Assembly: GCF_007483665.1 (NCBI RefSeq)
Contig: NZ_VIQO01000023.1
Span: forward strand, 62,001 to 126,000
Direction: 5' to 3'
Length of the DNA stretch: 64,000 nucleotides
Source: Catellatospora sichuanensis
GTDB lineage: Bacteria; Actinomycetota; Actinomycetes; Mycobacteriales; Micromonosporaceae
Part shown: one piece after another, positions 1 to 64,000 of the stretch
Numbering within the stretch: position 1 is the stretch's first letter
Layout: each line of letters opens with the position of its first letter
The notes under the pieces: model-generated
The model's database searches: none
What the model was told of the DNA's origin: nothing
The model's input: the letters and a program-made list of their open reading frames with translations, nothing else
Program-made: the position numbers and the translations under genes

Positions 1-1
1 G

Positions 2-808
2 AACCCCTTCTTCACCGACGTCATCCGGGGCGCCGAGGAGGCTATCGAGGCCGCAGGTGCGGTAGCGGTCGTGTGCAACAGCGGTCAGAGCGCCGCCCGT
101 GAAAAAAGGCACCTGGAGCTACTCGAGGAGCAGCGCGTACAGGGTGTCCTCATCACCCCGGTCGACGGCGGCCGAGATTCCCAGCTGGTCAATCTCATCA
201 AGCGCGGGGTCCCGGTGGTGCTGGTCGACCGCGGTATCTGGCAGTCGGACCGGTGCTCCGTCGCGGTCGACGACGTGCTCGGCGGCCGGATCGCCGGGCA
301 GCACTTCCGCGAGCTCGGCCACGATCACGTCGCCTTTGTCGGTGGCCCGCTGACCATTCCCCAGGTCGCCGACCGGCAACGCGGCTTCGAGTCGGTGTTA
401 TCCGGGATCCAGGTGCGCACCTTCCTGACCGCCGAGCTGACCGTCGCGGCGGGGCGGCAGGCAGGCGACGCCATCGCGGACCTGCCCGCGCCTGATCGGC
501 CGACCGCGGTGTTCTGCGCCAACGACCTGCTGGCCCTGGGGCTGCTGCAGGAGATGACGCAACGCGGGATCAACGTGCCCGACGAAGTCGCCATCCTCGG
601 CTATGACGACATCGACTTCGCCGCGGCCGCGGCAGTGCCCCTGTCCTCGGTTCGCCAGCCCCGCGAACACCTGGGACGTGCTGCTGCCGAGCTTCTCCTG
701 GAGGAGACCAGGTCCCCCGACACGCACGCACACCGGAACCTCGTGTTCCATCCGGAGCTGGTGGCACGGAAGTCGACGGCCCGCCCGGACAGCGCCCGGC
801 GGCGGTGA
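2..808 (+). CDS. LacI-family regulator, 5'-truncated by window edge (RhaR paralogue)
   Basis: Only the C-terminal 268 residues are present; the helix-turn-helix lies off the left edge, and the reading frame is open from base 2. The protein is the periplasmic-binding-protein-like effector domain of a LacI repressor, with the family segments VFCANDLLALG, ILGYDDIDFA and LSSVRQP. It closely matches the complete LacI regulator at 10530-11564 over its whole length, including the shared stretches CSVAVDDVLGG and RPTAVFCANDL, so the two are recent paralogues at opposite ends of the rhamnose operon. By analogy it probably senses a sugar related to rhamnose or a rhamnose intermediate; the actual ligand is unknown. 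It converges on the rhamnulokinase gene with 54 bp between them. Confidence 0.88.
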   Translation, partial: NPFFTDVIRGAEEAIEAAGAVAVVCNSGQSAAREKRHLELLEEQRVQGVLITPVDGGRDSQLVNLIKRGVPVVLVDRGIWQSDRCSVAVDDVLGGRIAGQHFRELGHDHVAFVGGPLTIPQVADRQRGFESVLSGIQVRTFLTAELTVAAGRQAGDAIADLPAPDRPTAVFCANDLLALGLLQEMTQRGINVPDEVAILGYDDIDFAAAAAVPLSSVRQPREHLGRAAAELLLEETRSPDTHAHRNLVFHPELVARKSTARPDSARRR

Positions 809-862
809 CGCAATCCGAGCCTGAAACGTTCTGACACGCGACGTGGCATCTGACGCGTGACG

Positions 863-2365
863 CTATCGGGTCAGGCGCGCCTCCAGTCCGGCCCACGTTG
901 TCGCACTCGCGCCGGGTCGCGGCAGGTAGCGCCTCGGTGTGACGTGTCGATTCAGCAGGGCGCGCAGGTCTCGAAGCTCCCCGGAGATCGCACCGAGGGC
1001 GCGGGCCTGCACCAGTGCGTTACCGAGCGCTGTCGCCTCCACCGGTCCGGCCGTCACCGGCAGACCGCAGGCATCGGCGGTGAGCTGGCACAGCAGCTCG
1101 TTGCGAGACCCTCCGCCCACCAGATGCACGACGTCGACCGGGTGACCTGCCAGCTCCTGCGCCTGCCGTACGGCGCGTGCGTGCGCCAGCGCCAGGCTCT
1201 CCAGAATGCACCGCACCAGCGCTGCCCGCGAGGCAGGCACCGGCTGACCGGACCGCCGGCAGTAGTCGACGATCCGCGCCGGCATGTCGCCCGGCGGCAG
1301 GAAGACCGGGTCGTCCGGGTCGACGACGCTCACGAACGCCGGTTGGGCCGCCGCCTCGGCCAGCAACGCCGTCAGGTCCGCAGGTTCGCCACGCGCCTGC
1401 CAGGTGCGCATCGACTCCTGCAGCAGCCACTGGCCCATCACGTTGCGCAGGTATCGCACGGTGCCGTCGATGCCGGCCTCGTTGGTGAAGCCGGCCTTCC
1501 GGCTCGACTCGGTCAGCACCGGTTCTGCCAGCTCGAGCCCTACCAGTGACCAGGTGCCGCACGAGATGAAGGCAAAACGTTCGTCCCCCGCGGGAACACC
1601 GACCACCGCCGAGGCGGTGTCATGCGAGCCGACCGCCAGCACCGGCACGGAGGTATCCAGGCCGGTCTGTGCTGCCGCGTCCGCCGTGAGCCGGCCGATG
1701 GTGTCGCCCGGCCGTCGCAGTGGTGCGAACAGCTGCGCGTCCCAGCCCAGTGCGGCGATGAGCTCCGTCGACCAGGTGCCGCTTCGCGCGTCGAGCAGTC
1801 CCGTGGTGGAGGCGTTGGTCAGTTCCGCTCCTTCCTGTCCGGTCAACCAGTAGGCCAGCAGGTCGGGCAGCAGCAGCATGCGACGGGCCGTGGCGGCGGC
1901 CGGTGTGCCCTGGGCCGCCGCCAGTTGGTAGATCGTGTTGAAGGGCAGGTTCTGCAGCCCCGTGATCGCGTAGAGACGTTCCACGCCTAGTTGGTCGTGC
2001 ACGCGTGCCATGACACCGTCGGTGCGCCGGTCTCGGTAGCTGATGGGATTGCCGATCAGCGCACCGGTCGCGTCGAGCAGGCCGTAGTCCACGGCCCACG
2101 AGTCGATGCCGATGCCGTCCAGGCCCTGCCGCGGGGTGCCGGACGCACGGACCGAGCGCCCAGCGGCCCTCAGCCCGTCGAGCACCCCGCGGTAGAGCGC
2201 CAGGACGTCCCAGTGCAGGGTCCCGCCCAACTCGATCGGTTCGTTGGCGAAGCGGTGAACCTCGGCCAGGTCGAGCACGTCGCGGCCGACGCGGGCGAGC
2301 ATCACCCGGCCGCTGGAAGCTCCCAGGTCTGCCGCCGCTACCGTGGCGTACTGCGAGTGGGACAT
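863..2365 (-). CDS. rhaB: Rhamnulokinase, FGGY carbohydrate kinase
   Basis: 500 residues, a normal length for a rhamnulokinase. It should phosphorylate L-rhamnulose to L-rhamnulose 1-phosphate with ATP in the cytoplasm. The N-terminal phosphate-binding loop DLGASSGR starts at D13, the sugar-site segment GIDSWAVDYGLL follows near residue 80, and the C-terminal half holds VGSHDTASAV, whose Asp is the expected catalytic base. The segment ITGLQNLPFNTIYQL is typical of RhaB rather than glycerol or xylulose kinase. It is the last gene of the rhamnose operon, 42 bp after the aldolase/dehydrogenase gene. Assignment is from motif recognition plus operon context; an alternative deoxysugar kinase activity is possible but less likely. 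Confidence 0.92.
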   Translation of the reverse strand: MSHSQYATVAAADLGASSGRVMLARVGRDVLDLAEVHRFANEPIELGGTLHWDVLALYRGVLDGLRAAGRSVRASGTPRQGLDGIGIDSWAVDYGLLDATGALIGNPISYRDRRTDGVMARVHDQLGVERLYAITGLQNLPFNTIYQLAAAQGTPAAATARRMLLLPDLLAYWLTGQEGAELTNASTTGLLDARSGTWSTELIAALGWDAQLFAPLRRPGDTIGRLTADAAAQTGLDTSVPVLAVGSHDTASAVVGVPAGDERFAFISCGTWSLVGLELAEPVLTESSRKAGFTNEAGIDGTVRYLRNVMGQWLLQESMRTWQARGEPADLTALLAEAAAQPAFVSVVDPDDPVFLPPGDMPARIVDYCRRSGQPVPASRAALVRCILESLALAHARAVRQAQELAGHPVDVVHLVGGGSRNELLCQLTADACGLPVTAGPVEATALGNALVQARALGAISGELRDLRALLNRHVTPRRYLPRPGASATTWAGLEARLTR

Positions 2366-2407
2366 GGGTGGCGCAACTCCTTCGTGCGATCGATCAGGCC
2401 GCGCGGG

Positions 2408-4462
2408 TCAGCGCAGGAACGCTGCCGCGACCCCGGCGTCGACCGGGATGTGCAGACCGGTGGTGTGGGACAGGTCCCCGGCCGTGAGCACGAACACCGC
2501 GTTGGCCACGTGCTCGGGCAGGACCTCGCGCCCGAGCAGCGTGCGCTTGGCGTAGAAGGCGCCCAGTTCGGACTCCGGCACTCCGTACACGGCGGCGCGC
2601 TGTGCGCCCCAGCCGCCGGCGAAGATGCCCGACCCGCGTACCACACCATCGGGATTGACCCCGTTGACCCGGATGCCGTGCGCGCCGAGTTCAGCGGCGA
2701 GCAGGCGCACCTGATGCGCCTGGTCGGCCTTTGCCGCGCTGTACGCGATGTTGTTCGGGCCCGCGAACACGCTGTTCTTGCTGGAGATGTAGACGATGTC
2801 GCCGCCCATGCCCTGGGTCGTCAGGACGCGGGCGGCCTCCTTGGACACCAGGAACGAACCCTTGGCCATGACGTCGTGCTGCAGGTCCCAGTCGGCTTCG
2901 GTGGTGTCCAGCAGTGGCTTGGAGATCGACAGCCCGGCGTTGTTGACGACGAGATCGACGCCGCCGAAGGCCAGGCAGGCGCTGCGTACCATCTCGGTCA
3001 CCGCGGCGGCGTCGGTGACGTCGGCGCCGACCCCGATCGCGACGTCGGTGCCGCCGATCTCGGCGGCCACCCGCAGTGCGGCGTCGGCATCACGGTCGGC
3101 GACGACCACGCAGGCGCCCTCAGCGGCGAGGCGGTGGGCGATGGCGCGACCGATGCCCGACCCTCCGCCGGTGACGACGGCGATCCGAGTGGCGAGCGGC
3201 CGTGGTTTGGGCAGCCGGGCCAGCTTCGCCTCCTCCAGGGCCCAGTACTCGATGCGGAACTTCTCCTGCTCGTCGATCGGCGCGTAGCGGGACACCGCCT
3301 CCGCGCCGCGCATCACGTTGATCGCGTTGACGTAGTACTCCCCTGCCACCCGGGCGGTCTGCTTGGTCGCGCCGAAGGTGAACATGCCGACGCCCGGCAC
3401 CAGTACGACGGCGGGGTCTGCGCCCCGCATGGCCGGCGAGTCGGGTTCGGCGTGCTCGGCGTAGTAGCGGGTGTAGTCGGCTCGGTAGGCGGCGTGCAGC
3501 TCGCGCAACCGGACGACGGTCTCGTCGAGCGGCGCGGTCGGCGGCAGGTCCAGCACCATCGGGCGGACCTTGGTGCGAAGGAAGTGGTCGGGGCACGACG
3601 TGCCGAGCGCCGCGAGCTGCGGGTGGCGTTCACGGGCCAGGAAGTCCAGCACCGTGTCGCTGTCGGTGTAGTGGCCGACCTGCGGGTTGTCGGTGGAGGC
3701 CAGACCGCGCAGCAGCGGGGCGAGCTCGGCGGCCCGCTGGTGCCGCTGCGCTGCCGGCAGGGGTGCGAAGCCTTCCACCACGGGCCCGAAGGGTTCCGGT
3801 CGGCCGTGTTCGGCGATGAACTTCTCGGCCACCCGGATGATCTCCAGGGAGTTGGCTTCGCACTGTTCGCTCGAGTCGCCCCAGGCGGTGATGCCGTGCC
3901 CGCCGAGGATGACACCGATGGCCTGCGGGTTGGCCCGCCGGATGGCGGCGATGTCCAGGCCGAGCTGGAACCCGGGACGCCGCCACCGCACCCAGACCAC
4001 GCGGTCGCCGAAACACTGCCGGGTCAGCTCGGGGCCGTCGGCCGCGGTGGCCAGCGCGATACCGGAGTCGGGGTGCAGGTGGTCGACGTGCGGGGCGTCG
4101 ACGAGACCGTGCATGGCGGTGTCGATCGACGGGGCCGCGCCGCCGCGCCCGTGCAGGCAGTAGTCGAATGCGGCGACCATCTCGTCTTCGTGCTCGACTC
4201 CCGGGTAGGTCTGCGCCAGGGCGTGCAGCCGGTCGAGTCGCAGCACGGCCAGGCCCGCTTCGCTCAGGGTGCCCAGGTCGCCGCCGGATCCCTTCACCCA
4301 CAGCAGGGGCACGTCCTGGCCGGTGACCGGGTCGTTGCCCGGCCCCTTGGCCGAGGTATTGCCCCCGCCGTAGTTCGTGTTGCGCGGGTCGGCGCCCAGG
4401 CGGCGGGATCGGTCCACCAGCTGCACGGGCGTCGACGTGGCACTTTCGCGGTTGTTCATCAT
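2408..4462 (-). CDS. rhaEW: Bifunctional rhamnulose-1-phosphate aldolase / L-lactaldehyde dehydrogenase
   Basis: 684 residues with two fused domains. Residues ~1-400 are a class II (zinc) aldolase: HVDHLHPDSG and GGHGITAWGD carry the expected metal-binding histidines. Residues ~425-684 are a short-chain dehydrogenase with the Rossmann loop TGGGSGIG and the catalytic Ser and Tyr/Lys in YISSKNS and YSAAKADQ. The fusion is the known RhaEW (YuxG, also annotated RhaD) architecture: it cleaves L-rhamnulose 1-phosphate to dihydroxyacetone phosphate and L-lactaldehyde, then oxidises the aldehyde to L-lactate with NAD. The ATG at 4462 overlaps the isomerase stop by four bases (ATGA), so the two are translationally coupled; an upstream in-frame extension is non-coding shadow of the isomerase gene. 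Confidence 0.93.
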   Translation of the reverse strand: MMNNRESATSTPVQLVDRSRRLGADPRNTNYGGGNTSAKGPGNDPVTGQDVPLLWVKGSGGDLGTLSEAGLAVLRLDRLHALAQTYPGVEHEDEMVAAFDYCLHGRGGAAPSIDTAMHGLVDAPHVDHLHPDSGIALATAADGPELTRQCFGDRVVWVRWRRPGFQLGLDIAAIRRANPQAIGVILGGHGITAWGDSSEQCEANSLEIIRVAEKFIAEHGRPEPFGPVVEGFAPLPAAQRHQRAAELAPLLRGLASTDNPQVGHYTDSDTVLDFLARERHPQLAALGTSCPDHFLRTKVRPMVLDLPPTAPLDETVVRLRELHAAYRADYTRYYAEHAEPDSPAMRGADPAVVLVPGVGMFTFGATKQTARVAGEYYVNAINVMRGAEAVSRYAPIDEQEKFRIEYWALEEAKLARLPKPRPLATRIAVVTGGGSGIGRAIAHRLAAEGACVVVADRDADAALRVAAEIGGTDVAIGVGADVTDAAAVTEMVRSACLAFGGVDLVVNNAGLSISKPLLDTTEADWDLQHDVMAKGSFLVSKEAARVLTTQGMGGDIVYISSKNSVFAGPNNIAYSAAKADQAHQVRLLAAELGAHGIRVNGVNPDGVVRGSGIFAGGWGAQRAAVYGVPESELGAFYAKRTLLGREVLPEHVANAVFVLTAGDLSHTTGLHIPVDAGVAAAFLR

Positions 4463-5628
4463 GCTCCCCAGCCCGCCTGGCGGCCGCCGGTGCGGGTGGC
4501 TTCGATCTGCTGCTGGTAGCCGCCGGCGTGGTAGGCGGCGATGGGGTCGGGGTCGATGCCGAGTTCGGTGCGCAGCTCGGCGAGCAGCGGGCGGACGTCG
4601 GTGCTGAACGCGTCCATGAGCACCGCGTGGGCGGCCAGCACGTCGCCGGCCTGCTGGGCGGCGGCGAGCGCGTCGGCGTCGACCAGCAGCGCCTTGGCGA
4701 CCGCCTCCTGGACGTTGAGCACCGAGCGGATCAGCGCCGGGACCTTGGCCTCCAGGTTGTGGCACTGGTCGAGCATGTACTCGACGCCGGAGTCGGGGCG
4801 GATCGCGTCGGCGCGGACCAGTTCGTGGGCGATCCGGAACAGCTGGAACGGGTCGGCCGCGCCGACCATCAGGTCGTCGTCGGCGTAGTTGCGGCTGTTG
4901 AAGTGGAAGCCGCCCAGCTTGCCGAACCGGTGCAGCACGGTCACCAGGAACTCGATGTTGGTGCCGGGCGCGTGGTGGCCGGTGTCGACGAGCACCTGTG
5001 CCTTGTCGCCCAGCGCGACGCAGTGGGCGTAGGAGGTGCCCCAGTCGGGCAGGTCCATGGTGTAGAAGTGCGGCTCGAACAGCTTGTACTCGACCAGCAT
5101 GCGCTGGTCCGGGCCGAGCCGGTCGTAGACCTCACGCAGGGCGTCGGCGAGCCGGTCCTGGCGGGCGGCGATGGAGTCCTGACCGGCGTAGTTGGTGCCG
5201 TCGGCGAACCACAGCGACAGCACCTTCGAGCCGGTGGCGTCCATGATGTCGACGCATTCGAGCAGGTGGTCGACGGCCTTGCGGCGCACAGTGGCGTCCG
5301 GGTGGCAGACACTGCCGAGCTTGTAGTCGTCCTCCTGGAACACGTTGGGGTTGATCGCGCCGAGGCGGATGCCCTGGTCGACGGCGAAGCGGGCCAGGTC
5401 GGCGTAGTCGTCGACCCTGTCCCAGGGGATGTGCAGGGCCACGCTGGGCGCGGCACCTGTCAGGCGGTGCACCATAGCCGCGTCGGCGACCTTCTCGTAC
5501 GCGTCGCGGGGAACCCCGGCCTGCGCGTACACCTTGAATCTCGTGCCCGAGTTCCCGTACGCCCACGATGGCGTCTCGATGCGCATGGCGCGCAGGGCGG
5601 CTTTGACGGCGGCGTGGTCTTTCATCAT
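4459..5628 (-). CDS. rhaI: L-rhamnose isomerase (RhaI-type, TIM barrel)
   Basis: 389 residues from the ATG at 5628 (a second ATG follows immediately at 5625); an AGGAGA Shine-Dalgarno lies just upstream. It belongs to the sugar-isomerase TIM-barrel family typified by the Pseudomonas stutzeri L-rhamnose isomerase, not the E. coli RhaA fold variant. Visible metal-site elements include LVEYKLFEPHFY, VDTGHHAPGTN and GGFHFNSRNYADDD. It should convert L-rhamnose to L-rhamnulose, the first intracellular step. It is separated from the upstream rhaS gene by a 13-bp-stem hairpin and overlaps the aldolase gene downstream by four bases. Confidence 0.92.
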   Translation of the reverse strand: MMKDHAAVKAALRAMRIETPSWAYGNSGTRFKVYAQAGVPRDAYEKVADAAMVHRLTGAAPSVALHIPWDRVDDYADLARFAVDQGIRLGAINPNVFQEDDYKLGSVCHPDATVRRKAVDHLLECVDIMDATGSKVLSLWFADGTNYAGQDSIAARQDRLADALREVYDRLGPDQRMLVEYKLFEPHFYTMDLPDWGTSYAHCVALGDKAQVLVDTGHHAPGTNIEFLVTVLHRFGKLGGFHFNSRNYADDDLMVGAADPFQLFRIAHELVRADAIRPDSGVEYMLDQCHNLEAKVPALIRSVLNVQEAVAKALLVDADALAAAQQAGDVLAAHAVLMDAFSTDVRPLLAELRTELGIDPDPIAAYHAGGYQQQIEATRTGGRQAGWGA

Positions 5629-5670
5629 CTTCTCCTGAGCTTCGCCGGCGATGGTTTGCCTGGCTGGGTA

Positions 5671-5699
5671 GGGCGGGTGGCGCGGCGCGCCACCCGCCC
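5671..5699 (-). terminator. Intercistronic hairpin between rhaS and rhaI
   Basis: A perfect 13-bp GC-only inverted repeat (5671-5683 with 5687-5699) with a 3-base loop begins seven bases after the rhaS stop codon and ends 43 bases before the rhaI start. There is no T-run, so it is more likely an attenuator or 3'-end stabiliser that raises binding-protein mRNA relative to the enzymes than a full terminator. Such elements after solute-binding-protein genes are well known. Confidence 0.6.
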
Positions 5700-5705
5700 G
5701 GGGCG

Positions 5706-6680
5706 TCACTTGACCGTGTCGACGTTCTCCTTGGAGATCAGCTGCACGGGGTTGTAGACCTCACGCTCGGCCGCGTTGTCGAAGGTGAGGGGGGTCTTGG
5801 CCAGGGCCTGGTCGGCGAGCTTGACCGTCAGGGCGCCCATCGCGGCCGGATCCTGCGCGACGGTGGCGGCCAGGCCGTTGGCCTTGATGGCCGTGATCGC
5901 CTCGGGGTCGGCGTTGAAGCCGACGGTCACGATGTCCTTGACCGGGTCCTTGCCCGCGTCCTTGACCGCGTTGGCGGCGGCCACGCCCATCGGGTCGTTG
6001 CAGGAGAACACGCCGGCGACGTCGGGGTTCTTGGCCAGGATGTCCTTCATGACCTTGTACCCCTCCTCCGCCTTGGAGTTGCCGGACAGCTCGGCGACGA
6101 CCTTGAAGCCCTGCTTCTCGATCTCGGCCTTGAAGCCCGCGTTGCGGCGCGCGGCGTAGACCGCCGACGGCTCGCAGGTGATCGAGGCGACGTTCTTGCT
6201 GGTCTTGCCGTTGGCGGCGATCTGCTTGGCCATGTACTCCGCGGCGAGCTTGCCGCCGCCGGCATTGTCGGAGATGACGATCGCGTCGTAGGGCGCGCCA
6301 CCGCCGCCGATGTCGTCGACGATCACCGGCACGCCCTTGGCCTTGGCCTTGGCGATGATCGGGCCGAGCGCGCTGGGCTTGAACGGGCTGATGATGAGCA
6401 CGTCGACGCCCTGGTCGATGAGCGCCTGCGCGCCGGTGACCATCTCGTTCTCGTCGCTCTTCTCGTCGTGCAGCTTGAACTCCCAGCCCTTGGCCGTGGC
6501 GGCCTCCCGGGTGCCCTTCTCCATCTTCTGGAAGAACTCGTACTGCATGTCGTACACGGAGAAGCCGACGACGACCTTGTCGGAACCGCTCTGGTTGTCA
6601 GAGGGCGCGTTCGAGTCCGAACAGCCTGCCATGACCAGCGCGCCGGCCACGGCGAGCGACACAAGGATCTTGCTCTTCAC
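5706..6680 (-). CDS. rhaS: Rhamnose ABC transporter, substrate-binding lipoprotein
   Basis: 324 residues from a GTG start preceded by GGGAGG at a good distance. The N-terminus is a lipoprotein signal with lipobox VMAGC and acylated Cys20, so it is anchored outside the membrane. The rest is a periplasmic-binding-protein type 1 fold (RbsB/RhaS family) with the segments ALIDQGVDVLIISPF, GVPVIVDDI and VTVGFNADPEAI. It should capture L-rhamnose and deliver it to the two permeases. The name follows the Rhizobium rhaSTPQ importer; it is unrelated to the E. coli activator RhaS. An operator-like site lies 39-50 bases upstream of its start, suggesting its own regulated promoter inside the operon. Confidence 0.9.
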   Translation of the reverse strand: MKSKILVSLAVAGALVMAGCSDSNAPSDNQSGSDKVVVGFSVYDMQYEFFQKMEKGTREAATAKGWEFKLHDEKSDENEMVTGAQALIDQGVDVLIISPFKPSALGPIIAKAKAKGVPVIVDDIGGGGAPYDAIVISDNAGGGKLAAEYMAKQIAANGKTSKNVASITCEPSAVYAARRNAGFKAEIEKQGFKVVAELSGNSKAEEGYKVMKDILAKNPDVAGVFSCNDPMGVAAANAVKDAGKDPVKDIVTVGFNADPEAITAIKANGLAATVAQDPAAMGALTVKLADQALAKTPLTFDNAAEREVYNPVQLISKENVDTVK

Positions 6681-6718
6681 TGATACCCCTCCCTGGGGAT
6701 GTGGACGGTGCAGCGAGG

Positions 6719-6730
6719 TAAATCGTTTCA
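6719..6730. promoter_or_regulatory. Putative RhaR operator upstream of rhaS
   Basis: TAAATCGTTTCA differs from the palindrome TGAAACGTTTCA at two positions and has the central CG typical of LacI-family operators. It lies in the 93-bp gap between rhaQ and rhaS. I did not find a convincing -35/-10 pair next to it. Confidence 0.5.
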
Positions 6731-6773
6731 ATTTCCTGGTGCACGTGACGCCCGCCGTGGCCTCACGTTGTGT

Positions 6774-10290
<3,517 letters not shown>

Positions 10291-10325
10291 GCGTACCTCC
10301 CTCTCCGCACAGAGCCAAGATCATA

Positions 10326-10340
10326 TTGAATCGTTTTTTA
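10326..10340. promoter_or_regulatory. Putative RhaR operator at the rhaT promoter
   Basis: TTGAATCGTTTTTTA has a conserved TGAA-tCG-TTT core related to TGAAACGTTTCA (three mismatches in the 12-base core). It lies about 10-25 bases downstream of the predicted transcription start of the rhaT operon, a position suited to repression. Confidence 0.5.
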
Positions 10341-10356
10341 GATCGAGCTGGAACGA

Positions 10357-10385
10357 ACGCTACGATCCGGTCGCAGGCCTGTCAA
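10357..10385 (-). promoter_or_regulatory. Promoter of the rhamnose operon
   Basis: Reading the minus strand, TTGACA (10385-10380) is followed after exactly 17 bases by TAGCGT (10362-10357), a strong match to the vegetative sigma factor consensus for a high-GC actinomycete. Transcription would start near 10350 and read rhaT-rhaP-rhaQ-rhaS-rhaI-rhaEW-rhaB. Confidence 0.65.
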
Positions 10386-10448
10386 CACATTGATGCTCGG
10401 CCGTTATGGGAGCGCCCTTTCAGGCGCCCACCCCCGGCCGGGGGGTAG

Positions 10449-10476
10449 TTGACACGTTTCATTTCGGGCGTACGCT
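10449..10476 (+). promoter_or_regulatory. Promoter of rhaR-lutABC with overlapping operator
   Basis: TTGACA (10449-10454), a 16-base spacer and TACGCT (10471-10476) form a vegetative-type promoter. TGACACGTTTCA at 10450-10461 overlaps the -35 box and differs from the perfect palindrome TGAAACGTTTCA at one base. This suggests that RhaR represses its own transcript and lutABC. Confidence 0.6.
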
Positions 10477-10529
10477 GAAGCCCGCTCCGGACCTGGGGCC
10501 ACCCGAATCCACGTCGACCGCGAGGAGCC

Positions 10530-11564
10530 ATGGCAACCGTCAGCATCAAAGAGGTTGCCCTCCGGGCGCGTGTCTCGGTCGGCACGGTGAGCAACGTGCT
10601 CAACGGCCGCTCGACCGTCGCTGCCGCAACGCGCCGCCGCGTCCTCGACGCGATCGCCGAACTCGGCTACATCCGCAACGACTCGGCGCGTCAGCTACGG
10701 GCCGGGCGCAGCCGTACGGTGGCGATGGTCGCCCTCGACCTGTCCAATCCGTTCTTCACCGACGTGATGCACGGTGCCGAGATCGCCGCCGAGCACGGCG
10801 GGGTCAACGTCATGATCTTCAACAGCGGCGAAGACCCCGTGCGAGAACGACGGCACCTCGACATGCTCAGCCAACAGCGAGTGCTCGGCGTCCTGATCAC
10901 CCCCGTGAACGAAGCCCACGACGCGAACCTGGACCAACTGGTCGAGCACGGCATCCCCGTGGTCCTCGTCGACCGCGGCTCCAGCAACTTCCACCGCTGC
11001 TCGGTCGCGGTCGACGACGTGCTCGGCGGACACCTGGCCGGAGAACACCTACGTCAGCAGGGCCATCACCGGATCGCCTTCGCCGGCGGGCCGTTCTCGC
11101 TGCGCCAGGTCGCCGACCGGCACGCGGGCCTGACCGCGGCACTCGGTGACGGCCCGCAGCCCCGGCTCGTGACCACGTCGAACCTCAGCGTCGCCGCAGG
11201 CCGAGGCGCCGGCCGCGAGATAACCGACCTGCCGGTCGACGAACGCCCGACCGCGGTGTTCTGCGCCAACGATCTGATCGCCCTCGGGGTTCTGCAGGAG
11301 ATGACCACCCGCGGCGTCCGGGTCCCCCACGATGTCGCCATCGTCGGCTACGACGACATCGAGTTCGCCGCCGCGGCGGCAGTGCCGCTGTCCTCGGTGC
11401 GCCAACCACGCGAGCAGCTGGGTCGCGCCGCCACCCAGCTCCTGCTGGAGGAGGTCAACGAACCCGCCACCCACCAGCACCGCCACGTCGTCTTCCGGCC
11501 CGAACTCGTCGTACGCGAATCCAGCTCCCCCTCGACCCCGGCCAAACGCAGCCGCAGAGAGTGA
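10530..11564 (+). CDS. rhaR: LacI-family repressor of rhamnose genes
   Basis: 344 residues, complete. The N-terminal helix-turn-helix (residues ~4-26, IKEVALRARVSVGTVSNVLNG region) is followed by the LacI hinge and a sugar-sensing PBP-like domain with CANDLIALGVL and IVGYDDIEFA. It is divergent from the rhamnose operon and is the first gene of a transcript that continues into lutABC with only four bases between. Three TGAAACGTTTCA-like sites lie in the surrounding promoters. The ligand is inferred to be L-rhamnose or a pathway intermediate. It is strongly similar to the truncated regulator at the left edge. Confidence 0.88.
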   Translation: MATVSIKEVALRARVSVGTVSNVLNGRSTVAAATRRRVLDAIAELGYIRNDSARQLRAGRSRTVAMVALDLSNPFFTDVMHGAEIAAEHGGVNVMIFNSGEDPVRERRHLDMLSQQRVLGVLITPVNEAHDANLDQLVEHGIPVVLVDRGSSNFHRCSVAVDDVLGGHLAGEHLRQQGHHRIAFAGGPFSLRQVADRHAGLTAALGDGPQPRLVTTSNLSVAAGRGAGREITDLPVDERPTAVFCANDLIALGVLQEMTTRGVRVPHDVAIVGYDDIEFAAAAAVPLSSVRQPREQLGRAATQLLLEEVNEPATHQHRHVVFRPELVVRESSSPSTPAKRSRRE

Positions 11565-11568
11565 CACC

Positions 11569-12321
11569 GTGCGCATCGCCCTGTTCATCACGTGCCTGTC
11601 CGATGCGCTGTTCCCGCGCGCCGGACAGGCGACCACCGCACTCCTGGAGCGCCTCGGCCACGAGGTCGTATTCCCGCCGGCACAGACCTGCTGCGGCCAG
11701 ATGCACATCAACACCGGCTACCAGCGCGAAGCCCTCCGCCTGGTCGAGCACCACGCCGACGTCTTCGCCGACGCCGACGTGATCGTGGCTCCCTCGGCCT
11801 CCTGCGTCGGTTCGGTGCGTCACCAACACGCCACGGTCGCGCGACGCTTCGGCCGCCCGGAGCTCGCCGACCGCAGCGCCGCAGTGGCAGCCAAGACATA
11901 CGAGCTGTGTGAATTCCTGGTCGACGTCCTCGGCGTCACCGACGTCGGCGCCTACTTCCCGCACCGCGTCACCTACCACCCGACCTGCCACTCCCTACGT
12001 CTGCTGCGCGTGGACGACAAGCCCCTGCGGCTGCTGCGGCAGGTCCGTGGCCTGGACCTGAAGCAGTTGCCCGACGCCGACCAGTGCTGCGGCTTCGGCG
12101 GGACGTTCGCGCTGAAGAACGCCGAGACGTCCAGCGCCATGCTCGCCGACAAGATGGCCAACGTGCTGTCGACGCGCGCCGAGGTGCTCACCGCCGCGGA
12201 CGCGTCCTGCCTCATGCACATCGGCGGCGGCCTGACGCGCCTGTCGGCCGGAAGCCGCACACTGCACATCGCCGAGATCCTGGCCGCCACCGACACCGCC
12301 GACGGAAGGCCCACCCGATGA
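11569..12321 (+). CDS. lutA: LutA: lactate utilisation (Fe-S)/CCG-domain protein
   Basis: 250 residues from a GTG that lies four bases after the rhaR stop. It carries two cysteine-rich CCG domains, with CCG at residues 41-43 (QTCCGQMH) and at 173-175 (DQCCGFGG), as in LutA/YkgE and heterodisulfide-reductase-like subunits. With LutB and LutC it should oxidise L-lactate to pyruvate. This fits the rhamnose neighbourhood, because the aldolase/dehydrogenase produces L-lactate from rhamnose. An earlier in-frame start exists, but it would lie inside rhaR. The stop overlaps the lutB ATG by four bases. Confidence 0.9.
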   Translation: MRIALFITCLSDALFPRAGQATTALLERLGHEVVFPPAQTCCGQMHINTGYQREALRLVEHHADVFADADVIVAPSASCVGSVRHQHATVARRFGRPELADRSAAVAAKTYELCEFLVDVLGVTDVGAYFPHRVTYHPTCHSLRLLRVDDKPLRLLRQVRGLDLKQLPDADQCCGFGGTFALKNAETSSAMLADKMANVLSTRAEVLTAADASCLMHIGGGLTRLSAGSRTLHIAEILAATDTADGRPTR

Positions 12322-13790
12322 GCCAGGTCTTCCTCGGCATGCCGGCACATGCCCCTGCGGACGTGCGCGCACTGCACGGCACGCAGCCGTTTCCCGCCGC
12401 CGCCCGAACCGCTCTCGCCGACTCCCAGCTGCGCCGCAACCTCGGTGCCGCGACAGCCACCATCCGGGGCAAACGGGCGGCGGCCGTGGCGGAAGTCGAC
12501 GACTGGGAGCAGCTGCGTTTCGCCGGGCAGCAGATCAAGGCCGCCACCATGGCCCGCCTGGACGAACACCTGATACGCCTGGAACAGGCCGTCACCGAAC
12601 GAGGCGGCACCGTGCACTGGGCACGTGACGCTGCTGAAGCGAATCGCATCGTCACCGAACTGGTGAAAGCTGCCGGAGCCGACGAGGTCGTCAAGGTCAA
12701 GTCGATGGCGACCCAGGAGATCGGCCTCAACGAGGCGCTCGCCGAGGCCGGCATCGCCGCGTGGGAGACCGACCTCGCCGAACTCATCGTCCAGCTCGGG
12801 CACGACACCCCGTCACACATTCTCGTGCCCGCGATCCACCGCAACCGCGCCGAGGTCCGGGAGATCTTCCTGCGGGAGATGCCCGGGGTGGACCCCGACC
12901 TCGCCGACGACCCCCGGGAACTGGCCATGGCCGCCCGCACCCACCTACGCCGCAAGTTCCTCACCGCGCAGGTCGCGGTGTCCGGGGCGAACTTCGCCGT
13001 CGCCGACACCGGCACGCTCGTGGTCGTGGAATCCGAGGGCAACGGCCGGATGTGCCTGACGCTGCCGCCGACGCTGATCACGGTCATGGGCATCGAGAAG
13101 GTCGTTCCGTCCTGGGCCGACCTGGAGGTCTACCTTCAGCTGCTGCCGCGCTCGTCCACCGGCGAGCGGATGAACCCCTACACCTCGACCTGGTCCGGGG
13201 TCACCGCCGGAGACGGGCCACAGGAGTTCCACCTGATCCTGCTCGACAACGGCCGCACCGCCGTCCTGGCCGATGATGTGGGACGTGAGGCCCTGCACTG
13301 CATCCGGTGCAGTGCCTGCCTCAACGTCTGCCCGGTGTACGAGCGCACGGGCGGCCACGCCTACGGCTCGGTGTACCCGGGACCCATCGGGGCGGTCCTC
13401 ACTCCTCTGCTCACCGGTGTGCTCGACAACCCGACGCTGCCGTACGCGTCGACGCTGTGCGGCGCCTGCTTCGACGCCTGCCCCGTACGCATCGACATCC
13501 CGTCCCTGCTCGTGCACCTGCGCGCCCGCAGCACCGAGCTGCGTGCCGAGAGGCGCCTCGTGCCGACGTCCGAGGCCGTGGCGATGACCGTCGCGTCCTG
13601 GGTGATGTCGAAACCCCGCCTGTTCGCCTGGGCCACGCGCGCGGCCCGGCTGGGCCGGCTGATCGCTCGGCGCGGCCGGATCCGTTCCCTGCCGCCGCCG
13701 CTGTCGGCATGGACGGCGACCCGTGATGCGCCGGAGCCACCGACCTCGACCTTTCGCGAATGGTGGCTGAACGGCAAGGAGAGGTCATGA
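12318..13790 (+). CDS. lutB: LutB: iron-sulfur L-lactate oxidation subunit
   Basis: 490 residues, the usual size of LutB/YkgF. A DUF162/LUD domain fills roughly residues 60-300 and includes VKSMATQEIGLNEAL. It is followed by two [4Fe-4S] ferredoxin motifs: CIRCSACLNVCP beginning at C328 and LCGACFDACP with its first Cys at 381. The protein should pass electrons from L-lactate toward the respiratory chain. It overlaps lutA and lutC by four bases each (ATGA), so the three subunits are translationally coupled. Nothing looks truncated. Confidence 0.93.
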   Translation: MSQVFLGMPAHAPADVRALHGTQPFPAAARTALADSQLRRNLGAATATIRGKRAAAVAEVDDWEQLRFAGQQIKAATMARLDEHLIRLEQAVTERGGTVHWARDAAEANRIVTELVKAAGADEVVKVKSMATQEIGLNEALAEAGIAAWETDLAELIVQLGHDTPSHILVPAIHRNRAEVREIFLREMPGVDPDLADDPRELAMAARTHLRRKFLTAQVAVSGANFAVADTGTLVVVESEGNGRMCLTLPPTLITVMGIEKVVPSWADLEVYLQLLPRSSTGERMNPYTSTWSGVTAGDGPQEFHLILLDNGRTAVLADDVGREALHCIRCSACLNVCPVYERTGGHAYGSVYPGPIGAVLTPLLTGVLDNPTLPYASTLCGACFDACPVRIDIPSLLVHLRARSTELRAERRLVPTSEAVAMTVASWVMSKPRLFAWATRAARLGRLIARRGRIRSLPPPLSAWTATRDAPEPPTSTFREWWLNGKERS

Positions 13791-14413
13791 CGACCGGTTC
13801 GGCCCGCGACGAGGTACTGGCCAGAATTCGTCATGCCCTCTCGGCTTCGCCCACCGAGCCGATCGAGCCTGTCCGCGGCTACCGGCGCACCGGGCAGTAC
13901 TCCCCCGGCGCACCGCAGCTGTTGGACCGGTTGACCGAGCGGCTCACCGACTACCGCGCAGCAGTCCACGCGGCGACACCACGGACGCTCGTTTCGGTGC
14001 TGGAAGCGGCCCTCGACGGAACCCGCCGGGTGCTGGTGCCGCCGGGCCTGCCGGCCGAGTGGATACCCGCCTCCGCCGTCATCGACGACGGAGGCATGAG
14101 TCCGGCCGAACTCGATGCCGTCGACGCCGTCCTCACCGCGTGCACTGCGGCGGCGGCCGACACCGGCACCATCGTCGTCGACGCCTCACCTGATCAGGGA
14201 CGCCGCGCCATCACGCTCATCCCCGACCGGCACGTGTGTGTGGTCCGAGCCGCCCAGGTCGTGCAGACCGTGCCCGAGCTCCTGTCTCGTGTCGACCCGC
14301 ACAAGCCCCTCACCTTCATCAGCGGCCCGTCCGCGACCAGCGACATCGAACTCCGACGGGTGGAGGGAGTGCACGGACCACGCACGCTCATCGTCGTGCT
14401 CCTCTCCGATTGA
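13787..14413 (+). CDS. lutC: LutC: L-lactate oxidation subunit (LUD domain)
   Basis: 208 residues with the LUD-domain signature near the C-terminus: FISGPSATSDIEL followed by GVHGPRTL, and the upstream ADTGTIVVD segment. It is the third component of the LutABC complex. The ATG is set by the four-base overlap with lutB. The stop codon is embedded in the left arm of a long terminator hairpin. Confidence 0.92.
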   Translation: MTTGSARDEVLARIRHALSASPTEPIEPVRGYRRTGQYSPGAPQLLDRLTERLTDYRAAVHAATPRTLVSVLEAALDGTRRVLVPPGLPAEWIPASAVIDDGGMSPAELDAVDAVLTACTAAAADTGTIVVDASPDQGRRAITLIPDRHVCVVRAAQVVQTVPELLSRVDPHKPLTFISGPSATSDIELRRVEGVHGPRTLIVVLLSD

Positions 14414-14456
14414 CATGATGAAAGCCCAGCTCGTCGAGCTGGGCTTTCATCATGTC
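14412..14456. terminator. Perfect 22-bp-stem bidirectional terminator
   Basis: An exact inverted repeat of 22 bp (14412-14433 with 14435-14456) around a single base sits between convergent lutC and the GH43-like gene and overlaps the lutC stop. The inner stem AAGCCCAGCTC is the common actinomycete terminator core. It should stop transcription from both sides. Confidence 0.85.
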
Positions 14457-14490
14457 TTCCGTACCGTGTCGCCCGGAGACGCGGACGATG

Positions 14491-15804
14491 TCAGGGGCGT
14501 CCGGCGAGGTTGAACCGCTGGTTGGTCCCGCTGCCGCAGGTGTACTGGATCAGCGTGGCGCCGTCGGCGGTGGACGCGCTCGTCACGTCGATGCACTTGC
14601 CGCTGCTGACGGACACGAGCCGGTAGACCTTCGCGGAGACCAGGCTCAGCTGGAACGTCTGATTGGCGGCACCGTTGCAGGTCCACTGGATGATTTTGGC
14701 GTTGTTGGCGGTGGAGCCGCCGTCCACGTCGATGCAGAGGCCGCTGCCCGCGTTGGCGATGGTGTAGGTGCCGACGCCCACGGGCTGGAACCGCCACGAC
14801 TGCGGCGACGCGCCGCTGCAGGTGTTCTGCCGCAGCTGGTTGGCGGCGGTCGCGTTGACCGCGTCGACGCACTTGCCGCTGTGCTGCGCCACCGCGGTGG
14901 ACGTGAAGGCGGGGCCGGTCGACAACGTCTCGGTCCGCACGACGGTGCCGTGCCGGCATCCGGCGCAGGCGACGGCGCTCAGACCGGTCCAGCTGTTGAG
15001 GTTGGAGCTGGTCGCGGTCCAGATCCCGCCGTTGGTGTACTTGTCGATGTAGATGCGCCAGGTGCCGTCGGTCATCTGCGCCAGGGACGGCCCCTCGTAT
15101 CCCGAAGTCCACAGCGTGCCCTGGTTCGTCCAGCCGCTGGTGACGCTGGTCGTGCTGGTCCAGTGCTCGATGAACTTGGACGTCTCGTTCTTGACGAACG
15201 CGTGGTAGGTGCTGCCGGACTTCGCGACGAAGGTGTCGATGTGGTTGAAGCCCAGCCCGTCCATCTGCACCGGACCACCCCACGAGGTGAGGGCGGAGTT
15301 CTGCGCGGTGTAGACATAGGGCCGGAAGCACGCGGAGCAGGTCGTCTGCGCGATGCTCGCGATGACGCGGACGGTGCTGCCCTCCACGTAGAACTCAGGC
15401 GCCCACACGAACTTCGTGTCGGTGATGCCCGAGTTGATGGTGGCCACGTGCGTCCACGACAGCAGGTCGGTGCTGGAGGCGATGTTGAACGACGTCGAGT
15501 TCGTGGTCCAGGACTGGACGGTGTAGGCCACGAAGTACTTGCCGTTGAAGTTGATGATGCTCGGATCGCGCAGCACACCGGACGGGCCCCGGTAGTTCGT
15601 GTCGGCCAGGACGCCGAAGCTGGTGCCGTTCGTCGACGAGTACAGCCACAGCTCCTCGTCGGCGACGGCGTCGCCCTTGAACGTGGCGTAGACGAACGAC
15701 GTCGCGGCGGACGCCGGCGCCGCCATCACCACGGTGCCGGCGACGATGCCGAGCATCGCGGTGACCAGCACCCGCGCAACCCGGTGCAGAGCAGGAATTC
15801 TCAC
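14491..15804 (-). CDS. Secreted GH43-like beta-propeller glycosidase with RICIN domain
   Basis: 437 residues from the GTG at 15804 (GGAG upstream). A Sec signal peptide with cleavage after PASA (about residue 31) is followed by a five-bladed-propeller catalytic domain (~32-305) with GH43-type blade motifs LRDPSIINFNGKYF, FVWAPEFYVEG and GPSLAQMTDGTWRIY; the Asp in RDP and Glu in APE are plausible catalytic residues. Residues ~310-437 form a ricin-type trefoil carbohydrate-binding domain with repeated GKCIDV and QxW-like units. It probably acts outside the cell on plant arabinan, arabinoxylan or arabinogalactan; the exact substrate cannot be read. It is divergent from another RICIN glycosidase and shares palindromic operators with it. 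Confidence 0.8.
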   Translation of the reverse strand: MRIPALHRVARVLVTAMLGIVAGTVVMAAPASAATSFVYATFKGDAVADEELWLYSSTNGTSFGVLADTNYRGPSGVLRDPSIINFNGKYFVAYTVQSWTTNSTSFNIASSTDLLSWTHVATINSGITDTKFVWAPEFYVEGSTVRVIASIAQTTCSACFRPYVYTAQNSALTSWGGPVQMDGLGFNHIDTFVAKSGSTYHAFVKNETSKFIEHWTSTTSVTSGWTNQGTLWTSGYEGPSLAQMTDGTWRIYIDKYTNGGIWTATSSNLNSWTGLSAVACAGCRHGTVVRTETLSTGPAFTSTAVAQHSGKCVDAVNATAANQLRQNTCSGASPQSWRFQPVGVGTYTIANAGSGLCIDVDGGSTANNAKIIQWTCNGAANQTFQLSLVSAKVYRLVSVSSGKCIDVTSASTADGATLIQYTCGSGTNQRFNLAGRP

Positions 15805-15861
15805 TTGTACTCCGATCTCGGCAGGCCAGACGGCCACGGCCCACCTGACCTCTGAACCATG

Positions 15862-15879
15862 GATGTTTACGTAAACATC
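15862..15879. promoter_or_regulatory. LacI-type operator (perfect 18-bp palindrome)
   Basis: GATGTTTACGTAAACATC is a perfect palindrome with the central CG of LacI-family operators. It lies 58 bp upstream of the start of the minus-strand GH43-like gene and differs clearly from the RhaR-type site, so a different LacI regulator not in this window probably binds it. Confidence 0.7.
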
Positions 15880-16203
15880 GGTGCGTGGCGTGCCACCGAA
15901 GCGAGGACTGGGTTTCGGGGGTGTTACGGCGAGGTCGAGTGTGACCGATAACATCCAAGACCGTCAAGGACGCGGGCGGGACGTCGACTTCGGACCCCGT
16001 CGGCGCTCGGGCCGAGCGGTGCGGAACACGGCCGGCGGGACCGGAGGGCATACGCGTTCCACCATTTCACCGTGTACATCGAGGCATCGGCACGGGTGTC
16101 GGGACACGACATGAAACCGCTGCGATCCATCGTCCACATTCGATTGCGCAAGCCAGCGCCTCCCGGGAGGGAGCGCTCACAGCATGCGATCCTCGATGAA
16201 CTC

Positions 16204-16232
16204 TTGACGCACCCGTACCCCGATGGCATCAT
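16204..16232 (+). promoter_or_regulatory. Candidate promoter for the exo-galactanase-like gene
   Basis: TTGACG (16204-16209) and CATCAT (16227-16232) are separated by 17 bases. The palindrome at 16243 begins about ten bases after the -10 box, a position suited to repression. Confidence 0.45.
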
Positions 16233-16242
16233 CTGTCCACGC

Positions 16243-16262
16243 CAATGTTTGCGTAAACATTG
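16243..16262. promoter_or_regulatory. LacI-type operator (imperfect 20-bp palindrome)
   Basis: CAATGTTTGCGTAAACATTG is palindromic except at the central pair and matches the site at 15863 in 15 of its 16 core bases. It lies just downstream of the predicted -10 box of the plus-strand glycosidase. Confidence 0.68.
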
Positions 16263-16376
16263 CCGACATGTGACGGACAGGCGCGTCGTCCCGCGCATCG
16301 CTGTTCCGTGTCCTCGATGGACGTTCACGCATTCAGGCAGGCCACAGCTCTCCCCCACACGGAAGGGTGAAGCAGA

Positions 16377-17837
16377 GTGCACCCCTCGACCAATCCCCGA
16401 AACCACCGGCGCGCTTTCGTCCGGGCCGTCACCGTCCTGCTGGCGCCCGCACTGGCCGGGCTTGTCACGCTCGCCGCCCCAGCCGCCGCCGCGCCGGTGA
16501 CCATCACCAACGGTGTCCAGTTCACCGCCACCAACGGCAGCATCGTGCACGCCCACGGCGGTGGAATCCTCAAGGACGGCAACTACTACTACTGGTTCGG
16601 CGAGAACCGGACCGCCGACAACCACTTCTACGCCGTCTCCGTCTACCGGTCGACGGACCTGAAGAACTGGGAGTTCCGCAACAACGTGCTGACCCAGTCC
16701 TCGGCGTCCGAGCTCGCCTCGGCCAACATCGAGCGGCCGAAGGTCATGTACAACGCGAGCACCGGCAAGTACGTGATGTGGATGCACAAGGAGAACGGGT
16801 CCGACTACGGCGAGGCCCGAGCCGCGGTCGCGGTCTCCAGCACCATCGACGGCAACTACGCCTACCAGGGCAGTTTCCGGCCGCAGGGCACGTACATGTC
16901 GCGTGACATCACGATCTACAACGACAACGGCGTCGGCTACATGATCTCCGCCGCCGACGAGAACTACGACCTCATGATCTACCGCCTCACGCCGGACTTC
17001 CTGGGCATCGCGTCGGTGGTCGGCAACTTCTGGAACGACGCCCACCGCGAGGCACCCGCGCTGTTCAAGCGCGGCAGCACCTACTTCATGCTGACCTCGG
17101 GCGCGACGGGCTGGAGTCCCAACCAGGCCAAGTACGCCACCGCGTCCAGCATCTCCGGCCCATGGTCGGGCTGGGCCAACGTCGGCAACGCCACCACCTA
17201 CAGCTCCCAGCCGACGTTCGTGCTGCCGATCACGGGCACCGCGGGCACCAGCTACCTGTACCTGGGTGACCGATGGGCAGGCGCGTGGAGCGGGCCGGTC
17301 AACGACTCGCAGTACGTCTGGCTCCCGCTCACCTTCCCCAGCAGCACCAGCATGAGCATGAACTGGCACCCGCAGATCACCATCGACGCCGCCGCGGGAA
17401 CCATCACGGGAATCTCGCCCACCTACTACCGCGTGACCAACCGCAACAGCGGCCGGGTGATGGACGTCGTCAGCAACTCCACCGCGAACAACGCCGAGGT
17501 GAAGCAGTACACCTGGAACGGCGGCGGCAACCAGAAGTGGCAGTTCGAGGACGCAGGTGGCGGCTACTTCCGGATCGTCAACCAGAACAGCGGCAAGTGC
17601 CTGGATGTGGCCAACGCCTCGACCGCCAACGGCGCCAACATCATCCAGTGGACCTGTGGCGCCGGCACCAACCAGCAATGGCAGTGGGCTGCCATCGGCA
17701 GTTACTTCCAGATCAAGGCTCGGCACAGCGGCAAGTGCCTCGACGTGGTGAGCTCCGGGACCGGCGACGGTGCCGACATCCAGCAGTACACCTGCGGCAG
17801 CGGCAACAATCAGCAGTGGACCCGCACCCAGGTCTGA
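16377..17837 (+). CDS. Secreted GH43 (subfamily 24-like) exo-beta-1,3-galactanase with RICIN domain
   Basis: 486 residues from a GTG. The signal peptide has an RR-containing n-region and ends near PAAAA (residue ~39). The propeller domain (~40-345) has GILKDGNYYYWFGEN, YRSTDLKNWEF and IERPKVMYN, a pattern seen in GH43_24 exo-beta-1,3-galactanases. Residues ~350-486 are a ricin trefoil with three GRVMDV/GKCLDV units. It probably releases galactose from type II arabinogalactan outside the cell; subfamily is recalled from motif pattern, not computed. It should be co-regulated with the divergent GH43-like gene. Confidence 0.78.
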   Translation: MHPSTNPRNHRRAFVRAVTVLLAPALAGLVTLAAPAAAAPVTITNGVQFTATNGSIVHAHGGGILKDGNYYYWFGENRTADNHFYAVSVYRSTDLKNWEFRNNVLTQSSASELASANIERPKVMYNASTGKYVMWMHKENGSDYGEARAAVAVSSTIDGNYAYQGSFRPQGTYMSRDITIYNDNGVGYMISAADENYDLMIYRLTPDFLGIASVVGNFWNDAHREAPALFKRGSTYFMLTSGATGWSPNQAKYATASSISGPWSGWANVGNATTYSSQPTFVLPITGTAGTSYLYLGDRWAGAWSGPVNDSQYVWLPLTFPSSTSMSMNWHPQITIDAAAGTITGISPTYYRVTNRNSGRVMDVVSNSTANNAEVKQYTWNGGGNQKWQFEDAGGGYFRIVNQNSGKCLDVANASTANGANIIQWTCGAGTNQQWQWAAIGSYFQIKARHSGKCLDVVSSGTGDGADIQQYTCGSGNNQQWTRTQV

Positions 17838-17847
17838 CAGCCTGATC

Positions 17848-17881
17848 GCGAGGGCGGCGGCCGCCACGCCGCCGCCCTCGC
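17848..17881 (+). terminator. Terminator hairpin after the exo-galactanase-like gene
   Basis: A perfect 14-bp GC-rich stem (17848-17861 with 17868-17881) with a 6-base loop starts 10 bases after the stop codon. It lies between convergent genes and may work in both directions. Confidence 0.75.
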
Positions 17882-17950
17882 CTCGCCCCATCCCTGCCCG
17901 GCCGCAGCCATGGCTGCGCATCCACAGCGATCCGGGTTCTCCCGTCGGGT

Positions 17951-18991
17951 CTACACCGTGGCGATCTCGAAGTGCACCGGCGTGGCCCGGTCGGCCGGTC
18001 CGCCCAGCGCGAGCAGGTCGACGTCGGTGGGCTGCGCCCGCAGCCCGGTCAGCGCCTGAGCCAGCGGATCACGGACGTCCAGGCCGATGGTGAGGAACGA
18101 GTGCAGCCCGTGCAGCCGGTTGCAGGCGTGCCTGACCAGGAAACGCAGCGTCTCCGGGTCGGGCGCGCACGGGTTGACCACGGTGCGGTAGCTCAGTTCC
18201 GCACCCGTGCGCGGCAGGCGGGGCGCCCGGAACAGCGGGGCCGCGACGTTGAAGGCGATCCGGGCAGCCGCCAGCCGGGGTGAGTAACCGGTGATGCGCA
18301 TCTGCTTGATGTCGTGCTGGTTCCACAGGCCGACGAACCCGGCGAGCTCGCCGCCGGGACGCCGGGCCACCAGGTACTCCAGGTTCGGTCGGGTGAGCGG
18401 GAACGACTCGCAGACCGGAGCGAACTGGCGGGACGCGGCCAAGCGACGCCACAGCTCGACCATGTCGGGCTCGTCCGCCGGATCGGCCACCGACACCGTG
18501 AGGTCGCTGGGCGGGATGCTTCGGCGGGTCAGCAGGTCGATGCTGTGCGATCTGATGGTGGCCCGTCGGCGTACGCCGGGTTCGACCTGCCGGCGCAGCA
18601 TCTCGACGGCGTCGTTGCCGGCCAGGACGGTGCCGATCAGCGGTGCGTCCGGGCCGGCCAGTTCACGGGCGGCGGCCTGCGCCCACTGCGCCAGCACGCG
18701 GGCGGCACCGCGCCGCCGGTACGCCGGATGCACCTTGAGATCACCGACGTAGCCGAGCACCGCCGGACGGCCGTCGACGAAGGACGGTCGGCGGGCGACC
18801 GCGACGCAGGCGATCGGGCCGTCGTCACCGTCGACGACCCCCACCCGCCAGGCGTCGCCCGCGATCCGGTTCAGCGCGAAGAAGTCGGGCCGCCGGTCGA
18901 TGCACAGCGACAGGTCGCCCTCCATCGCGCAGCGGGCCGCCAGGGCGACCAGCGCCGTATTGTCCCCCGGCCGGGCGTCACGGACCCTCAC
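17951..18991 (-). CDS. GNAT-family acetyltransferase, last gene of the carrier-protein operon
   Basis: 346 residues from the GTG at 18991, which overlaps the upstream stop by four bases (GTGA). The N-terminal GNAT fold (~1-150) contains the acetyl-CoA loop HPAYRRRGAARVL; the C-terminal half (~170-346) looks like a second, more diverged GNAT-like or unique domain. It is about twice the length of a single-domain GNAT. In this operon it may acylate the pathway product or an intermediate, or provide self-protection; neither is shown by the sequence. It is the distal gene of the seven-gene cluster. Confidence 0.75.
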   Translation of the reverse strand: MRVRDARPGDNTALVALAARCAMEGDLSLCIDRRPDFFALNRIAGDAWRVGVVDGDDGPIACVAVARRPSFVDGRPAVLGYVGDLKVHPAYRRRGAARVLAQWAQAAARELAGPDAPLIGTVLAGNDAVEMLRRQVEPGVRRRATIRSHSIDLLTRRSIPPSDLTVSVADPADEPDMVELWRRLAASRQFAPVCESFPLTRPNLEYLVARRPGGELAGFVGLWNQHDIKQMRITGYSPRLAAARIAFNVAAPLFRAPRLPRTGAELSYRTVVNPCAPDPETLRFLVRHACNRLHGLHSFLTIGLDVRDPLAQALTGLRAQPTDVDLLALGGPADRATPVHFEIATV

Positions 18992-20130
18992 GGCGTCACC
19001 TCGCAGATCGCGAAGCGCCGCTGGCACAGGCTGCGATCGGTGCGCATCAGCTCCTCGCCCCGCGCCCGGTCCTCCCGGACGGCGTGGCGCCAGCGCGGCG
19101 GCACCTCGGTCCAGCCCACGAAGTTGCGGAAGACCAGCCGGGCGCCCGGCCGGGCCGTGCGGACGATCTCGGTGAACAGCTCGTCGATCTCGGCGGCGCT
19201 CAGCCATTCGCAGATGTTGGACAGGGCGAACCCCGCCATGCTGCGGTCCGGCCGCGTACGCAGATAGTCGGTGAAGGTGCCGTCGACCAGGCAGAGGCGG
19301 TCCACCGGAACTTCAGCCTCCAGGTAGGGCGGGTGGCATCCCACCGGATAACCGCCGGTCAGCAGGTGGTGCAGGAAGTAGTTGCCGCCGATGTGCAGGT
19401 CGGTCAGCGTATGCTCGGCGACCTGGCGGAAGTGCCGGGCGTAGCTGGGATCCTCGACGTGGGCGAAGAAGCGCTCGTCGTAGGTGCGCCGCAGCACCAG
19501 GCGGTTGCACAGCACCTGGAACAGCAGCCGCCAGCCGAAGGTGTCCCAGTCCCGGCGGTAGAACTCCCGTTGCTGGTCGAGTGTCCGCAGGGCGAGCAAC
19601 GTCCCGATCCGGCGCGGATGGACCACGCGCAGGGACCGGGCGATCAGGCGCATCAGCCGCTCGGTGACCCCCGCCTGCAGCACTCCACCGACGATCGCTT
19701 GCGGGTGGGCGTCCCAGTAGCCGCGCGCCCCGGCAGTGAGCGCGCCGCGGATCTGCCCGTACGCCAGCCGCCGCGCGTCCGGTGCCATGGGGACGCCACC
19801 GAGCAGCCCGAGCGCCGAGCCGGGCGACAGGTGCGCGACCGCCGCCGCCTTCAGTTCCACGAGGTGGTTCTGGGTGCGGTTGACGTCGACGCCGACGACC
19901 TCGGCAGCGCCCGCGGCGAGCAGCGAGAGCGCCGTACAGCCGGCGGAGCTCACCACGGCGATCGGGCCGTCCCACCGCCCGGTGAAGGCGGCGATCTCCA
20001 GCTCCGGGTCCTCCCGGACCTGGGCGAAGTACAGCCGGTCGTCGACGGCACCGGTCAGCTCGGTCCGCCGAACCGATGCCGGCTGCTGTGCCGTTTCAGG
20101 TCGCGGTGGCACTTCGGTCCTCGGTGACAC
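18988..20130 (-). CDS. DUF3419 / BtaA-like SAM 3-amino-3-carboxypropyl transferase
   Basis: 380 residues from a GTG with AGGAG five bases upstream; this start makes the gene overlap the upstream SDR gene by 35 bp in another frame. The family (DUF3419) includes BtaA, which transfers the 3-amino-3-carboxypropyl group of S-adenosylmethionine to diacylglycerol. Recognisable parts are the nucleotide-binding segment SSAGCTALSLLAAGA, GVDVNRTQNHLVELK and a C-terminal SNICEWLSAAEIDELF. There is no BtaB-like methyltransferase nearby, so betaine lipid synthesis is unlikely; in this operon it may aminocarboxypropylate a small metabolite. Family assignment is firm, substrate unknown. Confidence 0.75.
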   Translation of the reverse strand: MSPRTEVPPRPETAQQPASVRRTELTGAVDDRLYFAQVREDPELEIAAFTGRWDGPIAVVSSAGCTALSLLAAGAAEVVGVDVNRTQNHLVELKAAAVAHLSPGSALGLLGGVPMAPDARRLAYGQIRGALTAGARGYWDAHPQAIVGGVLQAGVTERLMRLIARSLRVVHPRRIGTLLALRTLDQQREFYRRDWDTFGWRLLFQVLCNRLVLRRTYDERFFAHVEDPSYARHFRQVAEHTLTDLHIGGNYFLHHLLTGGYPVGCHPPYLEAEVPVDRLCLVDGTFTDYLRTRPDRSMAGFALSNICEWLSAAEIDELFTEIVRTARPGARLVFRNFVGWTEVPPRWRHAVREDRARGEELMRTDRSLCQRRFAICEVTP

Positions 20131-21157
20131 GGAAGCTCCTCTCGATCAGGTCGGTGCACGCCGCCTCGACCAACGCCGTGGCGTTCTGCGCCCGATATCC
20201 GTGCCACGCCGCCCGCAGGCGGTCGGTCCGGAAGTGCTTGGGCAGGTACAGCTGTTCGGCGAAGGGCGTGACGGAAGCAAGCGCGGGCTGTAGCGGCCCG
20301 CCGCGCAGCCGCTGCGCGGCCTGTGCCATGTCGTGGAAACTGGCCCGGTCGCAGGGGATCGGGCGGGGCAGCATCCGCCGCAGAAAGCTCGGATCCTGTT
20401 CGAAGACGGCGAAGGCGGTGTCGATCGCGGTGCCGAGCGTCACCGGGCCGGGGCAGACCTGGTAGATGCCTGGCGGCGCGGTGAGCAGCGCCGTCACGGC
20501 GTCGACGGTGAACTCGGCTGTGGCCAGGCTCAGCGGCGTCGCCGGATCGCCCGGCAGCAGCGTCAGCAGCCCGGAGTGGTAGAGCCGCATCGTGTGGTGG
20601 AACGCGTTGTACTGCCCGACGGCACCGGTCGTGTCCTCGGCGATCACGGTCGGCAGGCGTGCCACCGTCACCGGCAGCCCCGGCGGGTCGAGCAGGCACT
20701 CCTCGGCCGCCCACTTCGACCATTCGTAGTGGTTGACGAATCCGGCGTCGTCGTGGCGGGTCTCGCGGACCTCGCCGCGGCGCCGGCCGGCGCTGTAGAG
20801 CGTGGACAGCAGCATCAGCTGGTCCAGCCGGTCGCAGCGGTGCGCGAACTCGCGTACCCGCGCCGTCCCCGCCACGTTCACCCGGCTGGCGGTGTCGTGG
20901 CTGACGTCGAAGCGGATGACGGCGGCGGCGTGGACGATCCGCGTGATTTGGCGGGGGTCCACGTGTGCGAACGGGTCGGCGTCGCGCAGGTCGACCGGCA
21001 CGACGGGGGCGTCGGCGACGCGGGCCAGCCGGGCCCGCTTGCGGTCGAGTTCCGTTTCGTCCGCGCAGCGCACCGCCAGGATCAGGTCCTCGCCGCGCAG
21101 CGCGGCCGCGATCCGCTGCCCGAGGTAGCCGTCCGCTCCGGTGATCAGCGTGGTCAT
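20096..21157 (-). CDS. NAD(P)-dependent SDR, thioester-reductase-like
   Basis: 353 residues from the ATG at 21157, which overlaps the ligase stop by four bases. It is an extended short-chain dehydrogenase with the Rossmann loop TGADGYLGQR near the N-terminus, IVHAAAVIRFD, and a YEWSKWAAE active-site YxxxK. The closest relatives by pattern are the NAD_binding_4 / carboxylic-acid-reductase R domains that reductively release thioesters from carrier proteins. In an operon with a carrier protein that role is attractive, releasing an aldehyde or alcohol, but an epimerase or ketoreductase role cannot be excluded. Confidence 0.75.
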   Translation of the reverse strand: MTTLITGADGYLGQRIAAALRGEDLILAVRCADETELDRKRARLARVADAPVVPVDLRDADPFAHVDPRQITRIVHAAAVIRFDVSHDTASRVNVAGTARVREFAHRCDRLDQLMLLSTLYSAGRRRGEVRETRHDDAGFVNHYEWSKWAAEECLLDPPGLPVTVARLPTVIAEDTTGAVGQYNAFHHTMRLYHSGLLTLLPGDPATPLSLATAEFTVDAVTALLTAPPGIYQVCPGPVTLGTAIDTAFAVFEQDPSFLRRMLPRPIPCDRASFHDMAQAAQRLRGGPLQPALASVTPFAEQLYLPKHFRTDRLRAAWHGYRAQNATALVEAACTDLIERSFRVTEDRSATAT

Positions 21158-22035
21158 CGGGCCGCCACCTGCCCGGCCGCGGCGAGCAGGTCCGGCCAGC
21201 CGTCGGGCTCCGGGCCGTGCCGGTCGACCAGCGCGTACAGCCATCGCTCGAGGCCGAAGGCGAGACAAGCGGTGCTGGCCGGGACGCCGTCGCGGGTGAT
21301 GGCGAACGCGGTCCCGAAGTGGTCGTGGTGGAGGTTGGCCGAGCCGAGGGCTAGCGAGCCGCCGTACGTCGCCTCGTGCTTGACCGGCTGGATGCGCTGC
21401 AGGAGGTGACCGGGGTGGCGCTCGGGGCGGAAGAACGGGTCGGTCGCCGGTGTCCAGTCCATCGGCAGGTCGATCAGCAGGGCGAAGTGGTCCACCGCCG
21501 CGCGGGCCTCCACCAGGAACGACGCGGTCTCCTCGGCCGTGCCGAGGCATACGATCTCCCGCATCGCGAAGCTCCATTGGCGGCGCAGCGGATCGTAGTC
21601 CGACTCACGCCGGAAGCAGGTGTTGCGCGTGGTCACGTAGCCGGCTGCGGGCAACTGCTCCCCCTGGTGCCCGTGGTAGACGTGATAGCAGGCCGCCGGA
21701 GTGAGCACGGCGGTCACCGGAGCCGTGCGGGTCAACGCGACCGCCCCGGACTTGTCCACCACCGGACCGTCGGCGAACTCGGCGAGGTTGGCCTCGGCCG
21801 AATCGAGCGCTGTCGCGAAGGTGACCTGGTGCGGGAAGGACCGCAGATGCCCGGCGAGGGACGAGGCGGGCAGCGTCATCGCGTACGCCTCCTCCTGCGA
21901 ACGCCACCGGCTTGCGATGCACCGGAAGGCGCGGTCGCAGTCGTTCGCCAGCGCCAGCAGCGGCCCGGTCAGCCCGGCCTGGCCGCAGGGATCCCAGCGC
22001 AGCCCGATCCGGGCCAGGTCCGCCGGCCCGTTCAC
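21154..22035 (-). CDS. Amino acid:[carrier protein] ligase, class II aaRS-like
   Basis: 293 residues from a GTG overlapping the carrier-protein stop by four bases. It resembles the truncated seryl-tRNA-synthetase homologues that adenylate a small amino acid and transfer it to a carrier protein rather than to tRNA. Zinc ligands of the family appear as C116 (PAACYHVY), E160 (MREIVC) and C257 (TACLAFG), with spacing close to that of the Bradyrhizobium enzyme. Class II motif 2 is CFRRESDYDP and motif 3 is CLAFGLERW. No tRNA-binding arm is present. The adjacent carrier gene is its obvious partner. Amino acid specificity (Gly, Ala or similar) cannot be read. Confidence 0.82.
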   Translation of the reverse strand: MNGPADLARIGLRWDPCGQAGLTGPLLALANDCDRAFRCIASRWRSQEEAYAMTLPASSLAGHLRSFPHQVTFATALDSAEANLAEFADGPVVDKSGAVALTRTAPVTAVLTPAACYHVYHGHQGEQLPAAGYVTTRNTCFRRESDYDPLRRQWSFAMREIVCLGTAEETASFLVEARAAVDHFALLIDLPMDWTPATDPFFRPERHPGHLLQRIQPVKHEATYGGSLALGSANLHHDHFGTAFAITRDGVPASTACLAFGLERWLYALVDRHGPEPDGWPDLLAAAGQVAAR

Positions 22036-22274
22036 GACGGCACCCCGAAGCGCGCCATCATGGCGTCGATCCCGTCGAAGTCGCCCATCCGCAGCTGTTC
22101 CACGTCGATGGGTGCGCCGCGCAGCCGCTCGAGCAGGATGATGAGCTCGGGCAGGTGTACCGAACGCAGGACACGCAGCGTGAACAGCGCGGTGTCGTCG
22201 GTGATGGCGACGTCCCCGGCGTGGCGCCGCACGAACGTCCGCAGCTGCTCGCGGATCTCGGTCTCAGAACGCAT
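22032..22274 (-). CDS. Stand-alone acyl/aminoacyl carrier protein
   Basis: 80 residues, acidic, predicted four-helix carrier fold. The usual DSL phosphopantetheine site is replaced by RSV with Ser38 as the likely attachment residue (VLRSVHLPEL). It overlaps the upstream oxygenase gene by 11 bp and the downstream ligase by four. The neighbouring aaRS-like ligase should load an amino acid onto its phosphopantetheine arm, which the oxygenase, ketosynthase and reductase would then act on. The loss of Asp before the Ser is unusual but seen in ligase-linked carriers. Confidence 0.75.
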   Translation of the reverse strand: MRSETEIREQLRTFVRRHAGDVAITDDTALFTLRVLRSVHLPELIILLERLRGAPIDVEQLRMGDFDGIDAMMARFGVPS

Positions 22275-23145
22275 CGGCCGGCTCCTCGGTGAGAACGCCC
22301 GCTGCCGTCAGGAACCGCAGGCAGTCCGACGACACCCGGCGCCGGTGGGCTCGCTGGCCGGGCGCGGACCAGGCCGCCTCCGCCAGCTCCCACGGGTCGT
22401 CGAGGCCGGCGTCGGCGTAGACGTCAGGGTGGTAGTACTCGCGCCAGGTGGCGGTCACGAACCGGCCGAGGTCGTGGCGTATCTCGGCGGCCGTCGGCGG
22501 ATCCCAGTCCCCCGCCTGCCACAGCGCCGTCACGAGGCGCCGGCCGAACACCAGGTGCCGGGCCTCCTCGCGGTGGTGGCTGTCGTTGATGAAGCGGGCC
22601 AGCGGGTGCAGCCGCCCGTCGCGGGCCTGCACCCGGTTGTAGTGGTCCACGATCTCCTCGAAGATCAGCGTCTTGGCGAAGAACAGGAAGTCGTCGACGT
22701 CGCGCGGCCGGTCGGTCCCGAACGACGCCTGACGGCTGCGGTGGACCCGCGCGTACCGGGTGCAGAAGCCGCCGAAGTAGACGCTGTGTTTGTTCTCCTC
22801 GTCCAGGAAGTGGTGCAGGTAGCCGGTCGAGCCCGCCAGATCGCTGCGGTAGAGCCGCGCGGCGAGCCCCTGGATCAGCGCCTTCTCCCCATGGATGTTG
22901 AGGCTGTAGAAGCCGGCGGCCTCGTGGAAGGCGACCCGGCGGCGGGCCTGGTCGTCCAGGGCCGCCCACGCCGGCGTGCCGTTGAGGCTCACGTACTCCG
23001 GGGTGCCGAACCAGTCCCGCTCGGGGTCCACCGCGGACGGCCAGTCGACCAGGGTGTACGGGTTCTGGTGCGCCCGCACCGACAGCCGGCTGAGCCGGTC
23101 GGCGGTCTCCGACACCTGGGCCAGCGCGGTCGCCAGGGCGCTCAT
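22264..23145 (-). CDS. AurF-like diiron N-oxygenase
   Basis: 293 residues from the ATG at 23145, overlapping the ketosynthase stop by four bases. It is an all-helical ferritin-like protein of the p-aminobenzoate N-oxygenase type. Candidate iron ligands are E87, E117 and H120 (EENKH), E163 or E164 (FEEIVDH) and the HxxxExxH set H190/E194/H197 (SHHREEARH), matching the ligand order of AurF. In an operon with a carrier protein and an amino acid ligase it may oxidise the nitrogen of a tethered amino acid. C-oxidation or desaturation by this fold is also possible. Confidence 0.75.
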   Translation of the reverse strand: MSALATALAQVSETADRLSRLSVRAHQNPYTLVDWPSAVDPERDWFGTPEYVSLNGTPAWAALDDQARRRVAFHEAAGFYSLNIHGEKALIQGLAARLYRSDLAGSTGYLHHFLDEENKHSVYFGGFCTRYARVHRSRQASFGTDRPRDVDDFLFFAKTLIFEEIVDHYNRVQARDGRLHPLARFINDSHHREEARHLVFGRRLVTALWQAGDWDPPTAAEIRHDLGRFVTATWREYYHPDVYADAGLDDPWELAEAAWSAPGQRAHRRRVSSDCLRFLTAAGVLTEEPADAF

Positions 23146-24098
23146 CGCCCGACCACCTCGAGCACCGCGCACTGCCAGTTGAGCCCGAACCCGGCCATCG
23201 GCAGCGCGATCCGCTGTCCGGGCCGCGCCCGCCCCGAGTCGAGCAGCGCCGACAGGTTGGCGATCACGTCGGCCGAGATGACGTGTCCGACGTCGGCCAG
23301 TGTCGGGGCCCATACCCGGGCGTGGTCGAGTTCCAGCAGCCGGGCGAGGATCTGCCACGCCTTCTCGTGCGTGTTCTGGGTGACCACCCAGTCCAGCTCG
23401 GCCGGGGTCAGCCCGACGCGTGCCGCGGTCTCCCGGACCAGCCGGTGGGTGTAGGCGAAATACGTTCCGACGGTCTCGTCGTCGCCCGCCCGGCCCAGGC
23501 CGCCGTTGGTGATCTGGTGCACGGTCAGCAGGCGGCACACGTCCGGGTCCCGGCCGACCACGCAGGCAGCGGCCCCGTCCGAGATCAGGTTGTACGCCTG
23601 CTCGTACCAGGCGCCGACGGGAAACCGGTCGGCGGTCACACACAACACCCGGCGCCAGCCCGGCTCGGTCGTCAGCAGCGCGCCCGCCACCCGCAGCGCC
23701 CCGAGCGCACCGGTACAGGCCTGTTGATGCAGCCCGACCACGATCGCCCGGGACATGCCGAACTCGGCCTGCAGGCGGCCGGCCGGGAAGTCCATGAGGT
23801 CCTTCACGTCGCGGACGGGACCGCTCCCGGCCTCGCCGCCGGGCAGGCACGTGGCGTAGACGATCGCGTCGACGTCCGTGAGGTCACCGCGGGCCGCGAT
23901 CTCCGCCACCGCGGCACGTGCCAGGTCGTACGCGGTGTCGTCCGGTTCGCAGACGTGGTGCCACCGGAAACCGGCCGCTTCCAGGTCCTCCGGAGCCGAC
24001 CGAAGCAGTCCCGCCTCGGCCGACTCGCGTATGTGCCGCTTCTGCGCGCCCAGAGCATGGGCAAACGATCCGATGTAGAGCCCGTTCATGGATCTCAT
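23142..24098 (-). CDS. KASIII-like ketosynthase / acyltransferase
   Basis: About 318 residues; thiolase fold of the FabH/KASIII group. The nucleophile is C128 (QQACTGALGAL). The usual His is H244 (TQNTHEKAW). The position of the third triad residue, normally Asn in GN(T)S, is H272 in ADVGHVISADV, giving a Cys-His-His set as in classical KAS I/II. No strong Shine-Dalgarno distinguishes the candidate starts at 24125, 24098 and 24089; 24098 is chosen from homology. It is the first gene of the operon and may condense or transfer an acyl unit with the carrier-bound amino acid. Confidence 0.78.
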   Translation of the reverse strand: MRSMNGLYIGSFAHALGAQKRHIRESAEAGLLRSAPEDLEAAGFRWHHVCEPDDTAYDLARAAVAEIAARGDLTDVDAIVYATCLPGGEAGSGPVRDVKDLMDFPAGRLQAEFGMSRAIVVGLHQQACTGALGALRVAGALLTTEPGWRRVLCVTADRFPVGAWYEQAYNLISDGAAACVVGRDPDVCRLLTVHQITNGGLGRAGDDETVGTYFAYTHRLVRETAARVGLTPAELDWVVTQNTHEKAWQILARLLELDHARVWAPTLADVGHVISADVIANLSALLDSGRARPGQRIALPMAGFGLNWQCAVLEVVGR

Positions 24099-24248
24099 GC
24101 TCGTACCGGCGGGCCGCACGGGCATGAGCTCGCGTACTCAGATGTCGCTGAGTCGATTGCCCTAGCCAGGTGGGGCGGGTGACGCACACGCGGAACAGAT
24201 CGGCCAGGTGGGCCGACGTTCGACCGGCGATCCGGTTAGGGTGCGGCC

Positions 24249-25244
24249 GTGACAAGTGATCCGCTGCTGGCCGAGGTCTGCCGGGCGTTCGGTCTGCCCG
24301 CCGTGTCCTCCGCGAGCCGGCTGGCGCACGGGCTGATGAACCGCAACTGGCGGATCGCCACCGACGACGGCCGGGAATACGCCGTCAAGGAGCTGCGCGA
24401 CGCGCCCGAGCACGCCCGGACGCAGCATGCGCTGCTGCGGCGGCTGGCGGAGCATGACATCCCGGTGGCGGTCCCGATCGCCGACGCCGCAGGCGAGACG
24501 GTGGCATACCTGGCCGGCGTCGGGTTCACGGTGGCGCCCTGGGTCGACGGCGAACACCTGCCCGGAGCGAAGCTGGACATCGACGCGTGCGACCGGTTGG
24601 GACGGCTGCTCGGTCGGGTCCACACGGCGCTGGTCGCGGTCCGCCCGGACCTGCCCGTTCCCGCGCAGGCGGATCCGCCGAGCCGGGCGGCGGCCGCCGA
24701 GTGCATCGAGCGCTACCTGGCCGCGATCGCCGCCCGGCCGGTTCCGGACCCGGTCGACCGGGTCGCGGCCGATCATCTGCGCTGGCGGCGGGCGTTGCTG
24801 GCGGCGGAGGTCCGGCCTGCGGGACAGGGGCCGGAGCGGGGCTGGACCCATGGCGACTTCCACCAGTTCAACCTCGTCTGGCGGGCCGGTGCCGTCGTCG
24901 CCGTGCTGGACTGGGACCGGGTACGCCGGCAGCCGCCGGGCACCGAGCTGATCCGCGCCTGCCTGCTGCATTTCGCCGGCGACGACGGCGTGCTCGATCT
25001 GGATCGGATCGCCGCCGTCGTGCGGGGCTACCGCGCGATCCGGCCCGTCGACGGCGAGGTCCTCGCCGACCTCGTCCGTCGGGCGTGGTGGCACTGGTTC
25101 ACCGACTTCTGGCCGCTGAACTGGCGCTACGACCGCGGCGACACGTCCTGTGATCACCAGTTCATCAGCAACGAACGGATGCTGCGCTGGTGGACCGCGC
25201 ACCGCCCGCAGGTTTGCGCCGCCCTGTCCGGCCGACCGGAGTGA
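24249..25244 (+). CDS. APH-family phosphotransferase
   Basis: 331 residues from a GTG. Aminoglycoside-phosphotransferase/choline-kinase fold: N-lobe lysine in YAVKELRD, the Brenner motif HGDFHQFNLVW with catalytic Asp, and the metal-binding Asp in VLDWDRVR. It resembles homoserine kinase type II and uncharacterised small-molecule kinases as much as resistance enzymes. It is divergent from the carrier-protein operon with 150 bp between, so it may phosphorylate the product or provide self-resistance; that link is inference from position only. Confidence 0.75.
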   Translation: MTSDPLLAEVCRAFGLPAVSSASRLAHGLMNRNWRIATDDGREYAVKELRDAPEHARTQHALLRRLAEHDIPVAVPIADAAGETVAYLAGVGFTVAPWVDGEHLPGAKLDIDACDRLGRLLGRVHTALVAVRPDLPVPAQADPPSRAAAAECIERYLAAIAARPVPDPVDRVAADHLRWRRALLAAEVRPAGQGPERGWTHGDFHQFNLVWRAGAVVAVLDWDRVRRQPPGTELIRACLLHFAGDDGVLDLDRIAAVVRGYRAIRPVDGEVLADLVRRAWWHWFTDFWPLNWRYDRGDTSCDHQFISNERMLRWWTAHRPQVCAALSGRPE

Positions 25245-25292
25245 CGGCCCGAGATTGACATCAAGTCTGCTTGAGGTTGCAAGCTTCTGACC

Positions 25293-26339
25293 ATGACAGA
25301 CGGGGTTCTTGACGAGGTTTACCAGCGACTGCAGCAAACCGGGCCGGAACGGGACGGCTGGCTGTCCAACCACGCGCCCATGGCGGCGGAAGCACTGGTC
25401 CGCCACGGGCACGGCGCCCAGGTGCACGCCTGGGTCGACGGCTACGCCGACCGGCTGTCCGAACGCCCGCGCGGCATCCAGCGCATCTCGGCCGGGCAGT
25501 GGCGCGAGCCGCTGGGCGACCCGGTCCGCACCGGTGACTGGCTCACCTTCTTCGACCGGCAGCTCATCGAGCGGCCCTGGCGCGAGGTGCTGGTCGAGTG
25601 GTGGCCTCGGCTGCTACCGGGGGTGGCGGCCGGTGCCACGCACGGCGTCATCAGGGTCGGGCACGCCGTGCGCGCCCTGCTCGACAGCGAACAGGACGGC
25701 GACGCGACGCCGGCCCGGATCGCCGAACTGGGCGCGGGGCTCGGCTACTGGGCCGCCCGCTGGCAACCACTCGCACCAGCCGGCAGGGGCCCGTACCGGT
25801 CGACCGATCCGCGCTCGGCGCTGGACGCGGTGCCCCGGGTGCCGCACCAGCGATCGGGTATCCGAACCCGGCTGGCGCAGCTCGCCGACCTGCCCGGGTG
25901 GCCGGAGTCGGCCGGGGCGGTGCCCGGTGACGGCGAGTCCGGCGGACCGGCCCGACTGGCCGCCATCGTCGAGGCTGCGGTGCTGCGGTTCGGCACGCAC
26001 GGGCACGGCAATCCGGTGATGCTGGTGCATGCGGCCACCGCGCCGAACGCGATCGCCCGGGTCCTGCCGGTGCTGCCCCACGCCCTATGGGAACCGAGCG
26101 TCCAGGCCGCCTGGGCGGCGACCGCCGCGGTGACGAGCGCGTACTCGCCCGCGGAGGCACGGGCGATGCCGGGTCGGGGCGCGGCGGACCCGGCTGACCT
26201 GATGGCACGCGGGTTGCACGACCGGGACTCGCATGGAATCAAGTTCATCGACACGGCCCTCGACGTGTACCGGCACACCGGCGGGCAGGCGGTGCTGGAC
26301 GTGGCGACATACGCCAACGACCTGATCGCCCGAGACTAG
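25293..26339 (+). CDS. Questin oxidase family protein (DUF4243)
   Basis: 348 residues, helical, with histidine-rich segments (LSNHAPMAAEAL, GATHGVIRVGHA, GTHGHGNPVMLVHAATA) typical of the questin-oxidase-like family. Family members in fungi open anthraquinone rings in a Baeyer-Villiger-like reaction; bacterial members are mostly uncharacterised. It follows the kinase gene by 48 bp on the same strand and may share its transcript. A role with the neighbouring biosynthetic operon is possible but not supported directly. Confidence 0.75.
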   Translation: MTDGVLDEVYQRLQQTGPERDGWLSNHAPMAAEALVRHGHGAQVHAWVDGYADRLSERPRGIQRISAGQWREPLGDPVRTGDWLTFFDRQLIERPWREVLVEWWPRLLPGVAAGATHGVIRVGHAVRALLDSEQDGDATPARIAELGAGLGYWAARWQPLAPAGRGPYRSTDPRSALDAVPRVPHQRSGIRTRLAQLADLPGWPESAGAVPGDGESGGPARLAAIVEAAVLRFGTHGHGNPVMLVHAATAPNAIARVLPVLPHALWEPSVQAAWAATAAVTSAYSPAEARAMPGRGAADPADLMARGLHDRDSHGIKFIDTALDVYRHTGGQAVLDVATYANDLIARD

Positions 26340-26486
26340 CCGTGCGGCCGCAGCCGCATGCGGCGAAGTCGATCCGCGGGAGTCCTATCACGATCATTGG
26401 TCGACCGTTGACGCTCTCCGTTCGGAGACGCTACCGTCCGCGAGCCGGACCATGTTCTTGGTCCGACGGCTACGGGGAGGTAGTTC

Positions 26487-29400
26487 ATGGGGGCAGTGTC
26501 GCGTTTGGCGACCCTCAGTGTCGCCACGGTGCTGGCGAGTTCGTTGGCGGTGACCGGCGGGTCCGTGCCCGCCGGCGCGGATCCGGTCGCGTTGCCGTCT
26601 CTGGTGGACGACGGTGTCTACCCTTATCCCGACGCGGCCGCGATCCTGGCGGCGCAGAACGTCAGGCTGATCTCCGGTGACGGGCACATCGTGCTCGCCG
26701 ACTGCGCGACGCCGCCGCAGGGCGACATCGGCCTGCTGAAGGTCTACACGACCGACGAGACCATCGGCGCCGACGGCATCGGGCGGGTCTGCTTCAAAGT
26801 CAACGCCTCATCCGGTGTACTGAACCTGCAGGTCCCCGGCGTGTACGAGATCCGCGGCGACGGACAGCGGACCGGCACCGGCCACGAGGTCACCGCCGAA
26901 CTCGTCAGCGACGCCGGTGAGGAGATCACCGTCGAGGTCGACCGCGACGGCAGCACCCAGGTGGGACTGGGTGCCGACCCGGGAGCCTCGCCCACCATGC
27001 TGCTGCAGCTGCGGACCGGCACCGGCCCCGCACCGGTCACCGGCGCCCAGGCGGCGGTCGGCAAGATCTCCCACCGCGGCCGGATGTGCACCGCGACCCT
27101 GGTCGCGCCACGCTGGGCGCTCACCGCCGGCAGCTGCTTCGCCGACAACCCCGCCCAGCCGCAACTGACCGAAGGAGCACCGGCCGGCGCGAGCCACGCC
27201 GTGTTCCCCGGGCACGCGGTCACCGCGATCGACTGGCTGAGCCCGCGACCGGGCCGCGACGTGGTCCTGGCCCGGCTCGCCACCCCGATCCAGGACATCG
27301 CTCCGGTCGTCCTGGCCACCGCCGCACCGACCGGCATCGCCTTTCCCGTGGTGGGCTACGGCCGCACCTCCGCCGAGCCGATCGCCGACCAGCAGCAGAC
27401 CGCCCCGGTCACGTTCACCGCTGCCACCGGCACGACGCTGACCACCGGCACCGGTCCCCTGGTGTGCAGCGGTATGGCCGGCGCTCCCGCCCTGAACGGC
27501 GGCAAGCTTGCCGCCGTGCTGTCCCAGGCCGGCCAGGCAGGCTGCCCTGGTGTCACCGGCACGGACAGCAGCGTCACGGCTGCCCGCACCGACGACCTCA
27601 CCGGCTGGCTCCAGGCCGTCACCGCCACCACCGCCGACCCGACGACCCTGCAAGGGGCCGCCGGCAGCAAGGTGAGGATCGGATCGGCAGTGGGCGCCGA
27701 TCACCTCCCCGAGACCGCCTACGCCGGCTTCATCGCCAAGGAACTGGGCACCGTCACCCCGGAGACCGAGCTGAAGTGGGAGGCGGTGGAGCCGAGCCGG
27801 AACGTGTTCACCTTCGACGACGCCAACGCCATCGCCGACCTGGCCGAGCGGCACGGGCTGGACGTACGCGGTCACACCCTCGTATGGCACAACGCTCTGC
27901 CGAACTGGCTCAACGCGTATGACATCGCCGGCGAGCCGAACCGGCAACAGCTCAGTGACATCCTCGAGCACCACGTCAAGACCGTCGCCGGGAACTTCAC
28001 GAACGGACGCGTGGACGTCTGGGATGTCGTGAACGAACCACTGGCCGACGACGGATCGCGCCGACCGGACTCGCTGTGGCAGCGGCGGCTGGGCGACGGC
28101 TACATAGCCGACGCCTTCCGCTGGGCCCGCGAAGCAGATCCGACGGCGAAGCTGTACCTCAACGAGTACGGCATCGAGACGGATACCGACAAGGCCCGTG
28201 CGCTCTACGAACTCGTCAAGGAACTCCAGCGCGACGGAGTCCCGATCGACGGCGTCGGCTTCCAGACCCACCGTATGCTCGGCGCGGACCGCCTCTCCGC
28301 GCTCAGCAAGGTGATGCGTCAGTTCAGCGACCTCGGCCTCGACGTCGCGATCACCGAACTCGACGTGCGCATCCCGGCGGTTCCGGCCACGAGCGCGCAG
28401 CTGGGCAGCCAGGCCGCGACATACGCGTCGGCCGCGAAGGCCTGCCTGCTCGTCCCGCGATGCGTCTCCGTGACCACCTGGGGCTTCACTGACAAGTTCT
28501 CCTGGATCAACGACGACCCGAGGTACGCCGGATGGGGCGAGGCGACTCTCCTCGACGTGGCCTACGGCAAGAAGCCCGCGTATCACGCGATGCACAACGT
28601 GCTCGCCACCACCGCGCGCCCCACGAGCGCCAACGCGGATCTGATCGGCGCCTGGCGGCTGGACGACTGGTCCACCACGATGGCCGGCGACTCTTCCGGA
28701 CTCCAGCATCCGGCGACCGTCACCGGAAACGCACTGGGCGGCGAGGGCCGCACCCCGTCGGCGTCGGCATTCCGGGGCAACGGCGTGGACACCGGGGCCG
28801 CCACCGGCTCAGCCGTGGTGACCACGAACTCGTCCTACACCGTCTCGGCCTGGGTCCGGCTTGACAGCAAGGCCGCCGACCAGGTGATCGTCAGCCAGGA
28901 CGGCGCAGCTGTCAGCGCGTTCACGTTCGGATACTCGAAGGCGACGGACCGCTGGGCGTTCAGCATCCCGAGCACCGACGCCGTCGGCGCGACACCGCAG
29001 GCGGTCGAGTCGAAAAACCCGCCCGTGGTCGGCCAATGGACTCACCTGACCGCGGTCTGGAACAACGGCTGGCGCCACATGCAGCTCTACGTCAACGGCA
29101 AGTGGGAGAACACGTTCCCGGACGCGACCCACGAGGCGACCAGCTGGCCGTCAGCCGGAGTGCTGCGAATCGGCCGAGCCGCGTCGGGCAAGGCGTTCCA
29201 CGGCGCGATCAGCGACATCCGTATCCACAAGCATGCGGCGACCGCCGGTGAGATCGCCGGGTATGCCGACCCGGCGGTGGGGCGCTGGGAGTTCAACGGC
29301 AGCCTGAACGACACCTCGTGGTTCTTCCGCGACGGCGCGATGCGCGGCGACCGAGGAGCGGCCTTCACCGCGGGCGAGGCAGGCACCGCCGCCAAGGCGT

Positions 29401-29906
29401 TGCAGGTGACGGCGGAGGATTACGTCGACTTCCGTGGGCGTCAGGCGCTGTTCACCGACCGCTCCTACTCGGTGTCGGCCTGGGTCAGACTCACCGCTGC
29501 CGGGCAGTCCAACCAGATCGTCGCCACCCAGGACGGCCCCGGCGGGCAGCACGCGTTCGTCCTCAAATACCGGGGGTCGGACAAGAAGTGGGCCTTCGGC
29601 ATCCCGACGGCCGCTTCGGGCAGCACAGCGTACGTGGAGATCGCTTCGACCAGTGTCGCCGCGGCGAACACGTGGGTGCACGTCACCGCCGTCTGGGACG
29701 GCACGTCGCAACGCCCCAGGCTCTACGTGGGCGGCAACCTCCAGGCCACCGGCAACGTGACGACCTCGTGGGCTTCATCTCCCACCGGTTCGTTCCATGT
29801 CAGCCCGTCGTCGACCGTGAAGTTCGTCGGCGCCGTCGACGGCGTGCAGATCTTTCAGCACGCCCTGACGGACGCCGAGGTAGCTGCGCTGGTGCGCGCG
29901 GCGTGA
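26487..29906 (+). CDS. Secreted GH10 xylanase with inactive trypsin-like domain and two LamG domains
   Basis: 1139 residues. A Sec signal (cleavage near residue 31), an N-terminal ~140-residue region of unknown fold, a trypsin-like domain (~175-380), a GH10 TIM barrel (~390-705) and two LamG/concanavalin-like domains (~715-895 and ~905-1139). The GH10 catalytic glutamates are E517 (WDVVNEPL) and E624 (AITELDVR), so xylanase activity should be intact. The trypsin-like domain has Ser216 where the catalytic His should be (LTAGSC) and Ala331 where the Ser should be (CSGMAGAP); only Asp258 (RDVVLARL) survives, so it is a pseudoprotease. The LamG domains probably bind glycan. Confidence 0.85.
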   Translation: MGAVSRLATLSVATVLASSLAVTGGSVPAGADPVALPSLVDDGVYPYPDAAAILAAQNVRLISGDGHIVLADCATPPQGDIGLLKVYTTDETIGADGIGRVCFKVNASSGVLNLQVPGVYEIRGDGQRTGTGHEVTAELVSDAGEEITVEVDRDGSTQVGLGADPGASPTMLLQLRTGTGPAPVTGAQAAVGKISHRGRMCTATLVAPRWALTAGSCFADNPAQPQLTEGAPAGASHAVFPGHAVTAIDWLSPRPGRDVVLARLATPIQDIAPVVLATAAPTGIAFPVVGYGRTSAEPIADQQQTAPVTFTAATGTTLTTGTGPLVCSGMAGAPALNGGKLAAVLSQAGQAGCPGVTGTDSSVTAARTDDLTGWLQAVTATTADPTTLQGAAGSKVRIGSAVGADHLPETAYAGFIAKELGTVTPETELKWEAVEPSRNVFTFDDANAIADLAERHGLDVRGHTLVWHNALPNWLNAYDIAGEPNRQQLSDILEHHVKTVAGNFTNGRVDVWDVVNEPLADDGSRRPDSLWQRRLGDGYIADAFRWAREADPTAKLYLNEYGIETDTDKARALYELVKELQRDGVPIDGVGFQTHRMLGADRLSALSKVMRQFSDLGLDVAITELDVRIPAVPATSAQLGSQAATYASAAKACLLVPRCVSVTTWGFTDKFSWINDDPRYAGWGEATLLDVAYGKKPAYHAMHNVLATTARPTSANADLIGAWRLDDWSTTMAGDSSGLQHPATVTGNALGGEGRTPSASAFRGNGVDTGAATGSAVVTTNSSYTVSAWVRLDSKAADQVIVSQDGAAVSAFTFGYSKATDRWAFSIPSTDAVGATPQAVESKNPPVVGQWTHLTAVWNNGWRHMQLYVNGKWENTFPDATHEATSWPSAGVLRIGRAASGKAFHGAISDIRIHKHAATAGEIAGYADPAVGRWEFNGSLNDTSWFFRDGAMRGDRGAAFTAGEAGTAAKALQVTAEDYVDFRGRQALFTDRSYSVSAWVRLTAAGQSNQIVATQDGPGGQHAFVLKYRGSDKKWAFGIPTAASGSTAYVEIASTSVAAANTWVHVTAVWDGTSQRPRLYVGGNLQATGNVTTSWASSPTGSFHVSPSSTVKFVGAVDGVQIFQHALTDAEVAALVRAA

Positions 29907-29909
29907 CAT

Positions 29910-29957
29910 TGCTGCTTCTCGCGGGCGTCATGATCATGATGCCCGCGAGAAGCAGCA
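29910..29957 (+). terminator. Near-perfect 24-bp-stem terminator
   Basis: Arms 29910-29933 and 29934-29957 pair with a single mismatch and no loop bases between them, starting three bases after the GH10 stop. The GC-rich outer stem TGCTGCTTCTCGCGGGC is typical of an actinomycete terminator. Confidence 0.8.
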
Positions 29958-30110
29958 CCCACTCGGTCGGCCGGCACGACCAGAACCGCGAGGACGAGCA
30001 GGACCAGAGTCCACTCCGCCACGGCACCGATCCGTCGGCGGCGGACCGCCCGGTGATCGCCGACCATATCGGCGATTGCGGCGGCGAGGTGGCGGTGGTC
30101 CGATGGCGCG

Positions 30111-31169
30111 ATGGAACCGTTCAGCGCGATCGCCATGCTGGCCGCCAAACATGGCATCGTCATCGTCCTCGGCGCGCTGGGCGGCGACGACAAACTCGCC
30201 GGCGTGGCGGGCGAGCTGTTCGCGTCACTGACGGCAACCGAGAACGGCATCGACCAGCGGCTGGCCGGCATCGAGGCGCAGCTGGCCGACCTGGACAAAA
30301 AGCACTACCAGATCGCGCTCGGCAACGGGACGCGGTACCTGTTCGAGGCGAATCTGGCCGGCGACCCTGCCCGCCGGGCCGCGGACCTTGAACTGGCCCG
30401 GCAGCAGTTCATCCAGGCCCTGTCCGCAGCCGGTGAGTCGTCGCCGCTACGGCGCGCCACGGCAGGCCGTTACCTGTTGCTGGTCTCCATCGCCACCGGG
30501 CGTACGGCGGCGGCCGCCGCTTCGCTGCCCGACGTGGAGGCGGCGCTGCTCGATGCGGCGCTGGTCGCCAGAGTGAACGAGTTCGAACCCGAACGGGAGG
30601 CCCAGCGGCTGGTGCGCAGCCAGGGTGCCGGCGGCCTGTTCGGCCGCGACGCCAAGCTGAATGCGGCACGCGCAGCGGTGCACGCCGAGGGCAGCGAGTC
30701 GATGCGGCTCATCGGCCGGATGCTGACCGAGATCTCGGTGCTGGCACCGGCGCTCGGCCTGCCGAGCCGGCTGAGCCCGATCCCCGCGGTCCGCTGGGAC
30801 CTGCAGGTGCCGCATGACGGCGGCCGGATCGCCGGCATCGGCTGCCGGTTCGAGGTCAAGGACTGGCGGCACCGGGTCGGACCGCTGAAGACGCACGCCT
30901 ATCCGATCTCTGCGGAGCTGACCTTCGAACCGCCCCTGCGCCGACCGGTCACCGTCCTGGTTCGCATGGCCAAAGGACCGCACCGAACGCAGCTCCTGGC
31001 CGCCGGCACGAGCCGGCTCGAAGTGCCGTTCGACGGCTACACCGACGAGCTCACCGAGCGAGCGCAGCGCATCGACATCTGCCCCGACGAGCAGGTCGGC
31101 GGGATGCTGACGTTCGCCCCGCAGTCCTTCCAGCCGTGGCAACCCGGCATGTGGCAGACGGGCACCTGA
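30111..31169 (+). CDS. Unrecognised 352-residue protein
   Basis: I do not recognise this family. The first ~35 residues are mildly hydrophobic (IAMLAAKHGIVIVLGAL), followed by a predicted coiled coil around GIDQRLAGIEAQLADLDKKH, a helical repeat-like central part with many alanines, and a C-terminal beta-rich part (~240-352) with basic loops. No catalytic motif and no clear signal peptide are visible. No good Shine-Dalgarno precedes the ATG, so the start is uncertain. The codon third positions are strongly GC-biased like the neighbours, which supports real coding. Confidence 0.6.
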   Translation: MEPFSAIAMLAAKHGIVIVLGALGGDDKLAGVAGELFASLTATENGIDQRLAGIEAQLADLDKKHYQIALGNGTRYLFEANLAGDPARRAADLELARQQFIQALSAAGESSPLRRATAGRYLLLVSIATGRTAAAAASLPDVEAALLDAALVARVNEFEPEREAQRLVRSQGAGGLFGRDAKLNAARAAVHAEGSESMRLIGRMLTEISVLAPALGLPSRLSPIPAVRWDLQVPHDGGRIAGIGCRFEVKDWRHRVGPLKTHAYPISAELTFEPPLRRPVTVLVRMAKGPHRTQLLAAGTSRLEVPFDGYTDELTERAQRIDICPDEQVGGMLTFAPQSFQPWQPGMWQTGT

Positions 31170-31240
31170 ACGCGAGTCGCCGACCGGCTGGAAGCCGCCT
31201 CGACGCCGTGCCCATCGATCGGTGGTGCGGTCGGCGGCGG

Positions 31241-33796
31241 TCAGCGCAGCGTCGCAGTGAAGGAGCGGCCGAAGGCCTGGCGGGTGACGACGTCGATGCA
31301 TGTGCCGCCTGGCACGGCGCTGACCCGCACCTCCTCGTCGGCCGACAGCGCCTGCATCCGCCGGCCGTGGATGACCAGCGAAATCGACTCCCGCTGCATC
31401 GTCGGGTCGGACACCGCGACCGAGGTGGTGCCGTCCCGCCCGGCCCGCATGATCACCGAGGCTGGGCCGCCGATCGCGAGACGTCCGGCGTGGTGGGTGC
31501 CGGTCGCGAAGACGTTCGCGGCGATCAGGCCCAGTCCCGTGTGTTTGACGGCCTGGACCGAGGTCGTGATGGCGAGGACGGAGACCGGTCCACGGGCGTA
31601 CGACTCCAGTCGCCGTGCCGACGCGCCCGGGACCATCGCGTACGCCATCGAGGCGGATGGCGCGGCGGCGGGCTGCTCGACGAGGACCGCGAAGACCTTC
31701 TTGCTTACCTGCGTGTCGGGATTGGCCACGCGTACGCTGCGGCGGCTGCGGACCACGTCGTCGAGGGCGACGGTCGCCTGCTGCTCGTCGAGGAAGACGT
31801 ATCCGACGGCGGTGCCCTGACTGCCGTTGGCGTAGCGCAACCAGGCCAGCCGAGCGGCGCCAGGGCCCGACCAAGCCGTGCCGTCACGCAGCGCGCCGGT
31901 GAGGTCGACGGCGTCCGACGGGGCGGCGATCCGGGTGTCGATCGTCGTCGTCACCGCCCGTCCCGCAGTGTCGCCCAGCCCGGCGGCGAGCACGACGATC
32001 TCGTCGTCGAGCATGAACCAGGACTTGGTCGCGTCGGCGTTGCGGTAGACGACGAAGTCGTCCGGCAGGAGCCCGGCCTGCTTCGCCGCGTACGCGGCAT
32101 CGTCGGCCTGGACGAGCCCCACCGCGCCGTACGCGTCGAGGACGGCACCGCCGGAGTACGTGTTGGTGCCGCGGGGGAAGTAGACGTAGGTGTTCTGCGA
32201 CTCGGAGGACGAGGTGAAGCCGAGTTGCGGATTGTCGTACCAGGCGGTGCCGTACAGCTCCGGGACGGTGCGCCGGTGCTCGACGGGCGCGGTCACGCCG
32301 CCGAGGCGGTAGGGCGAGACGGTGGTGTAGTAGTCGACGCCGTAGGCCTGGGTCTGGTCCTGCCCGGCCAGGTAGAGGTAGTGGGCGCCGTCGCCGTGGA
32401 ACCAAGGCATGAGGTTCTCGCCGCTCATGTACTCGTACTTGCTGATCCTGCTGGAGCTGCGGGCGAGCGCGAAGGCGTAGCCGGGGCGGCGGTGGACCGT
32501 CTTGTCCATGGCGTTGAAGGCCACATGGCGTGCAGCGGGGTTGAGGTCGCGGGCCGGCACCGCGCTGTCGGCGAGGATGTCGGCGTAGCGGGCGATGCTG
32601 ACGGGTGAGACGAAACCGGCCGGGTTGAGGGCCGACCGTGCGGACTCCACCACGTGCTTGACGTATCCCTTCAGCGCCGCCGCGTCGCCGCCGGTGGCGT
32701 AACCGGAGAGGTCGACGACGGCCTCGACGACCGCGGCCACGTCGGTGTACCCGGTGGTGGTCCGGGAGACCGCGCGCCCCTTGACGATCTCCATCATCCA
32801 GCCCTCGAAGATCAGCGGGGCGAAGCCGTCGACCACCCAGCCCTGCACGACACCGACCAGGTCGCCGCCCTGGGCGTAGCTCGTGCCGTCGAGGATCTTG
32901 ACGGCCTGGACGACGCGGGTGAGCAGACCCTTGCCGTAGGAGCCGGTGTAGGCGACCGAGGCGTGCTGGAGGAAGGAACCGTCGGCGTAGTAGCCGTCGG
33001 TGACACCGTTCTGCAACCGGTACGGGTCGACCGTGGCGAAGACGGTGAGCTGGTCGGCGATGGCTTTGCTGATGCGGGCGTCGTCGCCGAGCACCGCGCC
33101 CTGGAGGATCCGGTTCGTCGTGATGTCGGCGAGGTTGGCGCCGGTATGGAAGCGCGAGCCGAGGTCGACGTCGCCGTGCCTGCCGTTGCGCAGGTAGGCG
33201 TCCATCGAGGCGACGTAGGCGGCGGCGAGACCGGGCCGGTACCCGGACATCTCGTCCATGAGCAGCACGAGCGTCTTGCTCACCGCGGCGGAGATGCCGA
33301 TCTCCCAGTTGAACCAGTTGCCGTAGTAGCCCTTCGACTGGTCGCCGTAGTGGTTGTCGTGCAGCCACGCGAGAGCGTCGATGACTCGGCGTTGGACGCT
33401 CAGGTCGCCGCGCAGTCCGGACGGGGCACCGGGAACGCGGGTCGCCAGGGCGATCTCGTACAGGTACCGGAACGACGTCGTGAGGTTCGGGTCGCTGGTG
33501 CCGAGCGCGACCCCTTTGAACAGCTCGCCGGGCCCGGCCCCGTCCATCGCGGCGAGCCAGGTCCGGGCGGCCGACCCGATGGCGGTGAGCCTGGCGGTGA
33601 CCTCGGCGCGCGTGTTGGACGCGGCGGTGCCCGCGAACATCGCGACGGTGTTGTCGATCAGCAGGGCCTGATCGGTGGCCGCCGCGGCGGTTCCGGCGCC
33701 GGGCGGGGTCGCGGCGCGGGCCCGAAGCGGTTGGGCCACGGCGAGGAGCGCAGCGGCGGGGATCATCGACAAGGCGCCGCGGCGGGAGATCTGCAC
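31241..33796 (-). CDS. Tat-exported PL8-family polysaccharide lyase
   Basis: 851 residues from a GTG with AGGAG five bases upstream. The N-terminus SRRGALS is a twin-arginine signal followed by a hydrophobic stretch ending near RARA. The alpha/alpha-toroid catalytic domain carries the PL8 triad in GNWFNWEIG (Asn), DGSFLQH (His) and YTGSYGKGLL (Tyr); beta-sandwich domains fill the C-terminal half. PL8 enzymes cleave hyaluronate, chondroitin or xanthan by beta-elimination; which one applies here cannot be decided. The downstream-facing neighbour at 33929 carries a golvesin-like domain of the kind found on xanthan-degrading proteins, a weak hint toward a xanthan-type substrate. Confidence 0.85.
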   Translation of the reverse strand: MQISRRGALSMIPAAALLAVAQPLRARAATPPGAGTAAAATDQALLIDNTVAMFAGTAASNTRAEVTARLTAIGSAARTWLAAMDGAGPGELFKGVALGTSDPNLTTSFRYLYEIALATRVPGAPSGLRGDLSVQRRVIDALAWLHDNHYGDQSKGYYGNWFNWEIGISAAVSKTLVLLMDEMSGYRPGLAAAYVASMDAYLRNGRHGDVDLGSRFHTGANLADITTNRILQGAVLGDDARISKAIADQLTVFATVDPYRLQNGVTDGYYADGSFLQHASVAYTGSYGKGLLTRVVQAVKILDGTSYAQGGDLVGVVQGWVVDGFAPLIFEGWMMEIVKGRAVSRTTTGYTDVAAVVEAVVDLSGYATGGDAAALKGYVKHVVESARSALNPAGFVSPVSIARYADILADSAVPARDLNPAARHVAFNAMDKTVHRRPGYAFALARSSSRISKYEYMSGENLMPWFHGDGAHYLYLAGQDQTQAYGVDYYTTVSPYRLGGVTAPVEHRRTVPELYGTAWYDNPQLGFTSSSESQNTYVYFPRGTNTYSGGAVLDAYGAVGLVQADDAAYAAKQAGLLPDDFVVYRNADATKSWFMLDDEIVVLAAGLGDTAGRAVTTTIDTRIAAPSDAVDLTGALRDGTAWSGPGAARLAWLRYANGSQGTAVGYVFLDEQQATVALDDVVRSRRSVRVANPDTQVSKKVFAVLVEQPAAAPSASMAYAMVPGASARRLESYARGPVSVLAITTSVQAVKHTGLGLIAANVFATGTHHAGRLAIGGPASVIMRAGRDGTTSVAVSDPTMQRESISLVIHGRRMQALSADEEVRVSAVPGGTCIDVVTRQAFGRSFTATLR

Positions 33797-33928
33797 AGGT
33801 GCTCCTAGTTCCGAACGCAAACGGATCTGCTGTCTGCGGCAGCCGGCGACGGGGTCTCCCCGCCGCCGGCGCCACGCTTGCTCGACCTCGTACGACCTGG
33901 CGCCGACGTCGAATGTCACCACTCGCGG

Positions 33929-35476
33929 TCAGGCTCGGGTGATCCGTACCGCATCGGCGATGACGTAGCCGGTGCCGGAGGTCCACCGGCTGACACCGAC
34001 GACGTTGGCGTCGCCCGCGGCCAGGTTGAACACACCGAGCGAGACCCATCGGCCGCCGTTGACGCGCTGGTTCACCCGCACCGTCTGGTTTCCGCCGGTG
34101 GTGGCCACGATGTACGGCGTCGAGTCGTTGTAGCCGGCGTTGGCCGGGTACCAGACGGAGACGTCGTAGGCGGCGGTCTGCGGGATGTTCACCTTGTACC
34201 AGGCGGAGTCGCTGGCCAGCACCGGATCGGCGAACCGGTAGTCGGCACCGAACCGCTCGCTGGAGTAGGTCGAGGTGCCCCAGTTGGCGCTCGCCGTGAA
34301 CCGGCCCGCGGTGGTGTTGTCCACCGTCGTGCTCCAGGCCTGCGCCGTGGAGACGAACCCGATGCCGTTCGGCACGGCGCGCTGCGCGCCGTCGGACGGG
34401 GTGTTGCGTACGGACACGGAGGTGGCGCCGGGCATGCGTGCCACCAGGGTGCTCGAACCGCCGCCGTCGAGGTTGATCGCATCGTCGGCGCCCAGCGACT
34501 TCATGTAGTTGGCCAGCTCCACATAGGTCATGCCGACGCTCGCGGTCGAGCGGCCGTCGACGACCACCAGCCACATCTTCAGGCCGTCGGCAGAGAAGCC
34601 CACCGCGGTGCGGGGGTTCTTCGGGTGCGAGACGGTGGTGACCACGCCGTCCTTGACCAGCACCAGGTTTCCGCCGATCGCGACCTGTGCAGCGCCGTCG
34701 CCGCCGCGCGGTGCATAGTTCACCGTGACCGTCTGGCCGACCGCGAGGCCGGCCAGAGCGTCGGCACCGGCGTTCACGCCGAGCACGACGACGGTCCCGT
34801 TGGCCACCTTGCCGCCCGGGGAGGTGCTCACCTTGGTCACCTTGCCGGCGGTGACCTCGATCTCGCGGGAGCGGGTGGCGCTGTCGAGGACCTGGCTGCG
34901 CGGCTGGTCGCCCCACAGCGGGTTGTAGACGCCGATGCCGTTCGCCGCGATGTTGGGCGAGTTGAAGTTCGTGGCGGTGAGTTTGGCGCCGCCGGGCAGG
35001 GTGACCGTCGCGTCGAGGAAGATCTGGGCCAGGCCGCCGCGGCTGGCCGCCCCGGCAGGGTAGAGCGCCGCCACGTCGTTCCAGCCCGAGGCCGGGCCGT
35101 TGAGCAGCGTGCCGTTGTCGAGGCCGATGCCACGGGGCGCCCCGGTCGCGCCGATGTCGAAGAAGTCGCCGTTGACGGCGGCTATCGCCCCGACCCGGTT
35201 GGCCTGGGTGGTCAAGGTGGCCGTCGCGCCGACGGTGCCGGGGTTGAGGTACTTGGGCTTGAGCGTCGGTTCGGCGAGGTCGGCGGTCAGGATGTTGACC
35301 TGGTTGGGACCGCTGATCGAGGTGTTGGTCAGGGTCAGGCCGGGTGCGAGGGAGGTGGTGGCAAGCGTGCCGAAGTCTGCCGCGGTGGCGACAGCGGCAG
35401 CGGGGGTGGGTAGCGCACCGGCGCCGGCGAAGGCGAGCAGTGCGGACAGCAGGACGGCAACGGCTGGTCGGCGCAT
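33929..35476 (-). CDS. Secreted phosphodiester glycosidase (NAGPA) with golvesin-like domain
   Basis: 515 residues with a clean Sec signal (RRPAVAVLLSALLAFAGAGA, cleavage near PAAA). Residues ~100-380 are a NAGPA/phosphodiester glycosidase domain with VNGDFFD, NPRTAVGFSADG and the hallmark NLDGGGSSTLV. Residues ~385-515 are a golvesin/xanthan-lyase-like beta-sandwich (FADPVLASDSAWYKVNIP, VWYPANAGYNDSTPYIV). It could hydrolyse phosphodiester-linked sugars in exopolysaccharide or cell-wall polymers. It lies upstream of and collinear with the PL8 gene, 132 bp apart. Confidence 0.82.
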   Translation of the reverse strand: MRRPAVAVLLSALLAFAGAGALPTPAAAVATAADFGTLATTSLAPGLTLTNTSISGPNQVNILTADLAEPTLKPKYLNPGTVGATATLTTQANRVGAIAAVNGDFFDIGATGAPRGIGLDNGTLLNGPASGWNDVAALYPAGAASRGGLAQIFLDATVTLPGGAKLTATNFNSPNIAANGIGVYNPLWGDQPRSQVLDSATRSREIEVTAGKVTKVSTSPGGKVANGTVVVLGVNAGADALAGLAVGQTVTVNYAPRGGDGAAQVAIGGNLVLVKDGVVTTVSHPKNPRTAVGFSADGLKMWLVVVDGRSTASVGMTYVELANYMKSLGADDAINLDGGGSSTLVARMPGATSVSVRNTPSDGAQRAVPNGIGFVSTAQAWSTTVDNTTAGRFTASANWGTSTYSSERFGADYRFADPVLASDSAWYKVNIPQTAAYDVSVWYPANAGYNDSTPYIVATTGGNQTVRVNQRVNGGRWVSLGVFNLAAGDANVVGVSRWTSGTGYVIADAVRITRA

Positions 35477-35645
35477 GACGTCTCCCGGTCGGAGGGGTCG
35501 AGGTGGTGATGCGTCGCGCGTAGATAAGTGTCGCCCCGTTGTCCTTCGCTGGCAAGAATTTTCGTCCGGCGATGCGCCGCCGATGGCTGCGTGTCCTTCT
35601 TGGTCGGACGACCGCGCCGGGGATCACGGCTCGGGCATGTGCCGG

Positions 35646-36347
35646 TCACCGCACCGGCACGATCGCCGTCATCGCCGTGCGGGCCGGTGCCGGGCGGCGG
35701 CGCGAGCGGCGGATGAGCCATTCGGCCACCGCCAGGTTGATGAGCCATCCCGCGGCCATGGCGGTGAACCGGCCCAGCTCGTCCGGCGCGTCGCCCGCCA
35801 GCAGCCAGGGCAGGTGGGTGAAGGCCTGGGTGCCGGCGCCCAGCCCGATCGCATAGGCACGCATCATCCAGGCCCGGTGCGCGGTGAAGTCCCCCTGTCG
35901 TACGCGCACGAAGCCCAGCACGACGGCCAGCGCCATCGCGCCGCCGAACACCAGCCGCAGCAGCAGCACACCGAGGCCGTCGATGGGCGGCAGGTCGTAG
36001 GAGACCGCCATCCACATCCCCGTCAGCGCGGCGACCAGCCCGCACGGAATCAGCACCCGTCCGGCGGCACGGTGCCACCCCGGCCTGCGCCGGCGCAGCC
36101 GGGCATCGAACTGGAACGCGCCGAGCAAGCAGTACACGGTGGCGCCGATGATGTGCAGCACCACCGGCAGCGGTTGCGCGAAAAACCTGGCGTTGCCGTC
36201 GTCGATCGGCGCACCGGCGGCCAGCTCGGACACCCGGAAAGCGCCGGCCACGACCGGCACGAAGCTCAACGCGATCAGCGAGTACGGAACGAGGCGAGAA
36301 CGTTTCATCACGTGCTCGATGGTGCGGCCACGCCGAGCGGCGTTCAT
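35646..36347 (-). CDS. DUF2306 membrane protein
   Basis: 233 residues if the ATG at 36347 is used; the internal ATG at 36308 (MKRSRLVPY) gives 220 and places the first membrane helix closer to the start. Six or so hydrophobic segments, with a conserved histidine-rich pattern (PVVLHIIGATVYCLLGAFQF, GWHRAAGRVL, HRAWMMRAYAIG) typical of DUF2306. Some relatives bind haem through such histidines, but no function is established. It is immediately downstream of the NarL-type regulator gene on the same strand. Confidence 0.75.
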   Translation of the reverse strand: MNAARRGRTIEHVMKRSRLVPYSLIALSFVPVVAGAFRVSELAAGAPIDDGNARFFAQPLPVVLHIIGATVYCLLGAFQFDARLRRRRPGWHRAAGRVLIPCGLVAALTGMWMAVSYDLPPIDGLGVLLLRLVFGGAMALAVVLGFVRVRQGDFTAHRAWMMRAYAIGLGAGTQAFTHLPWLLAGDAPDELGRFTAMAAGWLINLAVAEWLIRRSRRRPAPARTAMTAIVPVR

Positions 36348-36378
36348 CGTTCTTCAGGCTCGCAGCGGCGGCACCGGC

Positions 36379-37047
36379 TCATCCTTTGGTACTACGACCT
36401 GCCCGGCCCGTCTCGTACGCCCAGATCGCCGCTTCGACCCGGTTGCGGACACCCAGCTTCGTCATCAGGCTGCCCACGTGGGTCTTCACCGTGCTCAGGC
36501 TGATGAACAGGTCGGCGGCGATCTCCGTGTTGGTGCGCCCGGCGGCCAGCGCGCGCAGCACCTGCTCCTCCCGGTCGGTCAACGGCTCGACCGGCTGACG
36601 GGGCGCCGCCTGCGGATCCTGCCGGGCGAAGGCGTGCAACAGGCGCGTCGTCACGCTCGGCGCGATCAGCGCATCCCCTTTGGCGGCAGCATGGATCGCC
36701 TGGCTGAGCAGCGCCGGACCGGCATCCTTGAGCAGGAACCCGCGCGCACCCGCGCGTAGCGCCCCGTACACGTAATCGTCCAGATCGAACGTGGTGATGA
36801 CGACGACGGCGAGCGGCCGGGCGACACCCGGGCCGGCCAGTCGTCGGGTCGCGGCGATCCCGTCCAGCACCGGCATCCGCACGTCGAGCAGGCACACATC
36901 GGGACGCAGCCGCTCGGCCAGCCGCACCGCCTCCAGGCCGTCGGCCGCCGTGGCGACCACCTCGAGGTCCGGCTGCGCGTCGACGATCATCGCCAGCCCT
37001 GTACGCACGATCTCCTGGTCGTCGGCGACCAGGACTCGGGTGCTCAC
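36379..37047 (-). CDS. NarL/LuxR-type response regulator
   Basis: 222 residues. Receiver domain at ~1-120 with phospho-acceptor Asp in DVCLLDVRMP, Thr in VVITTFDLD and Lys in FLLKDAG; LuxR-type helix-turn-helix at ~150-215 (LTDREEQVLRALAAG, LSTVKTHVGSLMTKLG). It overlaps the kinase gene upstream by four bases (GTGA), so the pair is one two-component system. The target genes are unknown; the DUF2306 gene directly downstream is a candidate. Confidence 0.92.
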   Translation of the reverse strand: MSTRVLVADDQEIVRTGLAMIVDAQPDLEVVATAADGLEAVRLAERLRPDVCLLDVRMPVLDGIAATRRLAGPGVARPLAVVVITTFDLDDYVYGALRAGARGFLLKDAGPALLSQAIHAAAKGDALIAPSVTTRLLHAFARQDPQAAPRQPVEPLTDREEQVLRALAAGRTNTEIAADLFISLSTVKTHVGSLMTKLGVRNRVEAAIWAYETGRAGRSTKG

Positions 37048-38162
37048 CGGGCCGGCCCGGCCAGCGGCAACTCCACCGCCACGCTCCAGCCACCGGCCGG
37101 ATCGGGCCCGGCCCCGAACACTCCGTCCAGCAGCCGTGCGCGCTCACTCATCCCGGTCAACCCGTACCCCCCACCGATGTCCTTCGCCGGCGCGCCGTCG
37201 TCGTCGACCCGCAGCCGCACCACATCGTCGCCCACGCTGACCCGCACCTGCACCCGGGTCGCCTGCCGCGCGTGCCGCAACGCGTTGGTCACCGACTCCT
37301 GCGCCATCCGGAACAGCGCACCGGCGACCGGCGCGGGCAGCGCCGCCAGGTCACCGTCCACGTGCACGTCGACCGGCAGACCCGCGCCCGCGGGACGGGC
37401 CAGCCACCGCAGATCGGCGGCGGTCGGGGCCGGAGCGTACTCGGCCGGTTCGTCCTGCCGCAGCACCCGCACCATGGCGCGCATCTCCGCCAGCGCCCGG
37501 GACGCTTCGGCCTCGATCACCCGCAGCGCCTCTGTCGCCGCCTCGGGCCTGGTCGGCGCGGCCGCCAAACCGGCCTGGGCCCGGACGGCGATCGCCGACA
37601 CGTGGTGGGCGACGGTGTCGTGCAGGTCCCGGGCCAGCCGCTCCCGCTCCACCAGGCGCACCTGCTCCAGCTCGCGCCCCCGGGCCCGCACGCGGTAGCG
37701 CCGGGCCAGACCGCTCGCGGCCACCGCCGATACCACCGCGAGCGCCCCCACCGAGTCCGCGGCACCGGTGGTGCCGGCCCAGGCCGACAGCGCCATGCAC
37801 CCGGACATCACCGCGGCGCCGAGCACGATCTCGCTGCCCGAACCCCACCGCGTCAGCGCGTACGGCAGCAGCAGCAGGTAGACCATGGTGTAGGTGTCGG
37901 GCACCGCGTCCCCCGCGAGCAGCGGGATCAGCGCGCCGACCCCGAAGGAGAGCAGCACCATCGGCAGCGGGCGCTCGCGTCGCCACAGCAGCGTCGCCGC
38001 AAAACCGGCAGACAGCAGCAGCGAAGCCGTCGGCAGCCCGGGCCGGAGCAAGCCCTCCACCGCGGTCAGCGCGAGGACGACACCGACGAGCAGGTGGTCT
38101 CGCCGGCCGCGGCGCGGGATCGGCACCGGGCGCCGCTCACGCCAAAAAGACAGTCCACGCAC
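37044..38162 (-). CDS. Sensor histidine kinase (HisKA_3, DesK-like)
   Basis: 372 residues from the GTG at 38162. Four to five membrane helices with almost no extracytoplasmic loop (~30-165) are followed by a HisKA_3 dimerisation helix with the phospho-acceptor His in RDLHDTVAHHVSAIA and a HATPase with MAQESVTNALRHA, DDDGAP and GGYGLTGM. It is cognate to the overlapping NarL regulator. Intramembrane-sensing kinases of this type usually respond to envelope stress, but no ligand is evident. Confidence 0.9.
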   Translation of the reverse strand: MRGLSFWRERRPVPIPRRGRRDHLLVGVVLALTAVEGLLRPGLPTASLLLSAGFAATLLWRRERPLPMVLLSFGVGALIPLLAGDAVPDTYTMVYLLLLPYALTRWGSGSEIVLGAAVMSGCMALSAWAGTTGAADSVGALAVVSAVAASGLARRYRVRARGRELEQVRLVERERLARDLHDTVAHHVSAIAVRAQAGLAAAPTRPEAATEALRVIEAEASRALAEMRAMVRVLRQDEPAEYAPAPTAADLRWLARPAGAGLPVDVHVDGDLAALPAPVAGALFRMAQESVTNALRHARQATRVQVRVSVGDDVVRLRVDDDGAPAKDIGGGYGLTGMSERARLLDGVFGAGPDPAGGWSVAVELPLAGPAR

Positions 38163-38272
38163 GACCCGATGGTACGAGCCGGCGCGGCTCGGCAGATCAG
38201 CCCAAAGTACGCCCCGAATATCCGGTTGTGCCCGAAACCCGACAACGCACGAAGCGAACGTGACCTGCCGCG

Positions 38273-38689
38273 CTAAGCCGGCTCCCACAGCAGCAGCTGG
38301 CGATGGTGGCTGAAGCCGTTGCGCAGGTAGAAGTCCACCGCCCGGCGGCCGGAGTGGACGGAGACGTGCAGCAGGTTCCGGGTCCGGGCCTCGTCAAGGA
38401 TCGCGGCCACCAACGCGCCGCCGATGCCGCGGTTGCGGTACGCCTCGCGCACCTCGACGGCCTGGACGTCGCCGTACCGCCGGTCGAGCGCGTTGTTGCC
38501 GGGCACCCGTTCCGCGACGAGCAGCCAGGCGACGCCGACCACGTACCCGTCGATCTCGGCCACGAACGGCAGATGCGTCTCGGCGTGGGCGGCGACCCAG
38601 TCGGCGTACGCCGGGAAGTTTTCCGGCTCGATACCGCGCAGCTCGGCGAGCGCCGCCACGTCCGCCACGCCGGCCTTCCGCACGATCAT
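38273..38689 (-). CDS. Single-domain GNAT acetyltransferase
   Basis: 138 residues from the ATG at 38689. GNAT fold with the acetyl-CoA loop EAYRNRGIGGALVAAIL and a C-terminal segment HSGRRAVDFYLRNGFS. The acceptor is unknown. It stands alone between the kinase and glnR. It is too short to be mycothiol synthase MshD, which neighbours glnR in mycobacteria. Confidence 0.8.
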   Translation of the reverse strand: MIVRKAGVADVAALAELRGIEPENFPAYADWVAAHAETHLPFVAEIDGYVVGVAWLLVAERVPGNNALDRRYGDVQAVEVREAYRNRGIGGALVAAILDEARTRNLLHVSVHSGRRAVDFYLRNGFSHHRQLLLWEPA

Positions 38690-38949
38690 CCGCCGGAGTC
38701 TACGGCCTGAACGGAAAATGATGAGTGAGCGGCCGCGTTGATGGCTCCGTCCTGGTCCGGAGTGGGGTGGGTGCGGTTCCTGCGTCATCGGGGCTGGTTT
38801 TGCCTGCGCGTGTGCGCGGGCCAGAGCCTCACCGTGCGTGGGGACCTTGGCCACCGACCCGGATACTTGCCCGGCCGGTCGTGGAGGTCTTGCAGCGCAT
38901 GCGAAACGACAGGGGCGCGCCTTTCTCGCACTTGATCCTCGGGAGGGCG
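38690..38949. other. 260-bp gap with no recognised gene
   Basis: Between the GNAT gene and the end of glnR. The sequence is of ordinary GC content, both flanking genes are on the minus strand, and I saw no strong hairpin, operator or RNA. Confidence 0.4.
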
Positions 38950-39696
38950 TCAGCCCGCCAGGTTGAGGTCGACCAGGAGCGCGTCGGCGAGGCTGGACTC
39001 GACGTCGTCGGACCGCTGCGGGCGCGACGACGGAAGCACGAACTTGTAGCCGACCTGGCGCACCGTGCCGATCATCGCTTCGTACTCGGAGCCGAGCTTG
39101 GCGCGCAGGCGCCGCACGTGCACGTCGACGGTGCGGGTGCCGCCGAAGTAGTCGTAGCCCCACACCTCGCGCAGCAGCTGGTCGCGGGTGAAGACCCGGC
39201 CCGGGTGCTGGGCCAGGAACTTCAGCAGCTCGAACTCCTTGTAGGTGAGATCGAGATGCCGTCCCTTGAGCTTCGCCGCGTACGTGTCGGGGTCGATGGT
39301 CAGCTCGCCACCACGGATCACACCACCGGCAGCCGCGGTCGCAGAGTGGAGGCGGCCGGTCGACATGCGCAGGCGGGCCTCGACCTCGGCCGGACCGGCG
39401 GTGGCCAGGATGACGTCGTCGACGCCCCAGTCGGCGTTGACGGCGACCAGGCCGGCCTCGGTGACCACGGCGATCAGCGGCACGCCGATGCCCGTCGTGT
39501 GCAGCATCCGGCAGGTGGCCCGGGCCTCGGAGAGTTCGGAGCGCGCGTCGACCAGGACCGCGTCCGGGCTCGGGGCCGACACCAGGGTGCGCACATCGCG
39601 GGGAGCGGTGCGCACGGTGTGCGGAAGCAGGTCTATCGCAGGGAGCACAGCGGATGGTTCACCGGCACGTGCGGTCACCAGCAGCAGGATGTCCAC
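38950..39696 (-). CDS. glnR: GlnR, OmpR-type orphan nitrogen regulator
   Basis: 248 residues from a GTG. The receiver-like domain (~1-120) is atypical: it has the Asp in [10 protein letters not shown] but lacks the acidic pocket, as in GlnR, which is not controlled by a partner kinase. The winged-helix DNA-binding domain (~135-235) carries [39 protein letters not shown] (given in part) and [11 protein letters not shown], nearly invariant in actinomycete GlnR. It controls ammonium assimilation genes and often secondary metabolism. The match to the Mycobacterium tuberculosis and Streptomyces proteins is recalled from memory. Confidence 0.88.
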
Positions 39697-40057
39697 GGGT
39701 CGCCTCCGTCATTCGCGGTTCGTGCCGAACGGGCGACCGCTGCGCGCACCGGCAAAGGCCGATGTCGCAGGGGATGCGGTGCCACGTCGGTCCCGGCGTC
39801 ACTGACGGGTGATTAAGGCATGAGCATAGTCGAGGACACGGCAAAGGCCAGCGATTGATTTCTTTGTCACTACTGTCTTTGCGCTGGTATTCCTGGCAGT
39901 TTTCCGGCATGTTTCCCCGTTTCGAACGGCCACACCGGCCGCCTACCGGTACGCACCTGCTCACCTGACGCCAGGCGACGGCATCACCGATTTGCGCGCT
40001 GCTATCCGACGATCAGCTGACCTTGCGTTGATCGCATGTTCGTGCGAACCTCGTCAT
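39697..40057. other. 361-bp divergent gap upstream of glnR
   Basis: No gene was recognised. The part nearest glnR is AT-richer than average and contains a possible -10 box TATGCT on the minus strand (39828-39823), without a convincing -35. GTTCGTGCGAAC near 40040 is a short palindrome of unknown meaning. Confidence 0.4.
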
Positions 40058-40381
40058 GTGAGTACGCGCAGGGTGACCGCCGATGTGAAGACCGTGCTGG
40101 CAGCTGTACCGAATCCGCCTGTTGTCTCCAGCAGCGACGCGGTGTTGGCCGCGTTGGCGGACGCGCACGGCCGCCGCATGCGGGCCGAGGAGGAGATCCG
40201 GCTGCTGCTGGCCTACGGCCGCCAGTTCGTGTATCCGCACCCGTACACGTTCGGCGAGCTGGCGTCGGCGGCGGGGATGTCGGTGTCAGGGGTGCGTACC
40301 GCGTACGGACAGCAGGACGTCGACAAGGTGGCGGCGGCGACCGGCCTGGAGCCGGTGCCCTCGGACGGGGAGGAAAGTTGA
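40058..40381 (+). CDS. Small unrecognised protein upstream of STAS antagonist
   Basis: 107 residues if started at the GTG at 40058. Residues ~30-100 include helices (SSDAVLAALADAHGRRMRAEEEIRLLLA) and a segment resembling a helix-turn-helix, YTFGELASAAGMSVSGVRTAYG. It may therefore be a small DNA-binding protein of the kind that acts next to sigma-factor regulators. The stop lies two bases before the STAS gene start, so the two are probably one transcript. Confidence 0.6.
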   Translation: MSTRRVTADVKTVLAAVPNPPVVSSSDAVLAALADAHGRRMRAEEEIRLLLAYGRQFVYPHPYTFGELASAAGMSVSGVRTAYGQQDVDKVAAATGLEPVPSDGEES

Positions 40382-40382
40382 C

Positions 40383-40730
40383 GTGGAGGCGGCCAACGTC
40401 GGCGTGCAGGGTGACGACCCGAGCAGTGCGGTCGTCGCCGTGTCCGGCGAAGTCGATCTAGCGGTCCGCGACGACCTGCTGGACACCCTGCACGCGACGA
40501 TCCATACGCCAGGGGTCACGAAAGTCGTCGTCGACCTCTCCCAGGTCTCCTTCCTGGACTCGACCGGCCTGCATGTCCTGCTCACCGCCCGCGCCTCGGC
40601 GCTCGGTTCGGGCATCGACTTCACCGTCGCCGGAGCCACCGGCATCGTCCAGCGGGTGCTGACGATCACCGGGGTGCTGAAGCTGCTGACCGGTGAAATG
40701 GACACGGACCCGGCAACACCTGGCCCGTGA
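40383..40730 (+). CDS. STAS-domain anti-sigma factor antagonist
   Basis: 115 residues, a single STAS domain. The conserved phospho-acceptor serine lies in VSFLDSTGLHVLL, and the N-terminal VVAVSGEVDLAV is typical of SpoIIAA/RsbV-like antagonists. When unphosphorylated it should bind an anti-sigma kinase and free a sigma factor of the SigB/SigF group. GGAGG lies about ten bases before the GTG. No kinase or sigma gene is adjacent. Confidence 0.88.
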   Translation: MEAANVGVQGDDPSSAVVAVSGEVDLAVRDDLLDTLHATIHTPGVTKVVVDLSQVSFLDSTGLHVLLTARASALGSGIDFTVAGATGIVQRVLTITGVLKLLTGEMDTDPATPGP

Positions 40731-40967
40731 ACCGGCCGCGTCCGCCGGCTGAGAGTTCGAGCCGCAAGTCGGCGGAGAAACGGTTGAGGTTGCTGATTCG
40801 ATGAACGCCGTGCGGCCGGCCACGGTGCTCGCCGAAAGTGACGGCACGCCATCCGCGGCCGCCGGGTCCGGGGCACAACGCGATCGGCATGGCCCCGCCT
40901 CCGACGTTTATGCCGTTCCTGACCTGGAAAAGATCAGGATGTTGGCGGCAGACGAGCGGAGGACGGC

Positions 40968-41174
40968 ATGAGCATCAACGACGACGACCTGACGACGACG
41001 GGCACACCCGGCACCGAGGGCCCGGATGACGCCGGAGCGGGCGAGAAGGTCGACCCGAGCGAGCAGGACGGCGGCGCTGACGGCGGCGCCGACCTCGAAG
41101 GCCCCCTGGACGCCGGCGCCGACGACGCGGTCGACTCGGCTGAGCACGACGGCGGAGCCGACGGCAGTGCCTGA
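40968..41174 (+). CDS. 68-residue Asp/Gly-rich peptide, putative substrate of the adjacent JmjC enzyme
   Basis: The ATG has a strong Shine-Dalgarno GGAGG five bases upstream. The peptide begins SINDDDLTTTGTPGTEGPDD and then carries two similar blocks, EQDGGADGGADLEG and EHDGGADGSA; it has no Cys, Lys appears once, and nearly a quarter of residues are Asp. It has no signal peptide or membrane segment. Its last eight bases overlap the start of the JmjC-type hydroxylase gene, so the two are translationally coupled. The arrangement resembles a precursor peptide and its modifying enzyme. I do not recognise a named family. Confidence 0.65.
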   Translation: MSINDDDLTTTGTPGTEGPDDAGAGEKVDPSEQDGGADGGADLEGPLDAGADDAVDSAEHDGGADGSA

Positions 41175-42384
41175 TCGGTTCGACCACGGCGCAGCGCCCG
41201 GCCCTGACGGGTCGGCGCTGCGCCGCTGCGTCGGCGACCCGGCGGAATTCGAACGCGTCCACTGGGGCGTACGGCCGCTGCTGCGCCGCGCGGGCCGCCA
41301 CGACGACCTGCTCGACCTCACCGCCGTCGATGAACTGCTGAGCGAACGCGGCCTGCGCACACCGTTCCTGCGAATCGCCGACGCCGGCACCGTGGTGCCC
41401 GCACGGACCTTCACCGGCGGGGCAGGGCTGGGCGCCGAGGTGACCGACCAGATCCGCGACGACAGGGTGCTCGAACAGCTCGCCGACGGCGCCACGCTGA
41501 TCTTTCAGGGGTTGCACCGGATCTGGCCGCCGCTGCAGTCCTTCTGCCTCGACCTGGCCCGCGAGCTGGGCTGCGCGGTGCAGGCCAACGCCTACCTGAC
41601 CCCCGCCGGAAACCAGGGCTTCGCCACCCACTACGACACCCATGACGTGTTCGTGTTGCAGGTCGCAGGCGTCAAACACTGGCAGGTGCACGAGCCCGTT
41701 CATCCCGACCCGCTGGAACGCCAGCCCTGGGGCGGCCGCGCCGACGAGGTCGCCGCGCAGGCCATCGGGGCCCCGTACCTCGACCATGTGCTCGACGAAG
41801 GCGACGTGCTGTACCTGCCCCGCGGCTGGCTGCACGCCGCGTCCGCCGTCGACCGCACCAGCCTGCACATCACCCTGGGGCTGCGCCGGCCCACCCGCTA
41901 CAGCATCGTCGAGGCGCTGCTCGGCCTCGCCGCCGAAGACCCGCAGCTGCGCGCCGGCCTGCCCCTGGGCCTGGACCTGACCGACCCGGCCGCCCTGGCA
42001 CCCCACCTGGCCGCCACGGTGCAGGCGCTGCAGGACGCCGTCGTCAAGGCCGACGCCGACGACGTCGCCCGCCGCCTACGACCCGGCCAGTGGACCGCCC
42101 ACCGACCGGGCCCGATCCGGCCTGTGGCACAGGCCGCGTTCGCCGACACGCTCACCCTCGACAGTCGCGTACAGCCACGCCCCGGCCTGCACCTGGCCCT
42201 CGGGCAGGGGCAGGTGGAGCTCGCCGATCGGACCGTCGGCTACCCGCCCGAATGCGACCAGGCCGTGCGGGCGCTGCTCGCCGGTCCCGCGGTACGCGTC
42301 GGGGAGCTGCCCGGCCTCGACGAGCAGTCCCAGCTCGTGCTCGTGCGGCGCCTTCTGCGCGAAGCCGTCGTGACCCCCGCCTGA
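41167..42384 (+). CDS. JmjC/cupin Fe(II)/2-oxoglutarate hydroxylase (ROXA/MINA53-like)
   Basis: 405 residues from a GTG inside the end of the upstream peptide gene. The JmjC double-stranded beta-helix has the iron triad H155-x-D157 (THYDTHDVFVLQ) and H223 (PRGWLHAA), spaced as in the ribosomal oxygenase YcfD. A C-terminal winged-helix-like part (~250-405) follows, as in ROX enzymes. Enzymes of this family hydroxylate Arg, His or Asp/Asn in proteins. The coupling to the Asp-rich peptide suggests that the peptide is its substrate; an upstream longer in-frame start is possible but would read through the peptide gene. Confidence 0.82.
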   Translation: MPDRFDHGAAPGPDGSALRRCVGDPAEFERVHWGVRPLLRRAGRHDDLLDLTAVDELLSERGLRTPFLRIADAGTVVPARTFTGGAGLGAEVTDQIRDDRVLEQLADGATLIFQGLHRIWPPLQSFCLDLARELGCAVQANAYLTPAGNQGFATHYDTHDVFVLQVAGVKHWQVHEPVHPDPLERQPWGGRADEVAAQAIGAPYLDHVLDEGDVLYLPRGWLHAASAVDRTSLHITLGLRRPTRYSIVEALLGLAAEDPQLRAGLPLGLDLTDPAALAPHLAATVQALQDAVVKADADDVARRLRPGQWTAHRPGPIRPVAQAAFADTLTLDSRVQPRPGLHLALGQGQVELADRTVGYPPECDQAVRALLAGPAVRVGELPGLDEQSQLVLVRRLLREAVVTPA

Positions 42385-42536
42385 ACCCGCCCGCAGTCCC
42401 GAGGAGTCGGCCCAGTGCTGCGGTGTTTCTTCGTCGACTACATCGATACGGCCGGTATGGTCTGGTCTCACCTTGCCGCGGCGGGTGAGCCCGGCCGGCA
42501 GAGGGCACGGCTGCCTGTGGCGTGAGGAGGACTCGC

Positions 42537-42908
42537 ATGACGGCTGTTGACGACGGGGTGGACCTGGAGCAGGTGGCGGCGCTGTTGCGCCACCGGCACG
42601 AACAGACCATCGAGCAGATCCGTGTGCAAGCGGCCGAGTCGCACAACCTGCGGCAGGCTGCACGGCATGAGCCCGGCGACGTGGCCGACGCCGGTTCGTT
42701 GATCAGCGACACCGCCCAACGTGACATCGTCACGGCCGCGCTGACCGAACAGGCCGAGCGCCTGTCGGCGGCGCTGGACCGGCTGCAAGACGGCTCGTTC
42801 GGGATCTGCGGCAAGTGCGGGCAGCAGATCCCGCTCGCCCGGATGGAGATCATGCCGTGGGCCACCCACTGCATCGCCTGCCAGCAGCGCGCCGAAAGGG
42901 GCCGCTGA
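42537..42908 (+). CDS. DksA/TraR-type zinc finger protein
   Basis: 123 residues from an ATG with GAGGAGG nine bases upstream. A helical coiled-coil N-terminal part is followed by a C4 zinc finger with CGKCG and CIAC at residues ~90-115. Such proteins bind RNA polymerase through its secondary channel in other bacteria; in actinomycetes they are often general stress proteins. The C-terminus ends at AERGR with no extension. Confidence 0.85.
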   Translation: MTAVDDGVDLEQVAALLRHRHEQTIEQIRVQAAESHNLRQAARHEPGDVADAGSLISDTAQRDIVTAALTEQAERLSAALDRLQDGSFGICGKCGQQIPLARMEIMPWATHCIACQQRAERGR

Positions 42909-42927
42909 CCTGGTGCGAGATGGTGTC

Positions 42928-43362
42928 TCAGGCGGCCGGAGCAGGACTGCGCAGGGCTATCTCGTCGAAGAAGCGGTAGATCGCACCGATGACCTCGTCG
43001 TAGCCGTCGATGTCCTGCGGCTTGACGACGTAGGCGTTGGCGTGCGAGCCGTAGCTGGCCTGCACGTCGTCGGGGTTGCTGGAAGTGCTGAACACCACGA
43101 CGGGGATGGTCGACAGCCGCTGATCGTTCTTCACCGCGGACAGGACCGTATGCCCGCTGACGCGGGGCAGGTTGAGGTCGAGCAGCACGAGGTCGGGTCG
43201 AGGCGAGGAAGCGTCCTGCAGGAATGTCAGGGCCTGGTCGCCGTCCTCGACGTGGAAGATGCTCTCGGCCAGGCCGAACGTGTCGAGGGCGTCGGCCACC
43301 AGCAATGCGTCGCCGGCGTCGTCTTCCACCAGGAGGATCCGCAACGGGGAGCGGTCCGGCAC
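42928..43362 (-). CDS. Receiver-only response regulator (Rcp1-like)
   Basis: 144 residues from a GTG with AGGAGG six bases upstream. A single receiver domain with acidic pocket EDD, phospho-acceptor Asp in LVLLDLNLPRV, Thr/Ser in VVFSTSSN and Lys in YVVKPQDI; the insertion after the phospho-Asp and the DIDGYDEVIGAIYRF tail are typical of phytochrome-partner regulators of the Rcp1 group. No output domain and no kinase gene are adjacent, so the partner is elsewhere. Confidence 0.88.
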   Translation of the reverse strand: MPDRSPLRILLVEDDAGDALLVADALDTFGLAESIFHVEDGDQALTFLQDASSPRPDLVLLDLNLPRVSGHTVLSAVKNDQRLSTIPVVVFSTSSNPDDVQASYGSHANAYVVKPQDIDGYDEVIGAIYRFFDEIALRSPAPAA

Positions 43363-43475
43363 CGGAAGCCTCCTAGCCAAAGCAGCCCGCTGGACGGGCC
43401 GTCGGCGAACCCTATCAACCAGGTGCGGCTGACGCGACGGCGCAGGCCACAGGGCCAGACGCGGGGTGTCCTCGA

Positions 43476-43850
43476 TCAGGCCCCGGCCTCGGCCTGAAGG
43501 CGCTGCTCCAACCGCTCCTGCTCGTGCAGCGGCTGCTGTTCGGCGGCGATGAGCTCGTCGCGGGCTCCGCTGGTGGCCCGCACCAGTTCGTCGAGTTTGA
43601 GCAGCACCGCCCGCGACTCCCGGCCGGCGGCGTGCTGCACGAAGAACACCATGATGAACGTGAAAACCCCGGTCACCGCGTGCAGCACGCCGATCCACCG
43701 ATCCGTGAACCCGCCCACGACGCCGCCGAACAGCCACAGCCCGGCGAGGAGCACCGCTGCGACGGCGGCCCATGCGGATCCGGCGAACTCCACGACCCAC
43801 CGGGTCGCCGCAGAGATCGTGCTACGGGCGCGTACCTGTTCCTGCTGCAC
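43476..43850 (-). CDS. Low-affinity iron permease family membrane protein
   Basis: 124 residues from the GTG at 43850 (AGGAG seven bases upstream). Two membrane helices (AWAAVAAVLLAGLWLFGG and GVLHAVTGVFTFIMVFFVQ) and a C-terminal helix with QHAAGRESRAVLLKLDELVRA, typical of the PF04120 family. Despite the family name its transport activity in bacteria is unproven. The C-terminal ~30 residues are a Gln/Glu-rich coiled coil. Confidence 0.75.
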   Translation of the reverse strand: MQQEQVRARSTISAATRWVVEFAGSAWAAVAAVLLAGLWLFGGVVGGFTDRWIGVLHAVTGVFTFIMVFFVQHAAGRESRAVLLKLDELVRATSGARDELIAAEQQPLHEQERLEQRLQAEAGA

Positions 43851-43884
43851 AACTCGCTCCTGGGTGCCAACGGGTTCGATCGGG

Positions 43885-44073
43885 CTACTGCTCGCCGGAA
43901 CCAGCGGCGAGTCTCGCCGCGGACTGGATCTGCCTGGCGTTCGCGGCGACCGCGCAAGGGGCCGGCTCACCACAGCCTCCGCAGGCCGGATCGTCTGCCG
44001 AAGCGGGCTGATGGACCCGGAGGAGTTCGGTGGCAGTACTCACGACCACGCTGTCGGCATCGAACAGATACAC
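43885..44073 (-). CDS. Small Cys-rich protein of unknown function
   Basis: 62 residues from the GTG at 44073, preceded by GGGGGAG at four bases. Begins YLFDADSVVVSTATELL and ends with a Cys-containing motif CGGCGEPAPC followed by AVAANARQIQSAA, giving three or four cysteines suitable for a metal site. I recall similar short proteins in Micromonosporaceae but know no function. A longer start at 44142 is possible. Confidence 0.55.
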   Translation of the reverse strand: MYLFDADSVVVSTATELLRVHQPASADDPACGGCGEPAPCAVAANARQIQSAARLAAGSGEQ

Positions 44074-44199
44074 GGGGCTCCCCCTTCGATACGGCACCGG
44101 TTCAACGAGCGTCTGTGGACCGTGGATATCCGCGTGCGTCATCGCCAAACGTGTTCCGCACGGCCACCTTGAAGAGATCGGTCCCGGCGCAGCGAGCGG

Positions 44200-44379
44200 T
44201 CAGGCGGCCGCGGTCATCGGCGACCCCTGCCGGACCAGCCGGTTCCGGATGGCCAGCACCACGTCGGTGGACGTGTCCCACCCGGTCTCTGCCCAAATGC
44301 CACGCTCGGCGGCACGCAGCCGGTAGGCGGCTTCCCGCTCCGCTGACGGCAATACCCGGTTCGATGTCACGGTCTGCAC
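44200..44379 (-). CDS. Small basic/acidic peptide, unrecognised
   Basis: 59 residues from a GTG with GGGGGG seven bases upstream. The sequence VLPSAEREAAYRLRAAERG and GWDTSTDVVLAIRNRLVRQ suggests two helices. No family recognised. It is collinear with the Cys-rich small gene 126 bp further on. Coding status rests mainly on the start signal and composition. Confidence 0.4.
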   Translation of the reverse strand: MQTVTSNRVLPSAEREAAYRLRAAERGIWAETGWDTSTDVVLAIRNRLVRQGSPMTAAA

Positions 44380-44730
44380 GGTCGGACCCCCCATTGTCGG
44401 CATGCGAGGGGCGCGGGCACCGCAGCGAAGCAGCCCAGAGAGCGCATACGCGAACCGCCCCCACTGAATGTGGCGTCGCCTTGAACCACGCCCACGGTGC
44501 GGCATCGACGTTGGTGCCCGGCGCGAGACAGGTACGCCCCTCAGCTGCCGTATTGCCGTAACGGCCACGGGATAAGCATCGATTATGTTCACTCATGCCG
44601 AGGTGCTCAGGATGCCGCGCCCGTGCTGCGCGAACGGCTCGGCCGAGGCGGGCAGGACTTCTGCCACCTGCGGCGAAAGCCGGGGCGTGCGGGTGTCGAC
44701 GTATGCTGGCCGCCGGCGAAGGGAGCGCGG
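44380..44730. other. 351-bp gap with no recognised gene
   Basis: Lies between divergent small and response-regulator genes. It shows slightly lower GC than its neighbours around 44570-44600 (GATTATGTTCACTC), a likely promoter region, but no clear -35/-10 pair, operator or RNA. Confidence 0.4.
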
Positions 44731-45336
44731 ATGATCCGGGTGTTGCTGGCCGAGGACGTACGCGTGCTGCGGGAGGCGCTGGCTGAGCTGCTGGGCTTCG
44801 AGGACGACATCGAGGTGGTCGCGGCCGTCGAGCGGGGCGATGAGGTCGTCCCGGCCGCGTTGCGGCACCGGCCGGATGTGGCCGTGGTCGACATCGAGAT
44901 GCCGGGCCTGGACGGACTCGACGCCGCGGCACGGCTGCGACGCGAGCTGCCCACCTGCCGGACGTTGGTGTTGACCGGGGTGGGACGACCGGCCAACCTG
45001 CGCCGTGCCGTGGACGCGCAGGTGGCCGGATTCATGCTCAAGGATTCCGGGCCGCGCGAGGTGGTCGACGCGATCCGCGCCGTGGCCGCCGGCGGGCGGG
45101 TCATCGATCCACACCTGGCCTACGCGACGCTCGGCTCCGGCGGCAGCCCGCTCACCGAGCGGGAGACCGACGTGCTGCGACTCACCGCCGCGGGCGCGAC
45201 GCCGCGCGAGGTCGCTGCGAAGCTGTTCCTCACCTACGGCACGGTCCGCAACTACCTGGCTTCAGCGGTGACCAAACTCGACGCCAGGAACCGGGTCGAC
45301 GCGATCAGGATCGCGGCCGAGGCGGGCTGGGTGTAG
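44731..45336 (+). CDS. NarL-type response regulator (DesR-like)
   Basis: 201 residues from the ATG (GGGAG upstream). Receiver with Asp in DVAVVDIEMP and Lys in GFMLKDSG (~1-120), and a LuxR helix-turn-helix (LTERETDVLRLTAAGATPREVA) with the YGTVRNYLASAVTKL recognition region. Its 3' end overlaps the convergent kinase gene by 75 bp. The two genes are presumably a two-component pair although convergent. Confidence 0.9.
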   Translation: MIRVLLAEDVRVLREALAELLGFEDDIEVVAAVERGDEVVPAALRHRPDVAVVDIEMPGLDGLDAAARLRRELPTCRTLVLTGVGRPANLRRAVDAQVAGFMLKDSGPREVVDAIRAVAAGGRVIDPHLAYATLGSGGSPLTERETDVLRLTAAGATPREVAAKLFLTYGTVRNYLASAVTKLDARNRVDAIRIAAEAGWV

Positions 45337-47199
45337 CCGAGCCTCGACAGGCCGCAGTGGAACGTGTGCGGTGAGCACGAATCCGTCGCCGTCGGGCTCG
45401 GCGTCCAGTCGTCCGCCCGCGGCGGCGAGCCGTGCACCCAGGTTGACCAAGCCGGTTCCGGCACCGACCGTGCGGCCGGGGTTGCCGTCATCGGCGACTC
45501 GCAGCCGTGCCGCCTCATCCCGTACGGTCAGCGTGATCCTGCAGGTGCCTGCGGTGGCGTGGCGGACGACGTTGGTGACCGCCTCCCGTACCACCGTGGC
45601 CAGCAGCGTGTCGATGTCGGCCGGCAGGGCGACGGCACTGACCACGACCTCGGTCCGGATCCCCGACGCGTCGAGGAGCGAGCAGACGGCACGGAGCTCC
45701 TCGGCGAAACGCAGTTCCGAGGTGCCTGAGACCGCCGCCTGGATGTCCGCGAGCCCGCGCAGGGCAAGTGCGGCCAGCTCATCGAACTCGCGTCGGGCAC
45801 GGGCGGGGTCGGTGTCGACGAGCCGCGTGATCAGCTCGCACTTCAGGCTGATCCCCGTGATGCTCAACCCCAGCAGGTCGTGGACGTCCCGGGTGACCCG
45901 CAGCCGCTCCCGGACCACCGCCAGCCGGGCCAGTCCTTCCCTGGCCTCCGCGAGTTCGCGTGCCACTTCCGGCAGGCGGCAGAAGGCGTACACCTGGATC
46001 AGTGCCCCGGCCAGGCCGGCCACCAGGTAGACGTGGTCTCCGAACGTCGCACCCGGCCGCAGGACCAGCAGCAACTCGGCCGTCACGATCACCAGGACGC
46101 CGAACGACCACGGCGGACGCCATCGGTAAAGCACCGCACCGGCCGCCAACGTGATCGTGGGAGCGAAGTGCGGGCCGCTCACCGCGACCGCCGTCGTCAG
46201 GATCACCAGGTGCAGGGGCAGGGTCCACCGCCAACGGCGGGCCGGGTGACCGGTCACCTGTGGCGCACCGTGATACATCTGCAGGACCGCGGACACGGCC
46301 AGCGTCAGCAGCACGAGCACCCAACCGGCGAAGCTCGGCTGAACGTAGAACGCGAAGTTGACCAGCACCAGCAGAGCGCAGTTGACGGTCGTCGCCAGGG
46401 TGAAGGACCATGCCAGCCGCGGCGAGATCGTGGTGGTCGGGGACGAGACGGCGTCCGGATCGGTCTGCCCGCCGGATGGTTGCCGCCGCGTGTCGATGAT
46501 CGACCGTGCGGTGTGCGCGGCTCGCCGGGCGGTCGCCGCGATCTCGGACAGCCTTGCCCGTGCCTGCTCGCCGTCCAGGCCGAGCCGGCTCAGCCGGACC
46601 ACCGAGGACAGGTCCGTGCCCAGCGTGACACGCAGACGTTCGGCGTTGTCGAAACGTTCCTCGGCCACCGCGAGCGCTGCGTGAGCGGCTCGTTCGGCTG
46701 CCACGCGGCGGGTCAGGTCGGTCAACAACATCACGCCGAACAGGTTCGACCCGACGAGCACATCGATGACCAGCCTGCCGACCAGGGCGAACCCGTCCGC
46801 GCCCGCCTCGCCGAACACCGCGCTCAGGCCGACGTCGAGCGCGATCAGAAGTGCGGCCGTCAGCCAGGAGATCCTGCGCGGCATGGTGAACAGCACCGAG
46901 GCGACGACCGCGCCCGCGACCGGCCCCCACACCTCACCCATCAGGAGGTACGGACCGAAGGCCAGCGCTGCCTGCCCGGCCATCACCCAGGGCATCGCCC
47001 GAGACGACGGTCTCCGCGATCCGATGAGCAACACCGTCGCCGCGAGCCCGCCGACCGCTCCCACGGCGATGACGCCTGACAGCGGGCTGATCCCCGAAGG
47101 CCCGTAGTCGCCGGAGAAGACGAACCCGCTACGAGCCACGAACCAGGCGGCGAGTGTGGTGATCAGCAACGCCTGGGCCATGTGGGCGCGTCGCCCCAC
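45262..47199 (-). CDS. Large sensor histidine kinase with duplicated, degenerate DHp module
   Basis: 645 residues from the GTG at 47199 (GGAGG upstream). Two membrane blocks (~10-165 and ~265-400), each followed by a DHp-like helix. The second is canonical: ERLRVTRDVHDLLGLSITG with the phospho-acceptor His. The first, ERLRVTLGTDLSSVVRLSR, aligns with it but has Asp where the His should be, so it is inactive. A C-terminal HATPase contains VVREAVTNVVRHA, ADDGNPG and GTGLVNLGARL. The layout looks like an ancient tandem duplication of a whole membrane-DHp unit. It is convergent with and overlaps the regulator gene. Confidence 0.85.
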   Translation of the reverse strand: MGRRAHMAQALLITTLAAWFVARSGFVFSGDYGPSGISPLSGVIAVGAVGGLAATVLLIGSRRPSSRAMPWVMAGQAALAFGPYLLMGEVWGPVAGAVVASVLFTMPRRISWLTAALLIALDVGLSAVFGEAGADGFALVGRLVIDVLVGSNLFGVMLLTDLTRRVAAERAAHAALAVAEERFDNAERLRVTLGTDLSSVVRLSRLGLDGEQARARLSEIAATARRAAHTARSIIDTRRQPSGGQTDPDAVSSPTTTISPRLAWSFTLATTVNCALLVLVNFAFYVQPSFAGWVLVLLTLAVSAVLQMYHGAPQVTGHPARRWRWTLPLHLVILTTAVAVSGPHFAPTITLAAGAVLYRWRPPWSFGVLVIVTAELLLVLRPGATFGDHVYLVAGLAGALIQVYAFCRLPEVARELAEAREGLARLAVVRERLRVTRDVHDLLGLSITGISLKCELITRLVDTDPARARREFDELAALALRGLADIQAAVSGTSELRFAEELRAVCSLLDASGIRTEVVVSAVALPADIDTLLATVVREAVTNVVRHATAGTCRITLTVRDEAARLRVADDGNPGRTVGAGTGLVNLGARLAAAGGRLDAEPDGDGFVLTAHVPLRPVEARLHPARLGRDPDRVDPVPGVEFGHR

Positions 47200-47228
47200 T
47201 GCGCCTCCGTGACCTCGATGAAGTGCAT

Positions 47229-47257
47229 ATTGCACAGTGTCGACCTGCACCTGTCAA
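47229..47257 (-). promoter_or_regulatory. Promoter of the large histidine kinase
   Basis: On the minus strand TTGACA (47257-47252) is followed after 17 bases by TGCAAT (47234-47229). The palindrome GTGCATATTGCAC (47223-47235) overlaps the -10 box and could be an operator. The start codon is about 23 bases from the predicted transcription start. Confidence 0.55.
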
Positions 47258-47337
47258 CGTGATGGGCGGCACTGTGCGAGGGCGGTCGGTGCGCTCCTGC
47301 ACTGCCGCCGCCGCCAGGCACGACGCAGGATCGGATC

Positions 47338-48477
47338 ATGACGGACAACACCGGGATCCGGCCGTACCGGATCGACATTCCTGAAGCCGACCTCGCCGAC
47401 CTACGTGCCCGACTGGACCGGACGAGGTGGACCGACCCCGCGCCCGGGGCCGGCTACGGGGTGGGCCTGGACCAGGTGCGCCGGCTCGTGGAGCACTGGC
47501 GGTCCGCCTACGACTGGCGTGCCCAGGAAGCGCGAATCAACCAGCATCCCCAGTTCACCACCACCATCGACGGGCAGAACATCCACTTCCTGCACGTGCG
47601 GTCGCCGGAACCGGCGGCGATGCCGCTGATCCTCACCCATGGCTGGCCCGGATCAGTCGTGGAGTTCCTGGACCTGGTCGGCCCGCTCACCGATCCGGTC
47701 GCGCACGGCGGCGATGCGGCTGACGCGTTCCACCTGGTGATCCCGTCCCTGCCGGGTTTCGGCTTCTCCGGCCCGGCCGCCGACACCGGCTGGGGCACCG
47801 TACGCACGGCCGCGGCCTGGTCGGAGCTGATGTCGCGCCTGGGATACGAACGCTACGGAGCGCACGGCAACGACGCCGGCTCGATGATCTCGCCACGGCT
47901 GGCCACCCACGCCGGTGACCGAGTCGTCGGGGTACACGTCATGCAGGTGTTCTCCTTCCCCTCCGGGGACGCTGCCGAATTCGCCGGCATGTCCGAGCAG
48001 GACATGGCCCAGATGCAGCAGCTGCAGTGGTTCATGGCGGCCAAGTTCTCGTTCAACCAGCTTCACTCGCAGCAGCCGCAGACCCTCGCCCACGCGCTGG
48101 CCGACTCACCGGCCGGCCTGCTCGGCTGGAACCTGCAGCTGATGGACGACGAAGCGATGGGCGGCCGGCGCCTCGACGACGACTTCGTGGTTACCAACGC
48201 CGCCATCTACTGGCTCACCAACACCGCCGGTTCGTCGATCCGCTTCTACCACGAGGACGCCAACGCCGCCCACGCGCCAGCCGAGCCGAGCACGTTCCCC
48301 CTGGGTGTGGCCGGTTTCGGGGGCGACTTCACGGGGGTCCGCCGCTTCGCCGACCGCGACCACAAGAACATCACGCAGTGGCACCTGTACGACGCTCCCG
48401 GCGGACACTATGCCGCCCACCTGGAGCCGGAGCTGGTGACCTCCGACATTCGGGGCTTCTTCCGCGCCCTCCGCTGA
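47338..48477 (+). CDS. Epoxide hydrolase (EHN-domain alpha/beta hydrolase)
   Basis: 379 residues. N-terminal EHN domain (~5-110: YRIDIPEADLADLRARL, WRSAYDWRAQEARIN) and alpha/beta-hydrolase domain with oxyanion motif HGWPGS, nucleophile Asp in AHGNDAGS and catalytic His in GGHYAAHLEPE. Enzymes of this group open epoxides to diols; some members instead process juvenile-hormone-like or limonene-like substrates. No signal peptide. A paralogue follows 450 bp downstream. Confidence 0.88.
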   Translation: MTDNTGIRPYRIDIPEADLADLRARLDRTRWTDPAPGAGYGVGLDQVRRLVEHWRSAYDWRAQEARINQHPQFTTTIDGQNIHFLHVRSPEPAAMPLILTHGWPGSVVEFLDLVGPLTDPVAHGGDAADAFHLVIPSLPGFGFSGPAADTGWGTVRTAAAWSELMSRLGYERYGAHGNDAGSMISPRLATHAGDRVVGVHVMQVFSFPSGDAAEFAGMSEQDMAQMQQLQWFMAAKFSFNQLHSQQPQTLAHALADSPAGLLGWNLQLMDDEAMGGRRLDDDFVVTNAAIYWLTNTAGSSIRFYHEDANAAHAPAEPSTFPLGVAGFGGDFTGVRRFADRDHKNITQWHLYDAPGGHYAAHLEPELVTSDIRGFFRALR

Positions 48478-48669
48478 GTTTCGGATCCGGCATCAGCGGC
48501 GGTCGGCTGCGCCCGATGACGTCGGCTTCCGTGGTCGAGGCCACAACCGTGCCGTCGGTCAAGTTCGGTGGGCTTCGGCCACGGGCCGCAGTCAGCAAGC
48601 GATGGGCGGACACGGCAAGAACGGCGACACCACACCGGCCGCGAGCTGCGCAGCAGTCTGATCGGACGA

Positions 48670-48709
48670 GGGCGGGGGATTGCCGACCATGGCCGGCAAT
48701 CCCCCGCCC
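48670..48709 (+). terminator. Strong hairpin terminator
   Basis: A perfect 16-bp stem (48670-48685 with 48694-48709), GC-rich at both base and apex, with an 8-base loop ACCATGGC. It lies 193 bases after the first epoxide hydrolase and would isolate the second gene from read-through. Confidence 0.75.
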
Positions 48710-48760
48710 TGCTGCGGCCGCATCAGGACGCCGGTAGCGGCACCCTGCGCCCGCGAACCG

Positions 48761-48789
48761 TATTACCATAAGGCAATCAAGCGGTAATA
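48761..48789. promoter_or_regulatory. Inverted repeat in AT-rich promoter island
   Basis: TATTACC (48761-48767) and GGTAATA (48783-48789) are exact inverted repeats 15 bases apart in an AT-rich patch upstream of the second epoxide hydrolase. Spacing of arm centres is about two helical turns, as expected for a dimeric repressor of the TetR or MarR type; the cognate regulator is not visible in the window. Confidence 0.45.
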
Positions 48790-48926
48790 GGCCATGAATA
48801 GGTTAAATACGGGCAACAAGTATCATTCTTGCCGCCCGCGCTACACAGCGGCCGGGTAGGCCGCGCTCGTCGCACCCAGGGCGCACAGACCCTGCGGTCT
48901 CACCCGTCAACGGTAAGGGGACACCC

Positions 48927-50123
48927 ATGCCCGCCAAGAGCAAGAAATCAGCGATCCGGCCGTTCACGGTGGAGATACCGCAATCCCAGCTGGACGACCT
49001 GCGTGCGCGTATCGAGGCCATGCGCTGGCCCGAGAAGGAGACCGTCGACGACCTGACGCAGGGCGTGCAGCTCGCGACGATGCAGTCGCTCGCGAAGCAC
49101 TGGGCGACGGCGTACGACTGGCGCAAGTGCGAGGCACGACTGAACTCGTACCCGAACTTCATCACCGAGATCGACGGGCTCGACATCCACTTCATCCACG
49201 TCCGTTCCCCGCACGAGAACGCCCTGCCGCTCATCGTCACGCACGGGTGGCCGGGATCTGTCGTCGAGCAGCTGAAGATCATCGATCCGCTGACCGACCC
49301 CACCAAACACGGCGGCAAGGCCGAGGACGCCTTCCACCTGGTGATCCCGTCGATGCCCGGCTACGGCTTCTCGGGCACGCCGAAGACCACCGGCTGGGAT
49401 CCCGACCACATCGGACGAGCCTGGGTGGAGCTGATGAAACGGCTCGGCTACACCGAGTTCGCGGCGCAGGGCGGCGACTGGGGCGCGCTCATCGTCGACA
49501 TGATGGGCGTGCAGGCGGCCCCGGAACTGCTCGGCATCCACACCAACATGGCCGGCGCGGTGCCGCCCGAGATCGACAAGGCGGCGCTGGCCGGAGCAGA
49601 AGCGCCGGCCGGTCTCTCGCAGGAGGAACGCCACGCCTTCGACCAGCTCGCCTTCTTCTACGGCAAGGGCCTGGCCTATGCGCAGGAGATGGGCAACCGC
49701 CCGCAGACGCTGTACGGCATCGCGGACTCACCCGTCGGCCTGGCCGCCTGGATCCTCGACCACGACGCCCGCAGCACCGAGCTGATCGCGCGTGTCTTCC
49801 AGGGCAAGAAGGAGGGCCTGACCCGCGACGACGTGCTGGACAACATCACGCTCTACTGGCTGACCAACACGGCGATCTCCGCATCCCGCCTGTACTGGGA
49901 GAACAAGTTCGCCTTCTTCGCACCGAAGGGCGTCGGCGTGCCCGTGGCCGTGAGCGCCTACCCGGATGAGATCTACTCGGCGCCGCGCAGCTGGGTCGAG
50001 CGGGCGTACCCCAACCTCGTCCACTACAACAAGCTCGACAAGGGCGGGCACTTCGCGGCCTGGGAGCAGCCGAAGTCGTTCACCGAAGAGCTGCGGGCAG
50101 GCCTGCGCCCACTGCGCCATTGA
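48927..50123 (+). CDS. Epoxide hydrolase (EHN-domain alpha/beta hydrolase), paralogue
   Basis: 398 residues with the same architecture as the gene at 47338: EHN domain (FTVEIPQSQLDDLRARIEAM), HGWPGS, nucleophile AQGGDWGA with Asp, and catalytic His in GGHFAAWEQPK. The two proteins share most motif positions but differ at the nucleophile elbow (GND versus GGD), so they are diverged paralogues with probably different substrates. The N-terminal MPAKSKKS is a short basic extension. Confidence 0.88.
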   Translation: MPAKSKKSAIRPFTVEIPQSQLDDLRARIEAMRWPEKETVDDLTQGVQLATMQSLAKHWATAYDWRKCEARLNSYPNFITEIDGLDIHFIHVRSPHENALPLIVTHGWPGSVVEQLKIIDPLTDPTKHGGKAEDAFHLVIPSMPGYGFSGTPKTTGWDPDHIGRAWVELMKRLGYTEFAAQGGDWGALIVDMMGVQAAPELLGIHTNMAGAVPPEIDKAALAGAEAPAGLSQEERHAFDQLAFFYGKGLAYAQEMGNRPQTLYGIADSPVGLAAWILDHDARSTELIARVFQGKKEGLTRDDVLDNITLYWLTNTAISASRLYWENKFAFFAPKGVGVPVAVSAYPDEIYSAPRSWVERAYPNLVHYNKLDKGGHFAAWEQPKSFTEELRAGLRPLRH

Positions 50124-50147
50124 GATCGGGCACCGCCTTGGCGGCGG

Positions 50148-50645
50148 TCAGACCAGGTTGACCAACTTGTATCCGGCGTTGCGGCATCTGCGGATGAGGA
50201 CCAGCTCGCCGGACACGGTCAGCTGCTGCATCGAGCCGAACTCGCTGAACTTCGTGAAGGTCGACGCCGCCACGGCCGCGTCGGAAAGATCGGTCAGCGC
50301 CACCTTCACCTCGGCGTCGGCGACCCGGTCGGAGGCCTCGGCGAACTTCGCCGCCACGGCGAGGAACGTCGGCTCCAGCGCCTCCAGCTCCTTGGCCACC
50401 GTCGCCTTGTCGCCCCGCTTCTCCGCCTCGAAGCCGCGCTGAATGTGCTGCTGCGTCTGCGTGTTCAGAGTGGCGTACAGGCCGTCGGCAGCCTCGCAGG
50501 CGGCCGGGACGCTCGCGAGCACATCCGACGCGGCGCTGCTCGCCGGGACGACAGAGGGCCCGGCCTGCGGCTCGGCCGCGTCACTGCACGCGACGACACC
50601 CGTCATGACGACGGCCAGCAGCACGGATACGGCGGTACGGCGCAT
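50148..50645 (-). CDS. Small lipoprotein of unknown function
   Basis: 165 residues from the ATG at 50645 (GGAG upstream). The signal ends in a lipobox VVAC, so the mature protein is anchored by its first cysteine. The rest is a helical domain with TQTQQHIQRGFEAEKRGDKA and VALTDLSDAAVAASTF, and two further cysteines (PAACEAADG and IRRCRNAG) that could form a disulfide. No family recognised. It converges on the epoxide hydrolase. Confidence 0.7.
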   Translation of the reverse strand: MRRTAVSVLLAVVMTGVVACSDAAEPQAGPSVVPASSAASDVLASVPAACEAADGLYATLNTQTQQHIQRGFEAEKRGDKATVAKELEALEPTFLAVAAKFAEASDRVADAEVKVALTDLSDAAVAASTFTKFSEFGSMQQLTVSGELVLIRRCRNAGYKLVNLV

Positions 50646-50784
50646 TCGGAGAGCTCCTCGACGGTTCACGCTGGGGCGGCGCCGTCCGCACAATGTGGAG
50701 GGCGCCCCGCCGCACCCTAGTTGATCGTGGCGAGCGGCAGCAACGTGATCCGCCCCGCCACCTCAATGGCCACGCATTCCTGCC

Positions 50785-51402
50785 TCAGCGAGCGCCACGG
50801 CACGCCTGCCACATGCCGCGGGTCATCTCGTACTCGACTTCGCCCAGGTCCGCGCCCGGGAGCGGGTCGTCCCAGACCGGAAAGTACGTGCGAACGTGCC
50901 GCATGCCGATGGCCTCCATCACGCCTCGGGACCCGGTGTTCACTGCCATGGTCTGCGCGATCACCCGGCTCTGCCCGACGGTGTCGAAGGCGTGCCGCAG
51001 CAGGACGCGGGATGCCTCGCTGGCCAGACCTTTCCGCCAGTGCCGACGGACGAGGCGGTAACCCAGGTCTGTGACGGTCGGGTCGTCAGGTTGGTCCGGA
51101 CCGTGCGCCGGCGGGAGCATCATCAGCCCGATGAAATCGCCATCGTCCTCACCTGCGGGTGGCGTCGAGTCAAGCGCGCCGCCGTCAGACGCGAACGCCA
51201 TCCAGAAGCCCAAGCCGTCCACCTTGCGTCCCAAGGCCATCCGCTGCGAATGAGATGCGACCACCTCGTCCCGGGATCGCGCCCGGCCGCTGATGTACCG
51301 AAGCACCTCCGGATCGGAATCGAGTTGGACTTCCAGCTCCAGATGCCGGTCCGCAAGCGGGACCAGCAGCAGGCGATCAGTCCGCAAGATCGGTTGAGGC
51401 AT
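50785..51402 (-). CDS. GNAT acetyltransferase (RimJ/RimL-like)
   Basis: 205 residues from the ATG at 51402 (MPQPILRTDRLLLVPL). GNAT fold of the Acetyltransf_3 group: ILRTDRLLLVPLADRH, LGYRLVRRHWRKGLASEASR as acetyl-CoA loop, and AVNTGSRGVMEAIGM. Substrate unknown: ribosomal-protein-like acetylation, or acetylation of a small amine. An upstream extension to 51477 exists but is less likely. Confidence 0.8.
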   Translation of the reverse strand: MPQPILRTDRLLLVPLADRHLELEVQLDSDPEVLRYISGRARSRDEVVASHSQRMALGRKVDGLGFWMAFASDGGALDSTPPAGEDDGDFIGLMMLPPAHGPDQPDDPTVTDLGYRLVRRHWRKGLASEASRVLLRHAFDTVGQSRVIAQTMAVNTGSRGVMEAIGMRHVRTYFPVWDDPLPGADLGEVEYEMTRGMWQACRGAR

Positions 51403-51518
51403 TCCGCAACGATCACATAATGGCGCCGATGGCGCTATCCGATTTTGTCGCAGGTCACACGCACTTCCCATGGTCATGGGCTGGTTCTTGGTTCGTCAGG
51501 GGTTACCCCTCGCCGCAA

Positions 51519-51546
51519 CCTACCCGTCGGTTGACGACCGGGTAGG
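51519..51546. promoter_or_regulatory. Operator-like palindrome upstream of the amine oxidase
   Basis: CCTACCCG (51519-51526) and CGGGTAGG (51539-51546) are exact inverted repeats 12 bases apart. A TTGACG box (51531-51536) lies between the arms, and no good -10 follows. It is 123 bases before the oxidase start. Binding factor unknown. Confidence 0.4.
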
Positions 51547-51668
51547 CAACGTGGCGGACACACAAGTAAAGCACCACCGAAATCTGGCCCTCCTAGCGTC
51601 CGGACCCAAGATCCCCAACCTCGGGAGGCGTCCCCCCCGCCTCCCGGACGTCCCTGGAGGTTCACCCC

Positions 51669-53258
51669 TTGGGCCAGACACGCCGTGACTTCCTCCGCCA
51701 GATCGGCATCACCGGCGGCGCAGGAGTCATGTTCCACACCATGGGAGCCCTCGGGCTCACCACGGCGGCCAACGCTGCCGAGACCCCGCCGTTCACCCCA
51801 CTCACGAGGGACGCCCTGCGAAGCCGGGGCGACAAGTCCGTCATCGTCATGGGCGGCGGCATCGCCGGCATGACCGCTGCGTACGAGCTGCTCAAGGGCG
51901 GCTATTCGGTCACCGTGCTCGAGGGCCGCGACCGGCCCGGCGGTCGCAACTGGACCGTCCGGCGCGGCACCACCTTCACCGACCTCAAAGGACAGACCCA
52001 GACCGCCGGCTTCTCCAAGGGCCAGTACATGAACGCCGGCCCGGGGCGCATCCCGCAGATGCACGTGACGCTGGACTACTGCAAGGAACTCGGCGTCCCG
52101 ATCGAGGTCTTCACCAACCAGAACGCCGACGCGTTCCTCTACCGCGAGAACGTCCCCGGCGCGCTCAACGGCGTCCCCGTCCGGCAACGTGCCGTGAAGG
52201 CCGACGCCTACGGCTACACCGCCGAGCTGCTGGCCAAGGCGACCAGCCAGGGCGCCCTCGACGCGGAGCTGACCGCCGCGGACAAGGAGGCCCTGATCTC
52301 CTACCTGCGCAGCTTCGGCGCCATCAACTCCGCCAACGAGTACGTCGGCGGCGGCCGCCGCGGCTACGCCCCCGAGCCCGGCGCCCATCTCGAGGCCGGC
52401 ACCCCGCTCCCGCAGTACGAGCTGTCCGACCTGTTCCGCTCCACCCTGGGCAACTACTTCTCCTTCGAGATGGGCTTCGACCAGGCGATGATGATGTACC
52501 AGCCCATCGGCGGCATGGATCGCATCGCGTACGCCTTCGCCGAGGCCATCGGTGCCCGCCGCTTCCGTTACAACGCCGAGGTCCTGGCGTACCAGAACAC
52601 CACAGACGGCGTCGCGGTCACCTACACGACCGCCGGCGGCCCGAAGACCATCACCGCCGACTTCGCCATCAACGCGATGCCGCCCCACATCGCCGCGAAG
52701 ATCCCCAGCAACATGCCCGCCGAGGTCGTCACGGCGCTGGGCTCGGTCAGCAAGACCAACGCCGGCAAAATCGGCATCGAGTACGACCGCCGCTGGTGGG
52801 AGGAGGACTTCCGCATCTACGGCGGCATCACCAACGCCAACACCAACATCGGCAACATGTGGCACCCGTCGTACGGCTACCACGGCAAGACCGGCACGAT
52901 GATCGGCTACTACAACACCGGCGCCAACGCGAACTTCTACGGCGCCCTGACCCCGGCGCAGCGGCTCACCGAGGCGGTGGCACAGGGCAAGAAGATCTTC
53001 GGTGACGTCTACGGCGAGGGCATCACCACGTCGTTCAGCCAGGACTGGGCGTCGGCGAAGTTCTCCGAAGGTGCCTGGGTCAGCTGGCCCAGCGCGGTCG
53101 GCGGCCAGACCGGGGCCGGCTACCGCAGCCTCCTGCAGGCCTCCGGCAACGTCTACTTCGCCGGCGACCACCTCAGCCACGCCATCGCCTGGCAGCACGG
53201 CGCCATCACCTCGGCCCGCGCCACCGTCGAGCAGATCCACGAGAGGGTGACCGCCTGA
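51669..53258 (+). CDS. Tat-exported FAD-dependent amine/L-amino acid oxidase
   Basis: 529 residues from a TTG chosen because GGAGG lies eight bases upstream and because it supplies a complete twin-arginine signal, TRRDFLRQIG, with the hydrophobic stretch ending in ANAAE. The FAD fold begins with VIVMGGGIAGMTAAYEL and the family segment GRDRPGGRNWTVRRG, and ends with NVYFAGDHLSHAIAWQHGA. It should oxidise an L-amino acid or amine outside the membrane, releasing hydrogen peroxide and an imine. The stop overlaps the RidA-like gene by one base (TGATG). Confidence 0.87.
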   Translation: MGQTRRDFLRQIGITGGAGVMFHTMGALGLTTAANAAETPPFTPLTRDALRSRGDKSVIVMGGGIAGMTAAYELLKGGYSVTVLEGRDRPGGRNWTVRRGTTFTDLKGQTQTAGFSKGQYMNAGPGRIPQMHVTLDYCKELGVPIEVFTNQNADAFLYRENVPGALNGVPVRQRAVKADAYGYTAELLAKATSQGALDAELTAADKEALISYLRSFGAINSANEYVGGGRRGYAPEPGAHLEAGTPLPQYELSDLFRSTLGNYFSFEMGFDQAMMMYQPIGGMDRIAYAFAEAIGARRFRYNAEVLAYQNTTDGVAVTYTTAGGPKTITADFAINAMPPHIAAKIPSNMPAEVVTALGSVSKTNAGKIGIEYDRRWWEEDFRIYGGITNANTNIGNMWHPSYGYHGKTGTMIGYYNTGANANFYGALTPAQRLTEAVAQGKKIFGDVYGEGITTSFSQDWASAKFSEGAWVSWPSAVGGQTGAGYRSLLQASGNVYFAGDHLSHAIAWQHGAITSARATVEQIHERVTA

Positions 53259-53929
53259 TGCGCATGCTCCACCACCTCGGTGGCCGCACCAAGATCGTCC
53301 TGGCCGTCGCCCTGACCGCCGGCCTGGTCGCGCCGACGACCGCGGTCGCCGCCGGCCTGTTCCCACCCCGACCGGGCACCACGGTCTCGGTGCTGCCGGC
53401 CGGGCAGGACAACCCGTCGATCGCCGACGGCGTGGCCATCGGCCGCGGCACCGCGATCTACAAGACCAGCGGCCTCGGCCCCGGCGGTCTCAACACCGCC
53501 GCCGCGGCAGGCACCGAGGCCCGCTACATCGACCCCGTCGACCTGGTCGACGGCCAGCTGCCGCCGGGCGTGACGATCACCGAGGCGCAGGGCCTCAACG
53601 TCCTGCGTCGCATCGGGGAGAACCTCGCCAGGGCCGGTCTCTCCTACGACGACGTCATCACGATGCGCGTCTTCCTCCAGAACCCCGCCGGCCAGGAGAA
53701 GATGGACTTCGCCGGCTGGAATCGTGCGTACCGGCAGTTCTTCGCCAACACCAGCCTCGCCACCGGCGAGCCGGTCAACGTGCCGCTCGGCTCGGCCGCA
53801 CCCGCCCCGCCGATGGTGGCCAACCCGGCCAGGCCGTCGCGGTTCGCGCTCGAGATCGAGAACCTGCCGGTCAACGGCTGGCTGGTCGAGGTCGAGGTCG
53901 ACGCGGCCTACCCGGCCAAGAACGAGTAG
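53258..53929 (+). CDS. Exported RidA (YjgF) family protein
   Basis: 223 residues, longer than the usual ~130 because of an N-terminal Sec signal (KIVLAVALTAGLVAPTTAVAA) and a linker. The RidA domain occupies ~75-223 with EAQGLNVLRRIGENLARAGL, VITMRVFLQN and the substrate-carboxylate Arg in ARPSRFALEI. RidA enzymes hydrolyse reactive imines/enamines from amino acid oxidation. Being exported and one base from the exported oxidase gene, it probably handles that oxidase's imine product. Export of a RidA is unusual. Confidence 0.85.
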   Translation: MRMLHHLGGRTKIVLAVALTAGLVAPTTAVAAGLFPPRPGTTVSVLPAGQDNPSIADGVAIGRGTAIYKTSGLGPGGLNTAAAAGTEARYIDPVDLVDGQLPPGVTITEAQGLNVLRRIGENLARAGLSYDDVITMRVFLQNPAGQEKMDFAGWNRAYRQFFANTSLATGEPVNVPLGSAAPAPPMVANPARPSRFALEIENLPVNGWLVEVEVDAAYPAKNE

Positions 53930-53942
53930 CGCCTGACACCGT

Positions 53943-53981
53943 CGCCCACCTCGCCCTCATGGTCAACCGGCGAGGTGGGCG
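53943..53981. terminator. Bidirectional terminator hairpin
   Basis: Perfect 13-bp stem (53943-53955 with 53969-53981) with a 13-base loop, between the convergent RidA gene and the next minus-strand gene. Confidence 0.7.
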
Positions 53982-54009
53982 ATCCTATGATCGAAAGAGC
54001 CGGGTCGGG

Positions 54010-54384
54010 TCAGGCCCGCGGCGCGAAGGGGTCCTCCGGCGGAAAGCAGCCGTAGTCCTGTAACGGCATGGGCTCGTCCACCACGATCTGCTGAAGCCAG
54101 CCGGCGGGAGAAAGCCCGTCCGGACGGTCCACCACGCGGATACCGGGCAGCGGCGCACCGCGGCCTGCCTCGGGATCCATCGAGCTGCCGATGGCGTCGC
54201 CGGCGAGCTGCCCGTCTCGGTCCAGCAGCGCGTGAACTGCATCGTAGACGTCGACGATCGCGGCGGCGGCCTGCTCCTCGGTCAGCTCGGGCTCGGCCTC
54301 TCGCAGCGCTTGGCGCGCGGCTGCCAGAAACCGTTCAGGGTCGACGATGACCACGTCACGCCGGGACCGGACGCTGACCGTCAT
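54010..54384 (-). CDS. Unrecognised 124-residue protein
   Basis: Started at the ATG at 54384 (TVSVRSRRDVVIVDPERF); a start at 54411 is possible. The N-terminal half is helical and Ala/Glu-rich (FLAAARQALREAEPELTEEQAAAAI); the C-terminal half is Pro/Asp-rich with GWLQQIVVDEPMPL. No domain recognised. No signal peptide. Convergent with the oxidase/RidA pair. Confidence 0.6.
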   Translation of the reverse strand: MTVSVRSRRDVVIVDPERFLAAARQALREAEPELTEEQAAAAIVDVYDAVHALLDRDGQLAGDAIGSSMDPEAGRGAPLPGIRVVDRPDGLSPAGWLQQIVVDEPMPLQDYGCFPPEDPFAPRA

Positions 54385-54571
54385 ACCCGCTCTCAGTGCC
54401 ACCGGATGCATGGCACCAATATTGCGGCACTGTCGCGCTCACCTGGCATGAGGTCGCAGGATCGTGCGACGAGGCAGATGGGGCGCGCCTGGAGTCAAGC
54501 TCCCAGCCGGTGGGCTGACCTACAGTCGGTGGCTGGCGGTCGACATTCAACCGAGCGCCGCCGAGTGTGTC

Positions 54572-54577
54572 TAATAT
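54572..54577 (+). promoter_or_regulatory. Candidate -10 box for a leaderless transcript
   Basis: TAATAT at 54572-54577 would place transcription start close to the ATG at 54587, so the gene downstream may be leaderless. No strong -35 is seen. Confidence 0.4.
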
Positions 54578-54586
54578 GTCACTCCC

Positions 54587-55522
54587 ATGACGAGCTTCCC
54601 GGCAGCGGCCCTCCGCGTACGCGACGAATCCCTGCCGGAGTACGACCGGCTCCTGCACCTGCGAGAGTGCACCTTGCGCTGCGCGCCCTACGGGTTCCGT
54701 GCCACCTGGCACCATTTGATCGTCAACGCCGGAATCCCGCAACGGCTCGAGGACGACCCGGCCGCGCTGAGTCGGGCAGTGGACGAGCTGTCTGCGGCAC
54801 GGGCGATCTGGCAGCGGCACGCCGCGGCTTTCGCGGCCGAGCGCAGGGCGGCCAAGGCACGGGGGCAACGTGCGGTGCCTCTGCGTGACCGGTGGCAGCA
54901 GCACGGGATCTTCGGCATCGCGTTCTGCCCGGACGCCATGCGCCACCCCGGCGATCCATTGCCGGTCATCGTCGGGCGCCTCATCGACGTCTACGGCTCG
55001 GGGGCGTTGGTCGACGATGAATGTCCCCTGTGCGGCGAGCCGCTGCGCAAGAAGATCTGCGCCCGGTGCGGAATCCAACCGCACGGCCGCGATGGCGGCC
55101 CGCGACTGACGGCGGCTTCGCGTACGCGATACCTGTGGCGTGAGATCTGGAGGCGTACGCCCATGACCGGGTTTTCGCCACCGATGCTGGCTGCGCTGCG
55201 CAACGCACGACGGCTGGTGGCAGAAGTCCCGGCGAGCGAGCCGGGCCGCCGCGCCTTCGTCGACATCGTTCCGGGCCGGACCGATGCCGATCGTGCGGCC
55301 GAGCGAGAGGGCTGGGTTCGAAGCGACCCTGCCCGCACGTACCAGGTGCAGCACTGGGAGTACGACGAACAGCTGCTTGACACGTTCGACTACGACGTCG
55401 GCGCGACGTGTATCGCGACCATGTCCGCGCAGAACCACGTCGACCTTCTTTCCTTGCTGGCCGACTGGGGATTGGCCCCGATGCGGTTCGACTACCCGTG
55501 GAATACGGCCGACCCGCGTTGA
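54587..55522 (+). CDS. Unrecognised 311-residue zinc-ribbon protein
   Basis: Internal zinc ribbon CPLCGEPLRKKICARCGI at ~145-162. The N-terminal half is basic and helical with an early YRxFRATWHHL-type segment (CAPYGFRATWHHL), and the C-terminal part includes HWEYDEQLLDTFDYDVG and SAQNHVDLLSLLADWG. It has no Shine-Dalgarno, consistent with a leaderless mRNA. Family not recognised; a nucleic-acid-related role is possible because of the ribbon. Confidence 0.65.
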   Translation: MTSFPAAALRVRDESLPEYDRLLHLRECTLRCAPYGFRATWHHLIVNAGIPQRLEDDPAALSRAVDELSAARAIWQRHAAAFAAERRAAKARGQRAVPLRDRWQQHGIFGIAFCPDAMRHPGDPLPVIVGRLIDVYGSGALVDDECPLCGEPLRKKICARCGIQPHGRDGGPRLTAASRTRYLWREIWRRTPMTGFSPPMLAALRNARRLVAEVPASEPGRRAFVDIVPGRTDADRAAEREGWVRSDPARTYQVQHWEYDEQLLDTFDYDVGATCIATMSAQNHVDLLSLLADWGLAPMRFDYPWNTADPR

Positions 55523-55569
55523 TCTTGATGCCTTGCACGTAGTACGGGCCCGCGAACGCCCCGTTTTGA

Positions 55570-56127
55570 TCAACCTCGAGGACGACGCCTCCGGGAAAGG
55601 CGCGGAAGCGGGACCGGGGCACCTCCAGCCTGGCGATCGCTTCGCCCCAGCACGACGGCGCAGAGCACGCAGGCGGCGGCAACGACCGCGGTACCGGCCA
55701 GGGCCGGGTAGTACCACCAGCCGTACGCACCGGCCTGCGCCGCGTGCACGTGGGCCTCGTACGCCAGCACCGGGTCGAACATCGACCAGGGCAGCAGGGG
55801 CAGTCCGATAAGTATCACGCCGGTCCCGAGCACCGCGACCGTGCCGATGCCGGGCCGCCCGCCACGCTGGGCCAGGCGCAACGCCGGCACCGCGACGGCG
55901 AGCGCTCCCGCCGTCACGACGGTGAGGTTGACGACCACGTCGAGCAACGGCCCGAAGCGCCAGTCTTCGACGTTGATGTTGTGGTGTCGTTCCACGTACC
56001 GGTCGAGGGCCAGGTCGACCGTTGCCACCACGTACGCGCTGATCGCGACGGCGCCGGCCGCGAACGCCGCAGCGACACGCAGGAGGGCCCTCGCACCGGC
56101 CGCGCTCCTCGCGGTCCATTCGGTCAT
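55570..56127 (-). CDS. Membrane protein of unknown function
   Basis: 185 residues with four predicted membrane helices (RVAAAFAAGAVAISAYVVATV, LTVVTAGALAVAVPALRLA, VAVLGTGVILIGLPLLPW, ALAGTAVVAAACVLCAVVLG) and an extracytoplasmic loop with HHNINVEDWRFG. The C-terminal tail is Arg-rich. No family recognised. Convergent with the zinc-ribbon protein gene. Confidence 0.65.
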   Translation of the reverse strand: MTEWTARSAAGARALLRVAAAFAAGAVAISAYVVATVDLALDRYVERHHNINVEDWRFGPLLDVVVNLTVVTAGALAVAVPALRLAQRGGRPGIGTVAVLGTGVILIGLPLLPWSMFDPVLAYEAHVHAAQAGAYGWWYYPALAGTAVVAAACVLCAVVLGRSDRQAGGAPVPLPRLSRRRRPRG

Positions 56128-56325
56128 GCGGCCAGCATGAACCGGCGGGCCGAATGATGGCGATCCGGGTCTGATTCACGACGCTCACCAGCTCCCACAT
56201 CAGCCGTCCGGACCACTGATCACTCGCGTTCACCGAACGCGCTGAATGCGAGCGGCGAAGGAGCTGTGGGTGAAAGATCCTCAGGCGGGCTCGGTAGCAC
56301 CGGCGGCCCGTGGCGGTGGCCGCGG

Positions 56326-57573
56326 TCAACCAAGAACCGATTCCACCCGTCTCGCTGGCCCAGTTCCGCAGCTCGATGCCGGTCGATCAGCTCGGGACGG
56401 CTGGGCCTCCCGCTCACCTTCTTGTCGCACCGAGGTCGGCACGAACGGCGCGCCTCCAGCGACGGGCCGCCGGCCAACGGCGAGAGCCGCCGCAAGAGTC
56501 GCTACCGTGAGGCATCCCCACAGCACGGCCGAGTCAGCCTCGAGCAGCCCCATGAGCGCGGCCGGGGCGCATGCCATGCCGAGTCCGGTGGAAAGCTGGA
56601 AACGCACCAGGGCGCGGCCTAGTTGCGCCGGTGGCGTGGCCGCGATCGCGAGGGCGGTTCCGCTTCCGGTGTACAGGATCTCGCCCAGCGTGTAGACGAC
56701 GCCGACCACGGCGATGGCCACCGCCCCCATCCCCTCGCCCACCCAGAAGCCCAGATAGGACAGGCTGAGCACGACCCCTGAAGCGGCGAAGACCGCGCCG
56801 CGGGCCCATCTTGACAACCATTTGACGACGGGTACCTGAAGCAGGATCACCAGCACGGTGTTGCCCACGAACAGTGCCGCCGGCCAGACGGCGCTTGCCT
56901 GCATCCGGGTCACGAGCAACGCCGGCAACACCACCTCGAGCACGCTGAAGCACATGGCGAACGGAAGGTTGGCCACGAGCAGTACGGCCATGCTGGGCGG
57001 CGTGCCGGCACCAGGGTCGTGCTTCGGCACCACGGCGGTCACTCTTGTCGACAGCGCGAGCCCGCCCGCGACAAGGAATGCCAGGGCGGTGACGGCCATG
57101 AGGCCGTTCAGGACGTTCCCGCCACCGGCCACGGCGATCATCGCAAGCAGCGCGCCCGCGCCGAGCCCGGCGTTGCGCACCGATCGCGCCATCGCGAGCG
57201 CGGCGTCCCGTTCGCGTCCCTGTCTGAGCGCTGCCACCACCGCCGCATGCGCCGCGGGGAAGGACTGACCGCCGACCCCCAACAGGACCGAGGCAGCAGC
57301 GAAGGCGACCAATCCGTGGCCTGCAAGCAGTACCACCACCCCGGCGACGCGGACGAACAGCGTCGCCGCGACCACTGCCGACCGCGCCCCCCGGTCGATC
57401 CACCGTCCCACGAGTGGGAGCACGGCAAGTCCCGCCAGCAAGCCCGCCGACAGCGCGACACCCGCCTCCCCCACCCCCAACCCGAGCACGGTCACGCCAT
57501 AGAGCACCAGGAACGGCCGCAACATACCGCCGCCCACCGAATCGACCACCAGGGCCGCCACATATCTGCGCAC
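56326..57573 (-). CDS. MFS transporter
   Basis: 415 residues with twelve predicted membrane helices and the MFS motif A-like loop LPLVGRWIDRGARSAV. It resembles small-drug exporters. It is divergent from a DUF5937/ArsR-type regulator with a 12-bp inverted repeat between, the classic layout of a regulated efflux pump. Substrate unknown. The C-terminal ~35 residues are polar and may lie in the cytoplasm. Confidence 0.82.
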   Translation of the reverse strand: MRRYVAALVVDSVGGGMLRPFLVLYGVTVLGLGVGEAGVALSAGLLAGLAVLPLVGRWIDRGARSAVVAATLFVRVAGVVVLLAGHGLVAFAAASVLLGVGGQSFPAAHAAVVAALRQGRERDAALAMARSVRNAGLGAGALLAMIAVAGGGNVLNGLMAVTALAFLVAGGLALSTRVTAVVPKHDPGAGTPPSMAVLLVANLPFAMCFSVLEVVLPALLVTRMQASAVWPAALFVGNTVLVILLQVPVVKWLSRWARGAVFAASGVVLSLSYLGFWVGEGMGAVAIAVVGVVYTLGEILYTGSGTALAIAATPPAQLGRALVRFQLSTGLGMACAPAALMGLLEADSAVLWGCLTVATLAAALAVGRRPVAGGAPFVPTSVRQEGEREAQPSRADRPASSCGTGPARRVESVLG

Positions 57574-57608
57574 GCCGTCGAATCTCCCCGCACCCAGGCT
57601 GGGACGCT

Positions 57609-57637
57609 CGCGGGTTGACGGGGATCGTCAACCCGCG
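57609..57637. promoter_or_regulatory. Palindromic operator between MFS and regulator genes
   Basis: Exact 12-bp arms CGCGGGTTGACG (57609-57620) and CGTCAACCCGCG (57626-57637) with a 5-base spacer. Each arm contains TTGAC, so it may overlap promoters on both strands. It is centred between the two divergent starts and probably binds the adjacent ArsR-type regulator. Confidence 0.65.
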
Positions 57638-57672
57638 GGCGGCCGGGCCGGGTGAGCGGGCACTATGGGAGC

Positions 57673-58731
57673 ATGGCCATCTCGATCGACATCACCAGCG
57701 TGGCGCAGGAGCGGTTCCTGTTCGCGCCCTCGCCGCTGGCCGAGCTGACCTCGATGCTGCATGCGCTGTCCGAGCCCGGCCACCACCCGGCACTGCACAG
57801 CTGGATCGCGGCCACCTCCGCCTCACTCAAACCGGAACTCAGCGAGCGCATGATCGAGGCCGACTTCCTCTGGCGGTCCTCACGTGCCGACTTCTTCGTG
57901 CCCAGTCGGCCGCGGGCCACGCTGGCGGAGGAGCTGGACGAGATCGATCGGCTCGACGACGAGACGTACGTGTTCTCAGCGTTGATCACGACCAGTTGCG
58001 GCGCGACGCCGCTGTACCGCCGCTTCTCGCGCGAGAAGGCGCTCGAACTGGCGTTTGCCCGCGGCCCTCGGCAGGCTGAGTTCGCCGAGCGGCTGCTGGC
58101 CGACCCGCCGCGGGTGCGGACCTGGGTACGGCGCCTGCTCGAGGACTGCGAGCAGGCGTTCTTCGCCGAATCGTGGGCACGGGTGCAGCACCAGCTCGCC
58201 GCGGACTCCCGGCACAAGGCGGATCTGCTCACGCACCACGGTCTTTCGGCCATGCTCACCGCCGTGTCACCGTCGGTCTCCCTGCAGGACCACCGGATCG
58301 TGGTCGACAAACTGCAGGACAACACGACTACCGCGCACGGCAGCGGGATCACCTTCATCCCCAGTGCCTTCGGACACCCTCACCTGCTGGTGGTGCACGC
58401 CCCGGGCTGGCCGCCAGTGATTCAATACCCGGTCGCCGAACCGCGCCTGCCGCACCCGATCCCGCTGCAGGTCGTGCAGCGGCGTATCGACGCCCTCGCG
58501 CACCCGGTGCGGCGCAGGCTCGCCCGCACCATCGCCCGCGGACCGCACACCACCGGCGAGCTCGCCGACGCGTGGCAGCTGACCGCGCCCGAGGTCTCCC
58601 GGCACCTGGCGGTGCTCAGACAGGCCGGTCTGGTGACAGTCAGCCGACGCGGGCGATATGTGCTCTACCAACTCGACCTCACGGTCTGCGCCCGACTCGG
58701 CGCAGACTTCGTCGAGGCGATCCTGCGTTAG
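57673..58731 (+). CDS. DUF5937 / ArsR-type winged-helix regulator
   Basis: 352 residues from the ATG at 57673 (a GTG at 57652 adds seven). The long N-terminal part (~1-270) is DUF5937 ([23 protein letters not shown]); the C-terminal 80 residues are an ArsR-type winged helix with [41 protein letters not shown] and [16 protein letters not shown]. No metal-binding cysteine cluster is present, so it senses something other than metals. Its likely target is the divergent MFS gene and itself. Confidence 0.85.
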
Positions 58732-58873
58732 CCCCTCGGCCGACCGGAACGCCGACGAACACCATGACGGCATCGTCGGCGAACGTCGCCGAGAAGTCCG
58801 CCCAGCCCCCGCCGCGGACGGCGGCGTTGAACGAGTCGATGTGGGCTCGCAGAGCGTCGTCGAGTTCGGTCAC
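58679..58873 (-). pseudogene. Truncated NTF2/SnoaL-like protein gene
   Basis: The GTG at 58873 has a perfect AGGAGG eight bases upstream, and the first ~45 residues ([40 protein letters not shown]) are the start of a ketosteroid-isomerase-like NTF2 fold of ~120 residues. After residue ~48 the frame runs into the 3' end of the ArsR-type regulator gene and stops at residue 64, so the fold cannot be complete. It is most simply a gene truncated by a deletion. Confidence 0.6.
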
Positions 58874-59077
58874 GCGAAGCACCTCCTGGCGTGGCGGAAG
58901 ACTCTCCTGCCTCGATCTTCCCCGCCCGGCACCGGGCTCGCAGCTCGGGCAGGTCCGCGCCCGCCCGACACGATCCGTGCCCGCGATCCGTACCCGGTTC
59001 CGTGGTCGCCACGGATGCCCGCCGGAGGGGGCGGCGGAGATGCTGGAAGCACGAAGCCCGAGCTGAGGAGAGCCGAC

Positions 59078-59554
59078 ATGCAGGCCACGAAGAAGTCCAC
59101 CGCCGCCACGAACGCCGCCGAGAAGTACGACGGGTTCACCGACGAGGAACGCGGCGCCATGAAGGAGCGCGCCCGGGAGCTGAAGGCCGCCACGCGCCGC
59201 AGCCCACGCGGCGCCAAGGCGGCGGACGAGGAGAACGCCGTCCTGGCGAAGATCGCCGAGATGCCCGAAGCTGATCGCGTCATGGCCGAGCGGATCCACG
59301 CGATCGTCAAGGCCGGCGCACCGGACCTGATCCCCAGGCTCTGGTACGGCATGCCCGCCTACGCCCTGGACGGCAAGGTGCTCTGCTTCTTCCAGAGCTC
59401 GCAGAAGTTCAAGACCCGTTACGCCACGCTCGGCTTCAACGACGTCGCGTCGCTCGACGACGGCACGGTGTGGCCGACCGCGTACGCGCTGACGAAGCTG
59501 ACCGCCGACGACGAGGCCCGGATCGGCGCGCTCGTGCAGAAGGCCGCGAGCTGA
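59078..59554 (+). CDS. DUF1801-like protein (iron chaperone-like fold)
   Basis: 158 residues from the ATG with GAGGAG upstream. The C-terminal two-thirds (~55-158) match the YdhG/DUF1801 pattern: [44 protein letters not shown] (in part), and [22 protein letters not shown]. The N-terminal ~50 residues are Lys/Ala/Glu-rich and unstructured-looking ([19 protein letters not shown]). No enzymatic role is established for the family. Confidence 0.8.
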
Positions 59555-59583
59555 ACGCCGCGACCTGCCGGAGCTGACGGCCG

Positions 59584-59622
59584 ACGGCGGAGGCCCCACC
59601 CGAGGTGCGGGGCCTCCGCCGT
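59584..59622 (+). terminator. Hairpin terminator after the DUF1801-like gene
   Basis: Perfect 14-bp stem (59584-59597 with 59609-59622), GC-rich, 11-base loop, starting 30 bases after the stop and ending 84 bases before the SARP gene. Confidence 0.75.
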
Positions 59623-59705
59623 GTCGACGTGGCCTGCGGGCCGCATGCACGAGGCGGGCGACATCGGTCGGCTCACTAGGATGGCGCCGTGGACACCGCA
59701 GCCTC

Positions 59706-62700
59706 ATGATCCAGTTCGCTGCCGTGCCGGGGCTGAGCATGGGCGTCCTCGGGCGGCTGGAGATCCGGCGGGCGGGCAGTCCGGTCACCGTCGCCAGCCC
59801 GAAGCAGCGGGCGCTGCTCACGCTGCTGCTGATCCGCCCGGACCGGTTCGCCACCGTCGACTGGCTGACCGATGCGCTATGGGACAGCGCGCCGCCGCCC
59901 AGCGCCGAGACCACCCTGCGCACCCACGTCGCGGGGCTGCGACGCGCCCTGGAACCGGATCGCGCACCCGGCGCCGCGCCCGCGACGCTGCGCAGCAGGG
60001 ACGGCGGATACCTGCTCGACGTGGACGCCGACGCCGTGGACGTCGCCCGTTTCGCGGCCCTCACCAGCCGAGCCGCCACCGCACACGCCGCGGGCGACGC
60101 GGTCGCCGCCGAACGCCACTACACCGCGGCGCTGCGGCTCTGGCGGGGCGAGCCGCTGCCCGACGTCGCGGACCTCGCCGCCGCGTTGCCCGAACTGGCT
60201 CGCCTGCACGGGCAGCGGGTGCAGGCCGAGGAGGGGCGGCTCGCCGCGGCCGTGGACGCCGGCGGGCACCTGCGGGTCCTGGCCGAGCTGCAGGCGTTCA
60301 CGGCCGCCCACCCGCTGCGCGAGGACGCGCGTGCACAGCTGATGGTGGCGCTGTACCGCTGCGGCCGCCAGGCCGACGCCCTCGCCGTGTTCGCCGACGT
60401 GCACCGGCTGCTGTCCGGCGGATACGGGCTGGACCCCGGCGAAGGGCTGCGCGCCGTACACCGGGCGATCCTGGCGCAGGACCCGGCCCTGGACGTGCCG
60501 CGCGGCGTGATCCGGCAGTCCGTTGCCGAGCCCGCCGCTCAGCCCCTGCCCGGCCGCGCCGCCGAACTGGACACGCTCGCCGCCGCCGTCGCCGGTGCGG
60601 TCGGCGGCGCTGGCCGGGTCGCGCTGGTGGCAGGCGAGCCCGGGATCGGCAAGACCACGCTGGTCGCCCTGGCCGCGGCGGCGGCCGCGGACGGTGGCAC
60701 ACCGGTCGTACGGGCGCGCTGCCCCGCGGTCGGCCAGGCCCCGCCGTTCTGGATCTGGATCCAGGTGGTGGGCGAGCTGGCCGGGGCGCCGGGCGCGGGG
60801 GACGCCGCCCTGGCGGCGCTGGGCGTGAACGCCCCTGACGCCACCCCCGGAGCCGACCCCGCCGCACGGTTCCGCCTGTACGAGGCCGTCGCGCGGCTGA
60901 TCGGGGCCGCCTCCCGCGAGCGCGGCCTGCTGGTGGTGCTCGACGACCTGCACGCCGCCGACCCCGACTCGCTCCTGCTGCTGCGCTACCTGGCCGGCGC
61001 GCTGGCCTCGACGCGGGCGCTGGTGCTGGCCACGACGCGGCCGTACCAGCACGAACCCGGGCTGGTCGCCACGACCGCGGAGCTGGCCCGCACGCCCGGC
61101 TTCACCCGCGTGGACCTGACCGGCCTGGACGAGGCCGCGATCGCGAACCTGGTGCGCCGGGAGACCGGCGCGGATCCGGCCCCGGGTGCGGTCGCGGCGC
61201 TGTCGGGACGCACCGGCGGCAATCCGTTCTTCGTCACCGAACTGCTGCGCCACGGCGGCGCGGGCGAGCTCCCGCCGACCATCCGGGACACGCTGTGCCT
61301 GCGGCTGGACGCGGTGCCCGCGCCGACCCGGGAATGCCTGGACGTGCTCGCCGTCGCCGGTCACGGCCTGCGCCTGCAGGTGCTTGCCGATGTGCTCGGC
61401 CGGCCCGCGGCCACGGTGGCCGAAGAGCTGCAGCCGGCGTACGCGGCACGGCTGGTGGCCGAGGACGGCCCCGGCCGGGCCGGGTTCGCGCACCCGCTGT
61501 TCGCCGAGGTCGGCTACGCGACGTTGAGTCCGCCCCGGCGGGCGCTGCTGCACGCCCGGCTGGCGGGCGCGCACGAGCGGCTGGGCGGGGCCGCACCCGC
61601 GGAGATCGCCTACCACTACGGCCGTTGCGCGGGGCTGGGCCACGACGGCGACCACCTGCGCTGGCTGCTGAGTGCGGCCGACGACGCCACGCGGCGGCTG
61701 GCCTTCGAGGATGCGTTGACCCATCTCGACCTGGCCGCCGACCGGCTCGCCGACAGCGCCGCAGTGGCCGAGGAGCTGGCCGTGCACCTGCGGCGGGCGG
61801 CGCTGCTGCAGGTCACCGTCGGCATCGGCAGCGACGCCGTGGACCAGGCCTGCGTACGCGCACGCGAGCTGCTCGGCCTCGTCCCGGCGGGCACGGACCT
61901 GGCCTCGGCGCGCTGGGTGCTCGGCGAGCTGGCCGCGAACCGGGCCGAGTACGTGATCTGCCTGGAGCTGGCCGAGCCGCTGGCCGCCGACGGCGACCCG
62001 CTGACCCGCGCGGCAGGCTCCTACCTGCTCGGCGCGGCCTGCTACTTCCTGGGCCGGCTGGCCGAAGCGGAGCGGTGGCTGACCACGTCGGCGGAGCTGC
62101 TGTCCGGGATGGACCCGCGCGTGCTGGGCCGGGAGGTGGCGCGGCGGCCTGCGCTGGCCGCCTACAACTTCCGGGCCCTGGTGCGGTCGTTGCGGGGTGA
62201 GCGGGCCGCCGCCGATGCGGACCTCGCCGCCGCGGCGGATCTGGCGGACCGGCTCGACGACCCCTACGGCCGGGCCAACGCGCGGCTGTATGCCGCCTGG
62301 CTGCAGCTGCAGGAGCTGGACGCGCAGGCCGGGCACGTCGCGGCGCTGCGCTTCCGGGAGCTGGGCCTGGCCCACGGGATGCCGCACTTCGTCACGACGG
62401 CCGAGGTGTTCGCGGCGTGGGCGGCGGTGTACGCCGGTGACGCCGCGCAGCGGCCGCGGATGCGCGCGGCTTACGAGGCGCTGTACCGGCTGGGGCTGCG
62501 CGCCACGCGTACCGTCACGCTCAGCGCCATGGCCAACGCGCACCTGGCCGTCGGCGACCTCGACGGCGCTGCCGCGCTGGCCGCGGAGGGGCTGGCCCTG
62601 GCGGAGGCGACCGGTGAGCGGGTGGTGCTGGCCGAGCTGCTGCGGGTGCGCGCGGTCGCGACCACCGACCCTCAGGGGCTGCGGGCGGCGGCGGCCATCG

Positions 62701-62762
62701 CCGCCGAGCAGGGCGCCCGGCTGCTCGCGGCACGGGTGGCCGCGTCCGCCGAGCAGCTGTAG
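59706..62762 (+). CDS. Large SARP-type regulator with AAA ATPase domain
   Basis: 1018 residues. The N-terminal OmpR-like winged helix (~12-105: SMGVLGRLEIRRAGSPV, SPKQRALLTLLLIRPD, TTLRTHVAGLRRAL) is followed by a BTAD domain (~110-255: LRLWRGEPLPDV, LREDARAQLMVALYRCGR), a STAND/AAA ATPase with Walker A GEPGIGKTT at 310-318 and Walker B LLVVLDDLHAAD near 405, and a C-terminal TPR-like helical region. This is the AfsR/large-SARP architecture controlling antibiotic clusters. A start at 59739 (MGVLG) is an alternative. It is followed by a SARP-box-bearing promoter before the monooxygenase gene, its likely target. Confidence 0.88.
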   Translation: MIQFAAVPGLSMGVLGRLEIRRAGSPVTVASPKQRALLTLLLIRPDRFATVDWLTDALWDSAPPPSAETTLRTHVAGLRRALEPDRAPGAAPATLRSRDGGYLLDVDADAVDVARFAALTSRAATAHAAGDAVAAERHYTAALRLWRGEPLPDVADLAAALPELARLHGQRVQAEEGRLAAAVDAGGHLRVLAELQAFTAAHPLREDARAQLMVALYRCGRQADALAVFADVHRLLSGGYGLDPGEGLRAVHRAILAQDPALDVPRGVIRQSVAEPAAQPLPGRAAELDTLAAAVAGAVGGAGRVALVAGEPGIGKTTLVALAAAAAADGGTPVVRARCPAVGQAPPFWIWIQVVGELAGAPGAGDAALAALGVNAPDATPGADPAARFRLYEAVARLIGAASRERGLLVVLDDLHAADPDSLLLLRYLAGALASTRALVLATTRPYQHEPGLVATTAELARTPGFTRVDLTGLDEAAIANLVRRETGADPAPGAVAALSGRTGGNPFFVTELLRHGGAGELPPTIRDTLCLRLDAVPAPTRECLDVLAVAGHGLRLQVLADVLGRPAATVAEELQPAYAARLVAEDGPGRAGFAHPLFAEVGYATLSPPRRALLHARLAGAHERLGGAAPAEIAYHYGRCAGLGHDGDHLRWLLSAADDATRRLAFEDALTHLDLAADRLADSAAVAEELAVHLRRAALLQVTVGIGSDAVDQACVRARELLGLVPAGTDLASARWVLGELAANRAEYVICLELAEPLAADGDPLTRAAGSYLLGAACYFLGRLAEAERWLTTSAELLSGMDPRVLGREVARRPALAAYNFRALVRSLRGERAAADADLAAAADLADRLDDPYGRANARLYAAWLQLQELDAQAGHVAALRFRELGLAHGMPHFVTTAEVFAAWAAVYAGDAAQRPRMRAAYEALYRLGLRATRTVTLSAMANAHLAVGDLDGAAALAAEGLALAEATGERVVLAELLRVRAVATTDPQGLRAAAAIAAEQGARLLAARVAASAEQL

Positions 62763-62889
62763 CCCACCGCTGCGCGGCTCCGCATCGGGCCGATCCCGCC
62801 GGACCGCTCCGGCGGTGACCTTGCACGCGGGCCGATCGCGCCGCACCTGTCCGGGGACGACCTGCACGGCGGCCGCGTGGAGGCGGGCC

Positions 62890-62918
62890 CTCCACGCGGG
62901 CTCCATGCCGCCTCCACG
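62890..62918 (+). promoter_or_regulatory. Three-heptamer SARP binding site
   Basis: CTCCACG (62890), CTCCATG (62901) and CTCCACG (62912) are direct repeats at exact 11-bp spacing with 4-base gaps. This is the defining layout of SARP operator repeats, which overlap the -35 region of target promoters. The FAD monooxygenase gene starts 50 bases downstream. Confidence 0.7.
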
Positions 62919-62968
62919 CCAGGATGGTCCGCTGGACGGGCACCGATCCCCCACGTGAAGGAGTCATC

Positions 62969-64000
62969 GTGTCCACCCCAGCGAGCCCCATCGATGTCGA
63001 CGTGCTGATAGTGGGGTGCGGGCCGGTCGGCGCGCTCACCGCCAACCTGCTCGGCCGGCGTGGTGTCAGCACCCTCGTGGTGGAGCGCAGCCGCGAACCG
63101 CACGGCCAGCCCCGCGCCTTTTCCTGCGACGACGAGGCGCTGCGCATCTACCAGCAGGCAGGGCTGCTGGCCGAGGTGTCGGCCGGGATGCGCAGCGCGC
63201 CGGTCGTCGACTACACCGACGGTGCGGGCCGGCCGTTCGCCGAGATCGCGCTGTCCGAGGTCGACTTCGGGCTCGGGCACCCGCCGCTGCAGTTCTTCGA
63301 CCAGCCCCGGCTGGAGCACGCGCTGCGTACCGGCCTGGGCCGGTTCCCGCACGTGGCGCTGCGTCTGGGCGTCGAGCTGGAGGCGCTGCACCCCGGCGAC
63401 GGCGGCGTGACCGCCCGGATCCGCGACCTCGGCACCGGCCTGACCCGGGAGGTGCACGCCCGGTACGTGCTGGGCTGCGACGGGGCGCGCAGCACGACCC
63501 GGGCGCTGGCGGGCATCGGGCTGCGCGGGTCCACGTACGAGGAGCCGTGGCTGGCCGTCTCCGGTGACCTGCCGGCCGACGCGGTGCGGCTGGACCGGAC
63601 CCGGTTCGTGTGCGACTGGCGGCGGCCGGCGTTCGTGTCCCCGGCCGCGGACGGCGGCTACCGGCTGGAGTTCATGCTGCGGGCCGGGGAGACCGCCGCG
63701 CGGCTGGAGCACCCTGCGGCGGTGGCGGAACTGGTCGCGCCGTATGTCGACCCGGCTCGGTTCCAGGTCCGCCGTGCTGCCGTGTACACGTTCAACCATC
63801 TGGTCGCCGACCGGTGGCGGGCCGGGCGGGTGTTCCTGCTGGGCGACGCCGCGCACCAGATGCCGCCGTTCATGGGCCAGGGGCTGTGCAGCGGGCTGCG
63901 CGACGCCGCCAACCTGGTCTGGAAGCTGGACCTGGTGCTGGCCGGGATCGCCGAGCCGGACCTGCTCGACACGTACGAGCAGGAGCGTCGCCCGCACACC
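62969..64000 (+). CDS. FAD-dependent aromatic monooxygenase, 3'-truncated by window edge
   Basis: The first 344 residues are present; the frame is open at the right edge. It starts at a GTG with AAGGAG upstream. FAD-binding loop VGCGPVGA (G16-x-G18-x2-G21), DG motif GCDGARSTTR, and GD motif VFLLGDAAHQMPPFMGQGL assign it to the PHBH/MhpA class of single-component flavoprotein hydroxylases. Relatives act on phenylpropanoids, aromatic polyketides or rifamycin. The SARP regulator and operator upstream favour a role in a secondary-metabolite cluster lying beyond the window. Confidence 0.9.
   Translation, partial: MSTPASPIDVDVLIVGCGPVGALTANLLGRRGVSTLVVERSREPHGQPRAFSCDDEALRIYQQAGLLAEVSAGMRSAPVVDYTDGAGRPFAEIALSEVDFGLGHPPLQFFDQPRLEHALRTGLGRFPHVALRLGVELEALHPGDGGVTARIRDLGTGLTREVHARYVLGCDGARSTTRALAGIGLRGSTYEEPWLAVSGDLPADAVRLDRTRFVCDWRRPAFVSPAADGGYRLEFMLRAGETAARLEHPAAVAELVAPYVDPARFQVRRAAVYTFNHLVADRWRAGRVFLLGDAAHQMPPFMGQGLCSGLRDAANLVWKLDLVLAGIAEPDLLDTYEQERRPHT

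Follow-up and report, generated by a model that had tools for sequence, protein, structure and literature searches.

The window, a stretch of 64,000 nucleotides from Catellatospora sichuanensis, contains a seven-gene operon that may be a self-contained biosynthetic unit and a compact branch of a pathway distributed over several phyla. In our best explanation, whose chances we put somewhat below even, carrier-bound glycine would be N-oxidised, BTA would add an aminocarboxypropyl group, GNAT would acylate the product, and KAS and SDR would move and reduce an acyl unit. All seven are minus-strand genes and run KAS, AURF, CP, LIG, SDR, BTA and GNAT:

17951-24089, minus strand: seven-gene operon with head-to-tail overlaps
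23142..24089, minus strand: KAS, KASIII-like protein (alternative starts 24098, 24125)
22264..23145, minus strand: AURF, AurF-family diiron oxygenase (Pfam match, conserved residues)
22032..22274, minus strand: CP, stand-alone carrier protein (size, ligase neighbour, invariant Ser38)
21154..22035, minus strand: LIG, class II aaRS-like amino acid:[carrier protein] ligase (NF005479, Bll0957 profile match)
20096..21157, minus strand: SDR, NAD_binding_4 / thioester-reductase-like protein (PF07993, conserved motifs)
18988..20112, minus strand: BTA, DUF3419 (BtaA-like) protein (PF11899; alternative start 20130)
17951..18991, minus strand: GNAT, N-acyltransferase-like protein (PF00583, likeness to a DUF3419-GNAT fusion)
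24126..24248, no strand: divergent intergenic stretch 5' of the operon, a likely promoter site by position only

The order and the seven kinds of gene named in the earlier note were confirmed. That note had also described a compact operon with overlaps of 4-35 bases, and we found overlaps of 4, 11, 4, 4, 17-35 (depending on the start chosen) and 4 bases along the unit. KAS has in-frame ATG codons at 24125, 24098 and 24089, the second of which is the end given previously. Searches for a sigma-70-like site in 24126..24248 and for promoter- or terminator-like sites found none.

The same seven genes occur in the same order in 10 other genomes of the family, that is, in half of the 20 loci fetched, which comprised the 16 top-scoring ligase matches plus four weaker ones. 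We refer to this arrangement as type A. Since DUF3419 is present in just 3 of 396 genomes sampled from the phylum, with the genome under study counted, this conservation exceeds what chance would produce. The flanks of the block differ between genera among the 10 relatives. A divergent kinase gene (24249-25244) and a questin-oxidase-like gene (25293-26339) were rejected as members of the unit, because neither has a counterpart adjoining the block in these relatives (L039 offers just 96 upstream bases for this check). Comparison with three relatives gave dN/dS values of 0.13-0.47 for six cassette genes, all except the ligase.

The core of KAS, AurF, carrier, ligase and SDR was also found in five further phyla, which makes six in total by record title and suggests that the chemistry is either old or often transferred. 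These type B loci usually contain acyl-AMP ligase, PPTase and ferritin-like genes, often with a second carrier and a methyltransferase. The window block has the same five-gene core, but its branch lacks all of these additional genes and carries DUF3419-GNAT. The seven-gene block is a branch of this wider pathway. A GTDB scan retained 80 loci, with AurF in 53, KAS in 43 and DUF3419 in 13. Among 47 core loci, chosen for having SDR, 28 contain only a PEMT/ICMT-type methyltransferase and 15 only DUF3419; one (L068 from Nocardia, with an ICMT-family enzyme) contains both, and three (L046, L078, L085) contain neither. For this count the window was scored by hand, as was the presence of a methyltransferase in L068 (from Pfam). 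Pfam identified the methyltransferases and the remaining side families in just one or two loci apiece, and our own profiles traced them in the others. This either-or pattern has no statistical support, and we rejected it as a statistical argument, because the independent contrasts number only two, and one of them shows on average no change in the methyltransferase. Among the matches listed from the open-access PMC literature, none describes the core, the cassette or type B, and subscription journals may hold such a description.

LIG matches NF005479 (amino acid--[ACP] ligase) with an E-value of 1e-34 and 119.7 bits, below the equivalog cut-off of 357, and its profile finds the solved structure of Bll0957 (E 1.6e-47). 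In residue alignments from which same-genome duplicates (9 loci) had been dropped and weak matches excluded by HMM score thresholds, Cys116, Glu160 and Cys257 occur in 56 of 56 rows and align with Bll0957. LIG resembles Bll0957 in these three residues, presumably zinc ligands, and in its class II core, and differs from it in falling under the equivalog cut-off. We know of no N-oxygenase partner of Bll0957. No Pfam family matches CP above cut-off; we call it a carrier because of its size, its position adjoining the ligase and a serine (Ser38) that is invariant in 55 of 55 rows. With LIG next to CP and the catalytic residues invariant, the gene content is that expected if an amino acid is activated on a free-standing carrier. 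The amino acid that LIG would load onto CP is presumably small, with glycine the likeliest.

AURF matches PF11583 with an E-value of 6e-40 and 137.6 bits (cut-off 29.6). As judged from the alignment, E75 (or E87), E117, H120, E163, H190, E194 and H197 are the probable metal ligands. H190 is invariant, and its spacing to E194 and H197 is that of H225 of Dob3, an extra histidine which is said in PMC12154687 to mark N-oxygenases of the AurF family. AURF thus combines both features of an AurF-type N-oxygenase, the Pfam match above cut-off and the extra histidine. Against solved structures, phmmer gave only chance-level matches (best E 0.25) and a profile search gave none at E 0.01.

The relatives of AURF suggest what this oxygenase may do. 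We built a tree from fetched AurFs, a minority of the matches and without the enteromycin oxygenase itself. In it the 34 rows linked to a ligase (13 in addition to 21 of the 52 from core loci) form one clade against 35 rows without a ligase (one change, SH-aLRT 93). For loci L165-L194 the flank is about 1.5 kb or less, so that a ligase gene farther away would escape; L195 and L204-L206, four of the 12 loci of one set, were left out of the tree for want of a match to the AurF profile, and L200 repeats L103. The ligase-linked clade includes AurFs that adjoin nitronate monooxygenase or O-methyltransferase genes. Among 12 distinct ligase-AurF loci without the cassette KAS, a nitronate monooxygenase-like gene is present in six, with no such match in the other six, and an LCM-family O-methyltransferase gene in two (L047, L199). 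Locus L080 has AurF, carrier, ligase and class I methyltransferase genes in a row. By analogy, this clade and its neighbours point to glycine-to-nitronate chemistry on a carrier, and AURF would take the carrier-bound amine to the nitro or nitronate level. O-methyltransferase and nitronate monooxygenase represent the two documented fates of glycine nitronates, and it counts against our explanation that family searches placed neither among the seven genes, that six of the 12 loci just named gave no nitronate monooxygenase match and that the AURF profile matched no solved structure.

BTA matches PF11899 (DUF3419, E 4e-49), and its predicted structure shows the class I SAM fold; a sequence search of solved structures gave a single chance match (E 0.44). 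We regard BTA as a putative SAM 3-amino-3-carboxypropyl transferase. GNAT matches PF00583 (E 3e-7) and, aligned from end to end, shares 48% identity with the C-terminal half of a protein in which DUF3419 and GNAT are fused; such fusions occur in two Acidimicrobiales (L076, L081). On the tree there are two separate points where DUF3419 and GNAT are added to the core, and the gene fusion supports the view that they are a unit of their own, working together. The DUF3419 family is known for betaine lipids, and the window resembles BtaA/BtaB loci in encoding a DUF3419 protein. However, the gene following BTA is GNAT in the window and in all 10 type A relatives, and a BtaB-like N-methyltransferase partner is absent, which is why we rejected DUF3419 as a betaine-lipid marker here. 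In six other genomes of the family, which lack the cassette, a DUF3419 gene adjoins a very large acyl-AMP ligase protein, and a small methyltransferase gene was seen in five of them. Since sister loci usually have a methyltransferase in place of DUF3419, BTA may do to a nitronate oxygen what the enteromycin O-methyltransferase does: it would place the 3-amino-3-carboxypropyl group of SAM on the oxygen of the intermediate with release of methylthioadenosine, and GNAT would acylate the new alpha-amine.

SDR, for which we envisage a reductive step, belongs to the NAD_binding_4 or thioester-reductase-like proteins (PF07993, E 3e-25). Its Gly-rich motif is conserved, and Tyr144 and Lys148 of the Tyr144-xxx-Lys148 motif occur in 51 of 51 rows. 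These features would also suit a different sequence of events, in which SDR fully reduces the carrier-bound acyl group to a primary alcohol, BTA etherifies this alcohol and GNAT N-acylates, giving an N-acyl O-alkyl homoserine that ends in an N-oxidised group. Canonical BtaA does alkylate the primary alcohol of diacylglycerol and not a nitronate, and L068, with both an ICMT-family methyltransferase and DUF3419, indicates that the targets of the two enzymes need not coincide. We nevertheless consider this route somewhat unlikely, since 43 of the 47 loci have either a methyltransferase or DUF3419 (the pattern without statistical support), and SDR is found equally in methyltransferase-bearing loci, in a set of rows selected for SDR. 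Returning to alkylation of a glycine-derived nitronate by BTA, the products would be O-(3-N-acylamino-3-carboxypropyl) nitronates, to our knowledge a new compound class, and the methyltransferase-bearing core loci of at least five phyla would make an undescribed family of O-methyl nitronate lipids; that both parts of this proposal hold together we judge unlikely.

KAS matches the KASIII families PF08541 (E 7e-14) and PF08545 (E 1e-7). A triad of Cys125, His269 and Asp274, the latter two five residues apart, is invariant in 50 of 50 rows. The cysteine of FabH is retained, but Gln238 occupies the position of the catalytic histidine and His269 that of the asparagine, so that KAS lacks the Cys-His-Asn set of FabH-type decarboxylating enzymes. 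When aligned to ChlB3, it shows the Cys-His-Asp triad that PMC9573744 describes for ChlB3 and for CerJ, which moves malonyl onto a sugar hydroxyl. KAS differs from both in being just 22-23% identical to them by structure. From these residues, KAS is probably an acyltransferase, which would accept an acyl group on Cys125 and pass it to an acceptor. Among solved structures, the best profile match is FabH 2ebd (E 2e-19), with ChlB3 at 2e-14; the fold comparison likewise ranks FabH first, with scores of FabH, ChlB3 and CerJ too near each other to serve as proof of enzyme type.

These results revise the earlier note in one respect. Neither of its refuting conditions applies: the gene families recur in conserved order in the 10 type A genomes, with core loci elsewhere, and the alignments indicate that the metal and catalytic residues of the oxygenase and the ligase are conserved. 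That an amino acid would be tethered to a carrier and oxidised at its nitrogen, with a reductase and the transfer of an aminocarboxypropyl group, remains the best reading. Elaboration of the carrier-bound amino acid by the ketosynthase is not supported, given the replacement of the FabH histidine and asparagine and the CerJ/ChlB3 triad.

A hydroxamate could also be the outcome. AURF might halt at N-hydroxy-aminoacyl-CP, KAS would N-acylate the hydroxylamine, and the resulting hydroxamate, possibly a metal ligand, would be released reductively. The KAS triad is of the acyltransferase type, and in PMC11659414 the AurF-like HamC acts on tethered valine in the valdiazen pathway, for which reductive release is proposed. 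We find this sequence quite unlikely, as the nitronate monooxygenase-like gene in six of the 12 nearest other ligase-linked AurF loci implies full oxidation there. Formation of a carbon-carbon bond appears less probable again: the acidic alpha-carbon of nitroacetyl-CP would be the nucleophile that KAS condenses with an acyl group, a reaction for which a nitronate carbon should require no decarboxylation. The KASIII fold, the leading rank of FabH in both the profile and the fold comparison and the fact that ChlB3 kin other than CerJ are counted as condensing (PMC9573744) speak for it, and the loss of both FabH residues in favour of the CerJ triad speaks against it. Very improbable is the idea that AURF hydroxylates or halogenates carbon and leaves nitrogen alone, in the manner of CylC-type dimetal enzymes, whose halogenases are distant kin of AurF (PMC8406957), since H190 is present with Dob3-like spacing to E194 and H197 and the adjoining ligase provides an amino group.

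If N-oxidation of carrier-bound glycine followed by aminocarboxypropyl transfer is correct, the DUF3419 family would be tied to a carrier-based pathway of nitrogen oxidation. The seven genes are small and include no NRPS or PKS modules, so the pathway can be rebuilt in vitro, where the fate of the carrier-bound nitronate and the acceptor range of DUF3419 become directly testable.

Glycine-derived nitronate cassettes of an enteromycin type and a denitrification type were reportedly described by He and Ryan in 2021. We liken the operon to these cassettes without counting it as a member, because it has neither a methyltransferase nor a nitronate monooxygenase; it differs from them further in having KAS, SDR, DUF3419 and GNAT. 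It shares with them an AurF-type diiron oxygenase and, as predicted from gene content, an amino acid on a carrier protein; its AurF belongs to the same clade as AurFs whose gene neighbours are a ligase, a carrier and a nitronate monooxygenase-like protein. The akazaoxime proposal uses an NRPS A domain, whereas the operon has an aaRS-like ligase. The ham system of valdiazen and fragin differs in NRPS-like loading, an N-N bond in the product and the absence of DUF3419, and resembles the window operon in pairing an AurF-like oxygenase that acts on a carrier-bound amino acid with a reductase (PMC11659414).

The seven genes assigned to a single operon in Catellatospora sichuanensis (genome size 9.45 Mb) form a unit that is real and conserved.

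17951 to 24089 (alternative starts 24098, 24125), minus strand, seven-gene operon

Successive genes overlap by 4, 11, 4, 4, 17-35 and 4 bases, and six of them show purifying selection. Pfam and NCBIfam concur with the family names that an earlier note, made from the sequence alone, gave to all genes but the carrier: a KASIII-like protein (KAS), an AurF-like protein, an aminoacyl-tRNA synthetase-like ligase, an SDR, a DUF3419 protein and a GNAT protein. The window's carrier has no Pfam match over the cut-off; assignment of this small gene beside the ligase as a putative carrier protein rests on Ser38, invariant in 55 of 55 rows, and on its place. Elsewhere the genome has six PPTase-family matches, one of which could supply the carrier's phosphopantetheine arm.

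Using the ligase as query against 300 Micromonosporaceae genomes, we found matches in 48 and fetched 20 of the matching loci: the best 16 plus four weaker ones. Ten of these contain all seven genes in order (type A), bearing out the conserved synteny raised in the earlier note. Five have the five-gene core (KAS, AurF, carrier, ligase, SDR) but no DUF3419 or GNAT gene in position; one of them, L046, has KAS at the end and a DUF3419 relative (26-29%) reversed upstream. Two have AurF and ligase but lack the cassette's KAS; in three the ligase occurs without AurF. The genes flanking the ten type A relatives vary by genus on both sides, some being common to close relatives. An 851-residue window protein with a secretion-like start (31241-33796) is 79% identical to L037:14899-17430, which in Allorhizocola lies 1.8 kb downstream of the block; the other nine type A loci fetched have no match to the window protein. 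Downstream of the operon lie two secreted-looking proteins (14491-15771 and 16377-17837). One is a GH43 protein carrying ricin-type lectin domains; the other has matches of lectin and glycosidase-like type.

A GTDB contig scan with the ligase alignment gave at least 551 confirmed loci, of which 80 were kept; among the matches listed, the nearest named relatives of the window's genome, judged by the ligase, are Catellatospora species. Record titles name Actinomycetota, Acidobacteriota, Myxococcota, Omnitrophota, Melainabacteria and Pseudomonadota, though labels may be wrong in the many records that are metagenome bins. AurF occurs in 53 of the 80 loci, KAS in 43 and DUF3419 in 13; three of the 27 loci lacking AurF (L077, L084, L094) are truncated where the contig ends, within the ligase or immediately before it. 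The 36 distinct non-type-A core loci encode a ferritin-like protein (36), an acyl-AMP ligase (33), a PPTase (33), a PEMT/ICMT-type methyltransferase (28, or 29 counting that of L068, which fell below the score threshold of our own profile and was named by Pfam) and a second carrier (24). None of these five turned up in the ten type A relatives. The ferritin-like protein (e.g. L076:12598-13185) is about 195 residues long, contains two ExxH motifs and matches no Pfam family above the cut-off.

On a quick-search tree of four joined proteins (47 rows), the distribution of DUF3419 requires two changes, and type A adjoins two Nocardia loci, L068 and L072 (unstarred support of 93). L068 combines ferritin-like, PPTase and acyl-AMP ligase genes with DUF3419 and GNAT; type A thus appears to be a trimmed branch. 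Among 47 core loci, 28 have only the PEMT/ICMT-type methyltransferase, 15 only DUF3419, one both and three neither. That each cassette carries one alkylating SAM enzyme, methyl or aminocarboxypropyl, is a suggestion only, because there are just two independent contrasts.

DUF3419 is rare: 3 of 396 genomes sampled from the phylum have it, as do 22 of the 300 family genomes. Of 17 strong family matches (E below 1e-44), 11 are in cassette-bearing genomes. In the other six (L157-L162) the gene adjoins a very large acyl-AMP ligase protein (1017-1132 residues), in five with a small methyltransferase (Pfam-tested in L157) and a hydrolase-like gene; the contig of L158 ends. L164:8065-16044, from genome G449 of the same order, carries adjacent genes for DUF3419, haem-oxygenase-like and GNAT-like proteins. 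Nearby genes resemble, by their first residues, those of methylthioadenosine salvage, and the locus is possibly a second oxidase, DUF3419 and GNAT set.

The likely course would begin with glycine loading and N-oxidation; aminocarboxypropyl transfer and N-acylation would follow, then acyl transfer and a reductive step.

AurF-family matches occur in 100 of 246 genomes drawn from the class. In a tree of 69 AurF sequences (68 different), the 34 that adjoin a ligase form one clade (SH-aLRT 93), with the 35 others outside. The clade includes twelve distinct AurF-ligase loci that lack the cassette's KAS, some (e.g. L199) having a more distant KASIII gene. Six encode a nitronate monooxygenase-like protein (Pfam-confirmed in L050 and L104; by our own profile in L103, L105, L108 and L109); an LCM-family O-methyltransferase gene occurs only in L047 and L199. 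L050, from the same family, and L104 (Streptomyces tagetis) contain AurF, carrier, ligase, nitronate monooxygenase, further carriers, and PPTase-like and acyl-AMP-ligase-like genes; position 87 of their AurF is Ile in place of Glu. L080 (Polyangium sp. y55x31) lacks KAS, yet its AurF groups with those of the core. Genes for AurF, carrier, ligase, a class I methyltransferase (adjacent to the ligase) and large NRPS-like acyl-AMP-ligase proteins are consecutive there; this myxobacterial locus is a candidate cluster for an O-methyl nitronate. Two fates of glycine nitronates, O-methylation and denitrification, appear in the title of He and Ryan (2021) and are also used in PMC9967187. Both fates are matched by the neighbours of the ligase-linked AurFs, the O-methyltransferase and nitronate monooxygenase-like genes.
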